The translations under genes were made by a program, and so were the position numbers. Positions 1 through 64,000 of a DNA stretch of 64,000 bases are shown piece after piece. How positions within the stretch are numbered: position 1 is the first letter of the stretch; every line of letters begins with the position of its first letter. Origin of the DNA: Rheinheimera sp. A13L (GTDB lineage Bacteria; Pseudomonadota; Gammaproteobacteria; Enterobacterales; Alteromonadaceae); contig NZ_AFHI01000020.1 in assembly GCF_000217935.1 (NCBI RefSeq), forward strand, positions 1 through 64,000. The letters are read 5' to 3'. The notes under the pieces were generated by a model that saw only the letters and a list, made by a program, of their open reading frames with translations, had not been told where the DNA came from and did no database searches.

Positions 1-303
1 CGCAGGCTTGTCCCCGCCCGTCTCAAATTCCAATCCAATGTGGGTAAGCGCCAAGGATGGTCGCGAATAAAAAATCGTCTGGAACGATTTTTAACAACGC
101 AACGCGTTGGCCCCTTGGGGTGAGCGCCAAGGATGGCAGCGAATAAAAAATCGTCAGGAACGATTGTTTCACCTGTAGGGGCGCGGGCTTGTCCCCGCCC
201 GTCTCAAATTCCAATCCAATGTGGGTGAGCGCCAAGGATGGCGGCGCATAAAAAATCGTCAGGAACGATTTTTAACAACGCAACGCGTTGGCCCCTTGGG
301 GTG
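1..303. repeat. Direct repeat with 181-bp period (two copies)
   Basis: Bases 1-122 and 182-303 are nearly identical at an offset of 181. Each copy begins with a GC-rich block (GGCTTGTCCCCGCCCGTC), continues through CAAATTCCAATCCAATG, and ends in two short stem-loops plus AACGCAACGCGTTGGCCCC. The first copy is probably cut by the window edge. The block TGTAGGGG...CCCGTC around 175-203 recurs in altered form and opposite orientation near 7700-7745, so this is a member of a dispersed intergenic repeat family. An open reading frame across it reflects the repeat and not a gene. Confidence 0.85.
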
Positions 304-350
304 CTCTGCAGGAACGCAGAGCATAAAAAAACCGGTCAGAGACCGGCTTC
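47..350 (+). ncRNA. Candidate CsrA-binding RNA: array of GGA-loop hairpins
   Basis: Seven short hairpins with GGA in the loop follow each other on the plus strand. Three have the form GCCA-AGGA-TGGC (about 51-60, 126-137, 231-242; the first has a CCA/TGG stem). Three have an AATCGT/ACGATT stem with loop CAGGA or CTGGA (about 71-91, 149-165, 252-272). One has a GCTCTGC/GCAGAGC stem with loop AGGAAC (303-322). Known CsrB/CsrC/RsmYZ RNAs are strings of exactly such AnGGA loops that titrate CsrA/RsmA. The array starts at or before base 1 and a GC-rich hairpin at 331-348 could end it. No promoter is visible, and GGA hairpins can also be simple repeat DNA, so the RNA call is inference. Confidence 0.4.
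324..350 (-). terminator. Intrinsic terminator of the small membrane protein gene
   Basis: On the minus strand the stem GCCGGTC/GACCGGT with a three-base loop is followed by seven to eight T residues (324-331 read as A on the plus strand). It lies about 20 bases past the stop of the gene at 371-562. The hairpin may also slow plus-strand transcripts from the repeat array, although the plus side has only a weak TTCTT tail. Confidence 0.8.
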
Positions 351-370
351 TTCGTATTCAAAGCAACTAA

Positions 371-562
371 TTAGTTAGTGGCTTGTTCCAAAGCAACTGA
401 AGTGCGTGCTTTAGCTGCAGTACGGGCATAAGCATCAGCGGCCTGAACACGCTCTAACTCTAAAACTGCATTGCCGTTTAAATCAATTTTGCGCATGTAG
501 GTTACGAATACAAAAGCGTTAACCATAAAGAATGCGATAGCTGCGATTAAAAATAAGTCCAT
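371..562 (-). CDS. Small membrane protein of unknown function (63 aa)
   Basis: A 63-residue protein with one hydrophobic segment at about residues 3-22 (LFLIAAIAFFMVNAFVFVTY) followed by a short polar, alanine-rich tail with alternating charge that could form a helix. The ATG is preceded by GGGGTG at a normal ribosome-binding distance, and a strong terminator follows the stop, so a real small gene is likely. I do not recognise the family. It stands alone, facing away from the hairpins upstream of it. Confidence 0.6.
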   Translation of the reverse strand: MDLFLIAAIAFFMVNAFVFVTYMRKIDLNGNAVLELERVQAADAYARTAAKARTSVALEQATN

Positions 563-612
563 AATTCACCCCGTCTTTACTACTGTTCATTTCAGCGTTT
601 TGCTGAGCCTGC

Positions 613-662
613 CGGTAAATTAGGTAAGAGTAACAACACCGTACCTCTTACCTAATTTACCG
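613..662. repeat. Perfect 18-bp inverted repeat
   Basis: CGGTAAATTAGGTAAGAG (613-630) and its exact complement (645-662) flank a 14-base spacer. It lies about 50 bases upstream of the small membrane protein start and would form a long hairpin in that gene's 5' leader or mark an operator. Neither arm is followed by a T tract, so it is not an ordinary terminator. Its function is unknown. Confidence 0.8.
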
Positions 663-982
663 TTACGAACTAATAAATGCAGACTTCATGCCAAGGTTTT
701 AAATTAATTTTTAATCATTTAAAATCAACAACTTGAACATAATTAATTTCGTTTTTTTCTGAAACTGAACAGAAACTCCAAAAGATCTGTCGCTAATTAG
801 CAACAGCAAAATAGGGCTTAAATAAATACCTATATATTTCAATGACTTAATATGTATGCTTTTTGCGACAGTTTTATCAAAACTTATTGATAAGCTAAAA
901 TTAAGTTAATTTTCAATGACTTACACAAAGACAAAAATTCAGAATCTAGAGCAAAAAGGGAGCCGAACGCGGGGAGTATCTA

Positions 983-1024
983 ATTCGGGTCAGAGTAAAG
1001 ATTTAATTTTACTCTGACCCGAAT
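983..1024. repeat. REP-like palindrome (GGGTCAGAGTAAA type)
   Basis: ATTCGGGTCAGAGTAAA (983-999) is repeated in exact inverse at 1008-1024, giving a 17-bp stem with an 8-base loop. Palindromes with this GGGTCAGAGTAAA core are, to my knowledge, found around REP-associated tyrosine transposase (RAYT) genes in gammaproteobacteria. No transposase is present here, so this would be a non-autonomous copy. It starts 8 bases after the stop of the adenosine deaminase gene and could protect or end that transcript. Confidence 0.7.
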
Positions 1025-1032
1025 GAAGCAGC

Positions 1033-2262
1033 TTAGTTAATAAAGCCGTATTTTTGTGCAACTTTATCGAAGTACTCCAAACATTGTTTAGCGTACTGGC
1101 GCTTTTCGACATAGCTGCCCGGAAAGAAGCTTTTCTTAAAACCGTAAGCCACCATGTCTTTTAAACGTTTCAGCGGAATGTCGAAGTTATCCAGCGCCAG
1201 TTTGTATTCGCGGCTGACCGTGGTATTTGATACCAGCCTGTTGTCAGTACAAATCACAGTGACAATGCGGTGATCCAGCATATCCCCCAGCTTATGCGCC
1301 TTAATGTCGCTAATACCTGGATTGGTTTGCAGGTTGCTGGTCAGACAAACTTCAATGGCAATACGTTTGTCGGCGATGTAAGACGCCAGTTCGCGGATGT
1401 ACTTTTGTTTATCTTTGATGGCCGGATCCTGGATCATCTCCGGCACAAACAACGAATAACCATGGCCTATACGATCGGCATAACATTCGGTGATGGCCTC
1501 AAACACACTCTCAGCGCCATAAGCTTCACCGGCATGCAGGGTTTTCAGTAAAAAGTGCTGATGAGCAAACTCATAAACTTCTTTAAATTTGCTGGCCGGA
1601 TAACCAGACTCCTGCCCTGCTAAATCCAAAGCCACTATAGGAATACCAGCTTCATCACGCAGCCGCACGCTGGCGCGCACTAATTCCATAGCAGCCAGCT
1701 TAATAACTTCAATAGGGCTGAAGTCGCGCATCAGCTGGAATAAGTTGGTGTAATAAGGAGAAAAACCTTTGTCGCCAAACATCCGCATAGCACAGTTGAT
1801 AATGCCGTAGGCAAAAGGCGGTTTGTCACCGCTCAGAATAGCAGCCTGACTGTTGTATTCCTGCTGCGCTCTTTTCAGGCCATTGTTTACCGCATGCATG
1901 ACACGGTCAAAATCTATGCCCGTTGGCAGGTCGATTAATAACTGAGGAGCAAAACGCACTTCGATGTAATTCACGCCTTCAAGCTGGTTGTCGATGGCAA
2001 GCTCATAAGCAGCACGCTCCAGATTGTCCATGTCGCGCAGCACTGCACAGGTGTATTGGAAACAATGCAGGTATTCACCCAGGTTCTGATAGCTGTCTTT
2101 AAACACCAGCTCTTTTAAACCTTCCACTGTCTGACTGGGTAGTTTCACACCGGCTTTGGCAGCCATTTCAATCAGGCTGTCTAAACGTAAGCTGCCGTCT
2201 AAATGCAAATGCAGATCGGACTTGGGCATTTCTTTAATAAAATCAAGAGAGTAAAAATGCAT
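1033..2262 (-). CDS. Adenosine deaminase family protein
   Basis: The amidohydrolase-fold enzyme hydrolyses the amino group of a purine nucleoside or base, most likely adenosine to inosine. The zinc motif HLHLDGS is at residues 18-24, HAGE at 243-246 (substrate/zinc His and catalytic Glu), RIGHGYSL follows, and TDN with the metal Asp is at about 340. At 409 residues it is much longer than the 333-residue E. coli Add. The extra length sits between the first zinc motif and HAGE, around the segment FAYGIINCAMRMF. That could mean an adenine or other aminohydrolase subfamily, so I give no symbol. It is a single gene with a repeat palindrome directly downstream. Confidence 0.85.
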   Translation of the reverse strand: MHFYSLDFIKEMPKSDLHLHLDGSLRLDSLIEMAAKAGVKLPSQTVEGLKELVFKDSYQNLGEYLHCFQYTCAVLRDMDNLERAAYELAIDNQLEGVNYIEVRFAPQLLIDLPTGIDFDRVMHAVNNGLKRAQQEYNSQAAILSGDKPPFAYGIINCAMRMFGDKGFSPYYTNLFQLMRDFSPIEVIKLAAMELVRASVRLRDEAGIPIVALDLAGQESGYPASKFKEVYEFAHQHFLLKTLHAGEAYGAESVFEAITECYADRIGHGYSLFVPEMIQDPAIKDKQKYIRELASYIADKRIAIEVCLTSNLQTNPGISDIKAHKLGDMLDHRIVTVICTDNRLVSNTTVSREYKLALDNFDIPLKRLKDMVAYGFKKSFFPGSYVEKRQYAKQCLEYFDKVAQKYGFIN

Positions 2263-2363
2263 AACAGATAAACCTGCAAAATAAGCAACATGTTTTAGTT
2301 ATAGCAGTTTAGTGATAGAACAGAAATTTAAAAGGGATTGAGTAAGGTATAACAGAAGAGAAA

Positions 2364-2450
2364 TGGTGCCCGGGGCCGGACTTGAACCGGCACGCCCTTT
2401 CGAGCGAGGGATTTTAAATCCCTTGTGTCTACCGATTTCACCACCCGGGC
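2364..2450 (-). tRNA. tRNA-Leu (anticodon UAA)
   Basis: Read on the minus strand, the gene begins GCCCGGGTGGTGAAATCGG and ends with the encoded CCA. The acceptor stem GCCCGGG/CCCGGGC pairs fully. The anticodon stem GGGAT/ATCCC encloses the seven-base loop TTTAAAA with anticodon TAA. A long variable arm (CTCGCTCGAAAGGGCG region) marks a class II tRNA, and the T arm GCCGG-TTCAAGT-CCGGC is intact. Length is 87 bases. A reading frame across it is spurious. Confidence 0.97.
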
Positions 2451-2742
2451 ATGAGCAGAGCGTGTTTGACAACACTGGCAGAACGGGGCGCATTTTATGC
2501 TGAATAACAGGCGTTCGTCATGTGTTTTTCATAAAAAAACTTAAAAAATGCATCAACCGCCTAATTTTTCAACAAAAACAACTCTATTTCACTGTTATTG
2601 TCGCAAAAAACATCAGGTAGTGACTCTTACTCAAACAAAAATACTTAGATATTTAGCCGTCTATACTGTTGCAAAGCCAAAAGTGCCGTGATATTACTAA
2701 TAGCAGTTGTATAAATTAAACCCAATGAAGACTTAAACAACA

Positions 2743-2823
2743 ATGAATTCAAACCAGCGTTTCGCTAACCTGCTCACTCTCCTCGTGCTCCTCAACAGGC
2801 CACGGGGCTTTGTGCATTGGTAA
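2743..2823 (+). CDS. leuL: leu operon leader peptide
   Basis: A 26-codon ORF that starts MNSNQRFANLL and ends VHW before TAA at 2821. Residues 10-17 read LLTLLVLL, six leucines in eight codons, using CTG once and CTC five times. A ribosome that stalls here when charged tRNA-Leu is scarce would free the downstream antiterminator. This is the classic layout of a leucine attenuator, and leuABCD follows. A possible promoter upstream is TTGCAA (2669-2674) with TATTAC 17 bases later, a weak match. Confidence 0.9.
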   Translation: MNSNQRFANLLTLLVLLNRPRGFVHW

Positions 2824-2879
2824 AACGACTGTACCAGTAAACCAAAAACCCCGTGCCACAGGCCGGGGTTTTTTGTTTT
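2801..2879 (+). promoter_or_regulatory. Leucine attenuator (antiterminator and intrinsic terminator)
   Basis: The terminator is CCCCG-T-GCC-ACA-GGC-CGGGG (2849-2868), flanked by A5 on the left and T6GT4 on the right. The alternative pairing uses CACGGGG at 2801-2807, inside the last codons of leuL, with CCCCGTG at 2849-2855, which would break the terminator stem. Stalling at the leucine codons upstream therefore favours read-through into leuA, about 50 bases further on. Confidence 0.88.
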
Positions 2880-2927
2880 AACCAAGGCCACCAGAACGGG
2901 TTTAAATCAAATAATGAGGAATATGTG

Positions 2928-5586
<2,659 letters not shown>

Positions 5587-5587
<1 letters not shown>

Positions 5588-7008
5588 TGGCCAAAACCTT
5601 ATATCAGAAGATTTACCAAAGCCATATAGTGGCTCCGGTTAATGGCAGCACCGACTTGTTATTTGTTGACCGCCATTTAATTCATGAAGTCACCAGCCCT
5701 CAGGCATTTGCTGGTTTGCGCCAGGCCGGCCGTACTGTGCGCCGTCCGGATTTAACTTATGCCACTATGGATCATAATGTCTCTACTCAGCTGCGTAGCA
5801 TAGATGCAGCAGGTGAAACCTCACGCAAACAGCTGGAAGCTCTGGCGACGAACTGCAAAGAATTTAATGTGCCTTTGCTGGATTTAATGCACCCGGATCA
5901 AGGCATAGTGCATGTGATTGGCCCTGAACTGGGTTTAACTCAGCCGGGTATGATTATTGTCTGCGGTGATTCCCATACCTCTACTCATGGTGCTTTTGGC
6001 GCTATTGCCTTTGGTATTGGTACTTCTGAAGTAGAGCATGTACTGGCGACTCAAACCTTGCAGCAGCAAGTGGCGAAAACCTTAAAAGTGGAAGTCACAG
6101 GCTCTTTATCACCTTTTGTCACACCAAAAGATGTGATTATGGCGGTGATAGGCCAGTTAGGCACAGCGGGTGGTAATGGTTATGTGGCTGAATTCTGTGG
6201 CTCTGCTATTCGCGGCATGAGCATGGAAGGCCGCATGACGCTGTGTAATATGAGCATCGAAATGGGTGCTAAAGCAGGTTTAATAGCACCGGATGAAGTG
6301 ACTTTTGCGTACTTAAAAGGCAAACCTCATGCACCACAAGCAGAGCATTGGGATGCGGCCGTCAGCTACTGGCAAAGCCTGTATTCAGATGCGGATGCCG
6401 TCTTTGATAAAACAGTGACTATTGCCGCAGAAAACATCAGACCCCAAGTGACCTGGGGTACGAATCCTGAGCAGGTGATAGCTGTGGATCAGCCTATTCC
6501 GTCTCCAGAGTCGTTCAGCGATTTAATTAAAGCCGATGCAGCGCGCCGTGCTTTGACCTATATGGGCATTGAAGCGGGCCAGAAATTAACTGATCTGAAA
6601 GTCGATGTGGTCTTTATTGGTTCCTGCACCAACAGCCGTATTGAAGATTTACGTCAGGCTGCTGCTGTGGTGCAAGGCAAACAAGTGGCTTCCGGTGTAC
6701 GTGCTTTGATAGTGCCAGGCTCTGGTCAGGTCAAACGTCAGGCTGAAGCCGAAGGGTTAGCCGATATTTTTAAAGCCTCTGGTTTTGAATGGCGTGAGCC
6801 TGGCTGCTCTATGTGCTTAGGCATGAACGACGATCGTGTTGAAGCAGGCCAACGTTGTGCGTCCACCTCAAACCGCAACTTTGAAGGCCGTCAGGGCCGT
6901 GGCAGCCGCACTCATTTAGTCAGCCCCGCTATGGCCGCAGCTGCAGCTATTGCCGGTCGTTTTGTAGATATTTCTTATGTAGAGCGCGCTGAAGGGAGTT
7001 ACTCATGA
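5587..7008 (+). CDS. leuC: 3-isopropylmalate dehydratase large subunit
   Basis: With LeuD it isomerises 2- to 3-isopropylmalate through a [4Fe-4S] cluster. The cluster cysteines are C347 (GSCTNSR), C407 and C410 (GCSMCLGMN), the same numbers as in E. coli LeuC when the start is set at the second ATG (5587, MAKTLYQ). An ATG three bases earlier (5584) overlaps the leuB stop as ATGATG and could also be used. The first gives 473 residues and the other 474. The aconitase-family motifs [15 protein letters not shown] and [12 protein letters not shown] are intact. Confidence 0.97.
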
Positions 7009-7607
7009 GCCAGATTTTCGCAGAAGGGCTGGTCTGCCCTTTAGATAAAAACAATGTCGATACCGACCAGATTATTCCGAAGCAATTTTTAACTTCAGTC
7101 AGCCGCGACGGTTTTGCCGAAGCTTTATTTTATGACTGGCGTTATCTGGCGAATGAACAACCGAACCCTGACTTTGTATTAAACGAGCCAGCCTATAAAG
7201 GCGCTTCTATACTGCTGACCCGCGCTAACTTTGGCTGTGGCTCCAGCCGTGAGCATGCGCCCTGGGCTATTCAGCAGTATGGTTTTAACGTAGTGATTGC
7301 CGAGAGTTTTGCCGATATTTTCTTTAATAACAGCATCAACAACGGCATGTTATTAATCAGCCTGAGCGCATCCAATATCGAGTTTTTATTCAGCCGTTGC
7401 CAGCAAGGCACACAGGAATGGAAAATTGATTTAGCAGGCCAGCAGATTATTCTGGGCAATAACGCCGCTGTGGGTTTTCAGATAGACCCTGATATTAAGC
7501 AGCGTTTATTAAGTGGCCTGGATTTTATCGGTGCCAGTGAGCAGTTTGAACCGCACATCAGCGGCTACGAAAAACAACGTGCCACAGCACAGCCCTGGTT
7601 AGGGTAA
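7005..7607 (+). CDS. leuD: 3-isopropylmalate dehydratase small subunit
   Basis: Swivel-domain partner of LeuC. It has 200 residues, the usual length, with [13 protein letters not shown] (about 16-28), the substrate loop [12 protein letters not shown] (about 76-87) and the [11 protein letters not shown] segment. Its ATG overlaps the leuC stop by four bases (ATGA), so translation is coupled. It is the last gene of the operon. A dispersed hairpin repeat begins about 30 bases after its stop and may act as the transcript end. Confidence 0.97.
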
Positions 7608-7617
7608 TACCGCTGTT

Positions 7618-7748
7618 GTTCAGACCCTAGGGGTCGCGGCTTGTCCCGGCCCGTCCATGGGCACCGCAACATCCTATAAACGGGGACAAGCCGACTAGCA
7701 TCTGATAGGAATTTGGAACGGGAGGGGCAAGCCCCTCCCCTACACAAC
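7618..7748. repeat. Dispersed GC-rich palindromic repeat downstream of leuD
   Basis: CGGCTTGTCCC (7637-7647) is inverted at 7683-7693, and GGGAGGGGC (7720-7728) is inverted at 7731-7739 around AA. Read in reverse, 7698-7748 gives TGTAGGGG followed by GGGCTTG, CCC and a CCAAATTCC block. That matches the order in the repeats at 172-212. The two inverted repeats would form strong hairpins after leuD. The rest of the gap up to 7949 holds the promoter of the next gene and no other structure. Confidence 0.7.
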
Positions 7749-7949
7749 ACCTTGTTTCATAACCCAATGTTCACATAACCAACACAACGCCTTCACCTGC
7801 CAGCCATCTAGCCGTAAACTACTGATTTATATCGACTACTTGCTTATCAGAAAATGCAGGTAATACTTGGCAAAGCAGTATCAGACAGTATATAGTTTCA
7901 TTATTATCAATTTTACCAGTTCACCTATTAACCTCTAAGGGGTATTTTT

Positions 7950-8321
7950 ATGAAAAAGCTCGTTACATTAGCAGTAGTAGCAAGTGCGTATTTCGCAGCA
8001 GCACCAGCAGCTGTAGCACAGGATCAATGGGCCACCTCTTTATGTGAATACACTAAAGCAGACGATAAAAACCGCGTTCGCAAGGTACTATCAGATAACA
8101 AAGTAAACGTTCGTAAAATTTATGATGCGATTCAATGTAATGGCGACTCACTAATTAAGTTTGCTATGCGCAGCGATGCTTATGAAACAGGGTCATTTTT
8201 TGTAAAACAGATGCCAGCTAAAGCTTTAGTGGCTGAAGATTTGGAAGCCTGGGCAGCAGCAAATGGTTTAGGCTCATCTCCATTAATTAACGATATCAAA
8301 GCCCGTATCGGCCAGGATTAA
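7950..8321 (+). CDS. DUF3718 family secreted protein
   Basis: A 123-residue protein with a clear signal peptide (KK followed by a hydrophobic stretch, cleavage probably after AVA at about residue 23). The mature part has WATSLCEYTKADDKNRVRKVLSDN and YDAIQCNGDSLIKFAMRSDA, which I recognise as DUF3718, a small periplasmic family in Shewanella relatives. The two cysteines in these segments could form a disulfide. A strong AAGGGG ribosome-binding site precedes the ATG. Function is not known. It is a lone gene between two dispersed repeats. Confidence 0.8.
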   Translation: MKKLVTLAVVASAYFAAAPAAVAQDQWATSLCEYTKADDKNRVRKVLSDNKVNVRKIYDAIQCNGDSLIKFAMRSDAYETGSFFVKQMPAKALVAEDLEAWAAANGLGSSPLINDIKARIGQD

Positions 8322-8344
8322 TATATAGCCTTCGTACGTGAAAC

Positions 8345-8443
8345 GTTCGGGCAGGGATAAACCCAGCCCCTGCGTTTCCTGCGCTCTTCGCCCGACATCG
8401 GTTTGATGCCGAGACGGGCTGAATAAACCCCGCCCTTACAATT
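8345..8443. repeat. Dispersed GC-rich repeat (second intergenic copy)
   Basis: The block contains GGGCAGGGATAAACCCAGCCCC, GCCGAGACGGGCTG and AATAAACCCCGCCCTTACA. Its reverse reads TGTAAGGGCGGGGTTTATT followed by CAGCCCGTC, a diverged form of the TGTAGGGG-CGGG-CCCGTC family seen at 172-212 and 7698-7748. It sits just after the DUF3718 gene. The region 8444-8558 beyond it shows nothing I can name. Confidence 0.6.
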
Positions 8444-8558
8444 GAAACCTACTTTTACCTCTGTCAAAACTTTAGCTACCGCTTCTGCAGTTCACAACGG
8501 AAATGGCAAAGCCAAAGCTAACACCAGTCTGGACAATTTCATCATTACACTCAAAAGA

Positions 8559-8598
8559 ATAAGAATGGATCGCATTTGTGAGTGCGAACTATTCTTAT
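8559..8598 (-). terminator. Possible hairpin after the DUF-type gene at 8628
   Basis: ATAAGAAT (8559-8566) and CGCA (8571-8574) pair with TGCG (8583-8586) and ATTCTTAT (8591-8598) to form an interrupted stem. It lies about 30 bases past the minus-strand stop at 8628. There is no clear T tract, so terminator function is uncertain. Confidence 0.35.
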
Positions 8599-8627
8599 GT
8601 CAAGTTGAATAAAACATGAGTCTGGTT

Positions 8628-9593
8628 TTAGTTTGAATTTGCTTTCAAAGTTAAACTGGCGAAGCTGATGAAATCTTCTGCCGTATCAATTCCAGCCATG
8701 GCCGAACCATCCTGCATTTGAGAAAAGCTGGGAGGTTGCTGGAACTGGAAGCTGAGTTTTAAACGTTGAGGTTGCTGCAAAAAGCTCAGTACGGGCGTAC
8801 TAATCTGCTCCGGAATTTGTGGGTTTTGTTGCAAAGCAGCAGTTAATTGCTGTTGTATTCCGGCATAATCAGCCGTTATTTGTGATTGAGCTAGTTGATC
8901 AAAAAATTGCTCTAAGAAGGCTTTGTTTTCCAGTTCAACAGAACCATTGGCTATGCTTATCAGTCCTACCTTTTTCATTAAGTCAGGTAAATAGTCAGGA
9001 TGCTCAGATCGTTGTTGTTGTTGCTCAGGAGTCAGTTGTTTCACTTCTTCAGCAAAATGCCACAGATCCGTTACCCCGGTTAAAGCAAAACGGTAGTTCA
9101 GGCTAAAGTGATGATTAACACGTAATTCTTGCTGAAAAGACAGCTCTCCCGTTTTTGCTTTGTATTTGTACTGATAACTCAGCTCCATCAACAAAGTCCC
9201 CAGATAGGTCGCTAACTCAGGTGGTAAAGAAGCCAGAGCCTGTGGAGCCAGTTTTAAGTCTTTTAAGCGGGCGGCACCATCTTCGGGTAAACCATCACGC
9301 TGCAAACCAATAAGCTCAACCTGACCTATAGTGACTAAATCTCCCATACCAGCAATGCCTATATGCAAATTCTGGATTTTATAACTTGAGGTAATAATGT
9401 TGGCGGACAGTTTGCTGTAACTCATATGGATAGGCGGCATATCGCCATGTTCAGCCAATTGCAGGTACTGCTGATTACTGCGCTCTATATGCCCAGCCAT
9501 CAATTGCTCCGCATGATGGTTAGCATAAAAAAAACCTGCCAAAGCACTGACCGATACACAGAATGCAGTCCCAAGCCAAACCTTTTTACCCAT
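8628..9593 (-). CDS. Hypothetical membrane-anchored protein
   Basis: I set the start at the ATG at 9593 (MGKKVWLG), which has AAGGGA five bases upstream. The frame extends back to a GTG at 9611 that has no better signal. The product has 321 residues: one N-terminal transmembrane helix at about 5-24, then a long extracytoplasmic region rich in Q and L. Its beta-type segments (GDLVTIGQVELIGL, LSFQQELRVNHHFSLNYRF) recall DUF945/YdgA-like proteins, but the match is too weak for me to assign it. It is divergent from the channel gene at 9726. Confidence 0.65.
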   Translation of the reverse strand: MGKKVWLGTAFCVSVSALAGFFYANHHAEQLMAGHIERSNQQYLQLAEHGDMPPIHMSYSKLSANIITSSYKIQNLHIGIAGMGDLVTIGQVELIGLQRDGLPEDGAARLKDLKLAPQALASLPPELATYLGTLLMELSYQYKYKAKTGELSFQQELRVNHHFSLNYRFALTGVTDLWHFAEEVKQLTPEQQQQRSEHPDYLPDLMKKVGLISIANGSVELENKAFLEQFFDQLAQSQITADYAGIQQQLTAALQQNPQIPEQISTPVLSFLQQPQRLKLSFQFQQPPSFSQMQDGSAMAGIDTAEDFISFASLTLKANSN

Positions 9594-9725
9594 ATTCCCT
9601 TTTCCTTCCACAAAACTAACGACGCCATACTAGCATGAGCAGAAAATAAAACACCTGCCTGAAGCTGTGATTCAGTGTAAAAGCCTGTTAATTTGACGTT
9701 ATTCATCTCATTTTTTAGGTGTGCT

Positions 9726-10352
9726 ATGGAGCTCTATTTCCATTGGTTTGATTTATTGGGTATAGCTGTATTTGCTATCTCCGGCACTTTAGCGGCGTGG
9801 CGAAAACAAATGGATGGCTTTGGGGTCATAGTGCTGGCTACTGTAACAGCCATAGGGGGCGGCACTTTACGCGATCTGATCCTCGACTCTCCCGTCATTT
9901 GGCTGACTGACAACAGTTACTTTTTAGCTATTTTTTCTGCCGCTGTTTTGACCATTCTATTGGTACGTAACCGACTGGTGATCCCGAACAATACCTTACA
10001 AATTGCAGACGCTGTAGGTTTGGCATTTTTTGTCATTATGGGCACCCAAAAAGCACTGGATCACGGCACTTCTGGTTTTGTCGCCATTATGTTGGGCACT
10101 ATGAGTGGTGTTTGTGGTGGCATGATCCGCGATGTGTTGTGTCGGGAGATCCCTATGGTATTCCGTGGCGAATTGTATGCTATCACCTGTATTTTTGGCG
10201 GCCTGGTGTATGTACAACTCCTGGGATTTGGTATAGAACAAATGCCCGCTATGTTGGCAGGTATGGTGGCCTTACTGGCGTTGCGTCTGGCAGCCATTCG
10301 CTGGCATCTGACCATTCCGGTCTTTGGTAAAAAAGCCAACGACCTACGCTGA
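9726..10352 (+). CDS. UPF0126 / TRIC-type cation channel family membrane protein (YicG-like)
   Basis: The 208-residue protein has two copies of a three-helix unit, each containing a glycine-rich signature: GGGTLRDLIL at about residue 45 and GGMIRDVLC at about 134. This is typical of the prokaryotic TRIC (trimeric intracellular cation channel) family, formerly UPF0126, which includes E. coli YicG. About seven transmembrane helices are visible. The start at 9726 (MELYFHW) follows AGGTG; an upstream extension lacks family similarity. It converges with the TerC gene across an inverted repeat. Confidence 0.85.
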   Translation: MELYFHWFDLLGIAVFAISGTLAAWRKQMDGFGVIVLATVTAIGGGTLRDLILDSPVIWLTDNSYFLAIFSAAVLTILLVRNRLVIPNNTLQIADAVGLAFFVIMGTQKALDHGTSGFVAIMLGTMSGVCGGMIRDVLCREIPMVFRGELYAITCIFGGLVYVQLLGFGIEQMPAMLAGMVALLALRLAAIRWHLTIPVFGKKANDLR

Positions 10353-10358
10353 AGAAGC

Positions 10359-10387
10359 GGGTGATGGATAGAAGCTGTCCATCACCC
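10359..10387. terminator. Hairpin between convergent genes
   Basis: GGGTGATGGA (10359-10368) pairs with TCCATCACCC (10378-10387) around a nine-base loop. It sits between the stops of the channel gene and the TerC gene and probably ends transcription from either side. It has no strong T tract, so the mechanism is unsure. Confidence 0.55.
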
Positions 10388-10396
10388 AAAGCAGCT

Positions 10397-11155
10397 TTAT
10401 TCTGCTTTTTCTTCCGTTATCGCTTTGTGTAACTTCACCGCATTACGACTTTTACGCATGCGGATATTGATCATCTCCACTGTCATAGAGAAAGCCATGG
10501 CAAAATAGATATAGCCTTTTGGTACATGCACATCAAAACCTTCAATCATTAAGGTCACCCCCACCAGAATAAGGAAAGACAGCGCCAGAATTTTGATGGA
10601 CGGATGTGCGTCGACAAATTCCCCAATAGACTTAGCTGCAAACAACATCACAAGCACAGCTGAAATAATAGCTATCGCCATAATTTCAATGTCGTTTACC
10701 AAACCCACAGCTGTGATCACAGAATCCAGCGAGAATACAATGTCTAAAATTGCGATTTGGATCAGCACCATAAACAAGCTATTCGCCACTACCTTAGGGC
10801 CAGTTGTTTCTTGTTCAACACCTTCCAAACTATGGTGAATTTCCTGAGTAGATTTAGCCAGCAGGAATAAACCACCGCCTATGAGGATCACATCCCGACC
10901 TGAAATATCGTTACCAAGCACAGTAAACCAATTTTCGGTTAAACCCATTACCCATGAAATAGAGAATAACAATGCCAAACGGGCGAACATAGCTAAACCT
11001 AAACCGACACGACGGGCAAATTCCCGTTGATGTGCAGGTAAACGCCCCACCAGAATAGATAAAAAGATAATGTTGTCTATACCCAACACTATTTCCAAAG
11101 CAGCAAGAGTACCTAAGGCAATCCAGGCCTCCGGACTTGCGATCCATTCAAACAT
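10397..11155 (-). CDS. TerC family integral membrane protein (YgdQ-like)
   Basis: The 252-residue protein has about seven hydrophobic helices. It shows the TerC signature twice: ALEIVLGIDNIIFLS near residue 20 and LDIVFSLDSVITAVG near 137, where the acidic residues are thought to bind metal. It aligns well with E. coli YgdQ, including FLILVGVTLMIEGFDVHVPKGYIYFAM near the C-terminus. TerC relatives are linked to manganese export or metal loading of secreted proteins; the exact substrate here is not known. A GGAAGG ribosome-binding site precedes the ATG. Confidence 0.9.
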   Translation of the reverse strand: MFEWIASPEAWIALGTLAALEIVLGIDNIIFLSILVGRLPAHQREFARRVGLGLAMFARLALLFSISWVMGLTENWFTVLGNDISGRDVILIGGGLFLLAKSTQEIHHSLEGVEQETTGPKVVANSLFMVLIQIAILDIVFSLDSVITAVGLVNDIEIMAIAIISAVLVMLFAAKSIGEFVDAHPSIKILALSFLILVGVTLMIEGFDVHVPKGYIYFAMAFSMTVEMINIRMRKSRNAVKLHKAITEEKAE

Positions 11156-11235
11156 ACAACCTTCCCGAAGTTTAATTCATTGTGGCTAGTCTAACGACTT
11201 TGCTGGCGAACTTCAGCTGTGAGCTCTGATATATC

Positions 11236-11991
11236 TCAGGGCGTTGGCAATTGTTCTTTATATTCAACCAGACCATAACGTTGTTTTAACTTTTGGATCT
11301 GATCTTGTTGTTCAATCAGAAACTGATTAAAGCGACGGATTTGCTCCGGATGTTTTTGACTGGATAAGTGAAATGCCAGATTGGTAAAAGGTAAATGTTC
11401 CGCCATCACTAATGCGCCCGGCAACTGCATTTGTTTTAAATGGTACTGTGCCACATTGTATTCAACATTAGCAGCATCCACCCTGCCCCGGATCGCCATA
11501 CGTAAAGCCGATTCAGCATCAGGTACATCCAGTATTTTAAACTTATGTGTTTGTTTCAACTGAAGCCAGAGGCTGGGCGAAAATCCATGAATATTGGCTA
11601 ACACCTTAAAGTCAGTCAGTTGCATTAAACGTTTTTCCGGCAAAACCAGTGTGGAGCCCAAAGTATAAATCACCGGAGCGCTGTAGTATTTGGCTTGGTT
11701 CTGATCGATATCTAAATGAGGTTGCCATGCAAGGTTATCCGGGTAAACAAAGTCGGTCAGCTCTGCTGAGTCTTTGTACAAGCGTTTGACCGGTAAAGCC
11801 TTAAAGCTGAACTCGTCACCGCTCCACTTGCTGTAAAGCCCGATCAAATCAAAAAAATAACCACGCGGCTGAGGCGATAAAAAATCGTAATGTGGATAAT
11901 AATCCAGTTGCTCTATACCTATCACATAGGTTTTAGCCTGCAGGCTCCAACAAAAACAGCTACTGAACAACAACATCAGGACAAGGCGCAT
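11236..11991 (-). CDS. Periplasmic substrate-binding-like protein (SBP_bac_3 type)
   Basis: A 251-residue protein with a signal peptide (about 1-19, ending LQAKTYVIGIEQ). The two-lobed solute-binding pattern is visible: an N-terminal YVIGIEQLDYYPHYDF strand, the FFDLIGLYSK helix, and a central ALRMAIRGRVDAANVEY segment typical of family 3 binding proteins. No ABC permease or ATPase is nearby, so it is more likely a sensor or receptor subunit than a transporter part. It is the last gene of the long minus-strand series, 51 bases after the GAF-HD-GYP stop, with GGAG before its ATG. Confidence 0.7.
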   Translation of the reverse strand: MRLVLMLLFSSCFCWSLQAKTYVIGIEQLDYYPHYDFLSPQPRGYFFDLIGLYSKWSGDEFSFKALPVKRLYKDSAELTDFVYPDNLAWQPHLDIDQNQAKYYSAPVIYTLGSTLVLPEKRLMQLTDFKVLANIHGFSPSLWLQLKQTHKFKILDVPDAESALRMAIRGRVDAANVEYNVAQYHLKQMQLPGALVMAEHLPFTNLAFHLSSQKHPEQIRRFNQFLIEQQDQIQKLKQRYGLVEYKEQLPTP

Positions 11992-12042
11992 GCAACTCCA
12001 ACTTCTTCAATGATACTTTTATAAGCCTAGTAGATTCAGAGC

Positions 12043-13671
12043 TTATTTACCTGCATACCTTTGTTCTGGTGGCAAATAACCCGGAATACTGTTCAGATCG
12101 ATGTGATCCATCTGACCCGGTTTTAAAAATTGCTCTGCATACTGCAGATACACTTTCTGATCGATAAAAATATCAAACAAGTCCGGATCTATATGCTGGT
12201 TCTCTTTCATTCGTCCCATAATCATCAGGCATTCACTTAAAGGTTTACCCTCTTTGTAAGGACGGTCAGAAGCGGTAAGGGCTTCAAAAATATCAGCTAT
12301 TGCCATCATACGGGCTGGCACTGACATTTGTTCTCTGCTTAATCCTTTGGGATAACCCGTACCATCCATTTTTTCATGATGACCACAAGCAAACTCAGGC
12401 ACCCTTTGTAAATGTTTAGGGAATGGCAAAGATTCCAGCATATCAACCGTAATATCCATATGGCGGTTGATGATCTGCCGCTCTTCAGCGGTTAAGGTGC
12501 CCCGGGCTATGCTCAGGTTATAAATTTCGTTTTCCGATAGCAGATCCTGTAACTGATCTGCGATGCGGATCTGTTGCTGACGACCAAAATCAGCAACACG
12601 CTGTTGATCGTTTTTATCCATAAACTCGCCGCCAATATTGGCTTTACGCAAAAACTCGCGTTGAGCATCCAACTCAGCCAGACCTTGCGCCAGTTGTTGT
12701 TGCAATCTGGCAACTTGCTCCAGATCCTGCTGATGCGAGGCCAGATACAAAGGACCAGCCAGACTCAGTTCCAGATCTCTTTTGGCAATCTCTATTTTGG
12801 CGTCGACCAGTTCTATCCGATCAAAAATAGTCTGTAACTTGCTGGCTTTATCCATCACATATTCAGGAGTCGCTATTTTTCCACAGTCATGCAACCAGCC
12901 CGCGACACTTAATTCATGCCGATCAGCTTCAGTCAGATTAAAGTCAGCCAAAGGCCCGCTATTGTGACGATGCACAGCATCTGCCAGCATCATGGTCAGT
13001 TCAGGAACCCGCTTGCAATGACCGCCGGTATAAGGAGATTTTTCATCTATAGCTTTAGCAATAAGCCGTGCTATGCCCTGAAACAATTCCTCCATGTTTT
13101 CAATCAGTTGCTTATTAGTTAATGCCACAGCGGCCAAAGAGGCAAGTGAGCGCACTAATTCCATTTGCTGCGCGGAAAATGCACTTACTTTTCCATCCAC
13201 TGTGGCGTTAATCAGCTGTAATACGCCGTTCAGTTCACCCTCATGATTTTTCATCGGCACAGTCAGAACCGACTGAGTGTGATAGCCGGTGCGCTGGTCC
13301 ATACTGCGGGCTGCACTTAAGTCATACTTCTGACAGGCATAGGCATCCGGAATATGGATCATTTCACCTTCAGCTGCGGCTATAGCCACTATAGCGTGTT
13401 GATTCACTTCGCCATCTTTGTAGATAGGAATAGAAGGGAAAGGAATAGGTTGGCCTGAACTGCCGCCCATATACATATTCAGCGAATTGTTGATCAGGGT
13501 TTCAAATTTCAGACTTTTGTCGGCGGTGATTGAATAAATGGTGCCGCCATCGGCCTGAGTTAAGGTTTGAGCACTGGTGAGAATACGTTCCAGTAAGCGG
13601 GTAGTATTCCGCTCCACCGATAATGAAATACCAATTTCAATCAGATGCTTTAATACTGAAGGTTCAGTCAT
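12043..13671 (-). CDS. GAF domain / HD-GYP phosphodiesterase with an insertion
   Basis: Predicted cytoplasmic c-di-GMP phosphodiesterase. A GAF domain occupies about residues 20-190 (DGGTIYSI ... GVLQLINA). The HD-GYP domain follows with LIAKAIDEKSPYTGGHCKRV, HDCGK near 260 and HHEKMDGTGYP near 432. These last two motifs are usually about 60-70 residues apart, but here about 170. The insert, rich in Q, L and E, looks like a coiled coil. I set the start at the ATG at 13671 (MTEPSVL), which follows GGGAAGA; the frame extends further but without a good site. It begins 14 bases after the cyclase stop, in the same operon. Confidence 0.85.
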   Translation of the reverse strand: MTEPSVLKHLIEIGISLSVERNTTRLLERILTSAQTLTQADGGTIYSITADKSLKFETLINNSLNMYMGGSSGQPIPFPSIPIYKDGEVNQHAIVAIAAAEGEMIHIPDAYACQKYDLSAARSMDQRTGYHTQSVLTVPMKNHEGELNGVLQLINATVDGKVSAFSAQQMELVRSLASLAAVALTNKQLIENMEELFQGIARLIAKAIDEKSPYTGGHCKRVPELTMMLADAVHRHNSGPLADFNLTEADRHELSVAGWLHDCGKIATPEYVMDKASKLQTIFDRIELVDAKIEIAKRDLELSLAGPLYLASHQQDLEQVARLQQQLAQGLAELDAQREFLRKANIGGEFMDKNDQQRVADFGRQQQIRIADQLQDLLSENEIYNLSIARGTLTAEERQIINRHMDITVDMLESLPFPKHLQRVPEFACGHHEKMDGTGYPKGLSREQMSVPARMMAIADIFEALTASDRPYKEGKPLSECLMIMGRMKENQHIDPDLFDIFIDQKVYLQYAEQFLKPGQMDHIDLNSIPGYLPPEQRYAGK

Positions 13672-13685
13672 TTGTCTTCCCTGCC

Positions 13686-15896
13686 CTATTTTTCCGCATG
13701 GGTATATACACCATCCCAATCAGCGCCTGGTGGTTGCTGACGGTAATAATTTATACGATCCAGATACAAACTATACAACTTATGGCCGGAGTCTTGTTGC
13801 AACCTGATCCAGAGCGCTTCAGCTTCAGTCCAGTGTTGCTGCAAATACAGAATCAGCGCCTGCTCATGCTGCTTCAAAGCGGCAACATAATGTGGATTCT
13901 CCAGCTGCTGTGGGTCTATAGGTTCATATATAGTGACAGCTTCAGTTTTGCCTTTTACTTTGACTTTATCCACAGTACGGAAGCTTAAAGTCGGGCATTG
14001 CTGCACTGTCACCTGACTGACTAAAAACCGGACCCCATAATATTTGGTCAGACTTTCCAGCCTTGAGCCTAAATTCACTGCATCGCCCAGTACTGTGTAA
14101 GCGCGGCGGTATTCAGATCCCATGTCGCCTACATTCATTTCACCTGTATTAACGCCAACACCAATATCAATAGCAGGCAGACCATCAGAGACAAAATTCT
14201 TACTCAGTTCATCGGTGATTTTTAGCATAGAAAAACCAGCTTTCACTGCCAGCTCAGCGTGAGCTTTTACATCCAGAGGCGCATTCCAGAATGCCATCAC
14301 CATATCACCCACATATTTATCTATGGTGCCCTGATGTTCAAATATAGTTTTAGTGATAGGCGAAAAGTAGCGATTTAATAAAGATTTTAATTCTGTGGCT
14401 GTCAGCTTTTCTGACAAAGTAGTAAAACCACGGATATCAGAAAACAACACTGACATTTCCTTACGTTTACCATCCAGGCTAACGCTTTCAGGGTGATTCA
14501 GCATTTCATCAATGTGAGCAGGAGGCACATACTGGTCAAAAATAGATTTAATCCGCGCTTTTTGCCGTGAAGCACCAAAAAAACCATAGATTAAATTCAG
14601 CAAGGTCAGACCTAAAATCAGTAACAAACTGGAGGTCAGTGGTAAATCCAATTTTAACACCTGCCAGCAGTACAAATTGCCCCCCAGGGTTAACAGCAAC
14701 AGACTGCCGCCTGTTAACGCCAGACTGACAGGACCAAGCACAGGGAATAACACACTCATAATTAAACCCAGCACAATTAAAAACAAAAACACCAAAGCTT
14801 CAGCCCAATCCGGATGGGAGTGAATCAACTCCGGATAAATTAAACCTTCAAATACATTGGCATGCACTTCAACACCTGGGTATTGCACCCCAACAGGAGT
14901 GGAACGCAAATCCGCATGGCCAACCGCAGAAGTGCCCACAAAAACCACAGCATCTTTGAGCAAGGTTTTATCCACCATGCCATGCAACGCATCTGAAGCG
15001 GAAATATAAGGGAAACTGCGGGCTGGCCCGCGATAAGGGATAAGCACCCTGCCGTATAAATCTGTATTGATGCGGGTATTACCCACAGTGACACCGACTA
15101 TGGTATTGATCTGCTCCAAAGGCGCAGTTTCCACTATTAGCTCATTTGCCAGCGCATACAAGCGGGCGGCTTCCAGCGCCAGCGAAGGGTAAACTTTGTC
15201 CTGATAACGGATCAGTAAAGCCGCCTGACGGATAAAACCATCGGGATCAGGAGAAGAGTTAATAAAACCTGTACCTGAACTTTGTTGTTGCAGCACTGCA
15301 GTATTGGCGACATAACCTGCAAAATTGCTGGCTGAACTTTGACTGGCCTGACTGTCCATAGCGACATAACTTTCAGGCAACTGACCTACAGCCAGTTGCT
15401 CTTGCTGGAACAAAAAACCCAGCACCACATCTTTATTTTCCAGACTCCTGGCAAACTGCTGATCGGCGTCCAGAGCCGGGGCTAATTGCTGCAACTCTTC
15501 CGTCATTTCTGCCGATAACTGCTGCTTTCCCCCCTGTAATACTTGCTGTACCGGGTTACGCTCGGGCTCGGAGAAAATCACATCAAAAGCCACCACAGAA
15601 GCACCTGCCGCAGTTAACTGCTCAAGCATTTGCGCTACCATCTGGCGACTCCAGGGCCAACGGCCCACCTGCTGCAAACTTTTTTCGTCTATATCCACAA
15701 TAACGACAGGCAGGTCGGTCGAGGCTCTGTAAGGCAGAGTCAATTTTAATCTGCTGTCATACAATAACCCATCAAGCCGCTTTAACACCGACTGCTCTGA
15801 ATAGACCGCACTGAGCTGAGCCAGCACCAGCCCCCCACTAAACAACAGACTGCACAGCAGTACCCAGTGATGACGACGCCAGTAATTCAGCACCAC
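13686..15896 (-). CDS. CHASE2 domain adenylate cyclase
   Basis: A membrane receptor cyclase of 736 residues. An N-terminal helix (about 9-28) is followed by a periplasmic CHASE2 sensor (about 30-340, with DIDEKSLQQVGRWPW and FDVIFSEPE). Three transmembrane helices (about 350-445) lead to a class III cyclase domain. Metal aspartates are in LFSDIRGF (about 485) and YVGDMVMAFW; the lysine in DKYVGD and the VLGDAVNLGSR motif fit ATP as substrate. The product would be cAMP. The GTG start overlaps the stop of the upstream hydrolase gene by ten bases, so the two are coupled. Confidence 0.9.
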   Translation of the reverse strand: MVLNYWRRHHWVLLCSLLFSGGLVLAQLSAVYSEQSVLKRLDGLLYDSRLKLTLPYRASTDLPVVIVDIDEKSLQQVGRWPWSRQMVAQMLEQLTAAGASVVAFDVIFSEPERNPVQQVLQGGKQQLSAEMTEELQQLAPALDADQQFARSLENKDVVLGFLFQQEQLAVGQLPESYVAMDSQASQSSASNFAGYVANTAVLQQQSSGTGFINSSPDPDGFIRQAALLIRYQDKVYPSLALEAARLYALANELIVETAPLEQINTIVGVTVGNTRINTDLYGRVLIPYRGPARSFPYISASDALHGMVDKTLLKDAVVFVGTSAVGHADLRSTPVGVQYPGVEVHANVFEGLIYPELIHSHPDWAEALVFLFLIVLGLIMSVLFPVLGPVSLALTGGSLLLLTLGGNLYCWQVLKLDLPLTSSLLLILGLTLLNLIYGFFGASRQKARIKSIFDQYVPPAHIDEMLNHPESVSLDGKRKEMSVLFSDIRGFTTLSEKLTATELKSLLNRYFSPITKTIFEHQGTIDKYVGDMVMAFWNAPLDVKAHAELAVKAGFSMLKITDELSKNFVSDGLPAIDIGVGVNTGEMNVGDMGSEYRRAYTVLGDAVNLGSRLESLTKYYGVRFLVSQVTVQQCPTLSFRTVDKVKVKGKTEAVTIYEPIDPQQLENPHYVAALKQHEQALILYLQQHWTEAEALWIRLQQDSGHKLYSLYLDRINYYRQQPPGADWDGVYTHAEK

Positions 15897-16702
15897 AACT
15901 CCATTCCTTCCAACGCCATCACTACTTCAGGCTGCTGGCCGCTCCATTGCTGCGCCAACAGATCCAATTGCTGATCGCTTCGGGCCGGATCATGGCTGAA
16001 GATCACCAGCTTTTTCACTTTAGCTTCCACAGCTAAAACCACAGCTTCAGTCACCAGCGAGTGACCCCAGCCTAATTTGTGAGGCATATCTGTTTCCAGA
16101 TACTGACCATCATGGATCAGCAGATCAACTCCAGCGACAAACTCCAGCCATTGTGCTCTGGGAGTCAGCTCTTGTTGTGGCGGGAACAGTTCATTGTCTG
16201 TGACATAGGCCAGGCTCTGCCCATCTGCAGTAATACGATAAGCACTGCCGGAGCCGGGATGGTTCAGCCGGCAACGCCGGATATGAAAATCGCCAAGTTG
16301 CCACTGATCTTCTGCCATAGGGGTAATGCGTATAACAGAGGGTAACTGATTGGGCGGTACAGGAAAAAACTCACCACACATTTGCTTTAAAATAGCGTCG
16401 TGCTCACCATGCAACGTATGACCCGGAATAATGCGGATCTGCCGCCCGGCCTGATAGGCTGGTGCAAAAAAAGGAAAACCCTGAATATGATCCCAATGGT
16501 TATGGCTCAGCAGCAACACCAGTTCGGTATTGTCAGCCATCAATTCATGGCCAAGTTGCCGGATACCAGTGCCTGAATCAAGAATTAATTGCTGACCACT
16601 GTGGCTGGTCAGCAACACACAAGGCGTGTTGCCACCATAGCGCTGTGTATCCGGCCCAGGCGTGGGAATTGAGCCACGCACACCATAGAATTTAATCTGC
16701 AT
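15887..16702 (-). CDS. MBL-fold metallohydrolase, cyclic-phosphodiesterase-like
   Basis: The 271-residue metallo-beta-lactamase-fold protein has the metal motif SHNHWDH at residues 66-72, later His/Asp ligands in TDNEL and FSHDPA, and an N-terminal GVRGSIPTPG typical of the COG1235 / PhnP-like group. That group includes phosphoribosyl cyclic phosphodiesterase. It has no signal peptide. It starts nine bases after the giant lipoprotein gene and overlaps the adenylate cyclase by ten bases, so a role in breaking down a cyclic nucleotide is an attractive but unproven idea. The substrate cannot be read from the sequence. Confidence 0.8.
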   Translation of the reverse strand: MQIKFYGVRGSIPTPGPDTQRYGGNTPCVLLTSHSGQQLILDSGTGIRQLGHELMADNTELVLLLSHNHWDHIQGFPFFAPAYQAGRQIRIIPGHTLHGEHDAILKQMCGEFFPVPPNQLPSVIRITPMAEDQWQLGDFHIRRCRLNHPGSGSAYRITADGQSLAYVTDNELFPPQQELTPRAQWLEFVAGVDLLIHDGQYLETDMPHKLGWGHSLVTEAVVLAVEAKVKKLVIFSHDPARSDQQLDLLAQQWSGQQPEVVMALEGMELWC

Positions 16703-16711
16703 AATGACTCA

Positions 16712-19700
16712 CTAAATTGTATTATTTTGGTATTCATACAGTTGGTATTGCCGCAGTGTTGCCTGGTACCCCCCGCCAGAGCCATAGTTACTCCAGCCTA
16801 ATGTGACTTTGCTGCTGGTCAGCTCCATAAATAAGTCATAGGAGAAACTAAAACCAGTAAACACATAAGCACCATAAGTCGCAGAATCAGGTTCAAATGC
16901 GGGGTCCCAACGGCCAACATCAGAGCCACTGCCATCCAGCAGTACCCTTCCTACCCACGCATCAATACCTGAAGTCCCGGCCATCAATAACCGCCCCGCA
17001 GCATCAACATGGATAGTTTTGATCTGCAGATCTGCAGGCACAAGATTGCTGAAACTGTTATAAAGTCGCGGCATAGCCGAATTAAACGAATTATCCGCCA
17101 GGCCGTTTTGCAATACCCTGTACAGATAATGCGCTTGATCCCCTTCGTAATTACTCGATAGCGCCAGAACCAGATTACGGCCTGCATCAAAATCCAGGCC
17201 ATTGATATACTCAGAATAGTGGTATTGGTCATTACTATTATCGACCAGATTAATCAGGCTATAACCCACACCTGCTTCACCAAAAGTATCTGAAGGGCTG
17301 TTGGCTGTATTCATCAGGACACCGTCTTCACTAAAACGTGCGACATAAAGTTGAGGGTCAGTGCTCAGATTGTATTGGCCTGCAATCACCAGGCTACCGT
17401 CCACAGGGTCCAGTTTCATTTGACTGAGTCGTTCTTCAGTTGCTGCACTGGCATCTATTTGATTGAATACGGTAAAGCCCGCAGCTGAATAACCAAAAGA
17501 ACCAAGGTCCAGACTTCCATCGGTATTGAGTTGCATAACCACAACGTCTACATTGTCATAGATGTAGCCATATTCAGCTCCAATCAGCAAATGGCCATCA
17601 GCCCTGAGTTGCAGTTTCACAGCCGAAGAATGGTCATAACTACCCACAGCAGCCGGAGCTAAAGTAAAAATTCCATTCGCAAAACTGGTATCCACAGAGC
17701 CATTTTGATTCAATCTCAATGCAAAACCTGTCAGGCTGTCATTACCATCAAAGCTTTCACCAGCCAGATATATCTGATTTGAATCTGCTTCAGCTATGTC
17801 TCTTATAGTCATGTAGTCAAGCTGGTCAGAGCCCAGGAGCACCAGACCATGATTACCAAAACTCTGATCCAGAGCTCCACTGGCGGTTAAGCGGCCGATA
17901 AAAGTCTGGTAATAGTAGCCGTTCAGATAAGAGTAACTATAACCATAAAACAGAGTTTTATTGACCTGACTTCCCAGTAGCAATCTTTGACTGCCAAGCA
18001 AAATATCTTCACCAAAGCCAGCATTAAACCAGCGTTGTCCATCGCCGGAAAATGCTGTGTCCGCAGCTAAAGTATTGTGCTGATATTTACCGACCCAGTT
18101 GAAGCTGACACTTCCAGCAGCACCGTAATTTGGATTACTGAAATGATTGAGCAACCACAAGCCTGCACCATCACTTTGCAGATCCACCGCTTTTAATTGT
18201 CCATCCACCGCAAGAGGCTGATCGGACATAAAGTCTCCAATCAGATTGTATTGACTAAGCGAGACCATATCACCGCCACTCTCTGCTGTACTGGTCAGCA
18301 CATAGAATCCACTCTGATCGACCGCCAGAGATTGGTAATGCAATGGATAACCTGAATGACCACTGACCTGAATAAATCCGGCAGCATTTCCAAAGCCAGG
18401 GGTCAGACTGCCGTCGTACGTCAGTTTAAAAAACACCCCATCCGGACTTGCAGGAGCAGAGGACTCAGTCACGCTGCCCACCACATACAACTCATCGTTG
18501 TGCATCACAGCATCATAAGGTTTAGAAGAAGCTAAAGAGAAATCATACTGCCGGTAGCCAACACAGCCTGGAGTACAACCAAAGGTGCTGCTGTCTGGTA
18601 CAAAAGAAGAGAGGAATCGGGCGATCACTATATGATCGCCAGACGATTGGCCTATACCATAGTAGTTATGGTCGCTGTCCTGACGCACCAGGTCAAACTG
18701 CTTAATAGTACTGAGTGTACTTACCCAGCCAGACTGATAGCCGGAATCAGCAAACTCAAACAGGAAAGCAAGATCATCCTTGCTGCCAGACACCACATAA
18801 TGTCCAAGATGATTCAGGATCAGATCGGTTGCCTGCACATCACCACTATCACATGGAGTGTATTCACACAGCACATAACCCTGCATATTGCCAAAGTTAT
18901 AATCCAGAACTCCGTCTTCACTGAGCTTAATCAGGTAAAAACCTGAACTTCCACTCTCAAAATAGTTGGCCAGTATCACCAGTTCATTGTTGCTGGTGAC
19001 TACCCCAGCTACAGCTTGCTCTGTGGCATAGACAGAAAACACCTTACTTCGGAACACACCTTTGTCCGCATAACTGGGGTCAACAGAACCATCCGGGGTT
19101 AGTCGTACGACAAAAAGCTCCTGCTCATAAGAATTGCTGACGTTACCAATCACCAGACTACTGCCGTCACTTAATGGAATTATTTGTACCGGGTCGTTGT
19201 ACTCGCCGCTGAGCATCATATCTAATGACAGGTTGGCGCCGCCGGCAAAGGTCGTGTCAGGACTGACCAGCGTCTCATAGGTCTGGGCTGCAATGACTGT
19301 AATGACCACTGTGGCTGTATCCACCAGATTGGCATCGCCATTTTCTGTCACTTTAACAACCAGGCTATAAGAAGGGGTAGTGTCAGCATTCAGTAAAGAC
19401 GAATCTGCAATCTGAATACCGCCACCTGAGGTAATAGCAAAAACCCCTGCTGTGTTCCCTGACAAAATTTCAAAACTGTAACTGCCCGGATCCGGGTCAG
19501 ACACCGTCATGGTCAGCACATGCTGTGAATTAACATAGTCATCATAAATAGTAGCAGTTGCGTCTTGCAGAGTCGGGGGGGTATTAACAGGAAGGATATT
19601 TAGTTCCACCTGTGCATCAGAAGTTAAATTCCCCTGAGTCAGTCGATAGGTAAAATAATAGGCACCGTAGGAGCCAGTTGCAGGCTGATAGGTAAAAGTA

Positions 19701-22700
19701 CCATCTGTGCTTAAGCTCAACGAGCCATAAGGTGGCGCCTGCACCAGACTAACACTCCGCTGTTGGTCTGGATCAAAAATATCATTCTTTAATAAAGAGT
19801 TAGCAGCAGTGACAGTGAGCAGCGTATCTTCATCCAGAGTGTAAGCATCAAAGTTTGCTAACAAGGCGGGCAACACCTGAGCCACAGTGATGGTCACAGT
19901 TGTACTGGCAGTTCTTACTCCATTTGTGACCTGATAATGAAAAATATCCTGCCCATAAAAGTGTGTATTAGGTTGATAGCTAAAGCTGCCATCCGCGTTA
20001 ATACTAAGCTGCCCATAAAAAGGTCCTGAAGTGACAGAGGTGACAGTTAACCCTAATCCTGAAGGGTCTGTGTCATTGCTAAGCACACCAGCAGCGGCAT
20101 TCACCTGCAACAGACTGTCCTGATTTACTGTATAGGAATCGGCATTGGCAACAGGCAAGGCAGGTATCAAACTCAGCGTAATTAAAGCCGTACCTGTAGC
20201 ACCGGCGCTGTCGGTGATTTGTATAGTTAAAACCCCACTGGATCCGCCTCTGGCCTGCAAGGCACTTGCACTGGCAACCACAAGCTGGCCTTGATTGGTC
20301 ACAGAAAATGCTTGAGTGTAATCTCCATTCAGAATGCTAAAGCTGTAACTCTGATTGGTTTCTGCATCTTGCCAAATTAGTTGCCCCACTACAGTTCCCT
20401 GAGCCACAGCCTCAGAAAAAGTAAAAGTAGCAGGATTTAATACAGGCGCATCATTCACCGGAGTCACAGTAATAAGCACTGTAGCCTGTGCTGACCTGGT
20501 CCCGTTGCTGGCACTGTAAACAAAACTGTCTTGTCCATAAAAGTTCAGATTTGGACTATAGCTAAAATGACCGTTGGCATTGAGGCTTAACACACCATGA
20601 GCAGGTGCTGTCACCAGACTGGCTGTCAAGCCAACCCCTTTAGGATCCACGTCATTGGCGAGCACACTGACAGTTGACGTCAGCACCTGGTCTTCCGCCA
20701 CTGAATAGTTGTCATTCTTTGCAGTAACCTGAGTACTTTTAACCTTGACAGTTACGGTGGCTTGCGCTGAAAGTCCTGCACTATTTTGTGCTTTGACCGT
20801 CAGTAGTACAGAGGTCCCGGCCAACTGAACCAAAGGTGCAGGGTTTGCAACGCTGAGTATACCGGCAGCTGTCAGATCGAAAATACCTTGTGCATTACCA
20901 GCAATAAGGCTGAAGCTGATGCTTGTATCAGGAGCAGTATGAGTCACAAAAAACTGGGCCAGACCAAAACCTGGAGGGACATCATCCCAAACCTCAACCA
21001 TCAAATCGGCGAACACAGGGGGGGTTGGAGCGGCAATTATAGTGATGGTCACTGTACCTGTACCCACTGCTCCTGCAGGATCCGTGACCTGATAACTAAA
21101 ACTGTCTGTCCCTACAGCTGTAGCATGGGGTTGATAACTAAAAGCCCCGCTCGCTGACAAGGTCAAGACCCCTTTGGCCGGTGCAGCAACAGGGGTTGTC
21201 ACCAGACTCAGGTTGTTATCATCCACATCAAACGCATGCGCTAACAAACCTGGAGCGGAAACAGATAACAAAGCGCCCTGATTCACAGAATAAGCAGATG
21301 GCTGCACCACTGGCGGATCATTTTGCGCCAGCACAGTCAGCAGCACGGTGGCAGTGCTGACCAAGCCGGCCGGGTCTTTAATCTGGTAGCTAAAGCTGTC
21401 AGTACCAAAAAAATCCTGATTAGGGATATACAAAAAACTGCCATCGGATGCCAATACCAACTGGCCATTTTTGACTGTAGTTGGCAGCTCTGTCACCAGC
21501 GTGATAGCGTCACCATCCGGGTCAAAGTCGTTAGCCAAAATGCCATTGGCAGCATCAACTACCAACCTTGCATCTTCATTCACCTGATAACTGTCATTTC
21601 GAGCAACAGGAGCAGCATTCGTCATTTCAATGCGCAGGCTGACCCTGGCCTGGGCTGAACCGCCCTGACCATCAGTTACCTGATACACAAAAAAATCTTC
21701 GCCTGCATAATTGGTTTGTGGTGTATAGCTAAAAGAGCCATCTGCATTGAGCTGCAAACTGCCATGGGCAGGTGCTGTTATGGGTGCAACCTCGACAACC
21801 AGCGTATCGCCATCCAGATCAAAATCATTATTTAATACACCAGGTGCAGCGATATTCAGGCTGTTGTTTTTATTCAGGCTATAACTGTCATCCTGAGCTA
21901 CCGGCGCATCGTTCACAGGCAACACAGTTAAACTGACCAGAGCCTGAGCTGTCAGCCCTTGGGTGTCGACGATTTGATAAATAAAACTGTCATTACCAAA
22001 AAAGTTGGGCGCAGGCTGATAAATAAAAGAGCCATCGGTATTCAGTACCAAAGTTCCGTTGTCCGGCAAACGCACAGCTTGTGGGTCCAGACTAAAACTG
22101 CGGTTATCAGGATGACTGTCATTGTTCAGTAAAAAGCCTCTGAATTCAGTATCTTCGTTCAGGCTAAACTGATCAGGGGTAGCAACAGGAGCTGAAAATT
22201 CAGGTGCCCCCAGTGGTTGCACTACATGTTGCTGTGAATATAAGCTTTCACCGGACGAATCAACTCCGGTAACGAGGACAAAATAACGTTGATTTGCAAT
22301 TAACCCAGGCACAGCAACAGCGGGTTGCGACAAAGCTAAAAACTGGCGGCCACCTGTTTTAGTCAGGACATTTTCTGGTGTGATACCGGGCTGCTCAGCA
22401 ATATACAGGTTGTAACGGCGGGCGTTGTTGTTTGCTGCCCAATTGATCTGCGCAGTCGTATCAGTTCTGCTGGTGTTTAGCCCTGTTATGGCCTCAGGTA
22501 ACCATTCAATATCCCGGGCGTCAAACATAATACGGTTACCCAACACATCTTCCAGCCACAGCTCTAAACGCAAGGAACCAGGAGTCAGGCCGAAATTACG
22601 TGGGTTCACACCGGTCACAGTTTGCGAGAAGCTTGTACCACAATTGCTGTCACATAAAACCAATGCCTGTTCACTACCGCTGAACCCCACCAATACACGG

Positions 22701-23068
22701 GCTATACCATCGGGATCAGCCACATCCACAGCTATGGTCAGATTGCCGCTGATGCTCTCGCCTGAACGCGGGAAACGATAATTGGCAGTACCATTACCTA
22801 CCGCCAGATTTTGCACCAGATTAGTACGTAAAGGAGAACCTGCTGCCAGCGAGTTGTAGCCAAAAGCCACCATCAGGCCCATTTCAACCGGAGTGTCACC
22901 CACCGGAGGGACAACAGGAATAGTGACAGGTGGAGGCACAACAGGCCTGTCCCCTGAGGGGGTATCCGACCCACTATCCCCACCAGAGCCACCACAAGCA
23001 GTCAGCACCAGACAAAGGGTTAAGATGAACCAGCGCCGGAAAAACTCACGAAACAGAGCTACACGCAT
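16712..23068 (-). CDS. Giant repeat lipoprotein (cadherin/tandem-95 and delta-60 repeats)
   Basis: A predicted surface lipoprotein of 2118 residues. The start is the ATG at 23068, which follows AAGGAT; the frame reaches back only to a TTG. The lipobox LTAC puts the lipidated cysteine at residue 25, followed by GGSGG, which fits the outer membrane. After a Pro-rich linker comes a unique domain (about 60-190), a fibronectin III-like unit (about 195-290), and seven tandem-95/VCBS-like modules of the NDxYxxxED...GVLxND form, interleaved with three cadherin-like modules (about 297-1260). From about 1264 to the end there are about nine delta-60 repeats (RLTxDGSVDxSFGN), probably forming beta propellers. 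Adhesion or surface sensing is likely. It follows fecR-like and TPR-barrel genes. Confidence 0.88.
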   Translation of the reverse strand: MRVALFREFFRRWFILTLCLVLTACGGSGGDSGSDTPSGDRPVVPPPVTIPVVPPVGDTPVEMGLMVAFGYNSLAAGSPLRTNLVQNLAVGNGTANYRFPRSGESISGNLTIAVDVADPDGIARVLVGFSGSEQALVLCDSNCGTSFSQTVTGVNPRNFGLTPGSLRLELWLEDVLGNRIMFDARDIEWLPEAITGLNTSRTDTTAQINWAANNNARRYNLYIAEQPGITPENVLTKTGGRQFLALSQPAVAVPGLIANQRYFVLVTGVDSSGESLYSQQHVVQPLGAPEFSAPVATPDQFSLNEDTEFRGFLLNNDSHPDNRSFSLDPQAVRLPDNGTLVLNTDGSFIYQPAPNFFGNDSFIYQIVDTQGLTAQALVSLTVLPVNDAPVAQDDSYSLNKNNSLNIAAPGVLNNDFDLDGDTLVVEVAPITAPAHGSLQLNADGSFSYTPQTNYAGEDFFVYQVTDGQGGSAQARVSLRIEMTNAAPVARNDSYQVNEDARLVVDAANGILANDFDPDGDAITLVTELPTTVKNGQLVLASDGSFLYIPNQDFFGTDSFSYQIKDPAGLVSTATVLLTVLAQNDPPVVQPSAYSVNQGALLSVSAPGLLAHAFDVDDNNLSLVTTPVAAPAKGVLTLSASGAFSYQPHATAVGTDSFSYQVTDPAGAVGTGTVTITIIAAPTPPVFADLMVEVWDDVPPGFGLAQFFVTHTAPDTSISFSLIAGNAQGIFDLTAAGILSVANPAPLVQLAGTSVLLTVKAQNSAGLSAQATVTVKVKSTQVTAKNDNYSVAEDQVLTSTVSVLANDVDPKGVGLTASLVTAPAHGVLSLNANGHFSYSPNLNFYGQDSFVYSASNGTRSAQATVLITVTPVNDAPVLNPATFTFSEAVAQGTVVGQLIWQDAETNQSYSFSILNGDYTQAFSVTNQGQLVVASASALQARGGSSGVLTIQITDSAGATGTALITLSLIPALPVANADSYTVNQDSLLQVNAAAGVLSNDTDPSGLGLTVTSVTSGPFYGQLSINADGSFSYQPNTHFYGQDIFHYQVTNGVRTASTTVTITVAQVLPALLANFDAYTLDEDTLLTVTAANSLLKNDIFDPDQQRSVSLVQAPPYGSLSLSTDGTFTYQPATGSYGAYYFTYRLTQGNLTSDAQVELNILPVNTPPTLQDATATIYDDYVNSQHVLTMTVSDPDPGSYSFEILSGNTAGVFAITSGGGIQIADSSLLNADTTPSYSLVVKVTENGDANLVDTATVVITVIAAQTYETLVSPDTTFAGGANLSLDMMLSGEYNDPVQIIPLSDGSSLVIGNVSNSYEQELFVVRLTPDGSVDPSYADKGVFRSKVFSVYATEQAVAGVVTSNNELVILANYFESGSSGFYLIKLSEDGVLDYNFGNMQGYVLCEYTPCDSGDVQATDLILNHLGHYVVSGSKDDLAFLFEFADSGYQSGWVSTLSTIKQFDLVRQDSDHNYYGIGQSSGDHIVIARFLSSFVPDSSTFGCTPGCVGYRQYDFSLASSKPYDAVMHNDELYVVGSVTESSAPASPDGVFFKLTYDGSLTPGFGNAAGFIQVSGHSGYPLHYQSLAVDQSGFYVLTSTAESGGDMVSLSQYNLIGDFMSDQPLAVDGQLKAVDLQSDGAGLWLLNHFSNPNYGAAGSVSFNWVGKYQHNTLAADTAFSGDGQRWFNAGFGEDILLGSQRLLLGSQVNKTLFYGYSYSYLNGYYYQTFIGRLTASGALDQSFGNHGLVLLGSDQLDYMTIRDIAEADSNQIYLAGESFDGNDSLTGFALRLNQNGSVDTSFANGIFTLAPAAVGSYDHSSAVKLQLRADGHLLIGAEYGYIYDNVDVVVMQLNTDGSLDLGSFGYSAAGFTVFNQIDASAATEERLSQMKLDPVDGSLVIAGQYNLSTDPQLYVARFSEDGVLMNTANSPSDTFGEAGVGYSLINLVDNSNDQYHYSEYINGLDFDAGRNLVLALSSNYEGDQAHYLYRVLQNGLADNSFNSAMPRLYNSFSNLVPADLQIKTIHVDAAGRLLMAGTSGIDAWVGRVLLDGSGSDVGRWDPAFEPDSATYGAYVFTGFSFSYDLFMELTSSKVTLGWSNYGSGGGYQATLRQYQLYEYQNNTI

Positions 23069-23090
23069 AACTTTATCCTTCAAGGCGGCG

Positions 23091-24257
23091 CTATTTAATC
23101 AAAAAGATACCGCCAGCAATGACCGCCGGGTTCTCAATTTCACTCAATACAAACTGCCCGAGGATCTGATCAATACCATTCACAAAAAGCGTATCGATTT
23201 GCCCCTGAGCTCTTTCATTACCGTGGCTGGCAAAATTAACACCTAATTCCAGCTGGTCCACATTCACCACACCGTTAAAAGCAGCAAACCATTCACCGCC
23301 AGCATCGTTAAAAGACAATTCGCCTTGAGGTACTGTGCCATTATCAAAATCTATGGTCAGACTGACCTGAAAGTCAGATACTGCGCCTTCGGTACTTTGT
23401 ACGCTGAACTGCTCAAGAGTGTTGTATTGGTAACTGCCGGTACGCGCTGCGATCAAGTCAGCAACTGGAATTTGCTCACTGCTGCCCTGATAGGATTGCG
23501 CCGCAATAAAGGACGTATCTTCTGAACCTTGACTTGATACTGAGTTTGTAGCCTGAGTGAGCACAGTATTTGAGCCTGTATCTGTGTTGCTGCCTGATCC
23601 AATGCTGCTTTCCTCGCCACCAGCACCTGTCTCTCCTGCAAATTCAGCTGGGGGTGATAACAAAGGAGTGACTTGTCCTGCAGCGCTGATGCTCGCAAAG
23701 GATGCACTTTCACCACCACCAAAAGTGACATTTTCTACAGTGCCGTCTGCTCTGGTAACTTGTAATTCAATCTGACCATCCCAAACCCCAACCAACATAA
23801 TTTCGTTGATGTAGGACAACTGAAAGGTAGTACCTCGTATCCCTATACTGCCGACAGGAGTTTTCAGTTGATAGTTACCCGCATCGCCTTTAATAGAGCC
23901 TGTGACAGTACGCAGACTGCCTTTCACCAGCTCCATCACCACTGAGCCTTGTTCTGTGCCTGAACCGGCCTTGTATTCAGAGATCAGCAGTTCTGTATCG
24001 CTTTGTAAGGCTAACAGAGCGCCATCAAGCATTCTGAACTGGGCCTGGCTTTGCGCTCCGGTACTGACCTGATCAATATTAAAAACCGGCGCTTTACGAT
24101 TCAAATCACGGCTTTGTTGGGTATCAGTTGCTGTTGCCGTCACATTACCTCTGGCCATCAATGTCAGGCCTGCATTTCCCGTTTGCTCCTGCGCCGACAG
24201 AGCAAGACTACATAAAGCCAGCATTGGCATAACAATCACACTAAGGTTAGAACGCAT
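23091..24257 (-). CDS. FecR domain secreted protein
   Basis: The 388-residue protein has a signal peptide (about 1-21) and a FecR domain at about residues 55-180, with QFRMLDGALLALQSDTELLI and the hallmark TPVGSIGIRGTTFQLSY. The C-terminal half is low in hydrophobicity, rich in S/G/T (linker about 205-250), and ends in a folded region. Unlike the classic FecR anti-sigma factor, it has no cytoplasmic domain or sigma gene nearby; this secreted type often accompanies CHASE2 proteins. It overlaps the upstream gene by 11 bases and ends 22 bases before the giant lipoprotein start, so the three are one unit. Confidence 0.87.
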   Translation of the reverse strand: MRSNLSVIVMPMLALCSLALSAQEQTGNAGLTLMARGNVTATATDTQQSRDLNRKAPVFNIDQVSTGAQSQAQFRMLDGALLALQSDTELLISEYKAGSGTEQGSVVMELVKGSLRTVTGSIKGDAGNYQLKTPVGSIGIRGTTFQLSYINEIMLVGVWDGQIELQVTRADGTVENVTFGGGESASFASISAAGQVTPLLSPPAEFAGETGAGGEESSIGSGSNTDTGSNTVLTQATNSVSSQGSEDTSFIAAQSYQGSSEQIPVADLIAARTGSYQYNTLEQFSVQSTEGAVSDFQVSLTIDFDNGTVPQGELSFNDAGGEWFAAFNGVVNVDQLELGVNFASHGNERAQGQIDTLFVNGIDQILGQFVLSEIENPAVIAGGIFLIK

Positions 24258-25599
24258 AGCTGGCTCCTAGCACACATTCTGTGCGGTCATATTCATACAA
24301 AGTTACAGGGCTGTTTTTATTAGTGTAGCTGCATCTGAGCTCAGTGCCGAACGAGGCCGAATACTGCCAAATCCAACTGCCCGTGAAGGAGAATAATGCT
24401 TCATCCCGCACTACCCTGAATAAGGGATGAGGCGCTTTATGACTGATGTCTTGTAGTTCAGCTCTGGCGATAAGAATATGGGAAGCACTGGCCAGCCAGA
24501 TGGTGCTGTAACTTAAAGAACTGACCACTCTGCTGTTATAGTCAGCACTTTCAAGACGGCTGCGCTCATTGGACACGCTGATATTGGCCTGATTGATCCA
24601 GCGGCTGCCTTTGCGCTCCCAGGACGCGCTCAGAGCGTGCAGGGTCAGGTTTAGTCTGTCATCTATTCTGTTGTCTGAACGACCTGATACCCACTGCAGA
24701 CCCACAGAATTCAGCGCATTCATCTGATATTTTCCGCTAATTTGGCCGCCCCAGTCATTACGATACAACTGTCCGTCCAAACGCAAAGGCCTGCTGTAAG
24801 CGCGCATGCTGTAACTGTACTGCTGATAATCAGCCTCAAAACCCGCGCGGACCGCCAGGGTTTCCCTGTCAAACTCGGACAACTGATTAAACTTTGTAGC
24901 ACCCAATTGTGCATCGGCCAGCCAGGCATAACGTTGGTCCTGCTGCCAGCGGCCATCGAAGCTGTATCCAAGCTGGTGAAAGTTATCACTGCTCGCCTGG
25001 CTTTGTGGAAACACATCAATTTCCCCTAAAGAAGGGATAAAAACTCTGTCTTCAGCAGTACCACTGTTGACGTTGTCATCATGGCCAAAGCCGTACCTGA
25101 TCTTATGCCGCTGATGGCCTTTTAACTTAGTTTGTTCCCACTCTGCTGCGCTGCGTAACTTAGAGACAGGTTCAACCAAATCTGCTTGTGGCTGTTTCTC
25201 AAGTTGATCCAACTGACGTAAAGCCGCAGGATAATTTTTTGTTTTGTAATAGGCCTGAGCTAAGGTAAAACGAGCTTGTTGCCATTGTGGTTTCTCAGCA
25301 ACAACACGTTCAAGCGCAAATACAGCTCTGTCATTTTGACCTACATGCAAGGCAATACGACCATAAGCCATATCAAAATCCGGGTCGCCCGCCAGCTCCA
25401 TTTCTAAAGCTTCAGCCAACTGATACGCCTGGTCCAATTGACCTGCTTTGACCAGTTGAATAAATTCAGCCTTTTGTTGTTCTGTATTTTGCGCTGCGGC
25501 AAAGAGCGGAGAAACCGCCGCACTCAACAAAATAAAAAGGCCTATTTTTAAAAGAGGCGTGCGGTTGGCTTTCACTTTGGGTCTCCCTACTTTATTCAC
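24247..25599 (-). CDS. TPR plus outer-membrane beta-barrel protein (Slam-like architecture)
   Basis: The 450-residue protein has a signal sequence (about 15-36), TPR repeats (about 40-165: AYQLAEALEMELAGDPDFDMAYGRIAL, ARFTLAQAYYKTKNYPAAL) and a C-terminal barrel (about 175-450) of alternating strands ending in Phe, the usual outer-membrane assembly signal. The barrel opens with YGFGHDDNVNSG, a pattern seen in TPR-barrel proteins such as Slam (DUF560), which move lipoproteins to the surface. Similarity to Slam is by architecture only. The start is a GTG at 25599 after AGAGG. It is the first gene of the operon with a FecR protein and a giant lipoprotein. Confidence 0.75.
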   Translation of the reverse strand: MNKVGRPKVKANRTPLLKIGLFILLSAAVSPLFAAAQNTEQQKAEFIQLVKAGQLDQAYQLAEALEMELAGDPDFDMAYGRIALHVGQNDRAVFALERVVAEKPQWQQARFTLAQAYYKTKNYPAALRQLDQLEKQPQADLVEPVSKLRSAAEWEQTKLKGHQRHKIRYGFGHDDNVNSGTAEDRVFIPSLGEIDVFPQSQASSDNFHQLGYSFDGRWQQDQRYAWLADAQLGATKFNQLSEFDRETLAVRAGFEADYQQYSYSMRAYSRPLRLDGQLYRNDWGGQISGKYQMNALNSVGLQWVSGRSDNRIDDRLNLTLHALSASWERKGSRWINQANISVSNERSRLESADYNSRVVSSLSYSTIWLASASHILIARAELQDISHKAPHPLFRVVRDEALFSFTGSWIWQYSASFGTELRCSYTNKNSPVTLYEYDRTECVLGASYAF

Positions 25600-25872
25600 T
25601 GCAACCTCTTTTTTCTGGTGGTGGTCAGACAGGTGGAGTATTTGATTGAAAATTTTTTATTCTGCTGTAACAGGAATAGCAGGAAATGAAAAAAAGGAAA
25701 GTCCAAACTTTGGATTTTATAGTTGAAACGAAAAATAAATAGTCTGCATAAACATAGATTTAGCAGTTAATTTATGCTCCTAAATCCCCACTTTTATCAA
25801 TTCGGCAACCGAACTGGCTAATTCAGATTCCAAGGTTAAAATTAAGTAAACAAATTTATCTGAGGATGGATC

Positions 25873-27372
25873 ATGGCACTGGCCTTAGTCCATAGCAGAG
25901 CTCGCTGTGGTTTAGAGGCACCGCTGGTGACAGTAGAGGTGCATTTAAGCCGTGGTTTGCCTGGTTTTCAGCTGGTAGGTTTACCTGAAACCTCTGTCAG
26001 GGAAGCCAAAGACAGAGTGCGTAGTGCACTGATTAATAGTGGTTTTGAGTTTCCGGATCATAAAATCACTGTCAACCTGGCCCCTGCTGACTTACCTAAA
26101 GAAGGCGGTCGCTTTGATTTAGCTATAGCCCTTGGCATACTGCATGCGAGCGGTCAGTTACAGGCTGATTTATCAGCTTATGAATTTTTTGGAGAACTGG
26201 CATTATCTGGCGAAATCCGCAGCATAACAGGAGAAATCCCTCTGGCTTTGGCCTGTAAAATTGCCGGACACACAGCGGTATTTCCTTTGAAAAATGCCAT
26301 ACAAGCTCAACAAGTGCCTGATCTGAAGGTTTTTGGCACTGAGCATTTATTACAGGTGCATGCCTTTTTATTAGATCATCAGGATTTACCCGCTATTCCG
26401 GCTATCCCTGATACTCAGGCTGAACCTTACCCGGATCTGGCCGAAGTACGGGGCCAGGCTCAGGCCAAAAGAGCATTGGAGATAGCAGCAGCTGGCGAAC
26501 ATAATCTGCTGATGTTTGGCCCGGCAGGCACAGGAAAATCAATGCTGGCTCAACGTTTACCCGGCATACTTCCCACCTTAACCGATCAGGAAGCTTTGGA
26601 AACCGCAGCCATTTATTCAGTAGCAGCACAGCCCCGTACTTTGCAGCAATGGCATCAGCGCCCCTTCCGTCAGCCTCATCACAGCTGCTCTGCTGTTGCT
26701 TTGGTCGGAGGTGGTTCTGTGCCCCGCCCCGGCGAAATTTCCTTAGCCCATAGCGGAATCCTGTTCCTTGATGAGGTACCTGAGTTTCCGCGTATGGTGC
26801 TCGAATCCCTGCGCCAGCCGCTGGAAAGCGGTAAAGTATTTATTTCAAGAGCGGCCCGACAGGCTGAGTTTCCAGCCAATTTTCAGTTGGTAGTGGCGCT
26901 GAACCCCAGCCCTTCAGGGCATCATAAAGATGGCCGTTCCAGTCCGGAACAGATCAGGCGTTATTTAAGCCGCCTGTCAGGTCCTTTTCTAGACAGAATA
27001 GAATTACAGGTAGAAGTGCCTTTATTGCCCAAAGGCAGTTTAAGCCAGACGAAAAGCGAAGAGTCCAGTGCTCTGGTGAAACAACGGGTGGAGGCAGCCA
27101 GAATGCTACAATGGCAACGCCAAGGCAAAGCCAATGCGCGTTTAAATCTGACGGAACTGGAGCAGCATTGCCGTTTACAACCAACAGATGCGGATTATTT
27201 TGAAACTTGCCTGACTCAGTTAAAGCTGTCAGCCCGCAGTTATCATAAGCTATTAAAAGTAGCCCGTACTCTGGCCGATTTAGCACAGCGGCCACAAATA
27301 GAACGTAACGATTTACTCGAAGCCCTGAGTTACCGCTCTTTTGACCGCTTACTGAATTATTTACAGTCCTAG
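25873..27372 (+). CDS. comM: YifB/ComM family AAA+ ATPase (Mg-chelatase-like)
   Basis: The 499-residue protein aligns along its length with ComM, a helicase that aids branch migration when transformed DNA is integrated. The N-terminal LonC-like domain (LPGFQLVGLPETSVREAKDRVRSAL; PADLPKEGGRFDLAIALGIL) is followed by the AAA+ core with Walker A GPAGTGKS at 216-223, the Walker B segment ILFLDEVPEF, and the FQLVVALNPSP sensor. The C-terminal lid has RSYHKLLKVARTLADL. The ATG is preceded by TGAGGA. Its stop lies two bases from that of the convergent exporter gene. Confidence 0.95.
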   Translation: MALALVHSRARCGLEAPLVTVEVHLSRGLPGFQLVGLPETSVREAKDRVRSALINSGFEFPDHKITVNLAPADLPKEGGRFDLAIALGILHASGQLQADLSAYEFFGELALSGEIRSITGEIPLALACKIAGHTAVFPLKNAIQAQQVPDLKVFGTEHLLQVHAFLLDHQDLPAIPAIPDTQAEPYPDLAEVRGQAQAKRALEIAAAGEHNLLMFGPAGTGKSMLAQRLPGILPTLTDQEALETAAIYSVAAQPRTLQQWHQRPFRQPHHSCSAVALVGGGSVPRPGEISLAHSGILFLDEVPEFPRMVLESLRQPLESGKVFISRAARQAEFPANFQLVVALNPSPSGHHKDGRSSPEQIRRYLSRLSGPFLDRIELQVEVPLLPKGSLSQTKSEESSALVKQRVEAARMLQWQRQGKANARLNLTELEQHCRLQPTDADYFETCLTQLKLSARSYHKLLKVARTLADLAQRPQIERNDLLEALSYRSFDRLLNYLQS

Positions 27373-27374
27373 AA

Positions 27375-28559
27375 TTATTTAACAGCTTTGGTCTGATACA
27401 CACCAAAAAACTGACTTACAGCAATAGCCACTACGCCAGAAAACATCAGTACAGAAAACGGCAATGCAGTACCAGTGTATCCCAACGCCAATAAGGGGCC
27501 TGCCAAAGCACCACTGCCAAAACGTAAAGTGCCAATCACAGCTGTTGCTGTACCGCTATGCTCTGGAAACCGCATTAAAATCATGGCATCGGCATTGGTG
27601 GCTATCAGCCCAAGACTTGCCATCAGCGGCGCTATACTCAGCACAGTAAAAAGCAAACCCAATTCAAACCAGTTGGCCAGACAAAGCACAACAGAGCTGA
27701 ACAAGGCCAGCATCAGTCCCAAATTCAGCATTCGCTGCGGGCCAAATCTGCCGACATATCTGCTGTTACAAAAATTGGCCAGCATCAACATCCCCACATT
27801 CAGCGCAAACAGCAGGCTAAACAACTGCTCGTTGACGCCATAATATTCAATGTAAACAAAAGGTACTGCTGTTAAAAAACAGAAAAAAGCAAAAGAGGCA
27901 AACATTGAAGTCGCAATTTGTGGTCGTGCCGCCACATTGGCAAAAACAAAACGGTACCCTGCCAGAAACTCCAGCTTTCGCCCTTTAATCACAGGCACAG
28001 GATCGGGTAAAAAGCGCCAGGTCAACAGCAGTATGAAAGACGAATAAAGCGCCAATACCAGAAATATATCCTGCCAGTGGCCAACCCATAACACAGCGCT
28101 GCCAATGGCAGGCGCTATTAAAGGTGCCATCATCATAATCATCGAAACATAAGACATGCCTTTAGCAGTATTTTCCTGATACAAAGCGCGGATAATACCA
28201 GGCACAACTACAGTGGCTGCGCTGCCGGAAAAAGCCTGAAAAGCACGCAAACCCAACAACCACTGTGCATCCTGACAAAAAACCAGAGCAAAACTGGCCA
28301 GACTAAAAAATAACAGACCACAGAGCGCCAGTGGACGCCGGCCTATGGCATCTGCTAAAGGACCAAAGAGCAACATCCCCAGACCATAAGCGGCCAGATA
28401 GACACTTAAGGATTGCTGGATCAGGCCAATATCTGTGCCCAGTTCATCAGCCATCACTGGCATAGCAGGCAAATACATATCAATAGCCAAAGGCGTAGTT
28501 GCAACTATACTGGCAAGCAGCAGTAACAACCCAAAAGACACTGTTTTACTCATGATCAT
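27375..28559 (-). CDS. Bcr/CflA family MFS drug exporter
   Basis: A 394-residue transporter with twelve predicted helices. The DHA1 signature IDMYLPAMPVMADEL (about 26-40), the A-motif GPLADAIGRRPLALCG (about 66-81) and helix 5 RAFQAFSGSAATVVVPGIIRALY define the Bcr/CflA group, which exports drugs such as bicyclomycin or chloramphenicol. Translation may begin at the ATG at 28559 or at MSKT six bases in; neither has a strong ribosome-binding site. It is convergent with comM, with almost no spacer. Confidence 0.9.
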   Translation of the reverse strand: MIMSKTVSFGLLLLLASIVATTPLAIDMYLPAMPVMADELGTDIGLIQQSLSVYLAAYGLGMLLFGPLADAIGRRPLALCGLLFFSLASFALVFCQDAQWLLGLRAFQAFSGSAATVVVPGIIRALYQENTAKGMSYVSMIMMMAPLIAPAIGSAVLWVGHWQDIFLVLALYSSFILLLTWRFLPDPVPVIKGRKLEFLAGYRFVFANVAARPQIATSMFASFAFFCFLTAVPFVYIEYYGVNEQLFSLLFALNVGMLMLANFCNSRYVGRFGPQRMLNLGLMLALFSSVVLCLANWFELGLLFTVLSIAPLMASLGLIATNADAMILMRFPEHSGTATAVIGTLRFGSGALAGPLLALGYTGTALPFSVLMFSGVVAIAVSQFFGVYQTKAVK

Positions 28560-28682
28560 ACTCAGGCAGGAAGTAAAGAAATGATAACTGATCTCAATAA
28601 AATTATTGCAGGCTAAATCGCAAAAATTGCGACACTGGTCCTGAACTGTGCTAAATAATCAGAGTCTTCCCGGAGTTTTGCT

Positions 28683-29387
28683 ATGAAATGTCTAGTTGTA
28701 TTGTTAAGCCTGCTTTGCGCCCTGGTGCAGGCTGCGCCATTAAAAGTAGGGTTGCATGACTCTGCGCCCTGGGCTTATCGGAATGCTCAGGGCGAAATTA
28801 CCGGGCTGGATTATGAAATAGTCAAAACCATTTTACAGCGTGAAGGCATTGAAGCCGAATTTGAGCTTTATAGTTACAGCCGTTTATTAAAACTCTTCTC
28901 AGAAAAAAAGCTGGATATGGCCAGTCCAGTCGGCGTGCCTTATCCCGGCGCATTTTATAGCCAGCCTTACTTTACTGTGCTGGATGTTGTGGTGACCAAA
29001 AACAGCAGCCCTTTGTCGATTAATAGCCTGAAAGATTTGGAAGGGAAAACTATAGTCGCCTACCAGCAAGCCAGTGAAGTACTGGGTCCGGATTTTGCTG
29101 CAACTGTTAAAAAAGCCCATTATCTGGAGGAGGCTGACAGAGTACAGCAGTTTGAATTATTGATGAACGACAGGGTCCAGTTGATGATAGGTGACGCCAA
29201 AGTGCTGGCTTATTACGCAACCAAACATTATGGAGCCAAAAGCATCAAGAGCCACCAGATACTGCCCTCTGTAGATTACCCTGCAGCCTTCTGGAATGCA
29301 GAATTACAGGCAAAGTTTAACTCAGGTCTGCTGCACCTGACCGAGTCAGGCGAGTTTGACCAGATCCACGCTAAACCCCGGCTTTAA
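28683..29387 (+). CDS. Periplasmic substrate-binding protein (SBP_bac_3 family)
   Basis: The 234-residue protein has a signal peptide (about 1-17) and a family 3 binding fold: LKVGLHDSAPWAYRNAQGEITGLDYEIVK, then LFSEKKLDMASPVGV, the hinge LKDLEGKTIVAYQQAS, and LLMNDRVQLMIGDA. Such proteins bind amino acids or serve as sensor domains. No permease lies nearby. A GGAG site precedes the ATG. The last 12 codons and the stop lie inside the first unit of the 52-bp tandem repeat that follows, so the C-terminus is part of that repeat. Confidence 0.85.
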   Translation: MKCLVVLLSLLCALVQAAPLKVGLHDSAPWAYRNAQGEITGLDYEIVKTILQREGIEAEFELYSYSRLLKLFSEKKLDMASPVGVPYPGAFYSQPYFTVLDVVVTKNSSPLSINSLKDLEGKTIVAYQQASEVLGPDFAATVKKAHYLEEADRVQQFELLMNDRVQLMIGDAKVLAYYATKHYGAKSIKSHQILPSVDYPAAFWNAELQAKFNSGLLHLTESGEFDQIHAKPRL

Positions 29388-29563
29388 TTCAGGCTGTTGA
29401 TGCGAGTTTGACCGGGTCCACACTCAAACCCAGTTTCAATTCAGGCTTTTAATGCGAGTTTGACCGGGTCCATGCTAAAACCCAATTTCAATTCAGGCTG
29501 TTGATGCGAGTTTGACCGGGTCCAGATCAACACTAAACCCCAGTTTCAATTCAGGCTTTTGAT
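29350..29563. repeat. 52-bp tandem repeat, four units, between convergent genes
   Basis: The unit starts GCGAGTTTGACCGGGTCCA and ends CAATTCAGGCTKTTRAT. Copies begin at 29350, 29402, 29454 and 29506, an exact 52-base period; the last copy has about six extra bases. The first copy is the 3' end of the binding-protein gene (coding GEFDQIHAKPRL and stop). The last copy runs into the final codons (KSLN and stop) of the acetyltransferase gene on the other strand. The non-coding copies show slight drift, so the array probably grew by slippage from the gene end. Confidence 0.9.
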
Positions 29564-30097
29564 TATTGTTGCCGGATTACCCGCCACTACTTTATAAGCT
29601 GGTACATCTTTCGTCACCACAGCACCGGCCGCGATTACAGCACCTTCACCTACCTTAACGCCAGGCAAAATAATAGCGCCACCGCCCACCCACACCGAAT
29701 GACCTATAGTCACAGCTTTGCCTTGTTCGAGCCCAGTTTTACGCTGAGCCGCATCCAACGGGTGAGTCACAGTGTAAACTTGTACTCCAGGCCCAAACAG
29801 CACATCATCGCCAATACTGACTTTTGCCGCATCTAAAATAACGCAGTTGTGGTTGGCATAGAAATTCTGGCCCAGCTCAATATTCTTGCCATAGTCACAG
29901 AAAAAATTCGGCTCTATATAACAGCTGCCCACTTTGCCAAATAGCTGCCTTGCTAACTCTTGATGAGCTTTAAAAGGCAAAGGGCCTTGCTGGTTAAGCT
30001 GAGCACATAAAGCCTTGGCCTGTACCCGCTGCTTGGCCAACACTTTATCTGCCGGATTAAACCATAAAGCTGCGGCCATTTTTTCCTGTTCAGTCAT
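29546..30097 (-). CDS. Maltose/galactoside O-acetyltransferase family protein
   Basis: The 183-residue enzyme is a left-handed beta-helix acetyltransferase like Maa and LacA, moving acetyl from acetyl-CoA to a sugar hydroxyl. The N-terminal Mac domain ([20 protein letters not shown]) is followed by hexapeptide repeats with the catalytic His in [12 protein letters not shown] and the motif [35 protein letters not shown]. Four C-terminal codons lie in the tandem repeat. It stands about 4 kb from the maltodextrin locus and has no copy of that locus's operator nearby, so a functional link is only a guess. Confidence 0.9.
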
Positions 30098-30239
30098 CTG
30101 TTACTGCCTTTGTTTAACTTATAGATAAGTGAGTGCTGCTGGCAGAGCCATTAACACAAAGCTTCAGGCTTTTTATAGTCTTATGCGTTGGAATAGAGAT
30201 ATACTAAGGCTAATGTCGTTGTTTAGCCGGGTTTATCAG

Positions 30240-30923
30240 ATGAAAAAAACTAAAGTAGTGACCACCGAAGAAATATTACTCACCCTCTGCCATTCCGTTA
30301 CTCAGGTATTAGCTGCAGCAGGCAACGATAAAGTTGCCTATTCACCTATGGTACAAAAAATCCAAAAAACCTGCCTGCGCCCTGATCTTGGCTGTTTTGT
30401 GTTATTTGACGGTGGGTTTTCTGGTTTAGTCATTATCAACTTTACGTCGCAAGCAGCGATGGAAATTTACCGTAAATACATGATGAGCATGGGTATGCCA
30501 GAATCTGAACTGGCTAATTTCCATACCTCAGACGAAGTAGGTAATGTGATGGGCGAACTGATGAACCAAATCGTCGGCGACTTCACCAACAGAGTCCGTA
30601 TGGAGCTGCAAACCTCTATTAATCAAAGCCAGCCAAAAATGATGGCGATTAATAAACAAGTGCAAATCATGATCAATACTCAGTTGGATCAGCCTCAGGC
30701 CCGACGGGTCACCTTCAGCACACCAAACCATGCAATTTTTTATATGGAATTGTCGATGGATAAAACTGAATTTATCCAACTGCACGATTTCATCCCAACA
30801 CAGGATGAAAATCCGGACGATATTATTGCCAATACCAATGCGGCAGAATCAGAAGCGGCAGAAGCTGTTGAAGTATTAACTTCTGATGCGGATGATGATT
30901 TCCTGAAAAATCTGGGGCTTTAA
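30240..30923 (+). CDS. DUF3334 family protein
   Basis: A 227-residue cytoplasmic protein if started at the ATG at 30240 (MKKTKVVTTEEILL), where similarity to Shewanella and Vibrio DUF3334 proteins begins. Another ATG at 30213 has an AAGG site and would add nine residues. The core has CFVLFDGGFSGLVIINF and SDEVGNVMGELMNQIVGDFTNRVR, resembling the CheX/CheC-like fold, and the acidic tail ends DDDFLKNLGL. The CheX-like segment suggests a link to chemotaxis or phosphatase activity, but the function is not established. Confidence 0.8.
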   Translation: MKKTKVVTTEEILLTLCHSVTQVLAAAGNDKVAYSPMVQKIQKTCLRPDLGCFVLFDGGFSGLVIINFTSQAAMEIYRKYMMSMGMPESELANFHTSDEVGNVMGELMNQIVGDFTNRVRMELQTSINQSQPKMMAINKQVQIMINTQLDQPQARRVTFSTPNHAIFYMELSMDKTEFIQLHDFIPTQDENPDDIIANTNAAESEAAEAVEVLTSDADDDFLKNLGL

Positions 30924-30926
30924 GGT

Positions 30927-32150
30927 CTACATTCTGCCATCGGAGCGCGGCTCAGATGGCAGTTTTATCCGGAAGCTGGCGCCACCTAAACGACTTTCAC
31001 CCACTTCAATACTGGCTTTATGCCATTCAAGCACACGACAGACAATAGCCAGCCCTAAACCAAAACCACCAAAACCTTTTTGTCTGCTGGGGTCTAAACG
31101 CACAAAAGGTTTAAGTATTTCCGCCCTTTTTTCTGGCGCTATGCCAGGACCATCGTCTTCGACACCTATTTCAATACCAGATGCAGCAGGCTCTACTACC
31201 AGTAACACTTTGCTCCTGGCAAAACGTTTGGCATTCACCAGTAAGTTTTGTACCGCCCTTTCCAGATAGTGGCCATCACAGATATAAACACAGCTGTTGC
31301 TCAGGTGCAGTTCAATGGCAGCACCGGGCAAAGGAGATAACTTCTCCACTAAATTTTGCAGCAACTCAGACAAGTCTACCTGCTGCATCTTCAACTGAGG
31401 TTGCGTGGATTCAAGACGGGCGTAATCCAGCATCTCGTCCACCAGTTGCTCCAGCTCTTTGACATCATTCAGCATCAACTGTTTTTCGTCCTGGGCCAAA
31501 GCAGACAGCTCCAAAGCAAAACTTAAACGGGCTAAAGGCGTACGCAACTCGTGCGAAACGGCCTGCGTCATTTCACGCTGTAAACCAAGCAATCGCTGGA
31601 TTTGTTGTCGCATTTGTTCAAAGCTAATGGCGATTGGAGCAATGAATGAGCGAACAGGAACAGCAGCTGTGCCTGTCGGATCCGATAATTGTTGTTTTAA
31701 CTTCTGAATATCACGGGCTACAGGCCAGAGCCATAACCAGACAGCTATAGCCAACAGACCCAAAAACAACAAACTAAACCAATAAGAGGGCACTGTACTC
31801 TCGCTCAGATCTGTAGGCCCCAACTGCCATAATTCGCCCTGCTGCATAGTGTAAAAAAACACCTGATCCCGGGTGAACAAAGGCACAACCTGCCCCGCCT
31901 CTAATGCAGCTTGTTCAGCTTCAGACCATAAAATACTGCCTGCAGGCAACAAAGTGACAGGTAAAGCAGAAGAAAGCTGAGCTTGGGGTAAAGACTGTGT
32001 CCTGAGTTGACCGGCAAGATTGTCTGCCACCAGCATAACCCAAGGCGGGACCTGGCTTTGTGTTTCCTGCCAGATACGCTCTACTGTCCAGCCAACACCA
32101 ATCAGTACCAGCGAAATAAACAAGTAAAAATGCAGAAATAATCTGGACAC
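30927..32150 (-). CDS. Sensor histidine kinase (RstB-like)
   Basis: A 407-residue kinase with two transmembrane helices (about 5-23 and 125-145) around a periplasmic loop of about 100 residues. A HAMP-like region leads to the H-box SHELRTPLARL, with the phosphorylated His at 200, then the N-box VQNLLVNAKRFA and the G-boxes EDDGPGIAPE and GFGLGLAIV. It pairs with the response regulator upstream. The likely start is a GTG at 32150 with only a weak GGG upstream. The ERIC-like element fills the space to the regulator, so the original translation signal may have been displaced. Confidence 0.9.
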   Translation of the reverse strand: MSRLFLHFYLFISLVLIGVGWTVERIWQETQSQVPPWVMLVADNLAGQLRTQSLPQAQLSSALPVTLLPAGSILWSEAEQAALEAGQVVPLFTRDQVFFYTMQQGELWQLGPTDLSESTVPSYWFSLLFLGLLAIAVWLWLWPVARDIQKLKQQLSDPTGTAAVPVRSFIAPIAISFEQMRQQIQRLLGLQREMTQAVSHELRTPLARLSFALELSALAQDEKQLMLNDVKELEQLVDEMLDYARLESTQPQLKMQQVDLSELLQNLVEKLSPLPGAAIELHLSNSCVYICDGHYLERAVQNLLVNAKRFARSKVLLVVEPAASGIEIGVEDDGPGIAPEKRAEILKPFVRLDPSRQKGFGGFGLGLAIVCRVLEWHKASIEVGESRLGGASFRIKLPSEPRSDGRM

Positions 32151-32152
32151 TT

Positions 32153-32299
32153 ACTAAAACCCAAAGCAATTGGAATTGCAGCGCGACGACAAGCGCATCA
32201 AACCGCAATCGCATAGGTGCGCTATGTGATTGCGGCGAGACTCTTTACCATAACAGCATGCAGTCAACAAAGCTGCGGCTTCAAGTGAGCAGGGTTTAT
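32153..32299. repeat. ERIC-like intergenic repeat unit, copy A
   Basis: The plus strand reads AAACCCAAAGCAATTGGAAT, then TGCAGCGCGACGACAAGCG, a central hairpin CCGCAATCGCATAG / CTATGTGATTGCGG (32203-32216 with 32222-32235), and ends AGCTGCGGCTTCAAGTGAG-CAGGGTTTATGA. The order and ends recall enterobacterial ERIC/IRU elements (TATACCC... central hairpin ...GCTTGAAGTATGACGGGTATA). It fills the whole gap between the response-regulator stop and the kinase start. Confidence 0.7.
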
Positions 32300-32991
32300 G
32301 AGTTCCAGGCATCAGCAACAAACAAATATCCTTTGCCCCACACAGTTTTGATCCGGAAAGGCGTTTCAGCATTGTCATTTAACTTTCGGCGCAAATGCGA
32401 TACCCGCACATCGACAGTGCGATCCAGACCATCGTATTCACGACCAATAATTTGTTTGTGAATAGCCTCACGTTTGACGGTCTGGCCGGCATGTTTAGCT
32501 AACATCCATAACAAATCAAACTCGTAGCTGGTTAATTCAACCAGTTGTCCGTCAAAGTGAGCTTCGCGGGCACTGTTGTTCAGATTCAGCTTGCCGAAGC
32601 TAAGCTCCTGATTTTCAGTTTTCTGAACTGGATTGCCGCGTCTTAATAACGCATGAACCCGAGCCAGTAATACACGAGGCTCCACAGGTTTAATCACATA
32701 ATCATCAGCGCCCAATTCCAAACCCAGCACCTGATCGATATCACCTTGCTTGGCCGTTAACATCAGCACAGGAGCGGTAAACCAGGGGCGTATAGCCCGG
32801 CAAATGCTAAAACCATCCATACCAGGCAACATCAGGTCAAGAATAACCAGATCAGGCTGCCAGGTCTGGCAAATAGCAGGCACAGTATCACCTCTGCTTT
32901 CCTGTCTGACGTCAAAACCATGTTGCTGCAAAAAACTCTGCACTAAAGCCGCCAGACGGGCATCATCTTCAACTAATAAGATTTTTTGCAT
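32296..32991 (-). CDS. OmpR-family response regulator (RstA-like)
   Basis: A 231-residue regulator. The receiver domain has acidic residues D9/D10, the phosphoacceptor D52 (LVILDLMLPGMDG), T79-type switch residue in MLTAKQG and the conserved Lys in DYVIKPVEP. The winged-helix domain (about 128-228) has LTSYEFDLLWMLAKHAGQTV and RTVDVRVSHLRRKL. Its ATG shares one base with the stop of the DUF3019 gene (TAATG), so the two are coupled. It partners the kinase downstream, and MipA/OmpV and DUF3019 precede it; this four-gene order is, as far as I recall, conserved in Shewanella relatives. Confidence 0.93.
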   Translation of the reverse strand: MQKILLVEDDARLAALVQSFLQQHGFDVRQESRGDTVPAICQTWQPDLVILDLMLPGMDGFSICRAIRPWFTAPVLMLTAKQGDIDQVLGLELGADDYVIKPVEPRVLLARVHALLRRGNPVQKTENQELSFGKLNLNNSAREAHFDGQLVELTSYEFDLLWMLAKHAGQTVKREAIHKQIIGREYDGLDRTVDVRVSHLRRKLNDNAETPFRIKTVWGKGYLFVADAWNS

Positions 32992-33365
32992 TAAAACACA
33001 CTCCAGGGAGCCACCAGACGGCGTCTTTTTTCCGGCTGACGGCTTAATACAATTAACTCTTTTTGCAACAACACTTGCCTGTCGTTTTGCAATCTCACTT
33101 CCGTTTTACCTGGCCAGTTTAACTCTTGTTGCCACTGTCCCTGTTGTGCCTGTTGCCAACACTGCATCTGTTGTTGTGCAAAATACAGACATAAATTTTC
33201 CGCCTTACTGCTGCTCCAACTGACGGTCAGCTGTGCTTCACAATTTTGTTCCACTGTTGCAGCAACGCAAAAAGCCGGACTTACAGACCAGCATAATTCA
33301 GCATTGCATTCAGGGACTTGAGCGGTCGCCAGCAGCATATTACCGGCGAATAACAGCCCGAACAT
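32991..33365 (-). CDS. DUF3019 family secreted protein
   Basis: A 124-residue protein with a signal peptide (about 1-16) and conserved cysteines (CNAELCWSVSPAFCVA, QNCEAQL, LCLYF, QCWQQ) that suggest disulfides. The segment EAQLTVSWSSSKAENLCLYF is the DUF3019 core. An AAGGATAGGGA site precedes the ATG. It lies 14 bases after the MipA/OmpV gene and one base into the response regulator. It may sense or modulate the two-component system from the periplasm; this is inference from context. Confidence 0.8.
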   Translation of the reverse strand: MFGLLFAGNMLLATAQVPECNAELCWSVSPAFCVAATVEQNCEAQLTVSWSSSKAENLCLYFAQQQMQCWQQAQQGQWQQELNWPGKTEVRLQNDRQVLLQKELIVLSRQPEKRRRLVAPWSVF

Positions 33366-33379
33366 TCCCTATCCTTGCG

Positions 33380-34237
33380 TCAATAAAAGCGATAACTTAC
33401 ACCTACAAACCAGGTCTGCACTGAATCATCCTGCACTAACGGACTATCCGTCATTGCATCATCCAAATGCAGATATCTATAAAAAGTCAGCAATGACCAA
33501 CGCTGGTTCAACGCTTTTTGCCAGCCTAACCTTAATTCAGGTTGCCAGCTGGCACTGCCCTGATAACGCTGCAGATAATAGAGGTCATCCTCGTCGACAC
33601 CATAATAGGTCTCGATGAGTTTGGCGCTTTTCCAGTATAAACTGGTACTAAGGTCAAACTGTCCTCCAGCAAAAGGCCAAAACCGTGACCAGCTCAGGCT
33701 GGCGTTCTGACCTTTGTACTTTGAACTGATGTCCTGCCACAGGTTCAATCGGCTTTGCCATTGCTCACCAAACCAGTTGAACTGTATACCAGCGTCTACT
33801 GCTGTGGGCCGTTTTTTGACATCTGTAATAGACACTGCAGCCAGAGATTTTTCAGTGCCAGTGTCGACTTCCGGTGGCAGCAAGGATCCTGAAGTCCTCA
33901 TACTGACTACATTGCCGGCAAACCAACGCTGGAAATAGCCTTTTTCTGAATTCAGCCGCATCACCATACTGACGGCAAATTGCTCATTTTGCTTTAGGCT
34001 ATATCCCAAAGTACCATTATCAATAAACCAGGAGTCAGTGTAATAACTAAAGTCAGGTAAAAGCAGCATAGGAAAGCTGTCGCCGTCATACAATGGATTA
34101 CTGCGTTGCCCTGCCCCCAAAGCCATAGAAAGCTGAAACTGATGGGGAGCTACGCAGCCTTCTTCATCAGTAGCGCATGCGAATGCAGTACTGCTGCCTA
34201 AAAGACAGAAAAGAAAAAGCCAAGCCACTGATTTCAT
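33380..34237 (-). CDS. MipA/OmpV family outer-membrane protein
   Basis: The 285-residue protein starts at the ATG at 34237 (MKSVAWLFLF); the frame reaches back to a GTG at 34270. A signal peptide (about 1-21) is followed by a beta-barrel: LSMALGAGQRSNPLYDGDSFPMLLLPDFSYYTDSWFIDNGTLGYSL is the MipA/OmpV start, and the chain ends in VGVSYRFY with an aromatic terminal residue. The family forms outer-membrane barrels tied to cell-wall enzyme scaffolding or envelope stress responses. It heads the operon with DUF3019 and the RstAB-like system. Confidence 0.88.
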   Translation of the reverse strand: MKSVAWLFLFCLLGSSTAFACATDEEGCVAPHQFQLSMALGAGQRSNPLYDGDSFPMLLLPDFSYYTDSWFIDNGTLGYSLKQNEQFAVSMVMRLNSEKGYFQRWFAGNVVSMRTSGSLLPPEVDTGTEKSLAAVSITDVKKRPTAVDAGIQFNWFGEQWQSRLNLWQDISSKYKGQNASLSWSRFWPFAGGQFDLSTSLYWKSAKLIETYYGVDEDDLYYLQRYQGSASWQPELRLGWQKALNQRWSLLTFYRYLHLDDAMTDSPLVQDDSVQTWFVGVSYRFY

Positions 34238-34573
34238 CAAAATACTACCCAAAGCATGAATGGCCTTCACTTTAGCATTGAAAGCAAAACAGCTTAAGTA
34301 AAGTTAACAACTTCACACAAATTGCCGCATAAAATCACAGCAAAGCAGCAGGCTTTTTCTGACCCGAAGCACAGGAGCTAAAGACCTTTTCTCTGCAGGG
34401 GTGAAAAGGATCCAACAGGCTAATTTAATGCTATGATGCCGGACGCTCACAAGAACAATCAGCTTGTAGCAGCAAGGCAACAACAGAAAGAGTCCCTTTG
34501 CACATAGTTGTCTTATGTGATGAGGGTGAGAAAGCGCAGCCAACGCAGCTGCAGCTTCAAGTGAGAAGGGTAT
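34238..34573. other. 336-bp divergent promoter region
   Basis: Between the MipA operon and the LacI-family gene. It holds an inverted repeat CCTTTTC/GAAAAGG (34385-34391, 34403-34409) and, from about 34448 on, an ERIC-like element that reaches the LacI-family start codon. Promoters for both directions must lie here; no convincing -35/-10 pair stands out. Confidence 0.6.
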
Positions 34574-34576
34574 ATG
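34448..34576. repeat. ERIC-like intergenic repeat unit, copy B
   Basis: The plus strand has AATCAGCTTGTAGCAGCAAGG, a central CACATA/TATGTG hairpin (34501-34506, 34514-34519), GATGAGGGTGAGAAAGCGCAG, CCAACGCAGCTGCAGCTTCAA and GTGAGAAGGGTATATGA. The last 31 bases match copy A at 28 positions. The second half closely follows the ERIC consensus order (GACTGGGGTGAGCG, GCGCAGCCAACGC, CTGCAGCTTGAAGT, GGGTATA). The right end covers the ribosome-binding site and start codon of the LacI-family gene. Confidence 0.75.
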
Positions 34577-35647
34577 AAGTCAACAAATCAGCCAGGAATA
34601 GCCCCGATGACACCGTTGAAAGGAAAAGCGACCTCCTTTGATATCGCCTATCTTGCCGGTGTATCCCAATCTACAGTTTCCCGTGCATTGCGTGACAGCC
34701 CAGCTGTAAATCAGGAAACCAAAGACAAAATTTTTGCCATCGCCAAGCAGTTAAATTACAAGGTGGATAAAAACGCCAGTAATTTACGAAAACAAACCAC
34801 TGGTACCCTGGCGCTGTTGCTGTTTGAAGACCCTACTGTGGATGAATCACAAATTAATCCATTTTTTCTTGCTATGTTGGGCAGTATTACCCGCGCCTGC
34901 AGCCAGCGTGGCCATGATTTATTAGTCTCCTTTCAACAACTCAGTAATGACTGGCATGCCGACTACGAAGACAGTAAAAAAGCGGATGGCATCATTCTGC
35001 TGGGTTATGGCGATTACAAAGACTACGAAGAAAAACTCAATACCCTGTTAGCCCAGCAAACCCACTTTGTTTGCTGGGGCGCTGAAGTGCACGGCCATCC
35101 TGAATTCACTATCCGCAGTAATAACCTGCAAGGTGGTAAGTTGGCCGGACAGCACCTGTTGCAACAAGGCAGAAAACGTTTTGCATTTCTTGGTAATGCG
35201 TCGGACCACAGCCCTGAATTTTTGGCCCGGTATCAGGGCATGGTTCATGCTTTAGAACAGGCAGGTATATCAGAAAGCACTGTGGCACAACTGGACGCTA
35301 TTTCAACAGAGCAGGCAGGTTTTGATGCTATCAACCAATTACTTGCTCAGGGCAAAAGCTTTGACGCCTTATTCTGCGCCAGTGATCTGATAGCTATAGG
35401 TGCTATTCGCGCTTTGCAGAAAAAAGGCCTGAAAGTACCGGAAGATGTTGCCGTTGTTGGCTTTGACGATATTCCGGTTGCTTCCTTTGCTTCTCCTGCT
35501 TTAACCACTATTCAGCAAAATACCTCGCTGGCTGGTGAGATGCTGGTGGTCAATTTATTAAAACTGATTAATCATCAGGCTGTAGAGCTGACAGAAATTC
35601 AGCCAAAAATCATCGTCCGTCAATCTTGTGGTGCTGCAGAGCGTTAA
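34574..35647 (+). CDS. LacI-family regulator of the maltodextrin locus (MalR-like)
   Basis: A 357-residue repressor. The helix-turn-helix (about 21-45) reads FDIAYLAGVSQSTVSRALRD, the hinge YKVDKNASNLRKQ follows, and the periplasmic-binding-like core has GFDALFCASDLIAIGAI and VVGFDDIPVASFASPALTTIQQ. The start at 34574 uses AAGGG, which comes from the ERIC-like element; an internal ATG at 34607 after AGGAATAG is an alternative. Its position by the MFS sugar transporter, and the repeated palindrome TGAATACGTATTCA across the locus, suggest it binds that site and responds to a maltodextrin. rlmF follows 21 bases later. Confidence 0.88.
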   Translation: MKSTNQPGIAPMTPLKGKATSFDIAYLAGVSQSTVSRALRDSPAVNQETKDKIFAIAKQLNYKVDKNASNLRKQTTGTLALLLFEDPTVDESQINPFFLAMLGSITRACSQRGHDLLVSFQQLSNDWHADYEDSKKADGIILLGYGDYKDYEEKLNTLLAQQTHFVCWGAEVHGHPEFTIRSNNLQGGKLAGQHLLQQGRKRFAFLGNASDHSPEFLARYQGMVHALEQAGISESTVAQLDAISTEQAGFDAINQLLAQGKSFDALFCASDLIAIGAIRALQKKGLKVPEDVAVVGFDDIPVASFASPALTTIQQNTSLAGEMLVVNLLKLINHQAVELTEIQPKIIVRQSCGAAER

Positions 35648-35668
35648 GCTGCAGCCCAGGTTCTTTTT

Positions 35669-36598
35669 ATGACTCCCACTTCCAAAGGCCTTCATCCTCG
35701 TAACAAGCACCAGCAAGCTTATGATTTTGAAGTTTTATCCGCTGCAGTACCGGCTTTAACTGCCTTTGTGCGCGACAACGGCTATGGCACAGTTTCGATT
35801 GATTTTGCCAACCCTCAGGCTGTTAAAACCCTGAATCAGGCTTTGTTAAAACACTTTTATGCGATACCCCACTGGCAATTGCCCGAGCAGTTTTTATGCC
35901 CCGCAGTGCCGGGAAGAGTGGATTATCTGCATTATCTGGCCGATCTGTTAGCGCCTCTGAACAAAGGTAAAATTCCAACAGGTTCGAAGCTGCAACTGCT
36001 GGACACCGGCTGTGGTGCCAATCTGATTTACCCTTTGCTTGCTCAGGCTGAATATGGCTGGAAAGTTACAGCCTCAGAACTGGACCCGGAAGCACTGGCT
36101 GCAGCTGTGTTATTGATAGACCAAAACCAGCTGCACCATAAAATAGCGTTACGGCAGCAGCACAAAAGCGAACTGATATTTCAGGGTATTATTCAGCCTG
36201 ATGATCTGTTTGATTTAACCTTATGCAATCCACCTTTTCACAGCTCCGCTGAGCAGGCTCAGGCGGGCAGTGAACGCAAAGCGAAAAACCTCGGTCAGAA
36301 AAATACCAGACTGAACTTTGCTGGCCGTAATCATGAACTCTGGTGTGAAGGCGGAGAAGCGGCTTTTATTCGCCGTATGATCAACGAAAGTCAAAGCTAT
36401 GGACAACAAGTGTTGTGGTTTAGCAGTCTGGTTTCTAAACAGGAAAATCTGCCAATATTGCAGCGACAACTGACAACACTGGGTGCACAGCAGCAACTGA
36501 TTGAAATGCAACAAGGCAATAAACAAAGCAGGCTATTGGTATGGTCTTTTATGCAGCCAACACAACGTCAGTTGTGGGCAGACTATCGCTGGCGTTAA
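35669..36598 (+). CDS. rlmF: 23S rRNA m6A1618 methyltransferase
   Basis: The 309-residue enzyme methylates N6 of A1618 in 23S rRNA. It starts with the family's GLHPRNKHQQAYDF block, has the SAM-binding LLDTGCGANLIYPLL (about 110-124), ASELDPEAL, and the N6-methylase motif NPPFH (about 189-193), followed by NFAGRNHELWCEGGE. Length is as expected. It may share the transcript of the LacI-family gene just upstream, but the function is unrelated. Confidence 0.94.
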   Translation: MTPTSKGLHPRNKHQQAYDFEVLSAAVPALTAFVRDNGYGTVSIDFANPQAVKTLNQALLKHFYAIPHWQLPEQFLCPAVPGRVDYLHYLADLLAPLNKGKIPTGSKLQLLDTGCGANLIYPLLAQAEYGWKVTASELDPEALAAAVLLIDQNQLHHKIALRQQHKSELIFQGIIQPDDLFDLTLCNPPFHSSAEQAQAGSERKAKNLGQKNTRLNFAGRNHELWCEGGEAAFIRRMINESQSYGQQVLWFSSLVSKQENLPILQRQLTTLGAQQQLIEMQQGNKQSRLLVWSFMQPTQRQLWADYRWR

Positions 36599-36616
36599 AG
36601 CACAGCAGAGGAAGGC

Positions 36617-36675
36617 CCTGATCCAGCATAAAGCCGCGGATCAGGACGGACGCCATGACCTGCAGGCCATGGCGT
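36617..36675. terminator. Two hairpins between convergent genes
   Basis: CCTGATCC (36617-36624) pairs with GGATCAGG (36638-36645), and ACGCCATG (36650-36657) pairs with CATGGCGT (36668-36675). They lie between the rlmF stop and the stop of the convergent transporter. No long T tract follows, but two stacked hairpins here probably mark the ends of both transcripts. Confidence 0.5.
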
Positions 36676-36681
36676 TATGGA

Positions 36682-38142
36682 TCACTGTTGTGCTTCCGTG
36701 GTTTCTTGTTCTTTGACTAACCACACAGACAAAGCCCCCAATATCATGGCAGCACCTGCCAGCATCACAATATACAGCGCTTCATTTTTAAAGACGGAGC
36801 CAAGGATCCAGCCCGCCAGTAAACCTGAAACAATCTGCGGCGCTGCTATAGTGAAGTTGAAAATTCCCATGTAAACGCCGGTTTTATTCGCTGGTAATGC
36901 ACCTGCCAGAATGGCATAAGGCATCGCCAATATAGCGGCCCATGCTATACCTATGCCTATCATAGGGATCATTAAAGACAAAGCGCCTTGTGGAATAGTG
37001 ACTTCAGTGATCAGCAAATCCACCTGAGTCAGGGTCGGATCGTTAAAGAGTACAAAACTCAGATAACCTACACCACCACAAGCTAACGCAAAGGAATACA
37101 CCAGTTTACGGCCAAATACATTGGCCAGCTTTGCCATGACCATGGCAAAAAATACCGCAAACAAAGAATAACCGGCATACAGAATACCCACCCAATCGCC
37201 TGCGGCACCTTTGGCGGCGGCTATCTCTGCAGGTACACCACCCATTTGTTGAATATAAACAGGATCAAACCAGTGCACTGCAACACCCCAGTTGTTCTGC
37301 GCTACCGCAGCCGGAAAATAAGTCCACATGATAAACAAAGCAAACCAGGAGAAAAACTGCACCAGAGCCAGCTGTTTCATAATGCCAGGCATAGACAGCA
37401 TAGTGGCCCAGAATGACTTCATCTTCTCAGCAAAGCTGGTTTTTTCGCGCTGTTGCTGCAGTTTTTCAAGGTCCAGCCCTTTGTACTGGCAATATTGTTC
37501 AGGGTTGTATTCGCGGGTTCTGAACGCAGTCCATAACACGCTGCCCAGCAATACAGTAGCACCAATGTAAAAGGACCAAATAACTGAATCAGCCACCTGA
37601 CCTGTTTGTGAAGCATTATCCAGACCAATCACGTTGGTCAGAACAAAAGGTAAAATAGAGCCAAAAACTGCACCAATGTTAATCAACAAGGTTTGGACTG
37701 AGAACCCCAGATTACGCTGTTCGGCCGGAACCATATCAGAGACCAGTGACCGAAACGGCTGAAAGGTGACATTAAAAGCCGCGTCTTTAATCGCAAAAAT
37801 CACCAAACCAAACAACATAGGCGGAATAAAGGCAACCACCATAGAAGAATTAGGTAACAACACCATAGCGCCAGCGGCAACTACTGCACCACCCAGCATA
37901 AAAGGAATACGACGTCCGAATCTGTTCCAGGTACGATCAGAAGCAGCACCTACTATAGGCTGCACCAACAACCCCATGATAGGAGCAGCTAACCAGAACA
38001 ATGACAATGACGATAAATCAGCGCCAAGATCGGAAAGAATGCGGCTGACATTGCCATTTTGCAAAGCAAAACCAATTTGCACCCCAAGAAAACCAAAACT
38101 GAGGTTCCATATCTGCCAGAACGATAACTGCGGTTGTTTCAT
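36682..38142 (-). CDS. MFS sugar transporter (maltose type, SLC45-like)
   Basis: The 486-residue carrier starts at the ATG at 38142 (MKQPQLSFWQIWNLSFGFLG), which has AGGA at a proper distance; the frame upstream runs through the promoter palindrome. It has twelve predicted helices, the GPH/SLC45-like landmarks LGVQIGFALQNGNVSRILSDLG, VQPIVGAASDRTWNRFGRRIPFML and KDAAFNVTFQPFRSLVSDMV. Proteins of this type import maltose or maltodextrins by cation symport in Alteromonadales. Two palindromic operators lie upstream (38171-38190, 38311-38332), matching control by the LacI-family protein. Confidence 0.88.
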   Translation of the reverse strand: MKQPQLSFWQIWNLSFGFLGVQIGFALQNGNVSRILSDLGADLSSLSLFWLAAPIMGLLVQPIVGAASDRTWNRFGRRIPFMLGGAVVAAGAMVLLPNSSMVVAFIPPMLFGLVIFAIKDAAFNVTFQPFRSLVSDMVPAEQRNLGFSVQTLLINIGAVFGSILPFVLTNVIGLDNASQTGQVADSVIWSFYIGATVLLGSVLWTAFRTREYNPEQYCQYKGLDLEKLQQQREKTSFAEKMKSFWATMLSMPGIMKQLALVQFFSWFALFIMWTYFPAAVAQNNWGVAVHWFDPVYIQQMGGVPAEIAAAKGAAGDWVGILYAGYSLFAVFFAMVMAKLANVFGRKLVYSFALACGGVGYLSFVLFNDPTLTQVDLLITEVTIPQGALSLMIPMIGIGIAWAAILAMPYAILAGALPANKTGVYMGIFNFTIAAPQIVSGLLAGWILGSVFKNEALYIVMLAGAAMILGALSVWLVKEQETTEAQQ

Positions 38143-38170
38143 CTGTTGTCCTATTATTTTTATGTGAATG

Positions 38171-38190
38171 TCAGGTGAGCGCTCACCTGA
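38171..38190. promoter_or_regulatory. Perfect 20-bp palindrome with ideal lac-operator core
   Basis: TCAGGTGAGCGCTCACCTGA is fully symmetric. Its central 12 bases, GTGAGCGCTCAC, equal the core of the symmetric lac operator. It is 28 bases upstream of the transporter start, in the 5' leader or promoter. It differs from the TGAATACGTATTCA sites, so it may serve another LacI-family protein or simply form a hairpin. Confidence 0.65.
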
Positions 38191-38310
38191 AACCGGCTCC
38201 TCTGTCATCTAATCCGGCCTTCAGTTCACCTGCAATGGACAACGCTGACGACGCCTGTTAGAGCGTTGGAGAAGAGATCGATTAGAACAGCCTTTGCCAG
38301 AGCCAGCAAC

Positions 38311-38332
38311 CAGCTGAATACGTATTCAGCTG
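38311..38332. promoter_or_regulatory. Maltodextrin-regulon operator 1 (transporter)
   Basis: The 14-base palindrome TGAATACGTATTCA (38315-38328) is extended on each side by CAGC/GCTG to a 22-base perfect palindrome. The central CG is typical of LacI-family operators. It lies about 170 bases upstream of the MFS transporter start. The same core recurs upstream of both TonB-dependent receptors and, degenerately, at 44410. Confidence 0.85.
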
Positions 38333-38450
38333 CTGCACAGAGTATCAAAGACGATCTGAATCAGTATGGCTCAGCCTGAAGCAGATGCCCATTTTTTCCA
38401 GATGACGATAGCCTGGCAGGGAATGACGGCTTAACGCTTTTCCCAGCTGT

Positions 38451-38476
38451 AAAAAGGGACGCCAAAAGACGTCCCT
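38451..38476 (-). terminator. Intrinsic terminator of the M13 peptidase gene
   Basis: On the minus strand AGGGACG pairs with CGTCCCT around an eight-base loop and is followed by five T residues. It lies just past the stop at 38493. Confidence 0.85.
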
Positions 38477-38492
38477 GTAAAGCGTTCACTAG

Positions 38493-40562
38493 TTACCAGA
38501 TTTTGACCCGTACCGCATCATCACGGTACATACCATCACCAGGTTTCACATCAAAGGTCTGATAAAATTCAGGCATATTCGACAGCACACCTAACACACG
38601 GTACATGCCAGGGGAATGAGGTCCTGTGATGACTTGCTGACGTAAGGACGCATCACGGAACTTGATCCGCCACACCTGAGACCAGCCCATAAAGAAACGC
38701 TGATCACCACTGAAACCATCAATCACAGGCGCTGCTTTGCCCTGTAACGAGGTTTGATAAGCTTTAAAGGCAACAGTTAAACCACCTAAGTCGGCAATGT
38801 TTTCACCTAAACCTAAAGCACCCTGCAGTTTTAAATCATCAATAGGATTAAAAGCACTGTACTGGTCAATCATCAACTGAGCACGTTTCTGGAACTGCTC
38901 TGCATCTGTAGGTTTCCACCAGTCCGTTAAGTTACCATTGCCGTCTGAACGACGACCCTGATCATCAAAACCGTGGGTAATTTCATGTCCTATCACACCA
39001 CCAATGGCGCCGTAGTTCACCGCATCATCTGCATTCACATTAAAAAATGGCGGTTGCAAAATTGCAGCAGGGAAAACAATTTCATTCATCGTAGAGCTGT
39101 AATACGCATTGACAGTTTGAGGTGTCATGCCCCATTCAGTGCGATCCACAGGCTGTCCAAGTTTAGCCACCATACGGTCAAACTCACACTGGCTGCTGCG
39201 CTGTATATTGCCCACTAAGTCGCCGGCTTTTACTTCTAAACAGCTGTAATCACGCCATACATCAGGGTAACCAATTTTGGCATTAAACTTAGACAGCTTT
39301 TCCTGAGCCGCCTTTTTAGTTTCAGGGGTCATCCACTCCAGACCATCAATAGCCTCTTTAAAAGCGACTCTCATATTTTTGATCATCTGATCCATGCGCT
39401 CTTTGGCTTCAGGCTTAAAATGACGCTCGACATAAATTTTGCCCAGCATAAAACCTAAAGAGCCTTCAAGAGCAGCCACAGCTCGTTTTTCGCGTTCACG
39501 CTGAGCTTCTAAGCCAGACAGAGTTTTACCGTAAAATTCAAAACTGGCCTGATCAAAGCCGCTGGCCAATAACTCACTGTTGGCACGCACCAGATGGAAT
39601 TTTAAGTAACTTTGCCAGTCAGCAACCGGGATTTCTTTTTGTAACTTAGCAAAAGCGGTCAGGTAAGTAGGTTGACGCACTACTACTTCTTTGACATCAG
39701 AGAGTTTAGCTGCACCTAATAAAGCAGCCCAGTCAAAACCAGGCGCTGTCTCAGCAAGCTGAGCCAGAGTTAATTTGTTGTACGTGGCATTACGATCACG
39801 GTTTTGCACCCGGCTCCATTGTGCTTCTGCCAGTTTGCTTTCTATCGCATAGACAGTGGCAGCCACTTTCGCCGGGTCATCCCAGCCAGCTAATTCAGCG
39901 ACTTTGCTGATATAAGCCTGGTATTTCTGCTGAATTTCTTTCGATTTTTCATCAGTGTTCAGATAATAATCACGGTCTGGCATACCTAAACCTGACTGGT
40001 TCGCCAGGGTAATATACTGATCGGACGCTTTTTGATCCTGACTAATAAATAACACCACTGGAGTGCCGGTACGTGCGGCCTGTAATTCGCCCCAAAGTGT
40101 GGCTAAATCGGCATGAGAAGCCAGTGCTTCTATTTTGGTAAAGTCTGCTTTTAATGGCTCTAAACCTAAGGTATCCAGTGTTGCTGTATCCATATAAGAG
40201 CGGTAGAAGTCAGAAATTTTCTGAGTATCAGTGCCTTGTTCTGCCGTTTGGCCCGCCAGCTCCTGCACTATGGCCAGTACTTGTTTATCAGCGTTTTCAC
40301 GCAATTCATCAAAACTGCCCCAACGGCCTTTGTCGGCTGGTATTTCAGTTTTTGCCAGCCAGTTGCCGTTTACATAACGGAAAAAGTCCTGAGCTGGCTT
40401 TACGCTGGTATCCATATTGGACAGCTCAATACCTGAAGTTAAAGTTTTTACTTCAGCCACTGCGGCTGCAGGGGTTTCAGTGGATTGAGTTGGGGTTTGG
40501 GCTTTATCACAGCCTGCCAGTGCCACAAGCACAGCGAGGGCCAGGGTAGATTTATTTAACAT
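38493..40562 (-). CDS. M13 family metallopeptidase lipoprotein (PepO-like)
   Basis: A 689-residue neprilysin-type zinc endopeptidase. The signal ends in a lipobox (LAGC, lipidated Cys about 18), so the enzyme is membrane-anchored in the periplasm. The N-terminal domain begins MDTSVKPAQDFFRYVNGNWL. The catalytic motif HEITH is at 526-530 with ENIADLGGL carrying the third zinc ligand further on, and NAYYSSTMNEIVFPAAILQPPFF is the usual M13 substrate strand. It probably trims peptides. It sits inside the sugar locus but faces no visible link to it. AGGAA precedes the ATG. Confidence 0.94.
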   Translation of the reverse strand: MLNKSTLALAVLVALAGCDKAQTPTQSTETPAAAVAEVKTLTSGIELSNMDTSVKPAQDFFRYVNGNWLAKTEIPADKGRWGSFDELRENADKQVLAIVQELAGQTAEQGTDTQKISDFYRSYMDTATLDTLGLEPLKADFTKIEALASHADLATLWGELQAARTGTPVVLFISQDQKASDQYITLANQSGLGMPDRDYYLNTDEKSKEIQQKYQAYISKVAELAGWDDPAKVAATVYAIESKLAEAQWSRVQNRDRNATYNKLTLAQLAETAPGFDWAALLGAAKLSDVKEVVVRQPTYLTAFAKLQKEIPVADWQSYLKFHLVRANSELLASGFDQASFEFYGKTLSGLEAQREREKRAVAALEGSLGFMLGKIYVERHFKPEAKERMDQMIKNMRVAFKEAIDGLEWMTPETKKAAQEKLSKFNAKIGYPDVWRDYSCLEVKAGDLVGNIQRSSQCEFDRMVAKLGQPVDRTEWGMTPQTVNAYYSSTMNEIVFPAAILQPPFFNVNADDAVNYGAIGGVIGHEITHGFDDQGRRSDGNGNLTDWWKPTDAEQFQKRAQLMIDQYSAFNPIDDLKLQGALGLGENIADLGGLTVAFKAYQTSLQGKAAPVIDGFSGDQRFFMGWSQVWRIKFRDASLRQQVITGPHSPGMYRVLGVLSNMPEFYQTFDVKPGDGMYRDDAVRVKIW

Positions 40563-40720
40563 GGGCTTTCCTGAATTTGATTTTAGTTATCAGTTTTTAC
40601 GCAAAACCAGTGTAGAGAAAAGGAGGGTATTGTCCAGTTTTAAGATTTTGGCTGCGACTAGTGGCAAATCAAACCAGATAAGTCTCTGGTCTGCCAAATA
40701 ATGAGAGGCGGAATTGTAAG

Positions 40721-41062
40721 TCAGGCTTCTAAGCCCTCGGCAATTTGAATGCTCACCTGAACCAACCATGGCCTGTCTTGTTCAGCCACAGGTAAATCCA
40801 GTTCGCGAAGCACGGCCACCGCCAGTTGTTGCAGATTGCCCTGCAGCGCAGCAGGCAGATGATTATCCGGATCGCTGACTAAACCTGAAACCGTCAGCCA
40901 CAGCACCCGAAGATCGGCCAAAGCTTTGATTTGTTCCAGTTCAGAACCCTGTTGTGCCAGTTCAAGCTGATAGAGTACACGACGAAACACCTGAGCCTCG
41001 AGGGCTTTGGTGTTTGACGCTAATAAGCGGGTATGACGATATAAATCCAGTGGTCTTCGCAT
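40721..41062 (-). CDS. FlaF-like flagellin regulator
   Basis: A 113-residue protein resembling FlaF, which in alphaproteobacteria is needed for flagellin synthesis and secretion. Shared positions include the N-terminal YRHT, the LEAQVFRRVLYQLELAQ helix, the ALADLRVLW segment, a DPDNHLP turn and the final IAEGL. It starts nine bases after the flagellin-like gene on the same strand, the order expected for a flagellin-FlaF pair. No other flagellar gene is seen in the window. The family assignment is from pattern similarity, so moderate. Confidence 0.65.
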   Translation of the reverse strand: MRRPLDLYRHTRLLASNTKALEAQVFRRVLYQLELAQQGSELEQIKALADLRVLWLTVSGLVSDPDNHLPAALQGNLQQLAVAVLRELDLPVAEQDRPWLVQVSIQIAEGLEA

Positions 41063-41071
41063 CAGAAGGGC

Positions 41072-41929
41072 TTAATTAAATAAACTCAGCAAAGAGCGAG
41101 CACCTTGATCTTTGTTGCCTATACCCATGGCTTGTTGTTTTAATTGCTGACGGGTTTCTTCAGCCTGCTTTAACAAAGCAGCTCTGCTTTCTTCATCTGG
41201 TGCAGCCCGGGCTGAATTACGGCCCCCTGTACGTTCGGATTCCAGACTATTCGCTGCTTTACTGACAGCTGTTGCTGTCTCTAACTGAGCTTTCAGCTTT
41301 TTATCTTCTTTTGCCAAGCGTTCTGCGCTGTCGGCTGCTGCAGTCTCAGCCGTCGCCAGTACACTGGCTTTGCCATCTTTACCATTTAACAAGTCACGGG
41401 CTTCGGCTGCTGAGCCTATTTTTTCCGGCAGACCCAGACTTTTATCCAGGGTGCTGCTGCGCAGTTCAGATTGACTGCCATAACTATTGATCGTCACTTT
41501 GCTGCTGTCTTTATCGGTTAGCAAATTTACGCCCTTACCACCATCAGCGCCTTTATAGCTGGCACTTTCCAATGATTTTTCAATGCCTGTACGCAGTTCA
41601 GCATACTGTTTTTGTAACTTTTCACGATCAGGAGCAGCTAACGAATCATCCGCCAGTTGAGTGGCTACTTCCCGTACTTTCACCAGTGAATCTTTAATCT
41701 CTGTTGTGGCGGCCTGAGCACTTTCCACAGCACCTTTGCCCTTCGCCAGACTTTGCTGGACAGCAGAATAGTCTTTAGCCGAGTTACGACCAGGGCTAAA
41801 CTCCAGTTCTGCTTTTTTGCTGGCAGACGCTGTAGTCTCTGTGTTGGCCACATTGGAACCCGCATTGGCTGTAGCAGGATTAACCACAGGGTTTGACGGA
41901 ATAAAACCCGGGCTGATGTTGTTGATCAT
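41072..41929 (-). CDS. Flagellin-like protein lacking the N-terminal helix signature
   Basis: A 285-residue protein starting at the ATG at 41929 (MINNISPGF) after TGGAG. The C-terminus, LKQAEETRQQLKQQAMGIGN followed by KDQGARSLLSLFN, matches the D0 helix of alphaproteobacterial flagellins (QALQTKQSLGVQALSIAN..SLLSLF). The middle, with VREVATQLADDSLAAPDREKL and GVNLLTDKDSSKVTI, matches the D1 helix and strand. The standard N-terminal flagellin signature, however, is replaced by a Pro/Ala/Thr-rich stretch. It may be a specialised filament, a secreted non-filament protein or a relic. It is paired with a FlaF-like gene. Confidence 0.6.
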   Translation of the reverse strand: MINNISPGFIPSNPVVNPATANAGSNVANTETTASASKKAELEFSPGRNSAKDYSAVQQSLAKGKGAVESAQAATTEIKDSLVKVREVATQLADDSLAAPDREKLQKQYAELRTGIEKSLESASYKGADGGKGVNLLTDKDSSKVTINSYGSQSELRSSTLDKSLGLPEKIGSAAEARDLLNGKDGKASVLATAETAAADSAERLAKEDKKLKAQLETATAVSKAANSLESERTGGRNSARAAPDEESRAALLKQAEETRQQLKQQAMGIGNKDQGARSLLSLFN

Positions 41930-42088
41930 GACAAACTCCATCTGGACTGGCGACCAGAAATTAGACTACTTACTAGTTTAACCCTGTGACACAGTTTCGC
42001 CAGTTAAATCTGGCTATTTTATCGCCAGTTCACCATGCAGAAAGGCTTTTGCTTTAGACTAGCCACTGTTTCACTGAAAAGGATGGCT

Positions 42089-42472
42089 ATGCAACAGCTA
42101 CTGCTGATTTACGATGGAGACTGCCCTCTGTGCCGCAACTATGTGGCGGCGCAGCGGCTGCAAAAACAATTCGGCGAACTGACGCTGCTCAATGCCAGAG
42201 ATTTGCCTGAACAAGCCCCGCTTTTACTGGCTGAATTGCACCATCTGGGTTTGATTGTGAATCAAAGCATGCTGTTGAGGCTGGACGGCCGCTGGTTAAA
42301 AGGAGCTGAAGTATTGCAGCTACTGGCTTCACTGAATGAAGCCAGTTGGCGCAACAGGCTTTGGTTATATTGGTTTCAATCTGCAGGCCGTGCCCGCTTT
42401 AGTTATCCACTGCTGCGGGCCGGACGCAATCTGTTATTAAAGCTGCTAAAAATACCGCCTTTGCCTTACTGA
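42089..42472 (+). CDS. DCC family thiol-disulfide oxidoreductase-like protein (DUF393)
   Basis: A 127-residue protein, if started at the ATG at 42089 behind AAAAGG. The N-terminal LIYDGDCPLCRNYV carries the CxxC that, with the preceding DG, defines the DCC/DUF393 family, a thioredoxin-like group of unknown substrate. The C-terminal half has several basic-hydrophobic helices (LWLYWFQSAGRARF). It converges with the amylase gene, and the two coding regions overlap by seven bases at their stops. Confidence 0.85.
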   Translation: MQQLLLIYDGDCPLCRNYVAAQRLQKQFGELTLLNARDLPEQAPLLLAELHHLGLIVNQSMLLRLDGRWLKGAEVLQLLASLNEASWRNRLWLYWFQSAGRARFSYPLLRAGRNLLLKLLKIPPLPY

Positions 42473-44319
42473 AGCTCCGGTTCCAGTTCCAGCATTAAAC
42501 TGCCACGCGCAGGTAGTTGCAGACTTCCTTCGGTGGTGATGCTTTTGCCTGTCAGCACCTCAGTAAAGCCGGCATGGGCTGGTAATAGTTCAGCATAACG
42601 CTTTAGATCCACGGTTTTGGCATCGGCATTTTTATTAAAAAACACCCACAGTTGTTTGTTGTCCTTATAACGCACATAACTGTAAATACCATCGACCGGG
42701 CTAAAATGTTTCATCTTTCCTTGCTGTAACACAAGGCTGTTCTTACGGTAATTCGCCAGGGTTTTGATCAGTTGCTGTGCCTGTAGCTGCTCCTGGCTTA
42801 AACCCTTGCCGGTAAAGGCATTCACTGCGTCTCCTGCCCAACCACCGGGAAAATCACTACGTACTAAACCATCGTCACGCTGTTTAGGGCTTTGCGCCAG
42901 AATTTCAGTGCCATAATACAGCTGCGGAATACGAGGGGCAGTCAGCAGATAAATCATCGCCATCTGATACAAATCACTGTCCTCATTGAATAACGAAAAT
43001 ATCCGTGCTGTATCGTGATTCCCCTCAAACAACACCAGGTTGGTTGGATCCGGGTAAATCACATCGTTGCCTAAAGCTTCATAAAGTTTGATCCAGCCTT
43101 TATCCCATGACTCTTCTTCAGTCAGCGCAGCCAGCAAAGCGTAATACAGCGGAAAATCCATCATACTGGGTGTAAACGACTGATAACCATCAGAGTTCTG
43201 TTTGCCTTTTTGCCAATAGGACACCACAACAGGGTTAGCGCTCCACTCTTCACCGACAATATTAAAATTCGGGTATTCGCTCATCAGGCGTTTAGACCAC
43301 TGAGTCAGAAAATCTTTATCCGCATAAGAGTAAGTGTCTTCACGAATGCCGGACAAACCAGCATATTCCACCCACCACACAGAGTTCTGGATCAAATAAG
43401 TCGCCAACAATGGATGACGCTGATTTAAATCCGGCATAGTGTCGACAAACCAGCCATCGACAAAAGCTTTGGCGTCAACCTCTGCGGCATAAGGGTCCTG
43501 CACTGTAGTGCGGGCGTGATTGGTTGGATGGAAACTGGCGTTGTAATTCAGCCAGCTTTTTTCCGGTAAATCTTTCAGCCACCAGTGGTTGGATCCTATG
43601 TGATTTACCACTATGTCCTGGATCACACCTATGCCCTGTGTATTGGCCTCAAGTACAAAGTTTTTGTAACTTTCATTGCTGCCAAAACGTGGGTCTATTT
43701 TGTAGAGATCCGTAGCTGCATAACCGTGATAGGAATAAGCCGGACTATTGTTTTCCGTCAGCGGCTGAGGCCAGATCTGCGTCACACCCAGTTGCTGTAA
43801 ATACGGCAAAGCCTGCTGCATACCGGCAATATCACCACCATGCCGGCCGCCCGGATTCGCTCTGTCTACCCCTTCGCTCATGCCTTTCACTTCATCGTTG
43901 GTTGGGTCGCCGTTGACAAAACGATCCGGTGTGATGAGGTAAATTAAATCTTTTTGACTAAAACCCTGGCGCTGAGCCGAACCCTGCTGCCGCGCCAATA
44001 AGCTGTAGTGATACCGCGCTACTGTCTTACCCTTTTGGCTAAAGCTCAGCTCAAAACTGCCAGGTTTTACATCAGCACTCAGTTCCAAATCGACAAAAAG
44101 ATAATTTGGGTTTTGTACCTTCTGTACACCCAAAAGCTTCACGCCCGGATAACTCAGCGCCACCTGAGTGTGCTGAATATCTTTGCCATGCACCATCAGT
44201 TGCAACTTCGGCTCTTTCATTCCAGCCCACCAAAAGGCAGGCTCCAGATGTTCGATGGGACTGGCTTGGGCCATGCAGCCTGTCAGCATAACTGCAAGCA
44301 TTAAAACTATTTCTTTCAT
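42466..44319 (-). CDS. GH13 alpha-amylase/neopullulanase lipoprotein (SusA-like)
   Basis: The 617-residue enzyme starts at the ATG at 44319 after AAGGGGAAG; the lipobox LTGC (about residue 15) predicts a lipid anchor. The N-terminal beta domain (FWWAGMKEPKLQLMVHGKDI) is the cyclomaltodextrinase type. The TIM barrel has DIVVNH, GIREDTYSY with nucleophile D328, GEEW with acid/base E357, and GNHD with D436. It would split alpha-1,4 bonds of maltodextrins, starch or cyclodextrins in the periplasm or at the surface. It is divergent from the halogenase-like gene, with a degenerate operator between them. Confidence 0.92.
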   Translation of the reverse strand: MKEIVLMLAVMLTGCMAQASPIEHLEPAFWWAGMKEPKLQLMVHGKDIQHTQVALSYPGVKLLGVQKVQNPNYLFVDLELSADVKPGSFELSFSQKGKTVARYHYSLLARQQGSAQRQGFSQKDLIYLITPDRFVNGDPTNDEVKGMSEGVDRANPGGRHGGDIAGMQQALPYLQQLGVTQIWPQPLTENNSPAYSYHGYAATDLYKIDPRFGSNESYKNFVLEANTQGIGVIQDIVVNHIGSNHWWLKDLPEKSWLNYNASFHPTNHARTTVQDPYAAEVDAKAFVDGWFVDTMPDLNQRHPLLATYLIQNSVWWVEYAGLSGIREDTYSYADKDFLTQWSKRLMSEYPNFNIVGEEWSANPVVVSYWQKGKQNSDGYQSFTPSMMDFPLYYALLAALTEEESWDKGWIKLYEALGNDVIYPDPTNLVLFEGNHDTARIFSLFNEDSDLYQMAMIYLLTAPRIPQLYYGTEILAQSPKQRDDGLVRSDFPGGWAGDAVNAFTGKGLSQEQLQAQQLIKTLANYRKNSLVLQQGKMKHFSPVDGIYSYVRYKDNKQLWVFFNKNADAKTVDLKRYAELLPAHAGFTEVLTGKSITTEGSLQLPARGSLMLELEPELQ

Positions 44320-44409
44320 CAGACTTCCCCTTGCCAGTATCCAGAGCATCACTGTTTTTAATCTTTAGTGATCCGACAGTACAGTGAATCACAGAAGGCA
44401 CCAAGCTGG

Positions 44410-44423
44410 TGCATACGTATTCT
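44410..44423. promoter_or_regulatory. Degenerate maltodextrin operator (amylase/halogenase)
   Basis: TGCATACGTATTCT matches the palindrome TGAATACGTATTCA at 12 of 14 positions. It lies in the 191-base gap between the divergent amylase and halogenase-like genes, about 90 bases from each start, so it could control both. Confidence 0.65.
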
Positions 44424-44510
44424 TTTACAGCAGTTGCTATGCTTTAGTATCTTGTCAAAACACAGGGTAAGGCTAGTCTTTAACAAGCTGGTTATAACAA
44501 GAGATAAATA

Positions 44511-46019
44511 ATGTTGAATACAAAAAAAGTTCTGATCCTTGGCGGTGGCACCGCAGGTTGGATGGCCGCGAATTTGATGATAAAAAAATGGGCTGGCCAG
44601 AACATCTCTGTCAGTTTACTGGAATCAGAAGAGATCGGAATTATTGGTGTTGGCGAAGGTTCGACCCCTTCATTGAAAGACTTTTTCGCTTATGTCGATA
44701 TACCAGAACAAGAATGGATGCCTGCCTGTAATGCGACTTACAAAAACGGCATAACGTTCAAAAACTGGTCATCTAAACCGGGCTTTTCCAGCTACTGCCA
44801 TCCTTTTCCGTCACAACTTGATGACTATACGGCAGATGCATTTATCTACAACGCCTTTGTACGTCGTAAGGGAATTGACGTAGAAGCTCACCCGGATCAG
44901 TTTTTATTTGCATCCCATCTTTGTCAGCAAGGATTGGCTCCTCAGGCCGCTTTTCATTTCCCTTTTAATGTCAGTTATGGTTATCACTTTGACTCAGTAC
45001 TGCTCGGGAAGTTTTTAAAAAATAAAGCGAAAGAACGAGGTGTCACCCATATAGAAGGTACTGTAGCTGCTGTTGAGCAACATCCTAACGGCGATATATC
45101 CCGTCTGGTGACCAAAGATGGTCGGGCCATAGAAGCCGATCTTTTTGTCGATTGCTCTGGTTTCCAAGCCGTTCTTATCCAGCAATGTCTGAAAGAACCT
45201 TTTATCAGTTTCGGTAATAACCTGTTTAATGATAGCGCTGTGGTCATGCCTACTGCGGCAACAGCGCAGGTGAATTCACAAACTATAGCGACGGCCTTAA
45301 AAGCAGGTTGGGCATGGGACATTCCGCTGACTAACAGAACAGGTAACGGTTACGTCTTCAGCTCAGCCTTTTGCAGTAACGATCAGGCTGAAACAGAGCT
45401 CAGAACAAAACTGGGTTTACTGGATAGCGCTGAACCTGTGCGTTTTCTGAAAATGAAAGTGGGCCGCTTGCAACAGCACTGGGCTAAAAACTGTCTGGCT
45501 GTGGGTTTGTCTCAGGGTTTTATCGAACCCCTGGAAGCCACAGCCTTGCATTTAGTGCAGGAAACCCTGTTGGCTTTTATTGAGGCTTACAGTGCCGCGG
45601 GCTTTACCGACAAAAATCGGGATAAATTTAATCAGATCATTAATCACAGATTTGAATCTGTGCGTGACTATATTGTCTGCCACTACAAAGTAAACTCAAG
45701 AACGGACACGGACTACTGGCGGGCGAACAGCAACAATAACGATATTTCGGAGTCGTTAAGACAGGTATTACAGTGTTGGGTGGGAGGAGCAGATCTGAGG
45801 CAGGAAATTGATCGACAACAGATAGGTCGATATTTCCCTTCTATATCCTGGCATTGTCTGCTGGCTGGTTATGGCCTCTTCCCTGAACAATCGCAGCTAA
45901 AACCAGGTAATGCCGAAGCTCTGAAATACAACCTAACAAGTATCAGAGATTTTGTCGAACGTTGTGCCCTGAATTACCAACCACATCAGAACATTCTGCA
46001 GAAACTTCATCAGGTCTGA
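44511..46019 (+). CDS. Flavin-dependent tryptophan halogenase family protein
   Basis: A 502-residue protein with all the landmarks of flavin-dependent halogenases: the FAD motif GGGTAGWM at 11-18, GVGEGSTPSL, the catalytic Lys at 78 (K79 in PrnA), and WAWDIP at 267-272 (the WxWxIP halogenase motif). The C-terminal LSQGFIEPLEATALHLVQ is also conserved. It is therefore predicted to be catalytically competent, on an unknown substrate. Homologues are often encoded in TonB-dependent sugar-uptake loci of Alteromonadales, Caulobacter and Xanthomonas, where their purpose is unclear. It has its own terminator. Confidence 0.9.
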   Translation: MLNTKKVLILGGGTAGWMAANLMIKKWAGQNISVSLLESEEIGIIGVGEGSTPSLKDFFAYVDIPEQEWMPACNATYKNGITFKNWSSKPGFSSYCHPFPSQLDDYTADAFIYNAFVRRKGIDVEAHPDQFLFASHLCQQGLAPQAAFHFPFNVSYGYHFDSVLLGKFLKNKAKERGVTHIEGTVAAVEQHPNGDISRLVTKDGRAIEADLFVDCSGFQAVLIQQCLKEPFISFGNNLFNDSAVVMPTAATAQVNSQTIATALKAGWAWDIPLTNRTGNGYVFSSAFCSNDQAETELRTKLGLLDSAEPVRFLKMKVGRLQQHWAKNCLAVGLSQGFIEPLEATALHLVQETLLAFIEAYSAAGFTDKNRDKFNQIINHRFESVRDYIVCHYKVNSRTDTDYWRANSNNNDISESLRQVLQCWVGGADLRQEIDRQQIGRYFPSISWHCLLAGYGLFPEQSQLKPGNAEALKYNLTSIRDFVERCALNYQPHQNILQKLHQV

Positions 46020-46056
46020 TGAAAAAAGCTAGCGCCAGGCATACAGACAGAATCTG

Positions 46057-46092
46057 AAAAAGCCAGTCTGATGAAGACTGGCTTTTCTTTTT
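46057..46092. terminator. Bidirectional intrinsic terminator
   Basis: AAAAGCCAGTC pairs with GACTGGCTTTT around TGATGAA, with an A run on the left and TTCTTTTT on the right. It separates the convergent halogenase-like gene and GH31 gene and can serve both. Confidence 0.9.
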
Positions 46093-46107
46093 AACACGGC
46101 ATCACAT

Positions 46108-48513
46108 CTAGTTCAGTTGAATTCTGGCTTGGGCTGTATTCCAGTCCAAGGTTACCTTTACTACTTTGCGTTCTGCATCATAATAGGCGGTTTGAGTTGC
46201 GTCAGCAGCAGTTTCACCCAGTGCTACATTACGGCCATTAACAGTCACTGCGTTGGGTTTGTCACTTTGATGCACGACCAAAGTGACATAACGTTGTTTT
46301 GGCATACCCAGATAACCCAAACCTGTGCGATTTAATTCAAAAGCCAAACTTTGACCTTTTGCTTCTGCATTGAAGGTCAGCAGTTCATACTGGCCTTTGC
46401 TCAATGAATCCGGTGATTTTCCATCATCTTCATACATTTGGCCTTTGGCCTGACGGATGGATTGATCGTGGTAATAATGCAGCTCTAACTGACGGCTGCT
46501 GTAGTCTTTTAAACTTTGAACAGCAGGCACCATAGGCACAAAAGAGCCGGCACGGACCAGCACAGGCAAGGTAGTTAAGTCGGTCGGTTGTTCAATAGTT
46601 TTTCCGCCCTGATAAACCTTGCCTGTCCAATAATCCAGCCAGACACCAGCAGGTAACTGCACTGGTACCGACTTCACGCCAGCAGCAGTCACTGGAGTAA
46701 CTAAAAAGGCATCACCCCATAAGTAACTGTCTTTATTTGCAATTAAACTGGTGTCTGCTTCGTTTTCAAAAAACAGCGGCCGCATTAATGGCATACCAGT
46801 GCTGCTGTTTTGATACGCCAAAGTGTAGTTGTAAGGCGTTAAGCGGTAACGTAACTTGATGTATTCCCGCAAAATGTCTTTGGTTTCTTTGTCGTGCAAC
46901 ACAGGCTCTGGGGCTATTTGCTCCTGGGCGTGAGGGCGATACACAGGCTGGAACACACCGTACTGCAACCAGCGGATATACATTTCTTTATCAAAAACTT
47001 CGCCACCGGCAAAACCACCTAAATCGGAATGGGTATAAGCCAGGCCTAACAAACCCATTTGCAGCGCCAGTTCCACCTGAGGTTTTAAACCATCCCAGCT
47101 GCGGCTGACATCTCCTGTCCAGGGGATCATGCCAAAACGTTGTGAGCCAGCAAAACCCGAACGCATCATAATCATAGGGCGCTGTTCTGGTTGCTTTTCT
47201 AAGCGGTTCTGATACACCAGTTCAGCCCAACGATGACCATACACATTATGAATTTCGTCCGCAGAGCCTATGCTGTGAATTGCATCAGAAGGATGCACTT
47301 CAGGCTCGCCTAAATCGCCCCACCAGCCCGCTACGCCATACTCAGCCAACTCGTTATAAATTCCTTCAAACCAGCTTGTGCCCTCTTTTGAAAACACATC
47401 CACTAAGCCTGTGTTACCAAAATAAAAATCGAAGGTTTTGGCTTTTCCCGCTAAATCAGTGGCTAAAGCTTTGGCCTGGACGGCTTCATCCCATCGTTTC
47501 GAGGTACTCAAAACAAAAGGTTCAGTGATCAGTACTGTGTTCACTCCTTTAGCTTTAAAGTCGCTGATCATGCTTTTAGGGTTAGGGAAGGCCTTTTTAT
47601 CCCAGGCTAAGTTGCCCATATGGCCTTGAATATCTGGCCCAAACCAGTATAAATCCAACACTACCGCATCCAATGGAAAGTCTTCAGCGGCAAATTTATC
47701 CACTATGGCGCGGGTTTCGGCCTCGGTACGATAGCCAAAACGTGAAGCAAAATTCCCCAAAGCCCAACGCGGTGGCAGTGGTTGCTTGCCCGTTACTGTC
47801 ACGTACTCTTCAATCAGTTTTGGATAAGTGGGCGCTGCCATCACAATATAAGCAGTACGGCCTGCCACAGCTTCAAATTGCAGCACATTTTTTTCAGTTT
47901 TGCCTAAATCAACAAAACCACTGGCGCTGTTATCAAACAGCAACAGATACTTTTCGCTCGACATCACAGCGGGTAAACCAAAATACATTTGCTGTGCTTC
48001 AGTGGTGTAGCCGTAGCTGGCTTTATTGTACAAAGGCAAACGCTGACCACGTCTGTCCATGCCCACCACCCGCTGGCCTGTACCTAATAGTTTTTCATCA
48101 TCCTGTAGCTTAAAGCGGAAGCCTCTCATCGTTTCATGAGCAAAAAAGCCCTTTTCTTCCGCCAGAATAAGTTTTCCATCACGATAATAGCTGACTGAAA
48201 ATGGTGATTTATGCAGCTTTGCGCTCAAGGTTTCGGTTTTAAATTCAATGCTATCCGCAGAGTCAACCACTTTAGCTTTCACCTGAGTTGCAGGGTCAAC
48301 AAGAGCAAAAGATGGCTGTTGTTTGATGCCCTCCTGTTGATAAAAAGCCTCAATAGCATCAGGTGTTAAAAAGCGAAACAGCACCAGCCCTTCATCAGTT
48401 TTGACTTCCAGCCCTTGCTCTGTCACCTGGTGAGACTGATAGTCTGCAGACCACAACACCGAAGAGCATAACGATAACAGCAGCAGACCAATTTTCGTGA
48501 TTGGATTTCTCAT
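46108..48513 (-). CDS. GH31 alpha-glucosidase
   Basis: The 801-residue secreted enzyme (signal peptide about 1-22) belongs to glycoside hydrolase family 31 and releases glucose from the ends of alpha-1,4-linked oligosaccharides, or processes related sugars. The N-terminal beta-sandwich includes YTTEAQQMYFGLPAV. The catalytic barrel has DAVVLDLYWFG, nucleophile D400 in WWGDLGEPE, and acid/base D468 in WTGDVSRSW. The usual C-terminal beta domains follow. It most likely works in the periplasm after uptake by the TonB-dependent receptor encoded just upstream, from which it is separated by a terminator-like hairpin. Confidence 0.93.
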   Translation of the reverse strand: MRNPITKIGLLLLSLCSSVLWSADYQSHQVTEQGLEVKTDEGLVLFRFLTPDAIEAFYQQEGIKQQPSFALVDPATQVKAKVVDSADSIEFKTETLSAKLHKSPFSVSYYRDGKLILAEEKGFFAHETMRGFRFKLQDDEKLLGTGQRVVGMDRRGQRLPLYNKASYGYTTEAQQMYFGLPAVMSSEKYLLLFDNSASGFVDLGKTEKNVLQFEAVAGRTAYIVMAAPTYPKLIEEYVTVTGKQPLPPRWALGNFASRFGYRTEAETRAIVDKFAAEDFPLDAVVLDLYWFGPDIQGHMGNLAWDKKAFPNPKSMISDFKAKGVNTVLITEPFVLSTSKRWDEAVQAKALATDLAGKAKTFDFYFGNTGLVDVFSKEGTSWFEGIYNELAEYGVAGWWGDLGEPEVHPSDAIHSIGSADEIHNVYGHRWAELVYQNRLEKQPEQRPMIMMRSGFAGSQRFGMIPWTGDVSRSWDGLKPQVELALQMGLLGLAYTHSDLGGFAGGEVFDKEMYIRWLQYGVFQPVYRPHAQEQIAPEPVLHDKETKDILREYIKLRYRLTPYNYTLAYQNSSTGMPLMRPLFFENEADTSLIANKDSYLWGDAFLVTPVTAAGVKSVPVQLPAGVWLDYWTGKVYQGGKTIEQPTDLTTLPVLVRAGSFVPMVPAVQSLKDYSSRQLELHYYHDQSIRQAKGQMYEDDGKSPDSLSKGQYELLTFNAEAKGQSLAFELNRTGLGYLGMPKQRYVTLVVHQSDKPNAVTVNGRNVALGETAADATQTAYYDAERKVVKVTLDWNTAQARIQLN

Positions 48514-48582
48514 GGTTGACCTATTTGATAACGTACAGATTTCAGCTTTTATACTGGATTTTCACCCACAAAAACCAATAAA

Positions 48583-48626
48583 AAAGCTGCCTGACTACAG
48601 ATTTTCATCTTCATCATGGCAGCTTT
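48583..48626 (-). terminator. Terminator-like hairpin between receptor and GH31 genes
   Basis: AAAGCTGCC (48583-48591) pairs with GGCAGCTTT (48618-48626); on the minus strand a T run follows. It may end the receptor transcript or reduce read-through into the glucosidase gene. The loop of 26 bases is long. Confidence 0.6.
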
Positions 48627-48659
48627 GTGTTCAAACCACCTCAGGCAGTTTGATCCCTA

Positions 48660-51464
48660 TTACATAGAATAGTTAACGCCAAAGTAATATTGACGACCGA
48701 AGTACTGTAATGTTCCGGTTTGAGCTTCATTACCGAAGTAAGTTTTGGTTGGTTCATCTGTCAGGTTGTTCACCTGGAATAAAACATCCAGATTTTCAGT
48801 CACTTTATAACTGGCCTGATAATCCATCACTGTTTCATCCGAGTAATAAGCCAACTGAGTTTCTACGGCAACCTGCTCACCGATAAAGGCATCGCGATAG
48901 CGCGCTGACACACGGGTTGAGAACTTATCGTAATCAAAGTACAGAGTAGCGCTGATTACTTTAGGTGATAAACCCGGCAGAGAAATAGTTCTGCTGCTAC
49001 CACTCAGGTTATTAGTCTGCTCAATTTCGCTCTTGGTGTAGGAGTAACTGATGTTAGTACCTAAACCAGACCAAATACCAGGTAAAAAGCTAAACGTTTT
49101 AGTGACCGCAGCTTCGAAACCACGAATGTAACCGCCTTTAGCATTATTCGTTTTGGTCTCATAAATACCAGGAACTAAAGCCTGACCCGGGTTGTTTGGA
49201 TCAAACTCCGGCATCGGAATACCTAATGCATCAAAATCAGGATTATTGATTACAGTAGTTTGCACAAAACTATCAATATCTTTATTGAAAATAGCGAAGC
49301 TGAAAGCGCCATCGTCGTTTTCGAAATAATGCTCGTAAGATAAATCAAACTGCTTGGCCATAAATGGTTCTAAGTCTGGGCCACGGCTCCATACGTTGAA
49401 CTTGCCACCATCAATCCAGCTACCACCACCAGCAGCTAAGTCAGCAATTGGCGGACGCCCCATGACTTTAGCAGCAGCAAAACGAATTTGATCGTCATCT
49501 GTCAGGATAAAGTTCAGGTTCACGCTTGGTAATGATTTAGTGAATGTATGGCCACGGGTGCTTAATACAAAATTGTCTGTACAACGACCACCTTCGTCAC
49601 ACACAGTTTCAGTTTCAGGAGTATCTTGCCCTACGTTCAAGTAACCCGTTGAACTTTGATCGGTGCGAACAACACGCAGACCTAAGTTACCAGTCACTGG
49701 AACACCAAACATTTCAGTATCCAGATTACCTTGAATGTAAGCAGCTGTGACGTCTTCATTCACTGTATTGCTGTTTAAGAAAGTCCAATCGCTGCGTAAA
49801 TCTTTTTGTGGTGTGTAGTTACCAGCACCGAGCCATGCATCTAACGCTTTATTCAGATCTATAGCTAAATACGAGGGTAAACCGGAAAACTCACCACTAA
49901 AATTAACTTCACGCACCATATCCTCGGTGAGTTTTAACGGTCCCTGACCTGGAGCGTAGTTACCAAAGTCGTTACCAAACTCGAACACGCTACGATCGTT
50001 GCGGGCTTCACGTTCGGAAATACGTACACCAGCTTCAACAGAAGAGAAGAACTCTGAATCTTGCAAATCGTATTTACCGTCCAGACGCAGCGCATTTACT
50101 TCATCTGAGTTTACATAGGGATAAATACCAATTTTTGCCATCATCACCGAATCGAGGTCGGTATAGTCACGGTTAAAGGCCACAGAAGGTACATTTAGAC
50201 CGTTTAACAGGTAAGTAACTGATGCATCGTTAGCAACCACAGGATTTACGGCATTCGCATCAGCAAAAGCCAATGACCAGTTCACGCCATTAATAAAGTT
50301 ACTGTCAGATTGCGATGTAGAAATATCACCAGTTAAAGTCAACTGGTCTGTTGCCATCCATTCGATGTTAAGACCAGTAGATAATACTTTGTCAGTATCG
50401 GTGTTGTCATCGTTAGTGGTCTGAACGAGAAAATCACGACCCGGAATACGGGAAACCGTACCGCCGATCATAGCGCCATCGGCTACAACACCATTAGTAA
50501 TGTTACCGTTGTTCAGGCTTTTAACGCGGAAACCACGGGCAAACTCTTCAGATTTAAACTCTGAATAAAATACGTCACCTTTCACTGTTACCGCAGAGTT
50601 TGGACGCCACTCTATAGCAGTCATGTAACCATCACGGGTCTCTTTACCGCCCAAATGCTGCAGTTCAAAACCTTCACTGATCACTTCTGAAGTACCATCA
50701 GCGTTGGTGTCCATAGAACCACCGTTGTACGCCAAACCAACAAATTGAGTGGCGACACTCGGCTGGAATAAGCGGGAATAACCCACAGCAAAACCTAATG
50801 TTTCATCCAGAAACTTACCAGAATAAGAACCACTGATCCTGTTGCCGTATTCTGTCGCATCAGGAACTTGATCAGCGCGATCGTTGAAGCTGCCTCGAAG
50901 GTTCAGATTCACAGAGTGATCTTTAGTTTTTGATAAAGGACTGGCAGTCTTCATTTCGATAGAACCCGCCACACCACCTTCAATCAGGGATGCTTTTGGC
51001 GACTTATATACGGAAGCCTGAGAAATCAGTTCGGATGGAAACTGGTCAAATTCAACAGTACGGCTGCCACTTGGAGAAACCTGTTCACGGCCATTTAAGG
51101 TGGCAAACACAAAATCACCTGACAGACCACGAATGTTTAATGCACCAGCCTGACCACCGGTGCGCACTGCAGTCACACCTGGTAAGCGGGCTAATGCATC
51201 GGCAATAGACACATCCGGTAATGAGCCAAGATCATCTGCAGATACGGATTCAGAGATTACGTCTGAATAGCGCTTTTCATTAAGAGAATCATACAAAGAA
51301 CGACGGAAACCTTTAATTTCAATAGTTTCAATAGCGGCATCAGCTTTTGCTTTTTCGCGCGCTTCCGTTGCTGATAATTTAGTTTCTTGTTCCTGCGCGT
51401 AACTATATGAACTTACACCTGCTGCTATAGCAACGGTGAGTATGCTCAATTTAAATTTATTCAT
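48660..51464 (-). CDS. TonB-dependent receptor for maltodextrins (copy 1)
   Basis: A 934-residue outer-membrane receptor with signal peptide (about 1-23). A TonB-box-like IEIKGFR (about 48-54) precedes the plug domain (SISADDLGSLPDV-type motif, RLPGVTAVRTGGQAGALNIRG). The barrel with its strand-rich C-terminus ends LQYFGRQYYFGVNYSM. It is a close paralogue of the receptor at 55965; the plug and C-terminal regions match almost word for word. A TGAATACGTATTCA operator lies 109 bases upstream of the start. GH31 follows, so substrates are probably maltodextrins of various lengths. Confidence 0.93.
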   Translation of the reverse strand: MNKFKLSILTVAIAAGVSSYSYAQEQETKLSATEAREKAKADAAIETIEIKGFRRSLYDSLNEKRYSDVISESVSADDLGSLPDVSIADALARLPGVTAVRTGGQAGALNIRGLSGDFVFATLNGREQVSPSGSRTVEFDQFPSELISQASVYKSPKASLIEGGVAGSIEMKTASPLSKTKDHSVNLNLRGSFNDRADQVPDATEYGNRISGSYSGKFLDETLGFAVGYSRLFQPSVATQFVGLAYNGGSMDTNADGTSEVISEGFELQHLGGKETRDGYMTAIEWRPNSAVTVKGDVFYSEFKSEEFARGFRVKSLNNGNITNGVVADGAMIGGTVSRIPGRDFLVQTTNDDNTDTDKVLSTGLNIEWMATDQLTLTGDISTSQSDSNFINGVNWSLAFADANAVNPVVANDASVTYLLNGLNVPSVAFNRDYTDLDSVMMAKIGIYPYVNSDEVNALRLDGKYDLQDSEFFSSVEAGVRISEREARNDRSVFEFGNDFGNYAPGQGPLKLTEDMVREVNFSGEFSGLPSYLAIDLNKALDAWLGAGNYTPQKDLRSDWTFLNSNTVNEDVTAAYIQGNLDTEMFGVPVTGNLGLRVVRTDQSSTGYLNVGQDTPETETVCDEGGRCTDNFVLSTRGHTFTKSLPSVNLNFILTDDDQIRFAAAKVMGRPPIADLAAGGGSWIDGGKFNVWSRGPDLEPFMAKQFDLSYEHYFENDDGAFSFAIFNKDIDSFVQTTVINNPDFDALGIPMPEFDPNNPGQALVPGIYETKTNNAKGGYIRGFEAAVTKTFSFLPGIWSGLGTNISYSYTKSEIEQTNNLSGSSRTISLPGLSPKVISATLYFDYDKFSTRVSARYRDAFIGEQVAVETQLAYYSDETVMDYQASYKVTENLDVLFQVNNLTDEPTKTYFGNEAQTGTLQYFGRQYYFGVNYSM

Positions 51465-51572
51465 GCCCTTATCCCCGGATAGTGTGTTTTTTTTGTTTCA
51501 GACTTATATCTGTCTGGTAGTTGATATTAATCTGACCCTACTAGTTAAACTTATCGCCGCCAATGTTCAACA

Positions 51573-51586
51573 TGAATACGTATTCA
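51573..51586. promoter_or_regulatory. Maltodextrin-regulon operator 2 (receptor 1)
   Basis: An exact TGAATACGTATTCA palindrome, 109 bases upstream of the receptor start, in the promoter region. The match to the sites at 38315 and 59005 is complete. Confidence 0.85.
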
Positions 51587-51855
51587 CCTCCGGGTATGTC
51601 GCCCCTTTGCAGGGCATTGCTGAAATTTTGCATTGTATTGGTGCAGGCAGGCCGCTGGATCAGCTGATTTATTTGGCTCACCGGAGCAGAGCTTACGCTC
51701 TAACTTAATGCAAACTTAGCTGAGTTCAGCGAAGTTGCAAGCGGACAGGCAGTGATAAAATGCATAGCTGCGGCATCAGACCCTTACAGTTCAGCTCAAA
51801 AATGGCAGTATGACCACAGTGCTGTGATCCTTAAGTTATGACAAAAACTCTATAA

Positions 51856-51884
51856 AAAAAGGCCGTGATCTAAACGGCCTTTTT
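51856..51884. terminator. Intrinsic terminator of the pullulanase gene
   Basis: AAAAAGGCCGT (51856-51866) pairs with ACGGCCTTTTT (51874-51884). On the minus strand a run of T follows. It sits about 20 bases past the pullulanase stop. Confidence 0.9.
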
Positions 51885-51904
51885 ACACCAGGTTTTGAGT
51901 CCTT

Positions 51905-54900
51905 TTATTCGACTTTGCTTACCCTTAACACAGGGGCTTCCGGCTCTGTCGCTGTGAAGCTGACCTTATAATCCGCCTGTTCGGTAATTTGCAGTTTCAG
52001 ATTTGAAGCACCTCTTGTCAGCGCCTTGTCTGTGTTGAGCGTGACATTTTGATCGGCAGAGCCAAAATCAACGGTAGACCAATCGGCCGAAGCAATTTTG
52101 AACTCATGTTCAGCTACAGCCAGATTCACTGTGACGCTATACACGCCATCACCTTCGTATTGCAGAGGGTTATTTTCACTCCAGCCATTCAAACTGCCGC
52201 GCAAAAACACAGTGGTCTCGCCATAAGGCACATATTCAGTCACAGTAATAACCGGAGCTTCAGCAGAAGCTGCGTTGACTGTAAAAGTGTAACTGGAGCT
52301 TTTAGGGATAGTAATTTTCAGGTTAGAACCACCACGGCTTAAGGTTTTGGCTGCACCTAAAGTGACTTGCTGATCAGCAGAACCGAAGTCAACTGTGGAC
52401 CAGTCTGCTGATGCCACTTTGAACTCGTAGTCACCCGCTGCAATAGTGATAGTAGTGCTGTACACCCCATCTCCTACGTAGCTCATAGCGTCAGTTTCAC
52501 CCCAGCCATTCATAGCGCCACGCACATAGACTGTGGTTAAACCATAAGGAGCAAAGTCAGGAGCCCCCATAGTCGCATCGGCTTTTAAACCTTCGCCCTG
52601 AGCACCATTCTGAGGTTTCACAAAAACCGCTGCTGTATAGGCCGGAACAGTGAAAGTACCTTCTGTTGCTGCTTCACTGAAGCTGGCGTCCAGCAACATC
52701 AGGTCCGCCGAAGCGGCCTGCACCGGATGTAACACAAAACCTTTGGCCGTAGGCACAGTATGAGAGTGTTGTTCTGAGGTGCCGTTGATCACCACCACCA
52801 GAGCGTCATGTTCAGGGTCCACGTCGGTCAGGCCAGTACCATCATCTATGCTCATCACAATTAAACCCGGCGTCAGATTTTTACCAATGTTATGGAAACC
52901 TAAGCGGTCCATCACGTCCTGAGCCGTAGTCAGACGGAATAAATTGCTGCTTTTACGAATTTGCAGGAATTCATTAAATACATCAGATGAAAAATGGATC
53001 TCATCGGCACCAGCACTGGTATTGGATTTGGTCGACACTTCGGCAATAGTTTCCCAATTGGCACTGTTGTCCTGAGCCATGGGCAAACCTACATTCCAGT
53101 TATTTGTTTCTTTGCTGAAATCAACAAAGTTAAACCAGTCGCCTGAATCATAGCTGTTACGGTCTAACGACTTGGAACGCAACAAGTCATCACCCATTTG
53201 CAGAAACGGAATGCCCTGACTTAACACCGGAATAGCCAAAGCAATGTTATTCACTCTGACCCGGTTTTCCAGTCTTAAATCAACGCCTGCATTATGCAAT
53301 TCCAGCTGTAATTTATCCCAGATCGCTTCGTTGTCGTGTTTAGATACATAGTTGATAATATCAGCAGGATCTTCAGCATAACCAGCTGGCTGACCGTTCC
53401 AGGTGACACCTGATGCCACACCCGTATTGCCGCGGTAATCTTCCAGCACAAAGTCTTTTAAGGTGCCGGCTAAACCAATTTCAATGTAGTTTTGCTGCTG
53501 ACGCTCGCCGTCTTCACCTTTGTCTGTGAATAATGCCGCACTGCGCACCGAATCCCGGATACGGTCGTTAAAAGAACCTACTTCTGTACCCGCCATATTG
53601 GCCTGACGCGCTTGTTCAAACAAGCGATCATCCGCCACTTCACCAAAGTTCCAGCCTTCGCCGTAGAAGTAAGTATCAGGATCAACAGCACGCACCAGCT
53701 CCCGGGCCGCTAAAATATCAGCTTTCGGATGGTGTCCCATAATGTCAAAACGGAAGCCATCAAAGCCGTATTCACGGGCTAACAGCACCAGCGAGTCTTT
53801 GACGAATTTATCCATCATTTTGTGTTCAAGTGCAGTGTTTTCACAGCAAGTCGAACGCTCAATAATGCCAGTGACCGGATTGTATCTGTGGTAATAACCC
53901 GGCACCATTTTGTCGAACACTGAGTTATCAAACAGAGCAGAAGAGTTGGTATGGTTGTACACCACATCCAATACCACACGAAGACCTACGTCCTGCAGAG
54001 CCTGGTTCATAGCACGCATTTCTTTAATGCGGGCCACGCCTTCAGCACTGGATGCATAGCTGCCTTCAGGTACATTAAAGTGGTGTGGATCATAACCCCA
54101 GTTAAAACCGTCAGTCGCGCGCATATCGGCCACTAACTGCTGAGCCAGTTCACCGGAAGGCTGATAGGATTTCAGCAGGTCCAGTATCACTGTGGCTGCG
54201 TTTTCCTGACCACAGACTTTAGCGCTGGCATTCACAGCACATAAGTCGCCCACCGTATCGGTGATTTCAACTCTTTTGCTTACGTCTTCATTCACTGTGG
54301 CCATATCAGTGGCAGGCAGCATATGAAAATGCGTTACACCACTTTCAGCCAACTTTTTCAGGTGCAACACAGGCGCACTGTCCATTTCAGTGAATGCCAG
54401 ATATTTACCTCTGTTTGCTTCGCTAACCGTGGTATCACGAATACTGAAATCACGAATGTGACCTTCATAAATCACTGTATCTTCAGGATTTTCAACAGTT
54501 GGAATAGTTCGGGTTGCCCAACCTTCAGGTTTTAAATCTTCGTCGGCCAAATTCACAAACTGACTGAAACGACCATTGGTGGACAAACTGACGGAGTAAG
54601 GGTCGGTACTTTCCACTGTTTCTACTTTTTTAGTGGCAGGATGATACACAGTCACTTCAAAGCGGTAGAAAGTACGGTCCAGATTGGCTTTGGTGCCACT
54701 GTAACTCCAAATCCCGGTCTCAGCATCTAAGGTCATCGCCTGAGTCGAGGTCAGTGTTTTTGCAGCGTTGTAGAGTTTTAATGCCACTGTGCGGGCAGTG
54801 GGCGCCCATACAGCTACAGTCACGGCATCCCCTTCATAGCTGACACCTAAAGTTGCTTCGTCGGCGTCTGCATCACCGCTGGTGTACAAATCGTCCAGTA

Positions 54901-55891
54901 CTTTGGCCGCTTGCACATAACTGGCTGCTGCCAGCTTGTTTTCTGCATCATGGGCTGACAACACCAGCTGATTTTTTACAATGGCTTTCGCCTGTTCCGC
55001 TGTCATAGTGCTGCGGTACGCTGGCCAGTCGGCCAAATGCGGAACCTTGGCTTTTTGCGCATCTGTCAGTTCAGTTTCTTCCAGCATCAGGGTTTCACCG
55101 TTTAGCTGATCATCGTCATCAATGGCTAACTCTGCACTGGCGGAATGGTGTAATTGCACTTTAGTGGCAATAGCACGGTCCACATTCCAGACAAAGGTAT
55201 TGGTATCCAACCAGTGCGCAGCTGAGTTGGCAATAGAAACCCCCAAGGCAAGTAAAGGGAATTCAAACACTGAGTTCACACCAGAAAAAGTAAAATTCAT
55301 CCGGGCAAACTTTTCATCGGACTTAGGCCCTAACAACAACTTCTGATCGCCGCCGCCCATCTCTTTGCCTGCGTCATCAGTGCCTATATGGATCAGGAAG
55401 TTACCACAAGCACCTTCCACACCAGCCACACCGTCTTTTAACTCCAGCACCCAATAAGCGCCGTAGTTTGGATCTACCGCTGTATGCACCAGACCATTGT
55501 CCCAGGACGCTGCCAGAGAACTGTCTTTGTAGGCGTCACAGGCATCGTTATTCCAGGTGTGTAAGCGGTAACCTTCATAATTGCCGTCTGCTCTTTTATA
55601 AAAAAGTGCAGCCTGACCAGTTGCTGGGAAAAATGCAGGTTCAGGTGCATTGGGGTCAACCCCAACTATACAGCTTTCATTTTTTGCATCCGGCACTGTA
55701 GGTGCTTTACATTTTATCGGCGGTGGATCAATACAGGCTGTGCCTGCCGCGTTCGGAATTTGTGGCACATTACAGGTCAGCAGTTTAGTACCGCCTTCCA
55801 CAGAATCTTCGCCACCACCGCCGCAAGCAGCCAGTGTCAGCGCAGCCAGCCCCAAAAGGACCAGCTTTAAGCTATTTGTGATCTGAAACAT
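51905..55891 (-). CDS. Pullulanase-type lipoprotein (GH13) with duplicated C-terminal modules
   Basis: The 1328-residue enzyme starts at 55891, behind TTGGAG; the lipobox LAAC followed by GGGG predicts a surface or outer-membrane lipoprotein. The order is: N-terminal domains, an isoamylase-like E-set (about 360-460, VSYEGDAVTVAVWAPTARTVAL), the GH13 barrel with YNHTN, GFRFDIMGHHPK (nucleophile D716), GEGWNF (acid/base E745), KHDNE (D853), and a beta C-domain. The last 220 residues hold two copies of a VYVRGAMNGWGE-type module, each with SADWSTVDFGSADQ. It should debranch alpha-1,6 bonds in pullulan or glycogen. Receptor 2 lies directly upstream and is cotranscribed. Confidence 0.93.
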   Translation of the reverse strand: MFQITNSLKLVLLGLAALTLAACGGGGEDSVEGGTKLLTCNVPQIPNAAGTACIDPPPIKCKAPTVPDAKNESCIVGVDPNAPEPAFFPATGQAALFYKRADGNYEGYRLHTWNNDACDAYKDSSLAASWDNGLVHTAVDPNYGAYWVLELKDGVAGVEGACGNFLIHIGTDDAGKEMGGGDQKLLLGPKSDEKFARMNFTFSGVNSVFEFPLLALGVSIANSAAHWLDTNTFVWNVDRAIATKVQLHHSASAELAIDDDDQLNGETLMLEETELTDAQKAKVPHLADWPAYRSTMTAEQAKAIVKNQLVLSAHDAENKLAAASYVQAAKVLDDLYTSGDADADEATLGVSYEGDAVTVAVWAPTARTVALKLYNAAKTLTSTQAMTLDAETGIWSYSGTKANLDRTFYRFEVTVYHPATKKVETVESTDPYSVSLSTNGRFSQFVNLADEDLKPEGWATRTIPTVENPEDTVIYEGHIRDFSIRDTTVSEANRGKYLAFTEMDSAPVLHLKKLAESGVTHFHMLPATDMATVNEDVSKRVEITDTVGDLCAVNASAKVCGQENAATVILDLLKSYQPSGELAQQLVADMRATDGFNWGYDPHHFNVPEGSYASSAEGVARIKEMRAMNQALQDVGLRVVLDVVYNHTNSSALFDNSVFDKMVPGYYHRYNPVTGIIERSTCCENTALEHKMMDKFVKDSLVLLAREYGFDGFRFDIMGHHPKADILAARELVRAVDPDTYFYGEGWNFGEVADDRLFEQARQANMAGTEVGSFNDRIRDSVRSAALFTDKGEDGERQQQNYIEIGLAGTLKDFVLEDYRGNTGVASGVTWNGQPAGYAEDPADIINYVSKHDNEAIWDKLQLELHNAGVDLRLENRVRVNNIALAIPVLSQGIPFLQMGDDLLRSKSLDRNSYDSGDWFNFVDFSKETNNWNVGLPMAQDNSANWETIAEVSTKSNTSAGADEIHFSSDVFNEFLQIRKSSNLFRLTTAQDVMDRLGFHNIGKNLTPGLIVMSIDDGTGLTDVDPEHDALVVVINGTSEQHSHTVPTAKGFVLHPVQAASADLMLLDASFSEAATEGTFTVPAYTAAVFVKPQNGAQGEGLKADATMGAPDFAPYGLTTVYVRGAMNGWGETDAMSYVGDGVYSTTITIAAGDYEFKVASADWSTVDFGSADQQVTLGAAKTLSRGGSNLKITIPKSSSYTFTVNAASAEAPVITVTEYVPYGETTVFLRGSLNGWSENNPLQYEGDGVYSVTVNLAVAEHEFKIASADWSTVDFGSADQNVTLNTDKALTRGASNLKLQITEQADYKVSFTATEPEAPVLRVSKVE

Positions 55892-55964
55892 AGTTATCGA
55901 ACTCCAATCAATTCTTGTTACGAGCACCCGCTCTGAGGCTGAGTGCTGAAGCTGTCACTCAAGG

Positions 55965-58883
55965 TCAGAACGTATAGTTCGCACCAACAAAATACTGGCG
56001 GCCAAAAAACTGGATAGTGCCGGTATTGGCTTCATTGCCAAAATAACTTTTGGTCGGTTCATCCGTCAGGTTGTTCACCTGAAACAGCACACCAAAGTTG
56101 TCGTTAATCTGGTAAGAGGCCTGATAGTCAATCACCATCTCGCCATCGAAGTTCACGGTCTGAGCTTCTACAGCCACCTGCTCTGACACAAAGTTGTCAC
56201 GGTAACGACCACTGATCCGGGTTTCAAAACCTTCGTATTCCCAAAACAAGGTGGCCGTCATCACGTTTTTCGATAAGCCCGGCAAGGTGATATCTATGGT
56301 CTGAGCCCCTAAACTGACTTGCTGCTGGATTTCACTTTCTGTGTAGGAATAACTGCCGCTAAAACCTAAGCCTTGCCAGAAGGACGGCAGAAACTTAAAC
56401 ACCTGGGTGTAGGCAATTTCAGCACCGCGGATATAACCGCCTTTGTCGTTGTTAACGGCTGTGGAATAATCCCCAGGAGTGGTGGAAACCGGAGGTAAAC
56501 CGTCAGGATTACCTGGTTCTGTGCCTGGCACATAGTCAGGAATAGGGAAGCCTGCAGCGGCAAAATCAAAATCGGTAATAGTGAAAGTATTGATAAAAGA
56601 CTCAATATCTTTGTAGAACACTGCAGCCACAAAAGCGCCGTCTGTTTCAGTGAAATACTTCTCATAAGAAATATCATACTGAGTGGCATAAAATGGCTTT
56701 AAGAACGGGCTATTTGCGCTGGAACCATCCACCTGACCCGTCAGAGGATTAATGGTGTAACTGGTATTGGAGGCTAAACGGTCAATAGGTGGCCGCGACA
56801 TCACTTTAGCTGCTGCAAACCGAAGCTGATCACTGTCGGTCAGGGCAAAGTTCAGGTTCATCTGTGGCAGATAATCCCTGTAGGTCTGACCAATAATACC
56901 TGGCTTGTAGCGGGTATTTACCAAACCTGCTTCATCGGTAATATTCTGTGCGCCTAAAGTAGGGTCCCCACCCACATCTGTTAAATCAGTGGCGTATTGT
57001 TTGGTTTCAACCATACGTACACCAATATTACCTGTGACAGGAATAGAGAATACTTCGGTATCCAGATTGGCCATCACATAAGCCGCCATCACATCTTCAT
57101 AGACTTCGCCACTTTGCAAAACAGACCATGCTGAGTCAGGACCACCTGAAACACGTTGAGATTCCAGAACCCCTGTATTTCCTGTGCCCCAGGTTTGCAC
57201 CGGTTGAGGTATGCCCTGTGGAAACCAGGCATTCAGCGCTTTGTTTAAATCAATAGCAAGGTAACTTGGGAAATGTGAAAAATTACCACTGAAATCCACA
57301 ACTTCAACCATATCGTCCGTTAAACGCAGCGGCGGTTGTGAAGTTAAAAATGAACCATCGGAGCCATATTCAAACACCTGACGGTCATTGGTATATTCAC
57401 GCTCGGAGTAACGCACACCAGCTTCAAACGAACTGAGCACAGAGTTATCCAGTTCGTATTTAGCATCCAGTTTGTAGGCATTCACTTCATCTGAGTTGAT
57501 GTAAGGGTAAATCCCATATTTACTGACCATTACTCTGTCGATATCAGTAAAAGCGCCTTCCTGATTAAAACCTACGTCAGGCAGGTTTAAACCGTTCAGT
57601 AAATAGCTGATGGAGACATTGCCATCCAGTACCGGATTAGGCACAGTGGCGTCTTCAGCCACCAAAGCCCACAACAAACCGTTTTTAAATACGCTGTCGG
57701 CGGAAGAGTGTGACAGATCGAAGTTTAACGTCAGCGCATCTGTCGCATCGAAGTCGACATTAAAACCAAAACTTTTCACTTCATCGTTATCTGTGTTGTC
57801 GTCATTCACCAGCTCAACTCTGGTATAGCCATTGGTTTTACGGTTAAAAGTACCCCCAATCACAATATTGTCATTGATCACCGGATTGCCTATAGCGGCG
57901 CTGTCTCCCTCCAGTTTAACGCGAAAACCACGGGCAAAAGCTTCAGTATCAAACTTAGATAAAAAGGCATCAGCTTTTACAGTTAACTTGTCAGAAGGGA
58001 TCCATTCGATGGCCGTCATATAGCCGTTGCGGGTTTCTTCTCCGCCCCTGTGCTGCATCTCAAAACCTTCACTGATCAGCTCATTAGGGGATGCTTCATC
58101 AATACCATCCACATCAGCCTGCTTGTTGTACGCCAGACCAACAAACTGAGTTGACACGCTGGGCTGATACAAACGGGCAAAACCTAAAGCCACACCCAAA
58201 GTATCTTCTAAAAATTTGCCCTGATAAGAAAAACTAAACCTATCCCCTGTTTCCTGACCACCAGGGATTTCATCCGCTCTGTCGTTCATCATACCGCGGG
58301 CGTTGACTGTGAAATTATGCATCTCTTTAGCTTTTAACGGGCTGGCGGTTTTTAACTCAACAGTGCCAGCCACACCGCCTTCAATCAGCGAAACTTTTGG
58401 TGATTTATACACAGATGCAGAGGAGATCAGCTCAGAAGGATACTGGTCAAATTCAATATTACGCTGACCACTGGTAGACACCTGCTCACGGCCATTTAAA
58501 GTAGAAAAGACAAAACCGCCTGCCATACCGCGGATATTAATTTCAGAAGCCTGACCGCCGGTACGCACCGCAGAAATACCAGGTAAGCGGGTTAAGGCAT
58601 CCGCCATAGAAACATCAGGCAATGAGCCTAAGTCGTCGGCTGAAATGGATTCGACTACTGTATCGGCAAAACGTTTATCGTTCAGTGATTTAATTAAACT
58701 GCTGGAAAAACCTTTAACTTCAATAACTTCAACTTCTTCTCTGGTTTTGCTGGTATTAGAACCAGCACTCACCTGTTCTTCCTGTTGTGCGAGTTGCTGA
58801 TTTGCTTCTTCCGCGCTGATACTGCAACTAAAACCTGCTGCAGCAATAGCGAGCGTCAGCAAACTATGCTTATAGTTTGGCAT
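55965..58883 (-). CDS. TonB-dependent receptor for maltodextrins (copy 2)
   Basis: A 972-residue receptor, started at the ATG at 58883 (MPNYKHSLLTLAIA), since the frame only reaches a TTG upstream. Signal peptide (about 1-24), TonB-box-like EVIEVKGFS, plug domain (SISADDLGSLPDVSMADALTRLPGI), and a barrel ending QFFGRQYFVGANYTF, with the terminal Phe. It resembles receptor 1 over most of its length, with differences in the extracellular loops that would set substrate size. It is separated by only 73 bases from the pullulanase gene and forms an operon with it, with an operator at 59005. Confidence 0.93.
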   Translation of the reverse strand: MPNYKHSLLTLAIAAAGFSCSISAEEANQQLAQQEEQVSAGSNTSKTREEVEVIEVKGFSSSLIKSLNDKRFADTVVESISADDLGSLPDVSMADALTRLPGISAVRTGGQASEINIRGMAGGFVFSTLNGREQVSTSGQRNIEFDQYPSELISSASVYKSPKVSLIEGGVAGTVELKTASPLKAKEMHNFTVNARGMMNDRADEIPGGQETGDRFSFSYQGKFLEDTLGVALGFARLYQPSVSTQFVGLAYNKQADVDGIDEASPNELISEGFEMQHRGGEETRNGYMTAIEWIPSDKLTVKADAFLSKFDTEAFARGFRVKLEGDSAAIGNPVINDNIVIGGTFNRKTNGYTRVELVNDDNTDNDEVKSFGFNVDFDATDALTLNFDLSHSSADSVFKNGLLWALVAEDATVPNPVLDGNVSISYLLNGLNLPDVGFNQEGAFTDIDRVMVSKYGIYPYINSDEVNAYKLDAKYELDNSVLSSFEAGVRYSEREYTNDRQVFEYGSDGSFLTSQPPLRLTDDMVEVVDFSGNFSHFPSYLAIDLNKALNAWFPQGIPQPVQTWGTGNTGVLESQRVSGGPDSAWSVLQSGEVYEDVMAAYVMANLDTEVFSIPVTGNIGVRMVETKQYATDLTDVGGDPTLGAQNITDEAGLVNTRYKPGIIGQTYRDYLPQMNLNFALTDSDQLRFAAAKVMSRPPIDRLASNTSYTINPLTGQVDGSSANSPFLKPFYATQYDISYEKYFTETDGAFVAAVFYKDIESFINTFTITDFDFAAAGFPIPDYVPGTEPGNPDGLPPVSTTPGDYSTAVNNDKGGYIRGAEIAYTQVFKFLPSFWQGLGFSGSYSYTESEIQQQVSLGAQTIDITLPGLSKNVMTATLFWEYEGFETRISGRYRDNFVSEQVAVEAQTVNFDGEMVIDYQASYQINDNFGVLFQVNNLTDEPTKSYFGNEANTGTIQFFGRQYFVGANYTF

Positions 58884-59004
58884 GCCTCTTGTCCCCAATT
58901 TGGATTGTTATGGACCTTCCCTGTACAACAAAATCAAAGGACGTCCTGGTTTTTATAAAATGTTCCGTGCACAGTTATTAACCAGGCTGACGCAGCCCAC
59001 AAGA

Positions 59005-59018
59005 TGAATACGTATTCA
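59005..59018. promoter_or_regulatory. Maltodextrin-regulon operator 3 (receptor 2/pullulanase)
   Basis: An exact TGAATACGTATTCA palindrome, 122 bases upstream of the receptor 2 start, at a similar distance as in front of receptor 1. It probably controls the receptor-pullulanase operon. Confidence 0.85.
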
Positions 59019-59204
59019 GACCTGCACTGTCGTCACAAAGCGGTGCATCCGGCATTTTTTGCCCCAAAAAAGGGCAAAGCAGCCCTGGCTAAATAAAACA
59101 GTTCATGCAGTTTCACGGCGAGCCAGCAGAATTTATGCCTGATTTGATGCAAAAAGGTAGGGTTAGAGCTGCAATTGTGTTGAGCCACTTTAGGTGATAA
59201 GGAA

Positions 59205-59238
59205 ACAGAGCCTGTGGCAGTACAAGCTCTGTTTTTTT
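59205..59238 (+). terminator. Orphan plus-strand intrinsic terminator
   Basis: ACAGAGC (59205-59211) pairs with GCTCTGT (59226-59232), and seven T residues follow. No plus-strand gene precedes it. It may end a small RNA arising in 59019-59204, or it could end antisense transcripts. The genes on both sides are on the minus strand. Confidence 0.55.
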
Positions 59239-59289
59239 GCATATGTTGATGCAAAGCGCCCTGTTTAGCGGGCCAGTTTCCAGTCCGTT

Positions 59290-60915
59290 TTACACCCTGT
59301 AAGAGGCAGCCTGTTGCTGTAACCTGCTGGCCAATTGCGCCAGCGCACTGCTGGCATCAGCGCTGTGGGTTGCACTGCGGGTGATCTCGCCGATACTGAC
59401 ACTGAACTCAGTAATATTTTTGTTGATCTCCTCTGCCACTATGGTTTGTTCTTCAGTGGCCGCTGAAATCTGCACATTCATATCCACTATAGTGCCGACT
59501 GACGACTTAATATCCTCCAGCACTGCACCTGCCTCTTTGGCATTAGCCACACTGGCGCTGGCGTATTGGCCTGATTGCGCCATAGCATGCACAGCCTCAC
59601 GGGCCGAAGCCTGCAAGTTATCAATCATGGCACGGATAGACTCTGTGGCTTTTTGCGTATTAGTGGCTAAAGTTCGTACTTCGTCAGCCACAACAGCAAA
59701 ACCACGGCCTGCTTCACCGGCACGGGCTGCTTCAATGGCGGCATTTAAAGCCAGTAAGTTGGTCTGGCCTGCAATAGTCTGGATCACTGCCAACACCTGA
59801 GTGATTTTTTCCGATTCACCATTTAATTGCTCAATGACCACACTGGCGCCACTGATAACACCAGATAACTGCTCAATAGAACCCACGTTCTGAATGACTT
59901 TTTGATACCCCTGCTGGGTTTTCTGATCCACATCATTGGCCTGCTCTGAAGTGGCAAGAGCGCTCCCCGCCACCTCCTGAATAGCGGCCGACATTTGATT
60001 CACAGCAGTGGCAATTAAATTGGCTTGCTGTTCCTGTTCAAAAGCTGTGCCGCTGACTTGCTGACTAATTTGGCTCATCTGCTCTGAAGCCGCCGCCAAT
60101 TGCGACACCGCATCGGCCAGTTCGGTAAAAAATTGATGGACGCGGCTGATGGTTTGATTAAAAGCGGCTGCTGTAATAGCAATTTCATCAGTGCCTGTCA
60201 CTTCTGCCCTAATGCGTAAATCAGATTTATCTCCAACGACAGAAATAGCTTGCTGCAACTGATGCAAAGGATTGTGAATAGAGCGGTAAATCAGCCAGGA
60301 TAAGCCGCCTAAACAAATAAACACCAGCAGCAAAGCAACCACAAATAACTGCATAAAAAACTGATACTGCTCAGCCGCCTGCACCTTAAATTTCTCAGCT
60401 TCCAGCAACTGAATATCAATTAAAGCAGCCAAAGAAGTACTTAATGGATCTGCCAATGAATACAGCTCTGTATTGAAGTCTTTGCCACTGCGCTTAAACA
60501 AGGAACCATCGGTGATTTGCTGCTGGTAGTCCTGCAGTTTTTGTTGAAATATCACCATTTGTTGTTTGGCTTTATCGGCCAGACTTGACTCCTCTTTGGT
60601 TAAGCTGGTTGCCAGATAGGCCAGCCACACCTGATCGGCCAGTTGTGCCTGCTGCTGCAACTGCTGCACAGCTTCAGAGGCCGTTATGACTTCACCTCGG
60701 TATTTATGCAGCAAGTCGACCGATGCCACCGCATAAGCATCAGCCACTTGTTTAATTTGTTTCAGTGGTACCACCCTGTCGTTATAAATACTGGTGGCTC
60801 CGTCACTTAAATGGCCCATTTCCCTGACCGAAATCAAACTAATGGCAACTAACACCAGTAATGGTACGCAGACCAACAACAACAAGCGGATTTTTACCGA
60901 CATTTGATTTAACAT
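59290..60915 (-). CDS. Methyl-accepting chemotaxis protein
   Basis: A 541-residue chemoreceptor. Transmembrane helix 1 (about 9-29) is followed by a four-helix-bundle periplasmic sensor (about 30-188) with many Q and L residues. Transmembrane helix 2 (about 190-212) leads to HAMP (about 213-265). The signalling hairpin tip reads [33 protein letters not shown], near residue 388. Ligand is unknown. The perfect AAGGAG ribosome-binding site confirms the ATG. A single gene, with no chemotaxis partner nearby. Confidence 0.94.
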
Positions 60916-61092
60916 AGGGATTAACTCCTTAACAGATCAGCAACTTAGTAAGTTAACTTACCTATTGAGCATAGCTGAAAACTGACTGTATCAAGGAATT
61001 AGCTCAAAAAGCCTCTGGATTCAGTTGTTGCCTTTTGTCCGGCTTTTCTGGATCATCGGCTAAGCCCCTTAACTTAAAGAAAGGATTTTATA

Positions 61093-61506
61093 ATGAGTGA
61101 CACTTTATTGGCCTCTGTGGCAGGTTTCCCGGACTTTATCAGCTTCTTTTTTCTGGCCATTTTGTTAGTGGCTTTGTTTTGCCGTTTTTACACCTGGATC
61201 ACGCCACACGACGAATTAGCCTTAATCAAAGAAAACAACAGTGCAGCAGCTGTGGCTTTTGGCGGCGCCTTAATTGGTTTTGCCTTGCCATTATCCAGCG
61301 CTATTACCCACTCACTGTCGTTAGCCGACTGTGCTATCTGGGGTGCTATTGCCCTGGTAGTGCAAGTATTAACTTTTGGTGTAGTACGTTTTGCCCTGAA
61401 ACAGCTACCGGAACGTATCAACAAAGGTGAAGTAGCAGCTGGCGTGTTTTCTGCCGGTTGTTCCATTGCTATAGGTTTGATTAACTCCGCCAGCATGACG
61501 TATTAA
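61093..61506 (+). CDS. DUF350 membrane protein (YjfL-like)
   Basis: A 137-residue protein with four predicted transmembrane helices, containing the DUF350 feature AAVAFGGALIGFALPLSSAI (about 52-71) and a C-terminal AGVFSAGCSIAIGLINSASM. In E. coli the homologue YjfL is next to YjfM and YjfC, as here. The function is not known; a role in envelope stress is often guessed. An AAGGA site precedes the ATG. It is 27 bases upstream of the DUF1190 gene, forming an operon. Confidence 0.85.
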   Translation: MSDTLLASVAGFPDFISFFFLAILLVALFCRFYTWITPHDELALIKENNSAAAVAFGGALIGFALPLSSAITHSLSLADCAIWGAIALVVQVLTFGVVRFALKQLPERINKGEVAAGVFSAGCSIAIGLINSASMTY

Positions 61507-61533
61507 CCTGCATAACTCATTAAGGAGTCACTG

Positions 61534-62145
61534 ATGAAACAAAAAGTGCTGAAACGCAGTAAAAAGGCAGCTTTAGTGTTAATGGTGCCTACTGCAACTT
61601 TTTTAATGGCAGGTTGTGGCCAGGAAGAAGCAGTGCAAACTGCAGCTTTTGAAACCGTTGATCAATGTGCTGCCTATTTTAATCCTGAGCAATGCCGTGC
61701 CGATTTAGGCCAGGCTTTAACCATGCACACTCAGGTTGCCCCCAAATATACCGACAAAGCCGCCTGCGAAACCGACTTTGGCGTAGGCCAGTGTGAAACT
61801 CCGGCCCAGGCAGCAGCTGCTGCCGGCACTGAGCCACCAGCTCAGGCTCAGGCATCCAGTGGTGGCTTTTTTATGCCAATGATGATGGGCTTTTTAGCAG
61901 GCCAAATGCTGAACCGCTCAGGTGGCCAACTGAAACAACCAGTGCAGGCTCAGCCTTTGTATAAATCACGGGATGACCGCAGCACTTTCCGCACTGCAAC
62001 CAATACACCTGTAGCCAGAGGTGTAGGCCCAACCTATATCAAACCGTCCTCAGTTCAGCCTAAAGCTGCTGGTACAGTGAATCGTGGTGGTTTTGGTGCT
62101 CAGGCCGCTAAACGCTCCAGCTCAACCAAAAGTTTTGGTGGTTAA
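61534..62145 (+). CDS. DUF1190 family lipoprotein (YgiB/YjfM-like)
   Basis: A 203-residue protein with a basic N-terminus (KQKVLKRSKKA), a hydrophobic stretch and a lipobox-like MAGC (about residue 28). Paired cysteines occur in QCAAYFNPEQCRADL and ACETDFGVGQCE, typical of YgiB/YjfM. The rest is rich in A, Q, P and G (FFMPMMMGFLAGQML), ending SSSTKSFGG. AAGGAG precedes the ATG. It lies between DUF350 and the glutathionylspermidine-synthase-like gene, six bases before the latter. Confidence 0.85.
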   Translation: MKQKVLKRSKKAALVLMVPTATFLMAGCGQEEAVQTAAFETVDQCAAYFNPEQCRADLGQALTMHTQVAPKYTDKAACETDFGVGQCETPAQAAAAAGTEPPAQAQASSGGFFMPMMMGFLAGQMLNRSGGQLKQPVQAQPLYKSRDDRSTFRTATNTPVARGVGPTYIKPSSVQPKAAGTVNRGGFGAQAAKRSSSTKSFGG

Positions 62146-62151
62146 GAGGCA

Positions 62152-63303
62152 ATGAAAAAAGTAGCTTGTGATGAGCGCCCTGGCTGGCGCTCTTATGCTG
62201 AATCTGTTGGCTTTGAATTTCATACGTTTGACGGCGAAGCTTATTGGGATGAAACTGCCTATTACCAGTTTAACCTGCGCCAGATAGAACAAGATTTAGA
62301 AGAGCCCACCGAAGAGCTGCATCAGATGGCTTTAGCTTTAGTGGATGACATTATCCGCGATGAAGAAAAACTTCAGCAGCTCGCTATACCAGAAAAATTC
62401 TGGGATTTTGTGGCTGATTCCTGGCGTACTAAAGCACCATCATTGTACGGGCGGCTGGATTTAGTCTACGACGGTACTGGCCCGGCTAAATTGCTGGAAC
62501 TGAACTACGACACCCCGACTTCTTTATTTGAAACTGGTTTTTTCCAGTGGGTCTGGCTGGAAGATCAGATCATGCGCGGCAAAGTGCCACAAGGTGCTGA
62601 TCAGTTTAACTCCTTGCAAGACCAGCTTGAAGCCGCTTTTGCTGAGTTGCCTTTGGCGAATCCTTTGTATTTTGCCTCTGTGGCCAACAGCATCGAAGAC
62701 AAAGGCACGGTCATGTACCTGATGGACATAGCCAAACAAGCAGGTCTCGACAGCCGTTTTATCGAACTGGAACAACTGGGCGAAGCCAGTGGTCAGTTGG
62801 TGGATCTGGACGGTTACGCTATAGGCGGTTTGTTTAAGCTGTACCCATGGGAATTTATGGTGCAGGAAGATTTTGCGTCCGTTATCTTAAGCAGCCAAAC
62901 CCAATGGTTGGAGCCCGGCTGGAAAATGTTGTTATCCAACAAAGGCATATTGCCTTTGCTGTGGCAAAAACATCAGGGCCACCCCAACTTGCTGGAAAGT
63001 CATTTTGAACAACCAGGCCAAAGTTTTGGCGCAGGCTGGGTACGTAAACCGCTGTTTTCCCGCGAAGGCGCTAATGTTGAATTAGTGACTCAAAGCGGCG
63101 AAAAAATCAGTGAACCAGGCCCATACGCCGACTCACCTTTTATCCGCCAAAAACTGCAGCAGTTACCCAAATTCGGCGACAGCTACACCATGATCGGCAG
63201 CTGGGTGGTAGGCAACAGCGCAGCAGGTATTGGTATTCGTGAAGATAATTCGCTGATCACCAAAGACAGCTCAAGGTTTTTGCCACATATAATTTTGGAT
63301 TGA
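62152..63303 (+). CDS. Glutathionylspermidine synthase family protein (YgiC/YjfC-like)
   Basis: A 383-residue ATP-grasp enzyme like the C-terminal synthetase domain of Gsp. Landmarks are RPGWRSYAESVGFEFHT, LLELNYDTPTSLFE (about 110-123), LYPWEFMVQEDFA, LLSNKGILPLLWQKHQGHPNLL and the C-terminal MIGSWVVGNSAAGIGIREDNSLITKDSSRFLPH. The amidase half of E. coli Gsp is absent. The natural acceptor is unknown for the YgiC/YjfC branch, which joins an amine or peptide to a carboxylate. It ends the three-gene operon. Confidence 0.9.
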   Translation: MKKVACDERPGWRSYAESVGFEFHTFDGEAYWDETAYYQFNLRQIEQDLEEPTEELHQMALALVDDIIRDEEKLQQLAIPEKFWDFVADSWRTKAPSLYGRLDLVYDGTGPAKLLELNYDTPTSLFETGFFQWVWLEDQIMRGKVPQGADQFNSLQDQLEAAFAELPLANPLYFASVANSIEDKGTVMYLMDIAKQAGLDSRFIELEQLGEASGQLVDLDGYAIGGLFKLYPWEFMVQEDFASVILSSQTQWLEPGWKMLLSNKGILPLLWQKHQGHPNLLESHFEQPGQSFGAGWVRKPLFSREGANVELVTQSGEKISEPGPYADSPFIRQKLQQLPKFGDSYTMIGSWVVGNSAAGIGIREDNSLITKDSSRFLPHIILD

Positions 63304-63305
63304 TG

Positions 63306-63773
63306 TTAAAGCTCTGGCTGCGGATTCGCGTAGCCAGAGTTTGTTCTGATTGATTCACAAAAATTTATGTGAATATCTCTATACATACTCCAGTCTTCAG
63401 AATAACAAACTCTGTGGACCAGCCTATTCTTAAATTTCTCATAGTGCTCATTTCCATCAGTCAACTGATAAAGCTCCAGAACATTTTCTACAAGATTTTC
63501 TTCTATCTTCAGAATATATGCCAACTCAATCTTGCCCTTTAGCAGATTTACATTCTGGCTGTAAGTAATATTTGATTTTGAATTTTCAATTCTAATTAAA
63601 ATATCCCAGGCATCATCAAACCTTTTTTGAGCAATGGCAACGCTTGATAAAGAGAGTAGCTCATCAACTTGTTGATCTTTGACTTCCTCACACCACACAT
63701 AAGGTGACGTAAGAAAGATGAAGGGCAAGAACGTATAAAGTAATTTAGCGAGCATTTTTTTAAATCTATTCAT
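63306..63773 (-). CDS. Hypothetical secreted protein, AT-rich
   Basis: A 155-residue protein when started at 63773 (MNRFKKMLAKLLYTF), where a signal peptide with two Lys and a hydrophobic run begins and ends near SPYVWCEE. The frame upstream to 63860 lacks a better site. The mature part is helical and rich in E, L and N (AIAQKRFDDAWDILIRIENSKS), resembling a single TPR-like hairpin. Base composition and codon use are more AT-rich than in the neighbours, which suggests a different origin. I do not recognise it. Confidence 0.55.
   Translation of the reverse strand: MNRFKKMLAKLLYTFLPFIFLTSPYVWCEEVKDQQVDELLSLSSVAIAQKRFDDAWDILIRIENSKSNITYSQNVNLLKGKIELAYILKIEENLVENVLELYQLTDGNEHYEKFKNRLVHRVCYSEDWSMYRDIHINFCESIRTNSGYANPQPEL
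63312..63339 (+). terminator. Hairpin at the end of the DUF350 operon
   Basis: CTCTGGCT (63312-63319) pairs with AGCCAGAG (63332-63339), and TTTGTT follows on the plus strand. It lies in the last codons of the convergent hypothetical gene, so one structure serves as terminator and as coding sequence. Confidence 0.6.
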
Positions 63774-64000
63774 AGTTGTTAGCAGCCAGGTTAAGTCGGG
63801 CACCAAGCATTTTTCTGCCGTCAAGGTCATATATCTTGGTACTTCTGAGCAAGACTTCATAGTTACATCTCCCGAAACATTTAATACTCGACGCTCTTGT
63901 TTTTTCCTGTTACTTCGTTGCTAAACTTAACATCATATTTGAATTACGCATCAGGAATTTCAGGTAAAAAATAACAAAAGAGAAAAAATACAAAAGGGAC

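Follow-up and report, generated by a model that had tools for sequence, protein, structure and literature searches.

Our computational analysis indicated that a six-gene series in Rheinheimera sp. A13L may encode a transmembrane relay that starts at the outer membrane and ends at cyclic nucleotides, running through an outer-membrane barrel, a FecR cargo protein, a CHASE2 receptor and cAMP, a reading to which a probability of about 0.6 was assigned. A Slam-like barrel would bind, and probably thread, the cargo-type barrel at the C-terminus of FecR, and the FecR domain, carried on a long flexible linker in the periplasm, would switch the CHASE2 domain of an adenylate cyclase. The state of the surface, be it an occupied barrel or an engaged giant repeat protein, would change the FecR-CHASE2 contact and so set cAMP, which an MBL enzyme would probably hydrolyse; an HD-GYP enzyme, via its GAF domain, would probably let a cyclic nucleotide set c-di-GMP. 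Threading, signalling direction, enzyme substrates, GAF ligand and stimulus are the proposed parts of this relay. CHASE2 is a widespread bacterial sensory domain, and what it recognises was stated to be unknown in 2016 (PMC5192318). If FecR is the CHASE2 switch and a type XI barrel and cargo system moves FecR, this question becomes testable with four genes. The domains, the barrel-FecR pairing, the cargo fold, the intact catalytic residues and the split co-variation described below were read from sequences and structural models.

The series lies at positions 11236–25599 of the window, the whole 64,000-nucleotide stretch of contig NZ_AFHI01000020.1 that was analysed, and the ORF coordinates bore out the seven minus-strand genes reported in a first-pass annotation. 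In transcription order, the gene for the Slam-like barrel protein (24247–25599) is followed by those for the FecR protein (23091–24257, an 11-base overlap), the giant repeat protein (16712–23083, a 7-base gap from a TTG start), the MBL-fold hydrolase (15887–16702, a 9-base gap), the CHASE2 adenylate cyclase (13686–15896, a 10-base overlap) and the GAF and HD-GYP protein (12043–13719, a 34-base overlap from a TTG), and then by a seventh gene (11236–11991) after a 51-base gap. For the giant protein, a likely ATG at 23068 leaves a 22-base gap to the FecR gene and yields the 2118 residues annotated earlier; the likelier start of the GAF and HD-GYP gene, an ATG at 13671, gives a 14-base gap. Pfam matches along the series (TPRs; FecR; Big_9/cadherin and DUF5122; Lactamase_B_2; CHASE2 and Guanylate_cyc; GAF and HD-GYP) agreed with the FecR, repeat, MBL, CHASE2 cyclase and HD-GYP make-up that had been described.

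The seventh gene had no Pfam or NCBIfam match, a BLASTP search of the 60 fetched loci revealed no homologue, and it is therefore probably outside the module. The other six, judged by gene order, constitute a real module, and the conserved series stops at about 12043. Other genera have the genes in this order too, their proteins being about 23–65% identical to those of the window by BLASTP, and named records show it again, so that the arrangement, as compared by sequence, is beyond chance. The earlier proposal of a single seven-gene module thus held for six genes and failed for the seventh, and the neighbourhood search that it called for traced the module well past close relatives. Promoter-like sites (11 vs 23.0 in shuffles) and terminator-like sites (20 vs 15.3) were uninformative on operon ends, and plasmid searches with the FecR and barrel proteins returned no match.

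The FecR gene was the next gene after the barrel in 32 of 34 barrel ORFs of a family sample (60 regions from the CHASE2-bearing genomes of the family, 52 in all or 51 without that of the window, with a handful of weak or incomplete CHASE2 places omitted) and in 54 of 60 barrels of a class sample. The latter comprised 60 of the 102 places listed besides the window's own. Seven further listed places with comparable scores (E 1e-64 to 1e-39) were outside it, as were all lower-scoring ones, which probably include canonical Slams. The same neighbour followed 80 of 81 barrel ORFs in 80 named loci, which were the best 80 of 343 picked by FecR similarity and overlap with the family sample, and 16 of 21 phylum-level barrels, these being 21 of 53 listed places, in 20 regions (of the other places, five were already sampled or belonged to the window, and the remaining 27, with weaker scores, were left out). 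By gene neighbourhood, the constant partner of the barrel is the FecR protein and not the giant lipoprotein. Many loci end at contig or fetch borders, so counts for the cyclase, MBL, giant and HD-GYP genes are lower bounds. No barrel was found near 27 of the 60 family CHASE2 loci, some of them cut by contig or fetch ends, which weighs against the relay, and one family locus (L068) had no cyclase-type match. The cyclase profile includes CHASE2, so the eight cyclase-labelled matches among the 21 phylum-level loci are to be read as CHASE2 receptors; seven exceed 1100 aa, as does the CHASE2 histidine kinase of L212, and one (L221) has 725 aa. The same caution applies to the cyclase label of 816–819 aa proteins in L010, L011, L030 and L057.

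AlphaFold models were taken for the barrel and FecR proteins. In the model of the 450-aa barrel protein (pLDDT 92.7), N-terminal helices and TPRs extend to about residue 159 and a barrel with 14 long strands occupies residues 162–449, so that the N-terminal TPRs and 14-stranded outer-membrane barrel of a type XI secretion OMP appear to be present. Slam barrels have 14 strands. Among 31 aligned barrel members, SlipAM (PF04575) was detected in 13 and TPR_Slam in 19. The window protein itself had no SlipAM match at E 0.01 and a TPR_Slam match below the cut-off, and the top Foldseek ranks of its model were generic barrels (FadL, BcsC, CymA and OmpG), all of which argues against the relay. No Slam entry was among the structural matches listed for the model, which was not counted as contrary evidence; a PDB sequence search with the barrel profile gave mostly TPR proteins among the 60 matches listed. 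SlipAM scored above the Pfam cut-off in loci L209, L213, L220 and L223. In L209 and L220 the following gene encodes a FecR protein, and the barrel profile extends to L223 (E 3e-50), where the following gene encodes a textbook cargo with TbpB_B_D. By model and family, then, the window barrel seems to be Slam-like, resembling a type XI secretion OMP, and is predicted to translocate cargo.

The FecR protein (388 aa) has, by inspection, a Sec-type signal peptide and no lipobox. Its FecR, or cell-surface-signalling-type, domain (residues 28–204; 23646–24176, minus strand) matches the fold of the PupR signalling domain (6ovk) and is joined by a disordered linker (about residues 205–271; 23445–23645; pLDDT below 50 at 211–260) to a C-terminal eight-stranded barrel of type XI cargo type (residues 272–388; 23094–23444). 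The linker was at least 56 residues long in 145 of 146 FecR proteins measured, with a median of 86. The closest solved structures to the C-terminal half were the Slam cargos NHBA, fHbp, TbpB and hemophilin, entries for which filled rows 4–50 of its structural list, so that the modelled half appears to carry the cargo-type barrel of the TbpB/fHbp/NHBA/HphA kind. Adjacency of the FecR and barrel genes is a further type XI cargo trait, provided that the barrel is a T11SS OMP. Pfam cargo families were detected neither in 32 aligned FecR proteins at E 0.1, nor in 10 class-level ones at E 1, nor in those of L209 and L220 at E 0.01; the cargo identity of the C-terminal half is probable on the strength of the modelled fold and, in distant members, of profile comparison. 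From this, the FecR protein is probably the partner or cargo of the barrel, and its arrival at the surface is predicted from the model.

An iterated profile of the C-terminal barrel detected 146 of 186 FecR proteins. The 40 missed include seven that adjoin CHASE2 receptors without a barrel gene, which are all seven such proteins examined; the LysM-type FecR of L057, which did not match the FecR profile, was left out of these controls. No C-terminal barrel was detected in 14 of the 54 class-level FecR neighbours, a point against the relay; nine of the 14 are shorter than 360 aa, and the profile comparison covered proteins of at least 360 aa. Among 16 undetected proteins of that length, 11 matched at a probability of at least 95, one at 73.5 and four at 0.1. 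Many phylum-level FecR proteins have proline-rich tails in place of the C-terminal barrel. A PDB sequence search with the FecR profile gave nothing useful, and a hand-made regular expression for a cargo motif, matching 3 of 57 next genes vs 10 of 1763 background proteins, was dropped as useless.

The two halves of the FecR protein were further compared by rank partial correlations of distances, for which 66 of 100 loci were kept after removal of near-identical barrels; such correlations also carry the effects of common ancestry and rate. In the 54 of these loci outside the class sample, the outer-membrane barrel correlated with the C-terminal barrel at 0.59 vs 0.07 with the FecR N-terminal half, and the N-terminal half correlated with CHASE2 at 0.47 and with the cyclase domain at 0.42 vs 0.02 for the C-terminal barrel and CHASE2. 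The two halves correlated with each other at just 0.06 despite being one protein; over all 66 loci they do correlate (0.31), a point against the relay. For the three contrasts, the share of bootstraps with a positive value over all 66 loci was 98, 100 and 100%. Within these sequence distances, the C-terminal half varies with the outer-membrane barrel and the N-terminal half with the CHASE2 cyclase, a split opposite to that expected from gene order because it is the FecR N-terminal half that adjoins the barrel gene. The expectation that the N-terminal half would follow CHASE2 more than the cyclase domain gave no clear difference (contrast positive in 68% of bootstraps, and in 25% in another run); the two are tracked about equally, and a direct FecR-CHASE2 contact is therefore not singled out.

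A more specific form of the relay, which we put forward tentatively, is that of a stalled cargo serving as a receptor, with its barrel outside, its linker in the Slam-like lumen and its periplasmic FecR domain as a permanent CHASE2 switch with interchangeable outputs. As the module would add a cAMP phosphodiesterase and a c-di-GMP hydrolase with a GAF domain that reads a cyclic nucleotide, one surface event would set cAMP and c-di-GMP. The output is a cyclase in the window and, in L212, a CHASE2 histidine kinase with receiver and Hpt domains. The proposed arrangement would resemble RcsF in having a linker through a barrel lumen, one domain outside and a signalling domain inside; RcsF differs in being a lipoprotein that signals to IgaA and a phosphorelay (PMC9907809; PMC4942254).

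The soluble T11SS cargos that are known end up released (HrpC, PMC8406197), in which case FecR would leave CHASE2, contrary to the relay. In one alternative, an ordinary type XI barrel would release the whole FecR protein, and FecR left behind in the periplasm would tell CHASE2 that the exporter is blocked or occupied, in the way that secretion is reported by an anti-sigma factor that is itself exported. The Sec-type signal without a lipobox, the C-terminal cargo barrel and the adjacency of the two genes are traits of soluble T11SS cargos and suit this explanation; the long linkers are unnecessary for release, and LysM-FecR proteins, which occur beside CHASE2 receptors by inspection and in PMC5192318, are presumably held at peptidoglycan, and we regard it as rather improbable. 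Similarly doubtful is that the C-terminal half of FecR anchors on the periplasmic face of the outer-membrane protein without crossing and senses outer-membrane assembly or spacing. Barrel-FecR adjacency and co-variation also fit this docking, as does the LysM-like domain that certain sister FecR proteins have; the fold, however, is that of translocated cargos, and the TPRs do not track the C-terminal barrel (partial correlation −0.02). Because the relay, full export and docking all share a barrel-FecR pair acting on CHASE2, their odds overlap; the latter two differ from the relay in the destination of FecR.

The first-pass annotation had the barrel serving the giant lipoprotein as a surface-contact sensor, which would leave FecR as a separate periplasmic signal protein. 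The giant protein consists of Big_9/cadherin and delta-60 (DUF5122) propeller repeats behind a lipobox (LTAC), and the lengths of its relatives start at about 860 aa and reach 4000 aa or more. A lipobox is present on most complete relatives, and the majority of barrel-containing family loci have the giant gene placed between those for FecR and MBL, both of which favour that assignment. The neighbourhood counts contradicted it, since the constant neighbour is FecR and a giant protein was near just 3 of 60 class-level barrels; none was seen in L046, L047, L050 and L054, where barrel, FecR, MBL and cyclase are kept. Furthermore, relatives in L019, L022, L031, L035 and L044 have, by inspection, an ordinary signal peptide and no lipobox (in L035 the script's lipobox match falls inside the signal peptide), and the cargo barrel was found on the FecR protein. 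Export of the giant protein by the barrel is thus improbable, and the giant protein is, on its distribution among loci, an accessory to the module. Least probable is a polysaccharide or small-molecule channel of BcsC, PelB or porin type in a biofilm operon, which the Foldseek and VIA matches (FadL, BcsC, PelBC, CymA and OmpG) would suit; against it stand the SlipAM domain in relatives and a scan of ten window proteins in which none for polysaccharide synthesis was found.

The relay was compared with known systems. With type XI secretion (a Slam/DUF560 OMP and cargo) it shares the TPRs and 14-stranded barrel, the adjacent gene with a cargo-type barrel, SlipAM in relatives, and a member of the same barrel family (L223) with a TbpB_B_D cargo; it differs in the effector half of its cargo, here a FecR signalling domain that sits on a long disordered linker, and in the frequent presence of a CHASE2 receptor gene in the vicinity. 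The terms FecR, cyclase and CHASE2 are absent from the main texts of PMC8406197 and PMC12282271, and no description was found of this exporter family's use as a surface-to-cAMP sensor. The earlier remark that the whole set had not been described as one module was mostly right, except that FecR-CHASE2 operons are already in print; no account was found that links these operons to a barrel and cargo of secretion type. Among the published operons is a Campylobacterota cAMP cluster with four matching gene kinds, namely a CHASE2 cyclase, a cAMP phosphodiesterase, a FecR outer-membrane protein and a TPR protein (PMC9239204). By analogy of description it is likely the same kind of pathway, although the section consulted mentions for it neither a barrel like Slam nor a cargo fold, a giant repeat protein or an HD-GYP partner. 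The BiofilmReg operon of Burkholderia likewise has a FecR protein beside a CHASE2 receptor, with LysM in place of the cargo barrel, a histidine kinase in place of the cyclase, and no outer-membrane barrel mentioned in the sections consulted (PMC5192318). The FecI/FecR/FecA and PupI/PupR/PupB systems share the FecR domain fold and a link to an outer-membrane barrel. In contrast to them, the window FecR has an N-terminal signal peptide and no cytoplasmic anti-sigma part, and no TonB receptor or sigma factor was among the ten window proteins scanned.

As the first-pass annotation had supposed, enzymes for cAMP and c-di-GMP appear to be encoded together, with intact catalytic residues. Class III cyclases use two metal-binding Asp, a Lys/Thr pair for the purine, and transition-state Asn and Arg; these residues are kept in 135–138 of 140 aligned proteins, including the CHASE2 cyclase of the window, which has the ATP-type Lys/Thr pair. 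The MBL hydrolase, a PF12706 protein with metal ligands invariant in 29 aligned sequences, has the motif SHNHWDH. Atypical class-II cAMP phosphodiesterases have the motif [T/S]HXHXDH, in which X tends to be hydrophobic or small (PMC9293780). The hydrolase agrees with this motif and with PF12706, its X residues, N and W, not both being hydrophobic or small, and it matched NF041851 (cyclic nucleotide-degrading phosphodiesterase) over most of its length with a score of 39.4 against a cut-off of 400; its sequence makes it a probable enzyme of this type. The GAF and HD-GYP protein is a predicted c-di-GMP phosphodiesterase; its HD pair and its HHExxDGxGYP motif are conserved without exception across the 22 aligned proteins. 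The PDB sequences closest to its GAF domain were the cyclic-nucleotide GAFs of PDE5A, CyaB2, PDE2A and PDE10A. The NKFDE motif marks cyclic-nucleotide-binding GAFs; the K and D/E are absent from the window protein, a further point against the relay, and N171 and F181 are invariant in the alignment. Searches of the genome for class III and class I cyclases turned up no class III enzyme besides the CHASE2 cyclase and none of class I, so most of the cAMP in the cell may be under the control of this module; one unassigned CYTH-domain protein is encoded in the genome as well.

The seven minus-strand ORFs lie at the places and with the tight spacing described in the first-pass annotation, and Pfam searches confirmed its domain assignments for the series, which is located on contig C52 of a genome of approximately 4.5 Mb. 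Its further expectation that all seven families would occur together held in that the series recurs across relatives, with the exception of the seventh gene (11236–11991, minus strand), which encodes a secreted protein of 251 aa resembling, by inspection, small solute-binding proteins. No Pfam or NCBIfam match was found for this protein and no BLASTP homologue was detected in the 60 relatives' loci; the gene is probably outside the conserved module.

In the proposed logic, a pair formed by an outer-membrane barrel and its cargo would control a CHASE2 receptor via the FecR domain. This reading is likely, with the giant protein, the phosphodiesterase and the HD-GYP protein as family-level additions. 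The evidence from fold, adjacency and co-variation is solid for a computation, and the signalling mechanism of the barrel-FecR-CHASE2 module is one that we infer.

The module is real and widespread. CHASE2 was found in 52 of the 147 genomes of the family, from which 60 neighbourhoods were fetched; with the window included, 60 contain a CHASE2 cyclase-type gene. A barrel is located near 33 of these 60 loci and none near the other 27, and in the loci with a barrel the order barrel, FecR, giant protein, MBL-fold protein, cyclase and HD-GYP protein recurs, whole or in part, with identities of about 23–65% to the window proteins. In this family sample the next gene encodes a FecR protein for 32 of 34 barrel ORFs, near which cyclase (34), giant protein (29), MBL (22) and HD-GYP (25) genes were found. 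The 80 named loci, the best 80 of 343, were chosen by FecR similarity alone, and each contains a barrel ORF; FecR follows 80 of their 81 barrel ORFs (one barrel is a split gene), with cyclase (65), giant protein (73), MBL (51) and HD-GYP (46) genes nearby. Across the class, the conserved core is reduced to the barrel-FecR pair: FecR follows 54 of 60 barrels, and a cyclase lies near 21 of the barrels, a giant protein near three, an HD-GYP protein near three and an MBL protein near none. In the phylum sample FecR follows 16 of 21 barrels, and a CHASE2 receptor is near eight.

The module is patchy in the window's genus, with CHASE2 in two (G045 and G137) of four genomes (G045, G083, G111 and G137); both carry a short version, with MBL and HD-GYP genes absent from the fetched stretch. 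Some relatives have a giant repeat protein of 4000 aa or more, with ORFs cut by the fetched stretch, and in others it is encoded by two ORFs (size and split cases: L039, L042, L045, L146, L153 and L163). At locus L212 (2492–8777) the gene after this barrel-FecR pair encodes a histidine kinase that combines CHASE2 with receiver and Hpt domains, and therefore the output of the pair seems to be interchangeable.

In the AlphaFold model of the barrel protein (24247–25599), based on 31 aligned members and with a mean pLDDT of 92.7, 14 long strands come after the TPR-like helices. The window protein has a weak TPR_Slam match and no SlipAM match in Pfam, and among the 31 aligned members TPR_Slam was detected in 19 and SlipAM in 13. 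Barrels of L209 and L220, each with a FecR gene next, score above the SlipAM cut-off, as does the barrel of L223, which is matched by the same barrel profile (E 3e-50) and is followed by a gene for a TbpB_B_D protein, a textbook cargo. On sequence grounds, FecR-paired barrels and canonical Slams therefore look like one family. Two barrel neighbours that are not FecR proteins, L213:5314–8376 (1020 aa) and L215:5320–8940 (1206 aa), match the profile of the C-barrel, the C-terminal eight-stranded cargo-type barrel of the FecR protein, and are possibly other cargos.

Co-variation of the two FecR halves (23091–24257 in the window) was measured by rank partial correlations of pairwise distances in 66 non-redundant loci, kept of 100 with complete genes, the main set being the 54 loci that do not belong to the class sample. 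Subject to possible bias from shared ancestry, unequal rates and non-independent pairs, the C-barrel in the 54 loci correlated with the outer-membrane barrel at 0.59 and with CHASE2 at 0.02, whereas the FecR domain correlated with CHASE2 at 0.47, with the cyclase at 0.42 and with the outer-membrane barrel at 0.07; the two halves of this one protein correlated at just 0.06. All 66 loci gave the same contrasts (bootstrap support 0.98, 1.00 and 1.00), with the halves correlated at 0.31. Linkage alone would predict the opposite pattern, because the FecR domain is encoded beside the barrel gene. CHASE2 and the cyclase were not separated as partners of the FecR domain (bootstrap 0.68, and 0.25 with untransformed distances).

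Of 146 proteins, 145 have a linker of at least 56 residues between the halves (median 86), and in 114 the C-barrel reaches to within 10 residues of the C-terminus. A length floor with a long upper tail would fit a need to span something. In sister systems (L010, L011 and L030, by inspection) and in Burkholderia BiofilmReg (PMC5192318), a LysM domain is present in the FecR protein instead and presumably keeps it in the periplasm. Given the linker pattern and these sister systems, we consider it more likely that the FecR domain is retained than that it is fully released. CHASE2 cyclases also have FecR partners of a third kind, about 244 aa long, with an N-terminus like a twin-arginine signal (by inspection) and no C-barrel (L026, L051, L052 and L053). 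Barrel-paired FecR proteins of L217, L218, L222, L226 and L227 have proline-rich tails with no C-barrel detected, and more FecR proteins of the phylum sample resemble these.

The FecR-CHASE2 pairing itself has already been published, and the module is new in its variant form. Published reports describe a Campylobacterota cluster of CHASE2-cyclase, phosphodiesterase, FecR and TPR proteins, suggested to form a single pathway (PMC9239204); an operon of LysM-FecR and CHASE2 kinase required for biofilm (PMC5192318); cAMP-Clr targets of Sinorhizobium that include a FecR protein (PMC5498481); and, in magnetotactic bacteria, MtxA followed by a gene similar to adenylate cyclase with CHASE2 (PMC4439547). 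No report tying FecR to type XI/Slam systems was found in a search of titles and abstract starts, with most subscription papers and bioRxiv preprints outside its range.

The window CHASE2 cyclase (13686–15896) keeps its catalytic residues in the alignment. Searches of the genome revealed no other class III cyclase and none of class I; ten places carry cNMP-binding domains, eight of them above the domain family's cut-off. The MBL protein (15887–16702) carries the [T/S]HXHXDH motif, which defines atypical class-II cAMP phosphodiesterases (PMC9293780), and its metal ligands are kept in the 29 aligned sequences. Most of the protein aligns with a cyclic-nucleotide phosphodiesterase model at a score far below the cut-off; ribonuclease Z models give higher scores, which likewise fall far short of the cut-off.

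The metal-site residues of the HD-GYP protein (12043–13719) are kept in 22 of 22 aligned sequences. The closest PDB matches of its GAF domain are the GAF domains of PDE5A, CyaB2 cyclase, PDE2A and PDE10A, and these matches include one HD-GYP structure (4mcw); two NKFDE motif positions are missing in the window GAF, and the motif is partly kept in L033 and L056. In 35 of the 60 family CHASE2 loci, including 12 of the 27 without a nearby barrel, the cyclase has an HD-GYP gene of this type no more than three genes away. At L092 and L104, such a gene directly adjoins the barrel and FecR genes in fetched stretches without a cyclase (5.7 kb for L104).
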